From: a virus
Virus record (IMG/VR): IMGVR_UViG_3300037156_000067
Span: 1 to 26,247 of that record
DNA length: 26,247 nucleotides
Strand: one strand, 5' to 3'
Position numbers and translations under genes: made by a program. Shown piece after piece: positions 1 through 26,247 of the stretch (the first letter of the stretch is position 1; every line of letters starts with the position of its first letter). A model generated the notes under the pieces. The model was not told the DNA's origin. It ran no database searches and was given only the letters and a program-made list of their open reading frames with translations.

Positions 1-156
1 CTTTGGAGCCAAAATAATAAATTTGGTCAAACCGTCCGCTGCACCCTGGTCGGCATCCAGTTCGCCAAGGATGGCGAAGCCTTCAGCGGCGGCGCAGTTG
101 TAGCCGATGGCGATTTCGAAGACCTGGGCGACGCAGCAGACGAAGATATGGTCTAA
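1..156 (+). CDS. Probable ssDNA-binding protein, DUF2815-like (3' end only)
   Basis: The first 51 codons in frame 1 are open and end at TAA 154-156; the start lies left of the window. The visible tail has a basic/hydrophobic stretch (TLVGIQFAKDGEAFSGG) followed by a strongly acidic end (DFEDLGDAADEDMV). From memory this matches the C-terminus of DUF2815 proteins, the phage T7 gp2.5-like single-stranded DNA-binding proteins encoded beside PolA, VRR-NUC and SNF2 helicase genes, all of which occur downstream here. The acidic tail is the usual partner-binding element of such proteins. Inference: it coats ssDNA at the phage fork. Only the tail is visible, so the family call rests on this short motif and on context. 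Confidence 0.6.
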   Translation, partial: LWSQNNKFGQTVRCTLVGIQFAKDGEAFSGGAVVADGDFEDLGDAADEDMV

Positions 157-162
157 CAATCA

Positions 163-182
163 GTGCCCTCGTAAGAGGGTGC
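163..182 (+). promoter_or_regulatory. Small RNA-like hairpin with GTAA (GNRA) loop
   Basis: CCCTC (166-170) pairs perfectly with GAGGG (175-179) around GTAA, a GNRA-type tetraloop. The stem can grow to eight pairs with two G-U wobbles (163-170 with 175-182). Its right arm shares 178-182 with the left arm of the larger inverted repeat at 178-257, so the two structures exclude each other in RNA. It lies seven bases after the stop of the SSB-like gene. There is no U-run, so it is not a standard intrinsic terminator. Confidence 0.45.
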
Positions 183-257
183 TTCTGCGGCGTGATCGAA
201 TGCGAGGTAGACTTCCATTTACGGAGCAGGGCATTGGTGTCACGCCGCAGAAGCACC
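178..257. repeat. Perfect 18-bp inverted repeat with 44-nt spacer
   Basis: GGTGCTTCTGCGGCGTGA (178-195) is exactly complementary to TCACGCCGCAGAAGCACC (240-257). Inside the spacer AATGC (199-203) can pair with GCATT (231-235), extending the hairpin after a small internal loop. It lies in a noncoding gap between the SSB-like gene and the small gene at 459. Possible roles are a 3' stabiliser or attenuator for the SSB transcript, a small structured RNA, a protein-binding DNA site or part of a replication origin. The sequence does not choose between them. No T-run follows (CTTTAG only). Confidence 0.75.
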
Positions 258-326
258 TTTAGCACCAAAGAACAAGCAGGGCAGACGCATTCTTAGACTC
301 CGACTAGCCTCGGGGTACACAGGCTC

Positions 327-335
327 TTATCCACA
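327..335 (+). promoter_or_regulatory. Consensus DnaA box
   Basis: TTATCCACA matches the E. coli DnaA box consensus exactly. It lies in the only long noncoding gap of the replication arm. A 9-mer can occur by chance, and no second box was noticed close by, so function is uncertain. Confidence 0.35.
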
Positions 336-458
336 GTCGCTTCGCGGCCTGCAAAAGTGTTTGATTACGCGAAGCACAAGGTGGCAATGTCCGGCGCTGC
401 GTAAAAACAAAACGGATCAATTCGAGCAATCGGCTTAACCTTACTTGGAGGAACAGCA

Positions 459-695
459 ATGAGAATATCAGCAGACCCGAAGGACCCTGACTACGACTGG
501 AGAAGCCACACGGCGAGCGTCACCCTGAACGGCAAACCACTGAGTGGGTGTGTAACCGCCGACGAAGAGGCCGGCACAGCAGAAGTCCTGCTTCTCGACC
601 CGAACGGGCGCGTCGGACACGACGAGACCGGCGCTGCGGTGCATGAGGTGCTGTTTGGTGAAGTGAGAATTATCATGCCCGAAATCGAAGAATAG
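459..695 (+). CDS. Small hypothetical phage protein (78 aa)
   Basis: The ATG follows a strong ribosome site, GGAGG at 447-451, with seven bases between, so the start is well supported. The protein is acidic and looks like a compact beta-rich fold: residues 20-60 read TVTLNGKPLSG, then a short helix-like EADEE-type segment, then AEVLLLDPNGRVG. No catalytic or metal-binding motif was seen. It opens the run of closely packed genes leading to the methyltransferase and polymerase and is followed after three bases by the next gene. Similar small proteins occur in phage replication regions, from memory, but no function is known to me. Its lead position after a noncoding region suggests that transcription of this group may begin just upstream. 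Confidence 0.75.
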   Translation: MRISADPKDPDYDWRSHTASVTLNGKPLSGCVTADEEAGTAEVLLLDPNGRVGHDETGAAVHEVLFGEVRIIMPEIEE

Positions 696-698
696 AAA

Positions 699-902
699 AT
701 GGACATCAAAGATATTCGGGAAGCGAAGACCGTGCTGGAGCACGAGATATTGCGTTTCCTTCAAACTAAAACCCAAGAATTCCGCGGCAAAACCGGCGAA
801 TCCGTGAGCGACTTGTCGGTTACTTTCCACCATTTCCAGGCCGTCGGTTCTGCGGACGACGACTACCGAATTTCTGGCGTCAGCGCGAGGGTGGTGCTGT
901 GA
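699..902 (+). CDS. Small hypothetical phage protein (67 aa)
   Basis: The ATG lies three bases after the previous stop, and the TGA overlaps the GTG of the next gene (GTGA at 899-902), so translation is probably coupled on both sides. The predicted fold is an N-terminal amphipathic helix (residues 3-30, IREAKTVLEHEILRFLQTK) followed by two beta strands (SDLSVTFHHF and GVSARVVL). Small alpha/beta proteins with this helix-strand-strand layout are common in phage replication clusters, but I know no assigned function. No strong ribosome site precedes it (only purine-rich GAAGAATAGAAA), which fits coupled translation. Confidence 0.7.
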   Translation: MDIKDIREAKTVLEHEILRFLQTKTQEFRGKTGESVSDLSVTFHHFQAVGSADDDYRISGVSARVVL

Positions 903-1102
903 GCTACTTCGACCCCTACGAGTACGAAGACCAAGGCGAGCCCAAGACCGCCGAGTGCAAGTTCTGCGGCCAGGGCGGTCTGCACTGGGAGGATTGTGAC
1001 GGGCGTTTTGTGCTTTACGGTTCCAAGGGTGAAAAGCACGTCTGCGATCAGAAGCGCGTGGACAAGATGAACGGTAATCTTTTTGAGGATTTGACGAGAT
1101 GA
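899..1102 (+). CDS. Small zinc-binding-type protein (67 aa)
   Basis: It starts at a GTG in a GTGA overlap with the previous stop and ends in an ATGA overlap with the next gene. Residues 20-49 carry a putative zinc site: CKFCG, then GLHWEDCDG and a final HVC, giving Cys-x2-Cys, a middle His/Cys and a terminal His-x-Cys. This CxxCGxxGLHW layout recurs in small phage and bacterial proteins, from memory. A role in nucleic-acid or protein binding is plausible but not shown. The N-terminus (DPYEYEDQGEP) is acidic and probably flexible. Confidence is good that this is a gene, because of the two overlaps, and low for any role. Confidence 0.75.
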   Translation: MSYFDPYEYEDQGEPKTAECKFCGQGGLHWEDCDGRFVLYGSKGEKHVCDQKRVDKMNGNLFEDLTR

Positions 1103-1539
1103 AACTCCCGCCCGACAGCTACGAACAGATGACGTGGGACAACATACTGGTGAAGGGTTGGTTCGCTGATGCGCCCATGGGTAACCTTATGGCTATGTTC
1201 TGGGATCAGCACCCTAGAACAGTAGATGCGACACAGATACGGCGGTTTCCAGTCGGCAGAAGCAGCAAGATCACCGCCCGCCGCTTCGTCGCGGCCTACA
1301 TACCTGCGCTATCTAATCGGCTGTGGGACGGCGCAACGAAGGGGGACGTTCTATTCAGTCTGCTATCGTCCACGGTAGACGCCCGCCGCGATGCCGCCGA
1401 CAAGAGGGCCTATGACGCCGAAGAAGCGGCACGTAAAGAGAGTCTGGCTTTGGATTCCACAACGCACCTGCAAAAATACAACCAGCGCGTAAAGCGCGAG
1501 TCTTACGGGCGCAACAACCAGTGGGGGGTCGTAAAGTGA
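1099..1539 (+). CDS. Hypothetical protein (146 aa)
   Basis: The ATG overlaps the preceding stop (ATGA at 1099-1102) and the TGA overlaps the GTG of the next gene. The first 60 residues contain aromatic and hydrophobic runs (MTWDNILVKGWFADAPMGNLMAMFWDQHP). Residues 65-90 are basic and helix-like, and the C-terminal third (DARRDAADKRAYDAEEAARKES) is highly charged and likely helical or coiled coil. No recognised enzyme motif. It may be a small DNA- or protein-binding accessory factor of the replication cluster, but nothing in the sequence fixes a function. Confidence 0.7.
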   Translation: MKLPPDSYEQMTWDNILVKGWFADAPMGNLMAMFWDQHPRTVDATQIRRFPVGRSSKITARRFVAAYIPALSNRLWDGATKGDVLFSLLSSTVDARRDAADKRAYDAEEAARKESLALDSTTHLQKYNQRVKRESYGRNNQWGVVK

Positions 1540-1781
1540 CCCAATCCCGACTAGGTTCTCTGATCGAAAGCCTCGCCAATATCCTAATTGGGTATTTTAT
1601 CGCCTTCGCCACACAGGTGATCGTGTTCCCGTGGTTCGGGATTCACGTACCTCTGAGCAGCCAGTTCGGGATCGGGGCGATCTTTACTGTGGTTTCGTTG
1701 GTTCGAAGCTACTGTATCAGGCGCTGGTTTAACGCTTACATTCACCGGGCTGCGGTTCGGGTGTCGGGCGGTGCGAACTGA
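1536..1781 (+). CDS. Two-pass membrane protein, DUF7220-like (81 aa)
   Basis: The chosen start is GTG 1536, in a GTGA overlap with the previous stop and seven bases after a GGGGGG ribosome site (1523-1528). A further upstream GTG (1521) would add five residues but has weaker context. Two hydrophobic segments are visible, about residues 14-33 (NILIGYFIAFATQVIVFPWF) and 42-60 (FGIGAIFTVVSLVRSY), followed by a basic RRWFNAYIHR tail, which predicts a small inner-membrane hairpin. The MTQSRxxSLIE start and the second-helix motif TVVSxxRSY match a widespread phage membrane family that I recall as DUF7220. Its function is unknown. Confidence 0.75.
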   Translation: MTQSRLGSLIESLANILIGYFIAFATQVIVFPWFGIHVPLSSQFGIGAIFTVVSLVRSYCIRRWFNAYIHRAAVRVSGGAN

Positions 1782-2491
1782 TGCGCTATTTAGGAGGAAA
1801 GGCGAGGACATACAAAGAGATTTGTGCGTTCCTTGAGCGCATACGCTTGACGGATCAGGTATTTGTCGAGCCTTTCTGTGGTGCTTGCTGGGTCACACAA
1901 GGCATGAAGGGTGAACGCCACGCTTCAGACGCGAACGGAGCCCTCGTTGTTCTCCACAAGGCTATGCAGGACGGCTGGGAGCCGCCGAAGTGGATCAGCG
2001 AGGAAGAGTACGCCTTGTACCAGCAAACCCAGCCAACAGGCGACCCCCTCACCGCGTTTGTGGGTTTTGGGTGTTCGTTTAGCGGTAAGTGGTTCGGCGG
2101 TTACGCCCGCGACAACAGCGGGCGCAACTACGCCGCCAACGCCGCGAGCAGCCTTGTCAAGAAGAATAAGACACTCAAGGGCGTCTCCTTCACCCATCGG
2201 GGATACAGCGAGGCCGCCCCAGCCAATGCTCTGGTCTACTGCGACCCGCCTTACGCCTCGACCACAGGGTACGGTGCGGTGGGCGCCTTCGACTCTGCTG
2301 AGTTCTGGGCGACCATGAGGGCGTGGGCGAAAGCGAATACCGTGGTGGTCAGCGAATACGCGGCCCCTGACGATTTTGTTTGCGTAAAAGCGATCGGCAC
2401 GAAAACGGACATGCACACCAAAAACGGGCAGGAGGCAAGAGTGGAAAAACTGTTTATGCACGAGAGTCAAGCGGGGTTGGCTTGGATATGA
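1781..2491 (+). CDS. D12-class (Dam-like) DNA adenine methyltransferase
   Basis: At 236 aa this is close to usual for small D12-class N6-adenine methyltransferases, which transfer a methyl group from S-adenosylmethionine to adenine in DNA. The N-terminal YLGGK, motif I FVEPFCG (residues 28-34, AdoMet binding), an acidic SDANG near residue 50, and catalytic motif IV DPPY (155-158) appear in the alpha-class order. The start overlaps the previous stop (TGATG at 1779-1783) and the end overlaps the polymerase start (ATGA at 2488-2491), so it sits inside a coupled run. No restriction endonuclease gene is adjacent. Methylation of phage DNA against host restriction, or control of replication timing, are the usual roles of such orphan enzymes. 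The target site cannot be read from the sequence. Confidence 0.9.
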   Translation: MRYLGGKARTYKEICAFLERIRLTDQVFVEPFCGACWVTQGMKGERHASDANGALVVLHKAMQDGWEPPKWISEEEYALYQQTQPTGDPLTAFVGFGCSFSGKWFGGYARDNSGRNYAANAASSLVKKNKTLKGVSFTHRGYSEAAPANALVYCDPPYASTTGYGAVGAFDSAEFWATMRAWAKANTVVVSEYAAPDDFVCVKAIGTKTDMHTKNGQEARVEKLFMHESQAGLAWI

Positions 2492-3837
2492 AAAAAGAAA
2501 TCCTCTGGCTTGATTCGGAGACGTACTCCGAGACCCCGATCAAAGACGGCACTTGGAAGTACGCCGAATCGGCGGAAGTCGAGATCGTGACCTACGCTTT
2601 CGGAGGCGGTGAAGTCCTGCTGTGGGACGTGCTTTCTGGCGAACAGATGCCTGCCGACCTAAAGGCCGCGCTGGACGACCCAGAGCAGGAGATCGGCATC
2701 CACAACAGCGGATTCGACACCACGGTTTTCCGTTTCGCGCTGGGTATCGTCATCCCGCCCGAGAGGGTTTTGGACACGATGGTCCAAGCCCTCAGTCACG
2801 GCCTCCCAGGGGGCCTAGACGCTCTCTGCGACATCTTGGGCGTACCTACTGACAAGGCGAAACATAAAACCGGCAGGGCGCTGATGATGCTCTTCTGCAA
2901 GCCCCAGCCGTTCAAGCATTCAGTAGGCAAGACTTTCGGAACTCCAGCGCAGCGCAAGGCAGAGATCGAACGCCTGAAAGCCGCGTGGCCTGGTCGGGCT
3001 ACCCATCTCACGCACCCGACACAGTGGGCCGCCTACTGCGAGTACGCCAAGGCGGACATCACGGCGATGCGAGAGGTGTATAAGCGCCTGCCAAAGTGGA
3101 ACTATCCCAACCCGAACAACGGCGAGCGTAAGCTGTGGGAACTAGACCAACGGATCAACCAACGTGGCGTGGCGATCGACGTTCCGTTTGCCCAAGCGGC
3201 TGTCCGGGCTGCTGATCGCGCGAAAGCGGCGCTGGCGGTGCGCTGCCGGGAGGCGACCAACGAAGAAGTCCAGGCTGCGACGCAGCGGGACGCTGTACTG
3301 GAGCACATTTTGACGGAGTACGGTATCAGTTTGGACGATATGCGCAAGGCTACCGTTGAGAAGCTGCTTGAATCCGACATCCCCGATGATTTACGCTATC
3401 TACTTCACATCCGCCTCCAATCGTCGTCTACAGCGGTAGCCAAATACAGCACGCTGATTAAGGGCGTGTCTAGCGATGGGCGCCTGCGGGGGACGATCCA
3501 ATTCTGTGGCGCCGGCAGGACCAAACGTGAATGCCTAGCTGAGAACACGCAAGTTAAAGTTAGAACACGCTTCGGCGTGGTAATGTCGAAGCGTATCCAG
3601 GACGTAAGGTTGACTGACGAGGTTTGGGACGGCGACAGGTGGGTTGCCCACGAAGGGGTCGTATTCAGCGGGGACAAAGCTGTTATCACCCACGATGGGG
3701 TTGTTGCAACCGCAGAACATAACGTGTATATTTCAACCTCAGAATCTGTATCTCTTGGAGAGGCCAAGAGAAAAGATTTGAAACTCTGGAGGGGAAATGG
3801 CACAGATATTTTCGATATACAGGCTGACATCGCCTAG
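2488..3837 (+). CDS. polA: DNA polymerase I (family A), N-terminal part fused to split-intein N-half
   Basis: The start is ATG 2488 (MKKEILWLDSETYSE), overlapping the methyltransferase stop; a longer in-frame extension to 2380 would run through that gene. Residues 1-200 form a 3'-5' proofreading exonuclease: Exo I D9-x-E11, Exo II HNSGFD (D77) and Exo III Y186-x3-D190. Residues 205-348 begin the polymerase domain and stop inside the conserved TGR-[LW]-S motif, here RTKRE. Residue 349 is the first intein residue, Cys, in block A CLAENTQV; block B is TAEH (408-411). The intein N-half runs 101 residues to the stop at 3837. The rest of the polymerase is at 4720-6015. The protein should be inactive as polymerase until joined in trans to that half. 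Its last 41 bases overlap the endonuclease gene. Confidence 0.93.
   Translation: MKKEILWLDSETYSETPIKDGTWKYAESAEVEIVTYAFGGGEVLLWDVLSGEQMPADLKAALDDPEQEIGIHNSGFDTTVFRFALGIVIPPERVLDTMVQALSHGLPGGLDALCDILGVPTDKAKHKTGRALMMLFCKPQPFKHSVGKTFGTPAQRKAEIERLKAAWPGRATHLTHPTQWAAYCEYAKADITAMREVYKRLPKWNYPNPNNGERKLWELDQRINQRGVAIDVPFAQAAVRAADRAKAALAVRCREATNEEVQAATQRDAVLEHILTEYGISLDDMRKATVEKLLESDIPDDLRYLLHIRLQSSSTAVAKYSTLIKGVSSDGRLRGTIQFCGAGRTKRECLAENTQVKVRTRFGVVMSKRIQDVRLTDEVWDGDRWVAHEGVVFSGDKAVITHDGVVATAEHNVYISTSESVSLGEAKRKDLKLWRGNGTDIFDIQADIA
3532..3834 (+). other. Split intein, N-terminal half (101 codons)
   Basis: The half begins at Cys349 (TGC 3532-3534) of the polymerase fragment. Block A is CLAENTQVKVRTRFG, then RLTDEVWDGDRWVAHEGVV, a pattern typical of Hint domains in phage polymerases and terminases. 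Block B is DGVVATAEHNVYI with the catalytic Thr and His (TxxH). It continues through SLGEAKRKDLKLW, the region before the endonuclease slot of a continuous intein, and then stops. All residues needed for the N-S acyl shift are present. The matching C-half is at 4720-4791. Confidence 0.92.
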
Positions 3838-4738
3838 CGGGAGAACATATGTGGGGTATACCGGGCAGCCCGTTAAAGAACGCGTCCGTCAGCACGTGGT
3901 AAAAGCCCTGAACGGAATGAAACACCCTCTTTCAGCCGCTATTCGAAAATACGGATTCGACAGTTTCGTGGTCGAGGTACTTTCTACCCACGAAACTTCC
4001 GAAGAGGCGTTTGCCGAAGAAATAAGGCAGATCGCAGCACATCCGAAAGGGTATAACTTATCTCCAGGAGGGGATGGCGATTTGTTGGCCGCGAGAGAGG
4101 CCTTCGTAAAAAAGCTGGAAGATCCTGTGTGGAAAGCTGCTTACGGTAAGAAACTCTCGCTGTCCATGAAGATGAGCAAACTGCACTTGGAGAATTGGGC
4201 AAAATTCCCTGCTCGGGCGGCGAAGTGGCGCGAGGAAAACCCAGAGGAAGCCGAGAGGATTCAGAAAAAGGCCACCGAAGCGGCGAGGTTAGTGTCTACG
4301 GGTAAACCCGCGTACAACAAGGGCAAGAACCACTCTCCAGAAGCCTGCACCAAGATGGCCCTGTCGCAACGCCTTCGGTGGGATAATGCCACACCGGAAA
4401 TGCTGGAACAGAAGTCAGCCTCTTCTAAACGCGGAGCGAAAAAGCAGTGGGCACAACGTACCCCAGAACAGATAGCCGAGATAGGCAAAAAGATTTCAGA
4501 ATCGCTGAAGAGGCGAAACGCCAATCTCACACCGGATGAGCTGGCTAAGAGGGACGCTATATTGGCGGAAACTAGGAAGCACATCGACCACGACTTCCGG
4601 CTAGAGCAGCAGAGCAAATCGTTCGACGTGTACTGGACAGCGGAAAGGCGATTGGCTAAATCCGTTCAGCAAAAAGCATACAACGCGGCCTTAAAAGCCG
4701 AAAACGCGAAAGAAGAGGAATGCGAACCTACGACATAA
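3797..4738 (+). CDS. Free-standing GIY-YIG homing endonuclease with NUMOD3-like repeats
   Basis: This 313-aa protein is read in a different frame from both polymerase halves, from ATG 3797 behind a strong GGAGGGG ribosome site (3788-3794). The GIY-YIG nuclease domain fills about residues 5-95: IY (7-8), YVG (18-20), Arg29 with His33 (ERVRQH), Glu74/75 (AEEIRQI) and Asn87 (GYNLSPGGDG), matching the catalytic Tyr, Arg, Glu and Asn of I-TevI-type enzymes. Residues 174-198 (NKGKNHSPEACTKM) and 221-241 (RTPEQIAEIGKKISES) look like NUMOD3 modular DNA-binding helices, and the remainder is basic and helical. It overlaps the N-half by 41 nt and the C-half by 19 nt. Inferred role: cutting intein-less polymerase alleles to spread the cassette. 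By eye, base composition is lower in GC than the flanking polymerase. Confidence 0.92.
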   Translation: MAQIFSIYRLTSPSGRTYVGYTGQPVKERVRQHVVKALNGMKHPLSAAIRKYGFDSFVVEVLSTHETSEEAFAEEIRQIAAHPKGYNLSPGGDGDLLAAREAFVKKLEDPVWKAAYGKKLSLSMKMSKLHLENWAKFPARAAKWREENPEEAERIQKKATEAARLVSTGKPAYNKGKNHSPEACTKMALSQRLRWDNATPEMLEQKSASSKRGAKKQWAQRTPEQIAEIGKKISESLKRRNANLTPDELAKRDAILAETRKHIDHDFRLEQQSKSFDVYWTAERRLAKSVQQKAYNAALKAENAKEEECEPTT

Positions 4739-4791
4739 TAAACGCAGGGCCAAAAAACAGATTCATGGCGAATGGGCGGATCGTATCAAAC
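4720..4791 (+). other. Split intein, C-terminal half (24 codons)
   Basis: From ATG 4720 the half reads MRTYDIINAGPKNRFMANG, then RIVSN, followed by Ser25 as the +1 extein residue. Block F (YDIxNAGPxxRFxxNG) and block G (VSN|S) are clear. The penultimate residue is Ser rather than the common His, which some active split inteins (such as Npu DnaE) also show. The extein resumes as SGRLVQTQNL, the continuation of the PolA motif broken at 3531. A 24-residue C-half is shorter than the roughly 35 residues of well-known split inteins; it lacks the strand that precedes the YDI motif in Npu DnaE. Confidence 0.92.
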
Positions 4792-6015
4792 TCAGGTCGC
4801 TTGGTGCAGACACAAAATTTGGTTAAAACAGACCCTGTTTCCATAGCGAAGTGGGCCGATATCTCCTTCAAAGATCACAAGCCCGTCCGCTACCCTACCG
4901 ACGAAGAGATAGACGCGTACCTAGCTACGGGTATCGAGGCCGTGCTCCACGATTCTGCCGAATTCTTCTTCGCTGACGTGATGGGATTGTTGTCCAACTG
5001 CATCCGTGGTAGCTTCATAGCCCCTCCGGGGAGGAAGTTAGTTGTGGCCGATCTTTCGAATATCGAGGGGCGCGTTGTCGCATGGCTGGCGGACGAGGGT
5101 TGGAAGACGCAAGCCTTCCGAGATTTCGATACCCTCGCACTAGACGAGCAGGGCAATACAATACCCGACGGAAAAGGTGGTTACGAGCGGGTAGGCCAGG
5201 ATCTCTACCACGTTGCCTACGGTAAGTCTTTCGGGGTAGACCCGCGAAAGGTAACTAAGCAGCAACGGACTCTCGGTAAAGTGCTTGAGCTGGCCTGTGG
5301 CTTCGGCGGCGGGGTAGGGGCGTTCTTCGCCTTCGCCACGGCGTTCAATATCGACCTCGACGAGATGGCCGACAATGCCATTGGCGCGATCCCAATGGAG
5401 ACCCTGAAAGACTCTGAAGGGTTCATGCACTGGGCCGAGAAGAAAGGCCTGCCGAAGTATAACCTGACGGACAAGGCATACATAGTCTGCAACTCCTTCA
5501 AGATATTGTGGCGCCAAGCGCACCCTGCCGTGTCGTCGTACTGGAAAGAGCTTGGCGAAGCCTTCGCCGCCGCTATCCTCTCCCCCGGCGAGGTGATCGT
5601 CGCCCGTAAACTGAAACTCCAATTTGTTAAGGGGTGGGTACGGATTCGCCTGTCGGATGGCAGCTACCTGTGCTACCCGCAGGCGAAGATAGAAGAGAGC
5701 GGCGACCTATCTTTCATGGGGATAAACCAATTTTCGAAAAAGTGGTGCCGAATAACGACAAACGGGGCAAAACTTTTTGAAAACGTGGTCCAGGCCACCG
5801 CGCGCAATGTGTTCGTCTCGTCCTACGCCCCATCGGAAGCCGCCGGCTACGAAATTGTTATGAGAATCCATGATGAAATCGTGAGCGAAGTCCCTGATTC
5901 TGATGAGTTTACTGTCGAAGGTCTAAGCGCGATCATGTCCACCGTCCCGCCCTGGGCCACCGGACTACCGCTGGCCGCAGCCGGGTACTCCGCCACGCGA
6001 TATCGCAAAGACTGA
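4720..6015 (+). CDS. polA: DNA polymerase I (family A), C-terminal part preceded by split-intein C-half
   Basis: Of 431 residues, the first 24 are the intein C-half and 407 belong to the polymerase. Motif A is VVADLSNIEG (D111 and E116), motif B is RTLGKVLELACGFGGG (R183, K187, F195), and motif C is MRIHDEIV (HDE 384-386), so the metal-binding aspartates of the palm are intact. Joined to residues 1-348 of the first fragment it gives 755 residues, a normal length for phage PolA with an exonuclease domain. The ATG follows AGAAGAGGA with almost no spacer and lies inside the endonuclease gene's end, so initiation probably depends on coupling to endonuclease translation. No in-frame ATG, GTG or TTG precedes it after the stop at 4657-4659. 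A promoter for the next group begins right after the stop. Confidence 0.93.
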   Translation: MRTYDIINAGPKNRFMANGRIVSNSGRLVQTQNLVKTDPVSIAKWADISFKDHKPVRYPTDEEIDAYLATGIEAVLHDSAEFFFADVMGLLSNCIRGSFIAPPGRKLVVADLSNIEGRVVAWLADEGWKTQAFRDFDTLALDEQGNTIPDGKGGYERVGQDLYHVAYGKSFGVDPRKVTKQQRTLGKVLELACGFGGGVGAFFAFATAFNIDLDEMADNAIGAIPMETLKDSEGFMHWAEKKGLPKYNLTDKAYIVCNSFKILWRQAHPAVSSYWKELGEAFAAAILSPGEVIVARKLKLQFVKGWVRIRLSDGSYLCYPQAKIEESGDLSFMGINQFSKKWCRITTNGAKLFENVVQATARNVFVSSYAPSEAAGYEIVMRIHDEIVSEVPDSDEFTVEGLSAIMSTVPPWATGLPLAAAGYSATRYRKD

Positions 6016-6044
6016 TAGACCAACCCTTTAGCTTGTGCTAAACT
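6016..6044 (+). promoter_or_regulatory. Sigma70-type promoter with extended -10 and internal dyad
   Basis: TAGACC (6016-6021), 17 bp, then TGC-TAAACT (-10 at 6039-6044) directly after the polymerase stop. The spacer and -10 contain a dyad, TTTAGC (6027-6032) and GCTAAA (6037-6042), which could be an operator. The block 6018-6055 matches 9784-9821 at 26 of 38 positions without gaps, which supports function. It would drive the gene at 6068 and those downstream. Confidence 0.6.
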
Positions 6045-6067
6045 AACAACTCAATCAGGAGGAGAAA

Positions 6068-6202
6068 ATGGAACCCCAAACACCACCCTACAAATGCCTG
6101 TTCTGCGGAGCGCCGTCTTGGGTAGACCCGAGCGACCAAACGCCACCACCGGACTACTGCCACGAAGCCGACCACGGCGAACCTAACGATTCAGAGGAGT
6201 AA
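6068..6202 (+). CDS. Zinc-finger-like micro-protein (44 aa)
   Basis: ATG 6068 follows AGGAGGAG (6057-6064), an excellent ribosome site, and the frame ends at TAA 6200-6202. The protein has YKCLFCGAPSW at residues 8-18 and DYCHEADHGEP at 29-39, giving Cys-x2-Cys and Cys-His-x3-His as a probable single zinc site. It is proline-rich and acidic. Phage genomes carry many such CxxC plus CxxxDHG peptides; I know no function. It is the first gene behind the promoter at 6016-6044. Strong start signals make it a real gene despite its size. Confidence 0.75.
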   Translation: MEPQTPPYKCLFCGAPSWVDPSDQTPPPDYCHEADHGEPNDSEE

Positions 6203-6308
6203 TAAAAACCCGCCGGGGTGCGCTTGAATCAGAGGCGTGGCGGGTGTTGTTGGCCGAAGTATATGTCGGGTTGAATTTGAAATCAAGACGGATCAGAGGA
6301 GCAATAAA
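6203..6308 (+). other. Intergenic leader with hairpin and duplicated ribosome-site sequence
   Basis: ACCCGCC (6208-6214) pairs with GGCGGGT (6239-6245) around 24 nt; no T-run follows, so a terminator is doubtful. TCAGAGGAGTAATAAAA (6191-6207) recurs as TCAGAGGAGCAATAAAA (6293-6309), 16 of 17 identical; the second copy is the ribosome site of the gene at 6309, and TCAGAGG appears once more at 6229-6235. No credible coding frame fills the gap. Confidence 0.5.
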
Positions 6309-6563
6309 ATGCAAACTACCATATGGAAACAAGGCTGTTTCATCGACATGGCCTACTCAGCAGACGAGAAAAACCACGGCAACAACAGCGACAAGTTTAC
6401 GTTCAACGTATCCACCGCGCAGGGCGGCCAGGAGATGCTGTTGAACGGGGTGCCTGCCGATTCGTTCAGTTTCACTCTCGTAGGGCCTGCCGAAAAGAAT
6501 GAGTTCTTTGAAGCGGTACAGGAGCTAGCAGAACTGTTGGCGCGAGGGGCGGAGAAATGCTGA
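6309..6563 (+). CDS. Hypothetical protein (84 aa)
   Basis: I start it at ATG 6309 (MQTTIWKQGCFID) because GAGGAG (6296-6301) sits seven bases upstream; an in-frame extension to 6237 crosses the hairpin leader and has no ribosome site. The protein looks like a small alpha/beta fold, with strands around FTFNVSTAQGG and SFSFTLVGP and a C-terminal helix (NEFFEAVQELAELLARG). No catalytic motif was seen. Its end overlaps the dCMP deaminase start by seven bases (6557-6563), so the two are translationally coupled. A role beside the deaminase is not shown. Confidence 0.7.
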   Translation: MQTTIWKQGCFIDMAYSADEKNHGNNSDKFTFNVSTAQGGQEMLLNGVPADSFSFTLVGPAEKNEFFEAVQELAELLARGAEKC

Positions 6564-6988
6564 CCCCACTAGCTTTCATCGGCGTAGTGCATGAATTGGC
6601 GAAACTGTCCAAAGACCCGAGCACGAAGGTAGCGTGCCTGATCTTCGGCCCGAATATGGAGATCAGATCGACGGGCTGGAACGGTTTCCCGCGCAAGGTA
6701 TCGGACACGCCAGAACGGCTCAATGACCGTCAAGTGAAGTATAGCCTAGTTGCCCACGCAGAACTGAACGCCGTCGCAAACGCGGCCCGTTCTGGCGTCA
6801 GCACGGATGGTTGCGAACTGCTAGTCAGCGCCCTCCACCCGTGCAACGAATGCGCCAAGGCGATCATCCAAGCCGGTATCCGCAAAGTATACGCCCCGCT
6901 GCCAGACAACGATGGCAGGTGGGCCACCAACTTCGAGATCGCTGCTCTACTTTTTTCCGAAGCTGGTGTTGAAGTAGAATTTTACTGA
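6557..6988 (+). CDS. Deoxycytidylate (dCMP) deaminase
   Basis: The 143-aa protein carries the zinc-dependent cytidine/dCMP deaminase signature: HAE (H67-A-E69, zinc ligand plus catalytic Glu) and PCNEC (C96 and C99, zinc ligands). The N-terminal DPSTKVACLIFGPN and STGWNGFPR fit dCMP deaminases, which bind the nucleotide phosphate there. The enzyme converts dCMP to dUMP, feeding dTMP synthesis; phages use it to raise dTTP during replication. No thymidylate synthase lies in the window. GGAG (6550-6553) supports ATG 6557, and the start overlaps the previous gene. A general cytidine deaminase is less likely given the phage setting and the start motif. Confidence 0.88.
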   Translation: MLTPLAFIGVVHELAKLSKDPSTKVACLIFGPNMEIRSTGWNGFPRKVSDTPERLNDRQVKYSLVAHAELNAVANAARSGVSTDGCELLVSALHPCNECAKAIIQAGIRKVYAPLPDNDGRWATNFEIAALLFSEAGVEVEFY

Positions 6989-6990
6989 AA

Positions 6991-7143
6991 ATGAACCCAA
7001 CCAACCCCCAGATGCTAAGAGAGCGGATCGCGCACCTCGAACAGCGACTCTCGGACAGCAAAACCCGCGAGATCCTGCTGCTTGAGAAGCTGATCGCGCT
7101 GGAAGCTAAATTTGAAATTGCAGACAAGGAGAAGATGAAATGA
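6991..7143 (+). CDS. Coiled-coil micro-protein (50 aa)
   Basis: The frame runs from ATG 6991, two bases after the deaminase stop, to TGA 7141-7143, which overlaps the VRR-NUC start as ATGA. From residue 9 on it is one long amphipathic helix with heptad leucines (LRERIAHLEQRLSDSKT, then EILLLEKLIALEAKFEI), so it should form a coiled-coil dimer or bind a partner helix. No clear ribosome site is present; the tight spacing suggests reinitiation. Function unknown. Confidence 0.65.
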   Translation: MNPTNPQMLRERIAHLEQRLSDSKTREILLLEKLIALEAKFEIADKEKMK

Positions 7144-7598
7144 GAATAGTCAACACCGACAACTTCGGGGTTCGAGCCGTGAAGAAGCGTGAACTGCTGG
7201 AACGCGACATCGAAAAAGACCTCAACACTAAGGCCGCCAAAGCCGGGTGGTGGTCTCTTAAATTTACGAGTCCTCAGAGGCGCGCGGTCCCTGATCGCAT
7301 TTTGCTGGGCAGCAAAGACGCCGTAAACGCGGACATGCTGGCGCTGCTCAAGAGAAACCCACTGTTCAAAGGACGTGAAGTTGACCCACGAGCGTTTGAA
7401 GCTCTCGCAGCCGCTCTTGGGGATTCCGCTATGGCAGGGTGTGTGACGTTCGTCGAGTGCAAACGCCCTGGCGCGAAACCTACTGTCGCACAGGAACGGG
7501 AGCACGCGAAGCTGCGGGCCAGGGGGTTCACCGTGCTCGTGGTTGATACCAAGGAGCAGATTGATGGGTTGTACGGTGATGGAGATGATCTTGTTTGA
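7140..7598 (+). CDS. VRR-NUC domain nuclease
   Basis: This 152-aa protein has the PD-(D/E)xK arrangement of the VRR-NUC family: a helix with ERDIEKDL, then KFTSPQRRAVPDRIL (Asp52), VTFVECKRPG (Glu106 and Lys108) and a following helix TVAQEREHAKLRARGF (Gln118). Between Asp52 and Glu106 there is an extra helical insert of about 45 residues (55-100). VRR-NUC proteins are structure-specific nucleases related to FAN1 and to type III restriction-type enzymes, and in phages they stand beside PolA and SNF2 helicase genes, exactly as here. The inferred role is Holliday-junction or flap processing. The start is ATG 7140 in an ATGA overlap, and AAGGAG (7127-7132) lies just upstream. Confidence 0.88.
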   Translation: MRIVNTDNFGVRAVKKRELLERDIEKDLNTKAAKAGWWSLKFTSPQRRAVPDRILLGSKDAVNADMLALLKRNPLFKGREVDPRAFEALAAALGDSAMAGCVTFVECKRPGAKPTVAQEREHAKLRARGFTVLVVDTKEQIDGLYGDGDDLV

Positions 7599-8361
7599 AC
7601 TAATGCAAGGCGACTGTCTGGAACTGATGAAGGGGATTCCTGACGGGTCAGTCGATATGGTTTTGTGCGATCTGCCTTACGGGACAACGGATTGCAAGTG
7701 GGATACCATGATCCCTTTTGAGCCGCTGTGGGCACAGTATAAGCGGATCGTGAAAAAGAACGGGGCGATTGTTTTGTTTGGGGCGGAACCCTTTAGCAGT
7801 TCGCTACGCATGAGTGCCCTCGAAATGTTTAAATACGATTGGATTTGGTCGAAGTCTAGAGCGCTCGGCTTCACCAACGCGAAGAACAAACCGATGAACA
7901 AACACGAGATAGCCAGTGTATTCAGTGAGGGGACGGTGGCGAATAAGTCGGAGCGGCGGATGCCCTATTTCCCGCAAGGGCTTACGCCCTACGGTAAAAC
8001 AGTATCCGGTATAAAGGCGTGTAAAGCCGATTCTGCGGATGGCGGGCATAGGTTCGCGCGCCCCGGGCACAAGGAGAGTTTTGTGCGGGAGTTCACTAAC
8101 TATCCGACGCAGATAGTTGAGTTCGCAAATGACGGCGCTACCGTGCACCCCACCCAAAAACCAGTAGCCCTCTGCGAATACCTGATCCGCACCTACACCA
8201 ACGAGGGCGAACGAGTTCTCGATAATACGATGGGTTCTGGAACTACTGGCGTAGCATGTATGAACACCAACAGGCGCTTCATCGGCGTAGAACTCTCCGA
8301 AGAGTATTTCCAGATCGCCAAAAGCAGAATAGAAAAAGCAGCAGGACTTGACCTAATATGA
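7585..8361 (+). CDS. Beta-class DNA N4/N6 methyltransferase
   Basis: I choose ATG 7585 (MILFELMQGDCLELMKGIPDG) because homologues start close to the GDCLELM motif and GGTG and GGAG lie just upstream; starts at 7579 or 7564 are possible. Catalytic motif IV is DLPY (29-32), and AdoMet-binding motif I DNTMGSGTTG follows near residue 213, so the order IV then I marks a beta-class amino-methyltransferase, with a target-recognition region between. HPTQKP just before motif I is also typical of the family. It overlaps the end of the VRR-NUC gene by 14 nt and the helicase start by ATGA. No restriction partner is present. It is a second, different methyltransferase beside the D12 enzyme at 1781, and its target is unknown. 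Confidence 0.9.
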   Translation: MILFELMQGDCLELMKGIPDGSVDMVLCDLPYGTTDCKWDTMIPFEPLWAQYKRIVKKNGAIVLFGAEPFSSSLRMSALEMFKYDWIWSKSRALGFTNAKNKPMNKHEIASVFSEGTVANKSERRMPYFPQGLTPYGKTVSGIKACKADSADGGHRFARPGHKESFVREFTNYPTQIVEFANDGATVHPTQKPVALCEYLIRTYTNEGERVLDNTMGSGTTGVACMNTNRRFIGVELSEEYFQIAKSRIEKAAGLDLI

Positions 8362-9785
8362 CCACCACCCCCAAGAAACTCCTGACCCTGTCCGACCTCC
8401 ACGGCTACGAGCACCTGATCAACGCGCACCAACTAGATCTCCCGAGGACGGCGACGTGGGCCGGCATGGGGTTGGGCAAAACGGTGTCCACCGCAACGAC
8501 GATTGACGCACGCATTCTAGCCGGCGAGAGCGCCCCTACACTCGTTCTGGCGCCCCTCCGGGTAGCCAAGACCGGCTGGAGCAACGAAGTGAAGAAATGG
8601 GAGCATCTGAAGCACCTGAGCGTGGTTCCGATCATCGGTACAGAACAGGAGCGGTTGCAGGCGCTGCGCTACGATGCCGAAATCTTCACGACAAATTTTG
8701 AGCAAATTCCCTGGCTGGTTGACCACTTCGGCGACAGGTGGCCTTTTCGCAATGTGGTAATCGACGAATCGGACAAGGTCAAGGGGTTCCGTCTGCGCCA
8801 AGGCGGACACCGCACCGCCGCGCTCGGGAAGGTTGCCCACACCAAGATAAAGTGGATCACCGAACTCACAGGCACGCCATCACCGAACGGGCTACAGGAT
8901 CTTTGGGGCCAAATTTGGTATCTTGACCGCGGCAACCGGCTTGGGCGAACCTTTGAGGCGTTCAAACAGAGGTGGTTTAAACCTAACCCATCCGGCTACG
9001 GCTCTGTCGCCATGCCTCACGCGCAGGAGCAGATACAGGCCGCACTCAGGGACATCTGCATCACGATAGACGAGAACGACTGGTTCGACCTCAAGAAGCC
9101 TATCGTGCGGAATATCATGGTTGACCTGCCGAAGAAAGCTAGACAGCTTTACGACGACATGCAGAAAGACTACTTCATGACCCTTGAGTGCGGCGCGGAA
9201 GTGGAGGCTTTCAGCGCAGCGGCCAGGTCGCAAAAGTTGCTCCAGTGCTGCTCGGGCGCCATCTATTTGAACCCCGAGGTGGGCGATGACGACCATCCGA
9301 AAGCCAGAGAATACCGCGTCATCCACGACGAGAAGTTAGATGCTCTCGATGAAATTCTTGGTGAGTGCGGAGGGGCGCCGGTAATGGTGGCGTATCAGTT
9401 CAAAAGCGATCTGGCGCGCCTGAAGAAGCGATACCCGCACGGCAAGTCGCTATCTGACGACAAGGAGATGGCTGAGTTCAAGACTGGACGCTTCCCGGTA
9501 GCATTCGCCCAACCAGCGTCGGTCGGGCACGGCGTAGACGGGCTCCAGGACCACTGCCACATAATGGTCAACTTCTCGCAGACGTGGAACCTCGGCCACC
9601 ACCAACAATTGCTCGGGCGGATCGGCCCCATGCGGCAGTTCCAGGCCAAGACCGGGAAGGCGGTGTACGTCTACAACCTGATCGCCGCGGGGACGCTGGA
9701 CGAGGACGTAGCTGAACGGCTGGAGTCCAAAGCCTCGGTACAGGACACGCTCAGACTGGCTATGAAACGTCACAAAACCTCTTGA
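8358..9785 (+). CDS. SNF2-family (SF2) DNA helicase/translocase
   Basis: The 475-aa protein shows SF2 motifs in order: Q-type start (HGYEHLINAHQL), motif I AGMGLGKT (36-43, Walker A), motif Ia LVLAPLRVAKTGW, motif II DESD (136-139, DExx box), motif III LTGTPSPNGL (170-179), and a C-terminal RecA-like domain ending in QQLLGRIGPMRQ (motif VI, Arg fingers). The GTPSPNGLxDLWGQxWYLD pattern is typical of phage SNF2-like helicases in PolA/VRR-NUC cassettes. It should use ATP to translocate on or remodel DNA at the fork. It starts in an ATGA overlap with the methyltransferase. Its stop at 9783-9785 lies inside the -35 element of the next promoter, so this transcription group ends there or continues through. 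Confidence 0.92.
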   Translation: MTTTPKKLLTLSDLHGYEHLINAHQLDLPRTATWAGMGLGKTVSTATTIDARILAGESAPTLVLAPLRVAKTGWSNEVKKWEHLKHLSVVPIIGTEQERLQALRYDAEIFTTNFEQIPWLVDHFGDRWPFRNVVIDESDKVKGFRLRQGGHRTAALGKVAHTKIKWITELTGTPSPNGLQDLWGQIWYLDRGNRLGRTFEAFKQRWFKPNPSGYGSVAMPHAQEQIQAALRDICITIDENDWFDLKKPIVRNIMVDLPKKARQLYDDMQKDYFMTLECGAEVEAFSAAARSQKLLQCCSGAIYLNPEVGDDDHPKAREYRVIHDEKLDALDEILGECGGAPVMVAYQFKSDLARLKKRYPHGKSLSDDKEMAEFKTGRFPVAFAQPASVGHGVDGLQDHCHIMVNFSQTWNLGHHQQLLGRIGPMRQFQAKTGKAVYVYNLIAAGTLDEDVAERLESKASVQDTLRLAMKRHKTS

Positions 9786-9810
9786 CCAGTAACTTAGCAT
9801 CTGTTAATCT
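9782..9810 (+). promoter_or_regulatory. Sigma70-type promoter with extended -10
   Basis: TTGACC (9782-9787), 17 bp, then TGT-TAATCT (-10 at 9805-9810), a near-consensus promoter. The region shares 26 of 38 positions with the promoter after polA (9784-9821 against 6018-6055), including TTAGC in the spacer and CTCAAT downstream. It should drive the group from 9841 to 10937. Confidence 0.7.
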
Positions 9811-9840
9811 ATCCGCTCAATTCAACCAAGGAGAACCGAA

Positions 9841-9906
9841 GTGAAAAACCCAAGCCACACCAAAAAAGGCCCTGGCCGCAGACACGTAACAGGCAACAAG
9901 AAGTGA
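9841..9906 (+). CDS. Basic micro-peptide (21 aa)
   Basis: GTG 9841 follows AAGGAG (9828-9833) by seven bases, a strong initiation signal, just downstream of a good promoter. The product reads MKNPSHTKKGPGRRHVTGNK plus a final Lys, with nine Lys, Arg or His residues. Its TGA overlaps the GTG of the next gene (GTGA at 9903-9906), the same coupling used elsewhere in this arm. It could be a real small basic peptide or a leader whose translation opens the next gene. Function unknown. Confidence 0.5.
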   Translation: MKNPSHTKKGPGRRHVTGNKK

Positions 9907-10100
9907 GCCCCGAACGCTTCACCCTAACCGGAGTCACCCTGCACCCGCCAGCAGGGCGAGCGATCCGCGTAACCCGCGATCTCGGCGAAGGAAGAAGTCA
10001 AGAGTGGTATTTTCCAATCAGCCACGTCCTGGAAATGCAGCACATGGAAGGGCGAATCGTGATCAGTGCGTGGTTGGCTAAACAGAAAGGATTGAGATGA
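9903..10100 (+). CDS. Small hypothetical protein (65 aa)
   Basis: It starts with GTG 9903 overlapping the stop of the 21-aa peptide and ends in an ATGA overlap with the next gene, so translation is coupled on both sides. It is predicted to be mostly beta: FTLTGVTLHPPAG, RAIRVTRDLG, EWYFPISHVLEM and GRIVISAWLAKQK. No metal or catalytic motif is visible. It belongs to the early group behind the 9782 promoter. Function unknown. Confidence 0.65.
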   Translation: MSPERFTLTGVTLHPPAGRAIRVTRDLGEGRSQEWYFPISHVLEMQHMEGRIVISAWLAKQKGLR

Positions 10101-10408
10101 AATTTGCATTGTATTGCGGGATAATTTTGCTCTCGCTGGCGCTCGCTTTTTCGGCTCTGCTATGGCAAGGGTACGCTCTCACAGTGTCGTGGGCGTGGTT
10201 CATCGTTCCGGTGTTCGCACTCCCGGCCTTGAGCCTCAAGTTCGCCGCCGGGTTAGCCCTGACGGTGCGCCTGCTTACGCTTACTTACCAGCCCCAAACG
10301 GAAGAGATCGGTACTCCTGTGGCACAGATGGCCCGAGCGGTAGCCTACGCTTTCCTGTCCCCCGCCACGTTGCTCGCTGTCGGCTGGCTCGTGCATAGAT
10401 ATTTGTAA
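10097..10408 (+). CDS. Integral membrane protein (103 aa)
   Basis: ATG 10097 overlaps the previous stop. Hydrophobic segments are at about residues 3-23 (FALYCGIILLSLALAFSALL), 30-58 (a long one, SWAWFIVPVFALPALSL and onward) and 78-100 (ARAVAYAFLSPATLLAVGWL), giving two to four membrane passes in the inner membrane. Small membrane proteins with this LLWQGYALTVxWxWF pattern occur in several phages, from memory, with no assigned role. Superinfection exclusion or host takeover are typical guesses for such early membrane proteins, but nothing here shows it. Confidence 0.7.
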   Translation: MKFALYCGIILLSLALAFSALLWQGYALTVSWAWFIVPVFALPALSLKFAAGLALTVRLLTLTYQPQTEEIGTPVAQMARAVAYAFLSPATLLAVGWLVHRYL

Positions 10409-10423
10409 AAGGGAACCACAAAA

Positions 10424-10705
10424 ATGGTTAACGCAACCATACTCTATCGCAAGATCGCCAGCAACCTCGGCCACTCTATCACCAAGGAGCAGGTCAAGGA
10501 AGTGTTCGACGCCTACCAGGGTATCGTCAAGGCCGGCCTGGCTTGGCACGATGAGACTATGCTCCCCGGCCTTGGTAAGTTCGTGACCAAGGTACGCAAG
10601 GAGCGTATGGGGCAGAACCCGATGACGAAGGAGCCGATCGTGATCCAGTCCAAGGTGCAGGCGCATTTCCTGATGAACCCTACGATCAAGAAGGCGGGGT
10701 GGTGA
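10424..10705 (+). CDS. HU/IHF-family DNA-binding protein
   Basis: The 93-aa protein has the HU/IHF layout: two N-terminal helices (residues 5-42) with KEQVKEVFDAYQGIVK, then LPGLGKFVTKVRKERMGQNP (48-66), where the strand and the arm with the tip motif RxGxNPxT lie, then EPIVIQSKVQAHFLMNP. HU-type proteins bend and compact DNA as dimers. The usual GRNP is here GQNP, and the arm keeps several basic residues. AAAAGGGA upstream of ATG 10424 is a fair ribosome site. It may help phage origin melting, recombination or genome condensation. The family assignment is firm; the phage role is inferred. Confidence 0.9.
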   Translation: MVNATILYRKIASNLGHSITKEQVKEVFDAYQGIVKAGLAWHDETMLPGLGKFVTKVRKERMGQNPMTKEPIVIQSKVQAHFLMNPTIKKAGW

Positions 10706-10706
10706 T

Positions 10707-10937
10707 ATGGACCTAAAAACTTTAGAGGATTGGCTGGATCTATGGGTACAGCCCTCCGAGAAAATTACAAGAGAATCGAGCCGGAAGTGGGTGCGTGCGG
10801 CTGGGAAAATCGGAGTCGTATTTCCGCTTCTTCCATGGGCGGTATTCGCGCTCTTTTCAATCCTCGTATTCGCCGTGGTCGGGTTGGGCTATCTCGCGTT
10901 AGTGAAAAAGGTATCAGTTTGGCGGACTGAGGTCTAA
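10707..10937 (+). CDS. Single-pass membrane protein (76 aa)
   Basis: ATG 10707 comes one base after the HU-like gene's stop. Residues 1-30 are charged and helical (MDLKTLEDWLDLWVQPSEK), and residues 34-66 are strongly hydrophobic (KIGVVFPLLPWAVFALFSIL then VFAVVGLGYLALV), enough for one long or two short membrane segments, with a basic end. No family recognised. It is the last rightward gene; its TAA (10935-10937) overlaps the stop of the leftward phosphoesterase gene by a few bases. Confidence 0.65.
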   Translation: MDLKTLEDWLDLWVQPSEKITRESSRKWVRAAGKIGVVFPLLPWAVFALFSILVFAVVGLGYLALVKKVSVWRTEV

Positions 10938-12178
10938 ATCACCACTCGGAAAATAGTCTCAGCATGGTGACACTTGTCCGCTGACTTGGTGTTGTAGACT
11001 TCAAGTGATTTTCTCGACTTGTAGCCTTCAACACCATCGGTATTCTGCAAGTCGATCTTGATGCCGTCGAACCCGCCTGTCTCGTGCAGCACGTAGAAGT
11101 TCTGCGATGCCCTGCCCACCAAGCCCAAAGCATTCTCGGCGTAGCTGTTACTGCCCACCAGGCTACTCGACCGGGCGTACTGATCGGCAATCAGGGCTTC
11201 GTGAATGTGGCCCCAGATCACCATGTCGATCCCTACCCCCTTGGCCTGCCACATACCCTTGATAGCCTGTACCGACTTCTGAGCATCCTTACCAATGGCG
11301 CCGTGCCCGTGGATCATCAGCACGTTCTGGCCGCCGACGTTTACCACCAACTGCGAAGGATCTGAAGGGGTGACGAAATTGACCTTGTTGTCAAGCATCA
11401 AGCGCAGCATTTCGTAGATCGTGAAATCGTAGTTGTCGCTGGCTACCTCCGGCGCCCATCCCACGTCATGCGGAATGCGGGACTCGTTACCCGAGATAGC
11501 GGCTACAGTCACGTCCAAGTCTTGCGCCAAGTCGAGAATAAGCTGCCGGTACATGTCGACCGCGAGTACCGATGCCTTGGCCCGATTTCCGGCGTTACTG
11601 ACCAGTTCGTCCAGCCGGCGATCACTGTTCAGTAGATCGCCGGTCATGGCGACCAGAACAGAAGTCACGCCATAGGCCCTACAGAGCCCCTTACAGCGTT
11701 CGGCGTGTTTCTTGAGCCGCTTACCTGCAACCGTCCAGTCGAACGTGTTGTTGGGTAGGCTGACGCGTTCGTTGAGGTGGTTGTCGGAGATGTGTATGAT
11801 GCCGCCAGCTTTGCCAATTTTGGGTATGTTCGTACCCTTTTCTGGTACGTCCGCGAAACGGTGACGTTTTAGCAATTTGGCGATCTGCTCCGCGTAGTCG
11901 GAGACCGCGTTCTCGATCCGGGCGTGCTCCCTGAAACCCTTGCGTTCGATCCGCTGCACGTCCTGGAGGCGCTGTTTCTGTTTGCCGAGTTGTACAGCCG
12001 CGATGATTGATTCGTGAACGGAGGACTGGTAGCCTTCTGCTACAGCGATTCGGTAACGGTGAGCTAGAGTGCCCTGTGGGATGCCAGATTTTAAGGATGC
12101 CGCATGGGCGGTCCCGTAGACTGAGATCAGGTCGTAGGCTTCTTGGAGGTGTTCTTTCGTACAGGGTCTTGTCGCCAT
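10934..12178 (-). CDS. Calcineurin-like metallophosphoesterase with N-terminal HTH-like region
   Basis: Residues 1-45 resemble a helix-turn-helix (EHLQEAYDLISVYGTAHAAS, then SGIPQGTLAHRYR), and 60-115 are charged and helical. The metallophosphoesterase core follows: IIHISDNHLNE (D132-N-H134), MTGDLL (G180-D181), AISGNESR (GNE in place of GNHE, 230-232), MIHGHG (H290 and H292) and WGHIHEA (G323-H-I-H326). These supply the two-metal site of SbcD/Mre11-type nucleases and related phosphoesterases. The HTH suggests a DNA substrate. It reads leftward, has its own promoter (12219-12247) and no obvious ribosome site. It converges with the HU-group genes with overlapping stops. The exact reaction is not determined, and replacement of the GNHE histidine is a point to note. 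Confidence 0.88.
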   Translation of the reverse strand: MATRPCTKEHLQEAYDLISVYGTAHAASLKSGIPQGTLAHRYRIAVAEGYQSSVHESIIAAVQLGKQKQRLQDVQRIERKGFREHARIENAVSDYAEQIAKLLKRHRFADVPEKGTNIPKIGKAGGIIHISDNHLNERVSLPNNTFDWTVAGKRLKKHAERCKGLCRAYGVTSVLVAMTGDLLNSDRRLDELVSNAGNRAKASVLAVDMYRQLILDLAQDLDVTVAAISGNESRIPHDVGWAPEVASDNYDFTIYEMLRLMLDNKVNFVTPSDPSQLVVNVGGQNVLMIHGHGAIGKDAQKSVQAIKGMWQAKGVGIDMVIWGHIHEALIADQYARSSSLVGSNSYAENALGLVGRASQNFYVLHETGGFDGIKIDLQNTDGVEGYKSRKSLEVYNTKSADKCHHAETIFRVVI

Positions 12179-12218
12179 CTGTCAGGTACTCCGCAAAGTG
12201 GGAATATGCTACTGGCGT

Positions 12219-12247
12219 GTTGTAGCACTAAAACCTAGCGGAGTCAA
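12219..12247 (-). promoter_or_regulatory. Sigma70-type promoter for the phosphoesterase gene
   Basis: On the minus strand TTGACT (12247-12242), 17 bp, then TGC-TACAAC (-10 at 12224-12219). It uses the same design as the two plus-strand promoters: TxGACY, 17 bp, extended TGn -10. It lies in the 73-nt gap between the lysis-region gene and the phosphoesterase start at 12178. Confidence 0.6.
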
Positions 12248-12251
12248 ATGC

Positions 12252-12878
12252 TTACCAGTTACCTTTCAGCCCGATTCCCACGTAGCCTGACCCGTCACTG
12301 TCCAGCGTCACCTTGCCGCCGAGGTGCAGAGCCTTAACCTGGACGACGTACTCACTGATTTCCCCCCGACAGGTCTTGCCTGAGATAGTCTTGAAGCCAC
12401 ACGTCAGTTCGGTACTTCCAGTCTGCTCGAAAGCGAACCAAGGGTATGCTTCCCTCCGGGGTAACACTCGGGTCTCGCCAGTTTCCTTGTCCACGATGGT
12501 AGTAACCGTTTGGGGGTGGTAGTCGTGCTTCAAGGTCGATGAAGACAGGACGTACATGTTATCGTCCTGCTGGATCTCGTCAGGCAGGTTCAACTTCTTT
12601 TTCGCGGGCTTGGAGTACACCTTGAGACTCTTCGGCTGAATGACCTCTTTCGGCACGGATGCGAGTACCTTATTCGGTACTGCTACCGCATACGCCCCTA
12701 CGGGCGAAGGAGGGGGCGTAAGGCGATCCCAGATGAACACCAGCACGCCGACGAGGATCAGGCCGGCGAACAGCAGCTCGGCCCGTCTTGTCAGTCCTGA
12801 GGCGGTGTAACGAGGCTGGGCCATAGCCTTGAGACGTTCGATCTCGGCTTGTGTTTCAGCCAGTAGAGTATCGGTCAT
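12252..12878 (-). CDS. Single-pass membrane protein with periplasmic domain, lysis region
   Basis: This 208-aa protein has a short cytoplasmic helix (residues 5-32), one membrane segment at 34-50 (LLFAGLILVGVLVFIW), a proline-rich stretch (TPPPSPV) and an exported domain of about 155 residues, basic at 78-97 (KEVIQPKSLKVYSKPAKKK), with two cysteines (160 and 170) that could form a disulphide. Similar proteins with the TTIVDKETGETRVLPRREA motif occur in other phages, from memory, without an assigned function. Its start overlaps the holin stop (ATGA), so it may act in lysis, for instance like a spanin, but no coiled coil or paired outer-membrane lipoprotein was found. It ends the late operon at TAA 12252-12254. 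Confidence 0.7.
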   Translation of the reverse strand: MTDTLLAETQAEIERLKAMAQPRYTASGLTRRAELLFAGLILVGVLVFIWDRLTPPPSPVGAYAVAVPNKVLASVPKEVIQPKSLKVYSKPAKKKLNLPDEIQQDDNMYVLSSSTLKHDYHPQTVTTIVDKETGETRVLPRREAYPWFAFEQTGSTELTCGFKTISGKTCRGEISEYVVQVKALHLGGKVTLDSDGSGYVGIGLKGNW

Positions 12879-13114
12879 TTCGATTCCAGTCCCTTGTTAG
12901 TTTTAAGGCGCAACAGGATGTTTATGAATACGATCGTCCCAATAAAACCCTGTACATAGGACATGAGGCGCGGCGGAATGTAGGGCATTACGCCAGGAAG
13001 GTTGTCTTGGAGCATTGGTAAGCCAGCCACGGCTGCGCCCGCCAGCCCATTGATCCACACAACAAAAGACTTATAGGAACCCCTGATCTTCGCCCGAATA
13101 AGTTGCCAGTTCAT
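12875..13114 (-). CDS. Putative holin (79 aa)
   Basis: Two hydrophobic segments lie at about residues 17-36 (FVVWINGLAGAAVAGLPML) and 50-69 (LMSYVQGFIGTIVFINILLR), with a charged N-terminus and a charged tail KTNKGLESK: the size and charge pattern of class II holins. The intervening loop NLPGVMPYIPP is short and polar. It lies directly after the M15 endolysin gene behind a strong AGGAGGG ribosome site (13125-13117 on the minus strand), and its stop overlaps the next gene. Holins assemble in the inner membrane at a set time to release the endolysin and start lysis. The call depends on topology and location. Confidence 0.75.
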   Translation of the reverse strand: MNWQLIRAKIRGSYKSFVVWINGLAGAAVAGLPMLQDNLPGVMPYIPPRLMSYVQGFIGTIVFINILLRLKTNKGLESK

Positions 13115-13123
13115 ACTTCCCTC

Positions 13124-13537
13124 CTACGGAATAAAAACGCGATTGCCCGAGCGGGGCGCGCGGGTGGACCAGTGGGACCAACCCTTGGTCGAGTCTGGAG
13201 CTTCGATGTATATACCGCAATCTTCAAGTTTGTCAAGATTCGCCAAACACCATTCGTCTATCGCTCCCGAGGGGTCGAACAAGTCAACGGCCAATCCCTG
13301 CTTGTGCGCGGAGCTAGCTGCGCCGATTACGCACGCTTGCGGCCTAAACCCCCCGTATCTCTGCCCCGACACACCTGAATTTGTTGCGGGGTTAGTCGGG
13401 AAGGGTACGCCATCGTTTCGCGCTGTAATCTCTAACTGACCGGCGGCGGCGAGTAGTGCGGCGGCATTCGCGCGGCGTTCATCGGTAGCATCATCGCTGT
13501 CAGCCCAAGGTCCGAAGTATTGCTCCAAAGTAATCAT
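13124..13537 (-). CDS. Peptidase M15-type endolysin (137 aa)
   Basis: The zinc peptidase motif SSAHKQGLAVDLFDP (residues 75-89) gives Ser76-x-His78-x6-Asp85, and a C-terminal SHWSTRAP supplies the third ligand, His122: the M15 D,D-carboxypeptidase or L-alanyl-D-glutamate endopeptidase set. An upstream QRYGGFRP corresponds to the usual SGYR substrate-side motif. The enzyme should cut peptide cross-links of Gram-negative peptidoglycan at the end of infection. No signal peptide or anchor is visible, so it needs the holin next door for release. It is short, a lone catalytic domain. Its start overlaps the preceding stop (ATGA). Confidence 0.88.
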   Translation of the reverse strand: MITLEQYFGPWADSDDATDERRANAAALLAAAGQLEITARNDGVPFPTNPATNSGVSGQRYGGFRPQACVIGAASSAHKQGLAVDLFDPSGAIDEWCLANLDKLEDCGIYIEAPDSTKGWSHWSTRAPRSGNRVFIP

Positions 13538-13680
13538 TTTTCCCTCCTAAGTTGCTCAAAATCTCGTGGGGTTTCAAGACGAGGATCGTGCTCCGGGCAG
13601 TACCTGTCCTCCTCCCTCTCGGGTGCGAATAACACCCCACATATAGGGCAACGGTTTAACACGGGCTGGTAGGTTTTCAT
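13534..13680 (-). CDS. Zinc-ribbon micro-protein (48 aa)
   Basis: ATG at 13680-13678 overlaps the stop of the previous gene, and its TGA (13536-13534) overlaps the start of the endolysin, so it lies exactly fitted between two genes. The sequence has NRCPICGVLFAPERE (residues 9-23) and RYCPEHD (26-32), giving Cys-x2-Cys and Cys-x2-His: a probable zinc site resembling short treble-clef peptides. The tail TPRDFEQLRREK is helical. Tight overlaps on both sides support a real gene. Function unknown; it may simply couple translation into the endolysin. Confidence 0.7.
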   Translation of the reverse strand: MKTYQPVLNRCPICGVLFAPEREEDRYCPEHDPRLETPRDFEQLRREK

Positions 13681-13997
13681 ACACCATTGCGCGGCTTCAG
13701 AAGCGCAGCTATCAGATTATCGAATTTAGCACTCAATTCTTTAGTCCCCTCTCTAAACGCTCCTTCGAGACCCCTGAATTTTTCATCCAGTTCGGGCTTG
13801 ATGTAGTGCTTTTCGGGTATGGATATCTCAAGATCCCGCAACCTGTCCGCGTCTACTTGATGGAGTCTAAACGCTTCATCGATCCTCTTTAACGCTTCAT
13901 CGATCCTCTTTTCCAGGTTAGACACCCAATTTCTGAGAAGCCACCACAGGACCACGAACACCCCACTCAGCACGAACAACGCGATCTCGGTATTCAT
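13677..13997 (-). CDS. TM and coiled-coil protein, possible lysis accessory (106 aa)
   Basis: I start it at ATG 13997 (MNTEIALFVLSGVFVVLWW), after the upstream stop and an AAAGGG site; a 122-residue version from 14045 would overlap the previous gene by 32 bases. Residues 5-22 form one membrane segment, and the rest is coiled coil (NLEKRIDEALKRIDEAFRLH, then LEGAFREGTKELSAKFDNL). A perfect 21-bp tandem repeat (13870-13911) encodes two copies of a KRIDEA heptad. The shape resembles XhlA/i-spanin-like proteins beside holins. Which one it is cannot be decided without homologues; a paired o-spanin was not seen. Confidence 0.65.
   Translation of the reverse strand: MNTEIALFVLSGVFVVLWWLLRNWVSNLEKRIDEALKRIDEAFRLHQVDADRLRDLEISIPEKHYIKPELDEKFRGLEGAFREGTKELSAKFDNLIAALLKPRNGV
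13870..13911. repeat. Perfect 21-bp tandem repeat (two units)
   Basis: The 21-bp unit starting AACGCTTCATCG occupies 13870-13890 and 13891-13911 without mismatch. It lies in the coding sequence of the TM/coiled-coil protein and adds exactly seven residues, one coiled-coil heptad (LKRIDEA/LEKRIDEA register). Confidence 0.9.
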
Positions 13998-14013
13998 TTT
14001 TAGCCCTTTATTT

Positions 14014-14733
14014 CTACTTGTTGAGTTGCGAATCTGGTGCTTCAAAATTCATGTCTATCGCACCACGCCGGGTCTCGCCTGGCTGGCCGATGTCGCGGAA
14101 GAATTCTAATTTCTGCGTCATAGGGTTAAATCTAAAACCGAATGGGACAGCATCTACTTGGCCGAATACGTAGTTGGTATTCTGGGCGATAATGGCGTAC
14201 TTGTAGGATCGCGGATTTTGAAACTGTAGGCCGACGAGATTCCGCGAGTTAAAATCCGGCTGGATATTGATCCCGATCGCCTGATTACCTGGGTTCACTT
14301 GGGGGAACTCGATGTTCACACCGATGCACGTTCCGCCCGCGCCTCTGGCTAGGCAATCAGCGTGAACCCCAGCAGCCCAGCCGTCGTTATCCAGGTAGGC
14401 TCTGAAATTACCACCGGTAATATCGTGAACTCCCCATGTCCCGATCTGGCCCACGCTTCGGGCCACTCCGTAGACAGCGAAAGAGGCATAAGCCTGGCCG
14501 GTTGACCCGTCAACCTTCGTCTCGAAGAGTGATCCAGGCTGAAGGGTATTATTTGCGATGTCGTCGCGGAACAACCGGAACGATGACCCGGATGCTTCCG
14601 TATTGGCTTCCAGTGAGCTGGTCAATCCGATAGCTGGCGGCACCGCCACGCCGTTCTTGAATGCCATCGTAACACCATCGGCGCAAGCCAGGAACGAAGT
14701 TAATACAAGAACAATCGCAACAATCGTCTTCAT
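14014..14733 (-). CDS. Secreted or tail-associated protein with Sec signal (239 aa)
   Basis: The N-terminus MKTIVAIVLVLTSFLACADG is a Sec signal peptide with likely cleavage after ACA; FLAC is a poor lipobox. The mature protein is Gly/Asn-rich and probably beta-structured (FAVYGVARSVGQIGTWGVHD, AIGINIQPDFNSRNLVGLQF, FGFRFNPMTQKLEFF), similar in style to phage tail-spike or surface-binding domains. The gene lies between the lipoprotein gene and the lysis cluster and reads with them. A signal peptide is unusual for a virion protein, so export to the periplasm or cell surface during infection is inferred. No enzyme motif was found. Confidence 0.75.
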   Translation of the reverse strand: MKTIVAIVLVLTSFLACADGVTMAFKNGVAVPPAIGLTSSLEANTEASGSSFRLFRDDIANNTLQPGSLFETKVDGSTGQAYASFAVYGVARSVGQIGTWGVHDITGGNFRAYLDNDGWAAGVHADCLARGAGGTCIGVNIEFPQVNPGNQAIGINIQPDFNSRNLVGLQFQNPRSYKYAIIAQNTNYVFGQVDAVPFGFRFNPMTQKLEFFRDIGQPGETRRGAIDMNFEAPDSQLNK

Positions 14734-14742
14734 CGTCAGTCC

Positions 14743-15753
14743 TTAGTGGTACTGGAAAAGGAAACTGCACGTCTGCCCTTCTGGGCAAGTGTCAACTCCT
14801 CTCGACACGGCAGTTGAATTAAACCCGGCATCCTCATTGCGGATATTGATGTAGTAAGTTGTATAGGGTTTCAAGCTACATTTTCCGAACGTCTTTGAAT
14901 TCACGCTTTCAACGAGGTATTGAAGGGCAATTTGCGCCCCTTGAGACATTCCGCATCCATCCCAATTCCCGTAATCTGGATAGGTAAAATCACATTGAAA
15001 TGGGGATATGTGGACAAAACCCACAACTGGATTTGAAATGCTGCTTTCCTCCCTGATCATACTGCCTACTTGCCCTTCTCCGGCGGTATCGAACTGGAAC
15101 GAATCAGACGATCCATGCGAGGTATAAGTGTTGTAGTTGTGGCCGTGGTCAGACGGCGGGGTTAGTACATGGTTGGTGTTGTTGCGCGAGCAGACGCCCA
15201 CCACTTCAGGAGATGGTGGCGCAGCCACAACGGGCTGTACTGGCGTTACCGTAGGTTGGATAGGTTCTGGTGCCGCTGGCTGCACTGGAGGCGATACAGG
15301 GGCAACGGGTGCGTAGTAGATCGACACCGATACACCTACTCCAGCCTTGTTTTTCCCGGTTACCGTGTAACTGTCCGGGAATGTGAATTGAATGGGGCAG
15401 GTGTTTGTAGCACATCCGTATAGGTTGTCACTCCAGACATAGCTCGCGGCTTCAGGCGCACACGTAGCGCGGACTTGCTTGGTCACTCCAGGTAAGAACG
15501 TCGCGTCGATCAGAGACAATGCGCAAATAGGGATTGGGTCTGGCGCTGGTGGGGTCAGTGTAACAGTAACAGTCGGTGTTGTGACCGGAGTCGGAGTCGG
15601 AGATACTGGAACGACAACCGGCAAGCCGGCTGGAATAGTCGCGGGCTGTACTGGCGCAACGTCCGGCACGGTAACCGGAGATGACGGCGCATTACCGCCG
15701 CCGCAGCCGGCCAGCGAAGCTGCGAGTACCGCGATCAAAAATAATTTTTTCAT
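14743..15753 (-). CDS. Phage-encoded lipoprotein with proline-rich linkers (336 aa)
   Basis: The start is ATG 15753, six bases after GGGAGA; an in-frame extension to 15783 would spoil the signal peptide. MKKLFLIAVLAASLAGCGGG is a clear lipoprotein signal with lipobox LAGC (Cys17). Pro/Thr-rich linkers (residues 21-75 and 148-185) flank an Ig/PKD-like domain (77-147, YVWSDN and SYTVTGKNKAGVG). A C-terminal domain (186-336) has several cysteines and ends in LKPYTTYYINIRNED and CSFLFQYH, a module that also closes some phage tail and surface proteins, from memory. The protein should be anchored to the inner or outer membrane. Roles to consider are receptor masking/superinfection exclusion or a tail-related adhesin. 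Confidence 0.8.
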   Translation of the reverse strand: MKKLFLIAVLAASLAGCGGGNAPSSPVTVPDVAPVQPATIPAGLPVVVPVSPTPTPVTTPTVTVTLTPPAPDPIPICALSLIDATFLPGVTKQVRATCAPEAASYVWSDNLYGCATNTCPIQFTFPDSYTVTGKNKAGVGVSVSIYYAPVAPVSPPVQPAAPEPIQPTVTPVQPVVAAPPSPEVVGVCSRNNTNHVLTPPSDHGHNYNTYTSHGSSDSFQFDTAGEGQVGSMIREESSISNPVVGFVHISPFQCDFTYPDYGNWDGCGMSQGAQIALQYLVESVNSKTFGKCSLKPYTTYYINIRNEDAGFNSTAVSRGVDTCPEGQTCSFLFQYH

Positions 15754-15755
15754 TT

Positions 15756-16859
15756 TTATCTCCCCGTCGCAGCAAGAAGGCAATCATTTCCAACCAAGAC
15801 CATATTTGGGGATGTCATACTCGAAAAACCGGATAAGTCATAGTATCCGCCCCCATTGACAGTCGGGGCCGTATTAACTGTTAATGTTCCACCAGATCCG
15901 GTTCGCGTTGCTACGCCCAACTCAACTATCACGCCCTGTGCAAAAAGAGTTACGGTAGGAACAACCCGTTTTGTGACCTTAAATATTATCGGCCCTTGAA
16001 TCACGGTCGCGGATATCGCTCTTCCGGTCCCTCCCGCGCCACACAATTCGGCATCGCGTTGGCACAGTGCGAGCTCCGGTCCCGGAGACCGATAATCAAA
16101 CGAAGTGGCGGATGCCCCCAGTTCGAGCTGCGCATTTACCAGCGTCCCGGCGGATGCGCCGTTTCCGAACTCCACGCTCATCACAGTACCTGGAGTCTGC
16201 CCAGTGATGGTGATAGGACTGGCTACATACGAGCCGGCAGGGGTCGCGCTGTTGACGGCATACCGAGCCTTGGCCGTCCCCGTCCACGAAAGGGTATATG
16301 TCGCGCCCTGGACCAGTTTGTCTTCTACGATCTGTATTAGGGTTTTGTTGGCCGCGATAGTGATTGTCGTGTTGCTGGCGAGTTGCGTGAATGAATAATC
16401 ACCACCTCCCGCACCCGCGATCCAGCGATCATGCCCGAGCGACCCGGCGGCAAGCGTAGCGGCGGACACGTACCCGCGTTGGTTTACCGTAAAACCGGGA
16501 TTTACCAGAAGATTTTTCCCGTGCGTTTGCGCGACCGTAGCGAAGCCCATTGCCGACAAGTCGGCGCCCGCCGTAAAACGCACATCAACCAGATCCCCGA
16601 TGGCGAAAGAGAGTGCCGAAGTGCTTTCCCTAGCCCTGGTGACGGTCAGCGCATCAGTAGACCGCGCCGTAACGTCCACGATCTCCCACGCGATTTCTTT
16701 GAACCCGCTGATTTTCACCAGCGTTGCACGGATAGTGTTCCCGCCCGTGGCAAGGGCGAATAGTGCACCATCGCCAGCGGTCACGTTGATCGTGGTACCG
16801 CCGGGCGCTACCGCTGCGACAAGTTTCGTTGACGTGTTATTGAGCAGCACTTGGGACAT
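15756..16859 (-). CDS. Tail fibre / receptor-binding protein (367 aa)
   Basis: Residues 1-100 form a beta-rich collar region (LVAAVAPGGTTINVTAGDGA). The middle has KNLLVNPGFTVNQRGYVSA (114-132) and HDRWIAG, and later LVQGATYTLSWTGTAKARY and AQLELGASATSFDYRSPGPE, then ELALCQRDAEL. This NxGFxxxQRG to YRSxGxELALCQR module is widespread at the carbohydrate-binding end of phage tail fibres. The final 90 residues (about 280-367) are probably the host-specific tip. It lies downstream of the tail proteins, as fibres usually do. GAGG in the previous gene's end is its ribosome site. The protein probably binds a surface sugar or protein on the host. Confidence 0.83.
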   Translation of the reverse strand: MSQVLLNNTSTKLVAAVAPGGTTINVTAGDGALFALATGGNTIRATLVKISGFKEIAWEIVDVTARSTDALTVTRARESTSALSFAIGDLVDVRFTAGADLSAMGFATVAQTHGKNLLVNPGFTVNQRGYVSAATLAAGSLGHDRWIAGAGGGDYSFTQLASNTTITIAANKTLIQIVEDKLVQGATYTLSWTGTAKARYAVNSATPAGSYVASPITITGQTPGTVMSVEFGNGASAGTLVNAQLELGASATSFDYRSPGPELALCQRDAELCGAGGTGRAISATVIQGPIIFKVTKRVVPTVTLFAQGVIVELGVATRTGSGGTLTVNTAPTVNGGGYYDLSGFSSMTSPNMVLVGNDCLLAATGR

Positions 16860-16862
16860 GGT

Positions 16863-17645
16863 TTAAACCTCGTTTAGCTTGAGAGAAAAATCGTACAGAT
16901 TATATTCTGACCATTTCGTTGCGGGAGATTGCTCAAATTTTCCCATAATTGAATGATCGCGTTCTTGCGAGCCGCCGATGCCAGGGAATACCGAAACCCA
17001 CACGGGTTTGGTGTTGCCAGAATAACGGCCTATCTCCATCCACGCGGCGCGCTCGGTTTCGTTGCTGGCGAACATGTCAAAGGCGAGAGAACGCCATTGT
17101 GCGCGGACATTCGCCCCTAGAGACCCCCCATCCTGCCTCGCTTGGGTAGAGTTCGTATCCCACGAGGGAACCAACCCCATTCGGGGATTGTACTGTGCGG
17201 TGCTGTAGGGGCCGACGAACAAACAGGCGGCATGGAATACCGCCGCCGACGTGACGGTGATTTTGAAGCTCTTGACCCCCGTAGTTACTGGGGTGAAGAT
17301 CTCGGCGTTACTGAAGTCCCAATCTGCGTACAGACCTGTGGCGAAAGGTGCGATAGTCCCGCTATCGTAGACCTGGGTCGTCCACGCGGCATCCGAATAG
17401 TATTGTACGCGCCAAGTATCGCCATCGACCAAATTGGTGCGGTCGAGATGGACGCAACCCAGCGTGTAGGCTGTTCCACCCCACGCCCCGAGGATAGCCT
17501 GCGCACCTGTCGCCACCGCAGCGAACCGGAATCCTCTTGCCCCGTTTTGCAGATAGGTAACCGGGGAAAGCGCATCCGCTGCCGGCGAGGCCGTCAGGGC
17601 AGCACTAACCGCTCGGTTTAAATACCCTATCGTCAGATTGCTCAT
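16863..17645 (-). CDS. Phage tail structural protein (260 aa)
   Basis: It starts at ATG 17645, overlapping the stop of the large tail protein, and ends four bases before the fibre gene. The sequence is beta-rich with few charges in the core: YLQNGARGFRFAAVATGAQ, CVHLDRTNLVDGDTWRVQYY, ADWDFSNAEIFTPVTTGVK, then ERAAWMEIGRYSGNTKPVW and KWSEYNLYDFSLKLNEV. The WMEIGRYxGxxKPVWVSxFP pattern is typical of a tail protein encoded between hub and fibre genes in siphophages, from memory; it may be a baseplate or tip component. No enzyme motif. Functional detail is inferred from position. Confidence 0.72.
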   Translation of the reverse strand: MSNLTIGYLNRAVSAALTASPAADALSPVTYLQNGARGFRFAAVATGAQAILGAWGGTAYTLGCVHLDRTNLVDGDTWRVQYYSDAAWTTQVYDSGTIAPFATGLYADWDFSNAEIFTPVTTGVKSFKITVTSAAVFHAACLFVGPYSTAQYNPRMGLVPSWDTNSTQARQDGGSLGANVRAQWRSLAFDMFASNETERAAWMEIGRYSGNTKPVWVSVFPGIGGSQERDHSIMGKFEQSPATKWSEYNLYDFSLKLNEV

Positions 17646-20290
17646 AGCTGCCCAGGAGTATATGCCGCAAGTGCGACAAAAAATTTCAGTTTTACCTTGT
17701 CCGCCGTGGGGTTGTCTTCAGCGTACACGCAGGTCATATTCACCCCGCCGGAAAGATTGTACCGCGAGTGGGTCACTTTTACCACACGACCTATATCGAA
17801 CTGAGTCCCGATGCGGCCAACCTCACAACTGAACACAGCGCCCCACCCGTAGTACATGGCGTCCAGCCGGGTTGACTCTGCTGCGGCATCGGAGGAAAAA
17901 GCAAGCATGGTGGGTTGCGCATCAGGGATCACCGCGAGGGCATGGAAAGACCCGTTGGGGCCAACGTCGGCGCTCGTAGAGGCAAGCGATACGGAAGAAT
18001 CGTTGGAATAGAGTGCCCGCTGATCCGCACTGACACCCGCGAACAAGGCCCCGTTCTGGTTAGTCCAGTTGTTCTTGAACGACAACCGGTGCTGTTTTTC
18101 AGGCTTGACAATGCTCTCGATCAAGAGAGAGTTTAGCGTCATGTCGTCTTCCGCCAGTACGAAATCGTAGCTCGCGGGGTTGCCTTCCACGCGCCCGAAG
18201 CGAAGCATTCCCTCCCGGCTGTAGCCGTACCAGGCGCCGATGCCGTTCAGGACATCGTTTGCCACGTCTATGCGGTTACGACGATCTTTCACATAAATGC
18301 CCATCGTTTGTGTACAAACCGCTTTAAACTTGGCTTGGGAGGAAGGGTCGATGTTCGTCGCTGATAATGCACTCACCGCTATCGTAGAGGCATCGGTGCT
18401 ACCCGCCAAACCGTCCAACGTCACTTTTCCCGCCGATTTGCTGGATAGAGACACCTTTCCGGTCGTCAGATCGGCGGTCCAGTGGTAGCCGATTATCGCG
18501 CCACCGGTTGTCGTGTTGGTGAGGGTGAGAACAGGCCCGCCGCGGGAGGCAGAAACTTTGAAGGCAGTTGCGGTCAGGCCGTCAGGGATAACCCAATAGT
18601 CAGTGGAATGCACCAACGGGGAGGGCAGCGTTCCCGATACGGGAGTCCATGATGTTCCGTCAGTGGATACGCTGGAATAAGTCGCGTTGTAGGCGATTGC
18701 ACAGAAGATCGAGGCACCCCATGAAATGCTGCTCCAGTTGGTCGCCCCCGGTAGCGTTCTATCAGTCCATGTTACACCGTCAGGGGACGTAGAGGCCACA
18801 GACGCGTCTAAAGCGACAGCGCAGAGCACCAAGCCGTTCCACGCCAACGAACGCCAACGATGAGAGGAGGATAGGTTTTGGGCGGCCCAAGAAACTCCGT
18901 CCGCAGAGGTCGCCGCCGCGGTAGCTCCGGACAACCCACTGGAAATGGCGCAGAGTACTAGACCATTCCATACTATGCTCGTCCAGTAAGAGGACGAGGG
19001 CATCGTTCTGGCGACCCATGTTACACCGTCGGCTGAGGTAGCCGCAGCGGTTGTTGCTACGCCGCCTGCAACAGCGCAGAACACCAGGCCAGTCCACGCC
19101 ACCGACATCCAGGTGGCCGACGAGGGCATCGTCTGGAGTGTCCAGGTCTGCCCATCGGGAGAGGTCATGCAGGCTTTAGTAGTGGTATTGGAATTCGTGC
19201 CCACTGCGCAGAATATCGCCCCGTTCCAGCACACGGATTCCCATTGTGTGAAGAAACCGAAGCCGGGGAGTTGCCCTTGCGTCCATGTAATACCATCCGG
19301 GGATGTGGCGTAGGTACCAGAGCCGCCAACCATGCAGAACACCCTGCCGTTCCACGTGATCCCATGCCATGTGATAAACCCTGTCAAGTTGCCAACTTCA
19401 GTCCATTTTATTCCGTCTGAGGAAATGGCGACTTTATTTGCCGCTGATCGGATAGCGCAAAATATCTGCCCATTCCACGCCGAGGCGTACCACAAGTCAG
19501 CCGTAGGGAGGGTGCCGATGTCGCTACGAATCCTCGTGTTCGCATAGAATCCATGGGTAGTTGACGTGGTAATCAAATTACCTGTCACCGCCGAGATAAC
19601 TGAATGCGCGGTCTTGAAGGGGATTCCCCCATCCCTGACATCCGAAACGCTGGTGACCGCGCCGTCGTTCCACTGATAGATCAAGTTCACCACGTCCAAA
19701 ACGGCAGGTTCGACATTCGTTACGCTGCCAAAGGCTTTAGGGATAGGCAGATTGGCGCTGCTGTTTGTGGCGACCGTACTGATCAGATTGGTCTGCAACG
19801 GCAGGTTGGATTTGTAGTCTATCCCCCGCAAACGCAATTTAAAAGTGTCCCATGCAACGGCGGTAGCCACTTCGGCAACACACTCGAACAGAATCCGAAA
19901 ACGCTCACGAGGCCAGGCAGGGTCGCCGTACAGAACCCGGACGCGCTGCCCGTCGAAGCTCAGGTTGTGCCAACTATCCAGCGATCCATCGGTGTTGTAG
20001 AACTCGATATCCCCCAGTGTGGCGGTAACCACCCCGGTGAAACGGGTTCCGATCTGGCGCGAGAAAGACCCGATACTCTTTACCCGATCAGGGTAGCCGG
20101 TGAAGGATAAATCCGACCTGTCGGACGATTTGACCGTAAACACCGACCAGTTGGGATACACCGCCGAAGTACCGTTGTAGTCGATCTCAACGAGGTGCGC
20201 GACGGCAGAAGCAGGGTCGCGGAGCCATAGTTGAAAGGCTTCCTCGTCACCTGCTTGGGAGAGATCAATGCTTGCACCGTTTATGCTCAT
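17642..20290 (-). CDS. Large tail tip/hub-like protein with inserted seven-bladed beta-propeller (882 aa)
   Basis: Residues 1-250 (RVKSIGSFSRQIGTRFTGVV, GDIEFYNTDGSLDSWHNLSF, YGDPAWPRERFRILFECVAE) and 590-882 (MGIYVKDRRNRIDVANDVLN, FDIGRVVKVTHSRYNLSGG) look like a phage tail hub or tip protein. Between them, residues 264-550 hold seven repeats of about 40-47 residues, each with a W-x-S-[IV]-x-WNG-x-[VI]-[FL]-C-A-[VI] strand and a TSPDGxTW strand: seven beta-propeller blades. A GTLP motif stands on both sides (259-262 and 553-556), after which STDYWVIPDGLTATAFKVS resumes a common phage beta module. The propeller may be a host-binding or stabilising module. The gene follows the tape measure after one base and is read in the late operon. 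Confidence 0.8.
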   Translation of the reverse strand: MSINGASIDLSQAGDEEAFQLWLRDPASAVAHLVEIDYNGTSAVYPNWSVFTVKSSDRSDLSFTGYPDRVKSIGSFSRQIGTRFTGVVTATLGDIEFYNTDGSLDSWHNLSFDGQRVRVLYGDPAWPRERFRILFECVAEVATAVAWDTFKLRLRGIDYKSNLPLQTNLISTVATNSSANLPIPKAFGSVTNVEPAVLDVVNLIYQWNDGAVTSVSDVRDGGIPFKTAHSVISAVTGNLITTSTTHGFYANTRIRSDIGTLPTADLWYASAWNGQIFCAIRSAANKVAISSDGIKWTEVGNLTGFITWHGITWNGRVFCMVGGSGTYATSPDGITWTQGQLPGFGFFTQWESVCWNGAIFCAVGTNSNTTTKACMTSPDGQTWTLQTMPSSATWMSVAWTGLVFCAVAGGVATTAAATSADGVTWVARTMPSSSYWTSIVWNGLVLCAISSGLSGATAAATSADGVSWAAQNLSSSHRWRSLAWNGLVLCAVALDASVASTSPDGVTWTDRTLPGATNWSSISWGASIFCAIAYNATYSSVSTDGTSWTPVSGTLPSPLVHSTDYWVIPDGLTATAFKVSASRGGPVLTLTNTTTGGAIIGYHWTADLTTGKVSLSSKSAGKVTLDGLAGSTDASTIAVSALSATNIDPSSQAKFKAVCTQTMGIYVKDRRNRIDVANDVLNGIGAWYGYSREGMLRFGRVEGNPASYDFVLAEDDMTLNSLLIESIVKPEKQHRLSFKNNWTNQNGALFAGVSADQRALYSNDSSVSLASTSADVGPNGSFHALAVIPDAQPTMLAFSSDAAAESTRLDAMYYGWGAVFSCEVGRIGTQFDIGRVVKVTHSRYNLSGGVNMTCVYAEDNPTADKVKLKFFVALAAYTPGQL
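18641..19501 (-). repeat. Seven-repeat beta-propeller coding region
   Basis: Encodes residues 264-550 of the 882-aa tail protein. Blades begin near residues 267, 308, 350, 394, 436, 479 and 519 (WYASAWNGQIFCAI, WHGITWNGRVFCMV, WESVCWNGAIFCAV, WMSVAWTGLVFCAV, WTSIVWNGLVLCAI, WRSLAWNGLVLCAV, WSSISWGASIFCAI). Each repeat is followed by an [ST]-x-DGxxW strand, a beta-propeller pattern resembling sialidase/BNR repeats. Confidence 0.85.
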
Positions 20291-20291
20291 A

Positions 20292-23200
20292 TTAGTTTGT
20301 CGTCCCTAGAACAGAAGTGCTAACTGTGGCTGATACAACCTTATTGGTGTTGTCGAGAATAGCCGTCAGGAGTTCTATTGCTGCCGCCTTCGCATCGGCG
20401 TTACCCTTCTCCAGAAGTCTGGCAACAACCTCTTTCTCGTCTTTTATCTCTTGGCGCAAAGCCTCTATGTCGTCGGAATTCACCGGCCTACCGGATTGCT
20501 GGTTGACGAGTTGCCCAACCTGCCCGGTGACTTTGCTGAACACTGCGGAATAATCACTGCCGAAACCGCTGACATTTTTAGTGGCCGTCAGGTAGGCATC
20601 CGCGTCCTTGGTGATGTTACCCAGTGCCGTCACATCCCCAAGACCCGCACGGGCAACGTCCAAGACGTATTGGGTCTCCGCGGCGGCCTGTTGCTCGGCA
20701 GCCGTAAGCGGAGAAAGGGCGCTGTTCTGCGTTATCCCGGCTAGCCAAGTATCCATGCCGTACAGGTTGGTAGTGGCGTCCACCACCGCCGTTGTGAAAT
20801 CGCTCACCGCTGGGGTTGCGGAATAGAAGACTGGGGTTGCCGCCGAAATAGTAGAGGTCGCGTTTGCCGTTTGTTGCTGCAAGTTAGCCAGCGTCGCAGC
20901 TGCACCGAGGGCGGTGGAGATCAGTTGCTGATTGGCCGCCGAATAGTGAGAGGCGTCATCGGCGGTTATCGACGCCAATTGGGTTATCGAGGTGATCCAC
21001 GGCATTGCGGCATTTACCGCTGAAAACGTGGAAATCTGTAAGGTTTGTGCCGCCGCCGTTGAGAAACTGTTATTCCCGTTTATGGCGGATAGCGATTGGC
21101 CGATGGAATTGATCGTCTGCGCGGTGGTGTCGGCGACCGCCTGGATAGCGGGCACCAGATTGGCGAAGGAACCGCTCAGGTTGAGCAACCCCGCGGCTAA
21201 TGTGCGCCCTGATTCGGTGGACAAGTCCTGCCCCTCGATCATCTGCCGCAGGGCATCGCGCGTAGTCGGCATGGTCACGCCTAAAGCAGTAAACTGCGTA
21301 CTCAGAGTTTGTAGTCCTGCTGCGGTGTTCTCCTCTGCACTGAAATAGTTTGTGCGATAATTCTGAACCGTAGTACCCATCTGATCCAAGCCGCCCATAA
21401 GCTTTATCAGATCCTCTCGTGCCGATTCGGAGGAGAGTCCTACCCCGCCGAAGGCCGTAGCGATATTCTTGCCCATCAGCGCCGCCACAGCATCAGTAGA
21501 CTGGAAAATAGGCAACAATCGGGTAAATGTCTGGACCACCGTCTCGGTGACGCCGTTCACTTTGACCGCGGCCCCCTCGATGTCGGTAGTGTTGATAGAG
21601 GTGCCGAATATCTTGGTGTACTGATCTGCGTTTTTGCTGAAATTGAAAGTAAGATCCAAGACCAACTTGTTCAGACTTTCTCCCAGTGCATCCGCCACCG
21701 CCTGCATCCGATCATGGATAATCTGCTGCATGGCGATGCCGGTCCCGGCGGCTTGGTCCCCGTTTTCCTGCCCGAAGCCATACTGCTTTCCGGAGAGAGC
21801 GGAAATGTTGGTGTTTATTGTCTTGATCTGATCGGCTGTAAGGCCGAGGCTGGCGATCATCGACTGTTCGGCGGTCTGCAGATTCGACGACGCGACATCC
21901 GTACCCATTGCAGCGGAATTCGTAAACCAGTGATTGTTGGTCGAGCTGGTCGGATCGCCAAAACCACCAACCCAGTTGCCGGTGCGCTGTGCGGGGCCGG
22001 GGTCTTTGCCGACCACCTCGTAGGCGGCGAGAGCTGCAAGGGCTACCCACCCGACCGGGCCCATGCCGAGGAAGGTGCCGGATTCTGAACCGATCATCGA
22101 TCCGGTCATGGCTTGACCTGATCCCATAGCAACAGAGGCACCCGTAGACCCGACGGCGGTGGCGCCCGTGGCGATAGTCCCGTCGGCGATGCCTGCCGTG
22201 TACCAGGCCGGTGCGGCGGTACTAAACGCGCCTCCAGTAGATCCTCCAGTTAGCCAACTGTACCCGGTGCTGGCGGCACTACTGAGCAGAGAACCCGCTG
22301 ACGATCCGGACGCGGAGGACGCTGCGCTAGCAGCCGTTGAGGTTCCGAGACCCGTTACCCCGGATACCACCCCCGCGAAGTACAGCACGATCTGCTTGGC
22401 CGCCATCCGAGCTAAGTCGGTCTCCATGCCGGTGAGCATGTTGCTGAAACTCGATTTTCCGGTGGTGATGAAATTGGTCAGGTCATCTTCCGCGTTCTTG
22501 TAGAGGTCACCGAAAAGCGTCTTGGCTTGCGCGGCCATGTTGTCCGCGGCCCGCAGGTACTCACCAAATGCCTCGCCGGCGCCTTTGCCGAAGGATTGGT
22601 CTTGCGCATTCCGGGCATCCAGGTACGCTTTCTTCAGATTTACCACATTTTTCTCAAGGGCTTCGTAATCAGTCTTCGCCTTCCCTACCAATTCCGAGGC
22701 CGCAACGTGGGAGGCGTTGAAAGCGTCGAGTTCGCCCTGCGCGGCGGAATATGAAGATGAAAGCGATGCGAGTTTGTCGATCTGCCCGTTGAACACCGCT
22801 AACACACCCCCGCCCGCTTCGGCGACTTTAACGTCTACGGCGGCGAGTGAGAGGGCCGAGTCTTTGGCTATCTGGTTAGTTTTTTCCAGTGCGTTTTCGA
22901 GAGGATTCAGCGTACCGGACACGTACGTTGTGGCTTTCCCCAATTTTGTAAGGGCCGCTTCCACGCTAGCGATTCCCTTTGCACTCTGCTCGCTCGGTGC
23001 TTGGTTTTGCAGGATTACGAGTACCGCTTCAAGAGCTTTTTTCGTCTGATCGGCGGAGTTAGAGAATTCTTCCTGTACTTTGTCCCCCGCCGACATATCG
23101 GTGAAATACTTATTGTAGAGAGCGTTTACCGAGCTGATAGCCCCGCCTTTGGCGAACGCCGCTGCGACCTCGGCGGCTTGGTCGGTAGCGACGCGCTTCA

Positions 23201-26200
23201 TGTGTTCGTCCCAGTCCTTGTCTGCGGCGGCATTCAATAACGCCAATTTCTGCGCTTCGGTATACTTAACCCCGCCGACTTGATGCGCAATAGACATCTC
23301 CATCTCGGAGCTATTCTTGTAAGATACCGCACTGGCTTCATCTTTATCCATGCCCGCCGAAACGGCTACCATCCGTTTTTGGATCGCTACAGTATCCGCC
23401 TCGACCCCAGCGGTGGACTTTAAAAGGGCGTCCAGTTCTTTCGCGTAGGGGCTTTTCGGGAGGGCGGCTATGGCGTTCGTCTGCTTAACATCCAGCGCGT
23501 CTTGCTGCGCTTTTATGTCCGCTACCATCTGCTTGTCCCTCGCTATGGCGGCTGAAGTAGCGGCGTCCGAAGTACCAGATTTCGCTTCTACGTTTTTCAG
23601 CCTCTCTTCCGCGACGACAAGACTTCCGGCGACCTCCAGCCGCTGTTTGTCAATATCCAGTTTTATCTTGGCTATCTTTTGGGCGTTCCCCTCCGCCGGG
23701 GCGAGGTCAACTGCTAATTGGTCAGCAGCTATCGTCTTCTGCCACTTGGCCGCTTCTTTATAGCCGGAGAGAAGAGATTCGGTAGCGTCTATCTTCTCTT
23801 TCAGACCTTCCAGATCAGACGCCGTAGCGGTTCCTTCCGCTGCTGCGTAATTCGTTTTCAGGATCGCCAATTTACGGATGGCGGCAGATTCGGAGTCTAG
23901 CGTATCCATCCTGCGGGCTTGCGCCGTCATAGATTTCTCTAACGGGTCCCCTTCGGCCTTAATCGCCGCTGCGAATTCCTTAGATGCGCCTACCGCGCCA
24001 GAAACCTGATCAGAGAACGCCCCGGTGGCGGTTCCTGTCGTTATAAGATTGGCCCGTGTTTTTTCTAATGCAGAGTTTTGCTGCTCAAGCGCCGCGATCT
24101 GCGTCCTGATTGTGTCCTGTGCTGAAGTTCCGTTAGTCAAACCCAAGGTAGTGCCGACCGCGCCGGCTGGCGTTTTGGCGAGTTCAGCATTGTAGCGGGC
24201 GATAGACGCTGTATTTGCCGCTATCTGATTATTCACCGAAGATAGACTCGCCGATGCGGCAGCGGAAGAACCCAGGTGCAGTAAACTTTTTACGAAATTC
24301 TCTGTCCACTCAACTGCGGTCTTTACCCACGGTATGTACTCGCCTACGGCCTTCGCTACCAGGTAAATCGCGCCAGCGATCAGCGCCGCTTCTGCTACAC
24401 CGCTAACCATACCGACAACCCAAGCGGAAACTCCCGCTGCTGCGGCAGCGAACCCCCCGGTAGTAGCGACAGTTGCTGCGACAACCTCTACCCCAGCCGT
24501 TGCGGCGGCCAACGCTCTCTCGCGCTGCGCGAGAACCGTAAAACCCGTCTCTGCTTCAACGATAACTTTCCTCGCGGCGGAACCCGCCGCAGTAGCCTCC
24601 GTTTGCGCTAACTGCCCCTCCACAACCGCCGTGGTCTTAGCCTCTTCCCCCGCTATCGTGGCCGTGACTTGTTTTCCCATTGCGACCTGTACCGCCATCG
24701 AGGTTTCAACAGATAAAACACCCCAACGGCCTAGTGCCATAGCGGAGTTCGCTACAGCGGTCTGGAATAGCCCCCATGCGGCGAGTCCCAGCTTCACTTC
24801 GGCGAACAGGATTATCGCGCTGTGCATTTCCCATAACCCTTTAACCACGGCGACTATGACATTGAATACGCCGCTAAGGGTGGACATGACGCTATCTAGC
24901 ACGGCTTTTAACTCCGGGTTGACGTGTAACTCAGAGGTCTTAGTGTCTACCGTGCCTATCAGCGCCATGATGTCTGTCATAGCCTTTTTAGTAGAATCGA
25001 AAATCGACACCGTAGACTCCGCGAATGACCGTGCGAACATCTCTGACATCTGCTCCCACATACCCGTGAAAGTCTTATTGTACTGCGCGGAGGCCACCGA
25101 AAAAGCTTTCAACTTCCCGTCGAGGTACTCGAACAGTCCACCTGACGAAGCCTTTGCTGCGTCTATATCGGCTTTCGTTATGCCGAGGGAGGCCGACAAG
25201 ATGGTACTGTTCGGGCGTATCCCTAGAACCATGTCACGGATGTCGCGTTGCAGGGTATTAGTCGATATGCCGAGAGCGCGTCCCGCAGCTACCCCAGCGA
25301 TCGCCAGTGTCCTGACTTGATCTATGGACATTCCAGCCTCAAGACCCTGTGCCGCTACGGCCTGGAAGGCTTTGGCAAGCTCCTGTGTGGTTCCCGCCAT
25401 GGACATAGCTGTGTTCTGGAGTTTCCTGACCTGTTCGTCTGCTACTTGAGAGGCTTGCCCCCAAGTAAGCGTCTGCCCATTTATCGTGCCCATCGCCAGA
25501 ACGACACTAGCGATCCCGAGTTTTACGTCCTCGATCTCTTTCAGGTATTTTCCCCCGAGCATAGCGGGGGAGGTGAGCGCCGCAACGACCATCCCGATAC
25601 CGAAGGCGGCGCCAGCGAACTCGAAGGCGAGGGACGCCGCCCCGGCTGCTAACTGGCGTAGTTCCCCTCTCGCACGAGAATTGCCTTCCGTCAGGAGATT
25701 CATTCCCCCGGTAAGCTGTTCGGTACGCGCGGAATACAAGCCCCAAGTAATGTCTCCGTTGGTGACTTCTTGGCGCAGCAAACTCTGTGCGGCGGTGATC
25801 TTCTGGATTCCCGCAGCCGTCTCTTCGGGTGATTTGATGCCTGCGGCGCTGTAGATGCCCTGGGGGGTGGCTGCTTGGGCTGCCGCTGCGGCGGCTTTAG
25901 ACCGCTCCAGATAGGCCTTGTAGTCAGCCTCCTGGGACAACAGCATCTGCTTGTACTCAAGAGCACCTTGGCGCTGGTAACTCAGCACTTGGGCCATCTG
26001 ATCGCGTTCCATGTCAGCTATCTGCTGCGAGGTTTGCCTAGCGGCGTCCGCGCGACGGGAGTATTCCGCGATTACCTTAGACGTCTGGTCTTGAAAGCTC
26101 GTCATCGTGGTAACGGCGGCACGCTGCGCGGCTTCATTGGCCTCTTTGATCGCGTTCAGCATACCTACAGGACCAGCGGTAGCTGAAGCGCCTGCACGGC

Positions 26201-26247
26201 CTAGCGACGAGTAGGCTTCCGCTAGGGTATTTGCCTTGGAGGTAAGT
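20292..26247 (-). CDS. Tail tape measure protein (5' end beyond window)
   Basis: The frame is open from the right edge (first complete codon 26246-26244) to TAA 20294-20292, at least 1,984 residues. The Met at 26162 is not shown to be the start, since coding-like sequence (SKANTLAEAYSSLGRAGASA) continues upstream of it. Numbered from that Met, long helices come first (QTSQQIADMERDQMAQVLSY), then hydrophobic segments near 172-200 and around 430-470 and 560-610. A tape-measure core follows the first, with AAGRALGISTNTLQRDIRDM, ILSASLGITKADIDAAKAS and a FEYLDGKLKAF helix. Later come coiled coils and an Ala/Ser/Gly-rich stretch. Tape measures set tail length and pass through the tail tube at ejection, which makes a long-tailed phage likely. 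No lysozyme or peptidase motif was noticed. Confidence 0.9.
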   Translation of the reverse strand, partial: LTSKANTLAEAYSSLGRAGASATAGPVGMLNAIKEANEAAQRAAVTTMTSFQDQTSKVIAEYSRRADAARQTSQQIADMERDQMAQVLSYQRQGALEYKQMLLSQEADYKAYLERSKAAAAAAQAATPQGIYSAAGIKSPEETAAGIQKITAAQSLLRQEVTNGDITWGLYSARTEQLTGGMNLLTEGNSRARGELRQLAAGAASLAFEFAGAAFGIGMVVAALTSPAMLGGKYLKEIEDVKLGIASVVLAMGTINGQTLTWGQASQVADEQVRKLQNTAMSMAGTTQELAKAFQAVAAQGLEAGMSIDQVRTLAIAGVAAGRALGISTNTLQRDIRDMVLGIRPNSTILSASLGITKADIDAAKASSGGLFEYLDGKLKAFSVASAQYNKTFTGMWEQMSEMFARSFAESTVSIFDSTKKAMTDIMALIGTVDTKTSELHVNPELKAVLDSVMSTLSGVFNVIVAVVKGLWEMHSAIILFAEVKLGLAAWGLFQTAVANSAMALGRWGVLSVETSMAVQVAMGKQVTATIAGEEAKTTAVVEGQLAQTEATAAGSAARKVIVEAETGFTVLAQRERALAAATAGVEVVAATVATTGGFAAAAAGVSAWVVGMVSGVAEAALIAGAIYLVAKAVGEYIPWVKTAVEWTENFVKSLLHLGSSAAASASLSSVNNQIAANTASIARYNAELAKTPAGAVGTTLGLTNGTSAQDTIRTQIAALEQQNSALEKTRANLITTGTATGAFSDQVSGAVGASKEFAAAIKAEGDPLEKSMTAQARRMDTLDSESAAIRKLAILKTNYAAAEGTATASDLEGLKEKIDATESLLSGYKEAAKWQKTIAADQLAVDLAPAEGNAQKIAKIKLDIDKQRLEVAGSLVVAEERLKNVEAKSGTSDAATSAAIARDKQMVADIKAQQDALDVKQTNAIAALPKSPYAKELDALLKSTAGVEADTVAIQKRMVAVSAGMDKDEASAVSYKNSSEMEMSIAHQVGGVKYTEAQKLALLNAAADKDWDEHMKRVATDQAAEVAAAFAKGGAISSVNALYNKYFTDMSAGDKVQEEFSNSADQTKKALEAVLVILQNQAPSEQSAKGIASVEAALTKLGKATTYVSGTLNPLENALEKTNQIAKDSALSLAAVDVKVAEAGGGVLAVFNGQIDKLASLSSSYSAAQGELDAFNASHVAASELVGKAKTDYEALEKNVVNLKKAYLDARNAQDQSFGKGAGEAFGEYLRAADNMAAQAKTLFGDLYKNAEDDLTNFITTGKSSFSNMLTGMETDLARMAAKQIVLYFAGVVSGVTGLGTSTAASAASSASGSSAGSLLSSAASTGYSWLTGGSTGGAFSTAAPAWYTAGIADGTIATGATAVGSTGASVAMGSGQAMTGSMIGSESGTFLGMGPVGWVALAALAAYEVVGKDPGPAQRTGNWVGGFGDPTSSTNNHWFTNSAAMGTDVASSNLQTAEQSMIASLGLTADQIKTINTNISALSGKQYGFGQENGDQAAGTGIAMQQIIHDRMQAVADALGESLNKLVLDLTFNFSKNADQYTKIFGTSINTTDIEGAAVKVNGVTETVVQTFTRLLPIFQSTDAVAALMGKNIATAFGGVGLSSESAREDLIKLMGGLDQMGTTVQNYRTNYFSAEENTAAGLQTLSTQFTALGVTMPTTRDALRQMIEGQDLSTESGRTLAAGLLNLSGSFANLVPAIQAVADTTAQTINSIGQSLSAINGNNSFSTAAAQTLQISTFSAVNAAMPWITSITQLASITADDASHYSAANQQLISTALGAAATLANLQQQTANATSTISAATPVFYSATPAVSDFTTAVVDATTNLYGMDTWLAGITQNSALSPLTAAEQQAAAETQYVLDVARAGLGDVTALGNITKDADAYLTATKNVSGFGSDYSAVFSKVTGQVGQLVNQQSGRPVNSDDIEALRQEIKDEKEVVARLLEKGNADAKAAAIELLTAILDNTNKVVSATVSTSVLGTTN

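What the first reader, a model, noticed from the sequence alone, without database searches (positions are those of the whole stretch)
2488..6015. Fractured DNA polymerase I with a split intein and an intervening GIY-YIG homing endonuclease
Seen: the first polymerase frame carries complete exonuclease motifs, then breaks within the TGR-type PolA motif and runs into intein block A (CLAENTQV, from 3532) and block B (TAEH). The second frame opens with intein blocks F and G (YDIINAGPKNRF, VSN) and resumes PolA at SGRLVQTQNL with motifs A, B and C intact. A GIY-YIG endonuclease gene in another frame fills the space between and overlaps both. Known: such 'fractured gene' arrangements with split inteins exist for phage helicase, NrdA/NrdJ-type and IMPDH genes in metagenomes. 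Inference: two proteins trans-splice into one 755-aa polymerase, so phage replication depends on protein splicing in trans, and the endonuclease spreads the cassette. A GIY-YIG enzyme in a split PolA intein may be undescribed.
Basis: partly seen in the sequence, partly recalled or inferred. Interest (0 to 1): 0.95.

Follow-up and report, generated by a model that had tools for sequence, protein, structure and literature searches.

The report
Split phage DNA polymerase with nested endonuclease
A phage DNA polymerase gene is broken into two pieces that carry matching halves of a protein-splicing element, with a DNA-cutting 'homing' gene packed between them, so the phage very probably has to glue its polymerase together after translation; the same arrangement turned up in about twenty other phage sequences, so it is real and recurrent, and belongs to a known class ('fractured genes').

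Summary
PolA-N plus an N-intein is 2488-3837, a GIY-YIG endonuclease is 3797-4738 (overlapping by 41 and 19 nt), and a 24-aa C-intein plus PolA-C is 4720-6015. It is not an assembly error: pattern scans found the same intein at the same PolA site (TGRW|SGR) in 22 other viral contigs and 7 bacterial-genome contigs. Twenty of the 22 are split and two are contiguous mini-inteins. Splicing residues (Cys1, TxxH, C-terminal Asn, Ser/Cys+1) and GIY-YIG catalytic residues are kept. A contiguous relative folds like gp41-1, Npu DnaE and RecA inteins (Z 14-16), and the endonuclease like I-TevI. Some loci have lost or replaced the endonuclease but still keep both polymerase halves open, which argues that the split intein works on its own. 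Best explanation: protein trans-splicing of a 755-aa polymerase, with a mobile GIY-YIG gene nested in the intein. Trans-splicing itself is inferred, not shown. The kind is known: fractured genes (Dassa 2009, title and recall only), AceL NrdHF with GIY-YIG, and split PolB with HNH in phage MIJ3. The PolA family, its dedicated endonuclease lineage and the codon-nested borders were not found described in the library searched.

The parts
2488..3531 (+). N-extein of family A DNA polymerase (348 aa; 3'-5' exonuclease domain up to GAGRTKRE)
   Evidence: PHROG 17 DNA polymerase 1.4e-45; Pfam DNA_pol_A_exo1 8.7e-05, just under its cut-off; aligns with BPP-1 PolA
3532..3837 (+). N-intein (Cys1 3532-3534; TAEH 3709-3720; LWRGN 3784-3798), stop 3835-3837
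   Evidence: Invariant C1, A3, E4, D33, G34, W37, H40, A59, T60, H63 over 16 loci; Hint fold of the contiguous relative L007
3788..3794 (+). GGAGGGG, ribosome-binding-like sequence for the endonuclease, lying in the W-R-G codons of the N-intein
   Evidence: Sequence; anti-SD duplex -9.8 kcal/mol against background mean -3.35, 5th percentile -8.0
3797..4738 (+). GIY-YIG homing-type endonuclease gene (313 aa), frame +1 to both polymerase halves
   Evidence: PHROG 314 3.8e-23; invariant Y8 Y18 G20 R29 H33 E75 N87 in 12 relatives; model matches I-TevI catalytic domain 1ln0/1mk0, TM by target 0.71-0.78
4720..4791 (+). C-intein, 24 aa MRTYDIINAGPKNRFMANGRIVSN (block F 4729-4764, terminal Asn 4789-4791)
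   Evidence: Motif shared by all split and contiguous relatives
4792..6015 (+). C-extein of DNA polymerase (407 aa; motif A DLSNIEGR, KxxxL..GFGGG, motif C HDE), Ser+1 at 4792, stop 6013-6015
   Evidence: Pfam DNA_pol_A 9e-09; PHROG 7766 3.8e-50 and PHROG 17 4.8e-43; 46.7% identity to BPP-1 polymerase

Best explanation
The polymerase gene is a fractured gene. Two proteins are made, PolA-N fused to an N-intein and a short C-intein fused to PolA-C. The intein halves find each other, form one class 1 Hint domain, and splice in trans, joining TKRE to SGRLVQ to give a 755-aa polymerase. The GIY-YIG endonuclease gene sits where the mini-intein linker would be. It uses a ribosome-binding site and start inside N-intein codons, and its stop lies inside C-intein codons. 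It is probably a homing endonuclease that cuts polymerase alleles lacking the cassette and so spreads it. Shown: gene layout, conservation of catalytic residues, folds of relatives, recurrence, persistence of the split without the endonuclease. Inferred: trans-splicing, translation coupling, DNA cleavage and homing.
For: Same insertion site and tripartite layout in many divergent phages. Splicing residues invariant or conservatively replaced (Ser/Cys +1) across loci. Two contiguous mini-inteins, L007 and L010, at exactly the same site show the ancestral or re-fused cis form. L007 model pLDDT 88.8, Z 14-16 to Mtu RecA, Npu DnaE and gp41-1 inteins, with the low-confidence stretch (93-100) exactly in the linker where the split falls. 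Both halves stay open where the endonuclease is truncated (L028, 79 aa), reduced to a 22-codon remnant (L051), absent (L052) or replaced by an unrelated ORF (L012). Purifying selection on endonuclease and N-intein, dN/dS 0.19 and 0.06 for L006/L013. All 13 relatives of the endonuclease found lie in this PolA intein. Patchy distribution on the polymerase tree, at least 2 changes forced; the window's nearest row is intein-less BPP-1. An analogous split intein with GIY-YIG splices in trans in vitro (PMC7891396).
Against: No direct evidence of a spliced product or of cleavage. The ribosome-binding site of the window's C half is very close to its start, and several relatives use GTG or TTG, so expression of the C half rests on assumed coupling. 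The penultimate intein residue is Ser, not His (also so in efficient Npu DnaE; own knowledge). The endonuclease tracks the polymerase distances (r 0.82) better than the intein does (r 0.52), so recent movement as one cassette is not shown.
Confidence: 0.88

Rival explanations
1. Gene-in-pieces without splicing: the two halves associate non-covalently into a working two-subunit polymerase, and the intein pieces are inert tails (as known for NrdA of phage Aeh1, own knowledge).
For: Two separate ORFs each with a start; separate subunits can work in other phage enzymes.
Against: Catalytic splicing residues at both ends are conserved in all loci and the N-intein is under strong purifying selection; the N-intein tail would interrupt the TGR motif next to the active site; two relatives keep the same intein in cis.
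Confidence: 0.06
2. Ribosomal frameshifts at the two overlaps produce one long cis precursor PolA-N / intein / endonuclease / intein / PolA-C.
For: Both borders are short overlaps of open frames, 41 and 19 nt.
Against: The frame relation is not conserved: the endonuclease is +1 to the N half in the window and L016 but +2 in most relatives; the C halves carry their own starts and ATGA or TTGA overlaps; loci without the endonuclease keep the split.
Confidence: 0.03
3. Dead gene: the polymerase was destroyed by endonuclease insertion and the contig is a defective or decaying phage.
For: Some relatives are damaged: L050 N frame broken, L048 and L054 rearranged.
Against: Full-length open halves with polymerase motifs in many lineages; dN/dS well below 1 where it can be measured.
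Confidence: 0.02
4. Assembly or sequencing error, or an RNA-level intron.
For: Single 26 kb contig with no cultured near relative.
Against: Same arrangement in independent contigs, including identical loci from different datasets (L015/L020, L041/L042); Rfam finds no intron in the window; the gap is filled by conserved coding sequence.
Confidence: 0.01

Closest known systems
Fractured genes with split inteins and free-standing endonucleases (Dassa et al. 2009, NAR 37:2560; paper not held; title seen in citing papers, content from recall)
   Same: Conserved phage enzyme broken in two by a split intein with an endonuclease gene between the halves
   Different: Here family A DNA polymerase with a GIY-YIG enzyme whose gene borders lie inside intein codons; whether that paper includes PolA could not be checked
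AceL NrdHF split intein (PMC7891396)
   Same: Fractured-gene organisation with an intervening GIY-YIG gene; trans-splicing demonstrated
   Different: Class 3 intein with Ala1 in NrdHF, IntN 98 / IntC 48 aa; ours is class 1 with Cys1 and an IntC of 24 aa in PolA
Split PolB intein of Pseudomonas phage MIJ3 (PMC6892783)
   Same: Phage DNA polymerase split by an intein with an endonuclease gene between the halves
   Different: Family B polymerase and HNH endonuclease
gp41-1, NrdJ-1 and Npu DnaE split inteins
   Same: Hint fold (Z 13.3-14.9 to the L007 model), split near the endonuclease-insertion site
   Different: Only 16-20% identity; their C-inteins are about 35-40 aa (recall), here about 24 aa beginning right at block F
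I-TevI and other GIY-YIG homing endonucleases
   Same: Catalytic domain fold and residues
   Different: Long helical C-terminal part with no significant Pfam match; not in an intron
Cis PolA inteins of phages APSE-1, GB2A, Javan113
   Same: Inteins in phage family A polymerases, with HNH-type genes in another frame
   Different: Other insertion sites (GK|CENICQ or ELA|CGYGG); intein frame kept open, contiguous protein

Membership tests
Class 1 intein | Nucleophilic Cys/Ser at position 1 | tested here: met
   Cys1 in all 16 aligned loci
Class 1 intein | Block B TxxH | tested here: met
   TAEH in the window; T60 and H63 invariant
Class 1 intein | C-terminal Asn followed by Ser/Thr/Cys +1 | tested here: met
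   VSN|S in the window, VSN|C in L005 and L009
Class 1 intein | Hint fold | tested here: met
   Shown on contiguous relative L007 (the window's N-intein is 53% identical to it), Z up to 15.6; the window's halves were not modelled together
Naturally split intein | Halves encoded in separate ORFs and spliced in trans | tested here: inconclusive
   Separate ORFs met; trans-splicing needs the bench
Fractured gene | Conserved enzyme broken by a split intein with a free-standing endonuclease gene between | tested here: met
GIY-YIG endonuclease | GIY...YIG motifs, catalytic Arg, Glu, Asn | tested here: met
   IYR...YVG, R29, E75, N87 invariant; Pfam GIY-YIG above cut-off for relatives L005 and L015, not for the window's own protein
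GIY-YIG endonuclease | Catalytic fold | tested here: met
   I-TevI catalytic domain is the top PDB match
Homing endonuclease | Cuts a cassette-free allele and is copied into it | not testable with these tools
   Only patchy distribution seen
Group I/II intron | Intron RNA structure | tested here: not met
   No Rfam intron match in the window

The most novel reading that the evidence does not exclude
A previously undescribed family of naturally split inteins in phage family A DNA polymerases. It is distinguished by a minimal C-intein of about 24 residues and by a dedicated GIY-YIG gene whose ribosome-binding site, start and stop are made from conserved intein codons. Its members still display the evolutionary path: contiguous mini-intein, endonuclease-bearing split, endonuclease-free split, and possibly re-fused intein (L007).
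Probability: 0.5. Interest if true: 0.75.

Novelty: new member of a known kind. Interest (0 to 1): 0.62.

Why it matters
If it works as inferred, replication of these phages depends on protein splicing in trans, so splicing speed and temperature dependence become part of phage fitness. The family gives a natural series of states (contiguous, split with endonuclease, split without) in one insertion site, which makes the origin and stability of split inteins directly testable. New fast, orthogonal split inteins with a very short C-half would be useful tools for protein ligation. It also shows how a mobile gene can enter a coding sequence without adding any intergenic DNA.

Tried and rejected
Single-protein locus scans with the C half or the endonuclease found nothing, and the N half found one relative (L005); degenerate DNA patterns over the two intein junctions worked. 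One pattern scan was wasted on a miscounted gap (79 instead of 78 N). The C-junction pattern found nothing in genome contigs, but the N-intein pattern found 7. phmmer with the contiguous intein found no PDB relative; only fold comparison did. Aligning N- and C-intein fragments together gave a false overlay (A2) and was dropped for A3. No cultured phage matched the junction of this site in tblastn: hits started at or after Cys1 and those opened belonged to inteins at other PolA sites. Assembly error, RNA intron, frameshifted cis precursor and dead gene were considered and rejected (see rivals). A claim of recent horizontal cassette transfer was not made, because endonuclease distances follow polymerase distances.

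Full report
Observation. The window is a 26,247-base viral contig. The first encodes the exonuclease part of a family A polymerase up to GAGRTKRE, then runs into CLAENTQV (Cys1 codon 3532) and TAEH. The last starts with MRTYDIINAGPKNRFMANGRIVSN and continues SGRLVQTQNL with polymerase motifs. The middle ORF, in frame +1, overlaps them by 41 and 19 nt. Uninterrupted BPP-1 PolA reads GASRTGRWAGRLFQPQN across the site. The two polymerase halves match the same PHROG polymerase family, N part to profile positions 668-974 and C part to 977-1230, that is, adjacent. The N frame holds 11 stops between the halves.

Recurrence. A degenerate pattern over the C-intein/extein junction found 16 viral loci; one over the N-intein found 15, two of them new; a scan with the endonuclease alignment found 13, four new contigs of one further lineage. 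A scan of bacterial genomes found 7 more contigs, from Clostridia/Ruminococcus/Blautia and Synergistales assemblies. Every one of them is in PolA at the same site. With the window this makes 23 viral contigs (some near-identical pairs from different datasets). Two are contiguous mini-inteins (L007, L010) and 21 are split. Of the split ones, 18 carry the same GIY-YIG family (in L045 the frame is broken part-way), one a different GIY-YIG type with NUMOD3 repeats (L027), one a GIY-YIG truncated to 79 aa (L028), and one an unrelated 115-aa ORF (L012).

What the persistence tells. L028, L012 and, among the bacterial contigs, L051 (a 22-codon remnant) and L052 (no endonuclease in a 1.1-kb gap) keep both polymerase halves open although the endonuclease is lost or replaced. 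The split therefore seems to be kept for the polymerase's sake, as expected if the halves are rejoined by splicing. L051 could alternatively be a contiguous intein with a one-base error.

Intein. Over 16 loci C1, A3, E4, D33, G34, W37, H40, A59, T60 and H63 are invariant; the last intein residue is Asn and +1 is Ser or Cys. AlphaFold2 of the contiguous L007 intein with the N-inteins as alignment gave pLDDT 88.8, with the only low stretch at 93-100 in the linker. The 20 best PDB matches are intein or intein-like entries, led by the split intein gp41-1; VIA Z is 15.6 to Mtu RecA, 14.9 to Npu DnaE, 14.1 to gp41-1, 13.5 to NrdJ-1 and 12.7 to AceL NrdHF.

Endonuclease. Y8, Y18, G20, R29, H33, E75 and N87 are invariant in 12 relatives. 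The model (pLDDT 82.6) has the I-TevI catalytic domain as best PDB match. Between L006 and L013 dN/dS is 0.19 for it and 0.06 for the N-intein; most other pairs are saturated.

Borders. In most relatives the endonuclease start (ATG or GTG) straddles the L-W or I-W codons of the conserved LW[KR]G motif of the N-intein, e.g. ttATGGaaagg, preceded by AAGRGRGG-like coding sequence of EAKxRG. The contiguous L010 already has this ATG. In the window the start is at 3797, just after GGAGGGG formed by the W-R-G codons. Seven of 12 loci with the GIY-YIG family or its remnant have an anti-SD energy of -8 or below before the endonuclease start, where 5% would be expected from background. Stops overlap C-intein starts as ATGA or TTGA, or fall inside the YDII codons (window and L014...CEPTT*). 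The frame relation to the N half varies, which speaks against programmed frameshifting.

Evolution. Mean identity over ten loci is 41% for exteins, 62% for inteins and 35% for endonucleases. Correlation of distances with exteins is 0.82 for the endonuclease and 0.52 for the intein. On a polymerase tree intein presence needs 3 changes (at least 2 forced by well-supported branches), and the window's nearest row is intein-less BPP-1 (intein-less rows were a small, chosen sample). Contiguous L007 lies in a well-supported clade with split L019 and L053 and keeps an ATGAGG at the C-intein start; re-fusion after loss of the endonuclease is a reasonable but unproven reading.

Known ground. A GIY-YIG gene in a fractured split-intein gene, with trans-splicing shown, is published for AceL NrdHF (PMC7891396), and a split PolB with HNH for phage MIJ3 (PMC6892783). 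The founding paper (Dassa 2009) was not held; from recall it describes eight enzyme types, and I cannot say whether PolA is among them. Searches for split intein with PolA or DNA polymerase I in phages found no report of this family.

Verdict. Confirmed, and very probably a trans-splicing fractured PolA with a nested homing-type gene: a new member of a known kind, with unusual features (about 24-aa C-intein, codon-nested borders, endonuclease-free split descendants).

Noticed in passing
L002:3648-4298, L003:3498-4139, L022:3146-3919, L025:2288-3091, L026:2292-3050, L023:3111-3857, L033 (reverse complement) 3715-4476: Cis PolA inteins at other sites in cultured phages (APSE-1, GB2A, Javan113, a Gardnerella phage, MR14, a Vibrio phage) and in L018/L033 contain an HNH-type ORF of 210-270 codons in another reading frame while the intein frame stays open. 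Synonymous reshuffling of the HNH ORF leaves the intein frame open in 0 of 2000 (Javan113, Gardnerella phage), 1 (APSE-1) and 6 (GB2A) trials; in the GC-rich cases 84-276 of 2000. HNH is judged by eye and by the APSE-1 annotation; Pfam gave no HNH hit. An overprinted endonuclease looks like the cis counterpart of the fractured PolA.
   Followed up: partly
L010, L012, L018/L029/L033, L051, L052: Polymerases carrying two inteins, one at the site described here and a second, contiguous one further downstream in the polymerase.
   Followed up: partly
L048:1579-2400: N-intein of this site followed by an endonuclease remnant and the C-intein of the other PolA site (HNCGYAGG): a deletion or assembly chimera between two inteins.
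   Followed up: no
L012:1016-1360: A 115-aa ORF with no Pfam match occupies the place of the endonuclease between the polymerase halves.
   Followed up: no
L027:8567-9357: A different GIY-YIG type with NUMOD3 repeats, in two overlapping ORFs, sits in the split intein; a full-length relative (236 aa) lies elsewhere on the same contig.
   Followed up: partly
window:6208-6244 (-): Match to abiF RNA (Rfam RF03085, 39.1 bits against cut-off 37), just downstream of the polymerase.
   Followed up: no
window:1781-2491 and 7588-8361: Two DNA methyltransferase genes (D12 class N6-adenine; N6/N4 type), the first overlapping the polymerase start by ATGA.
   Followed up: no
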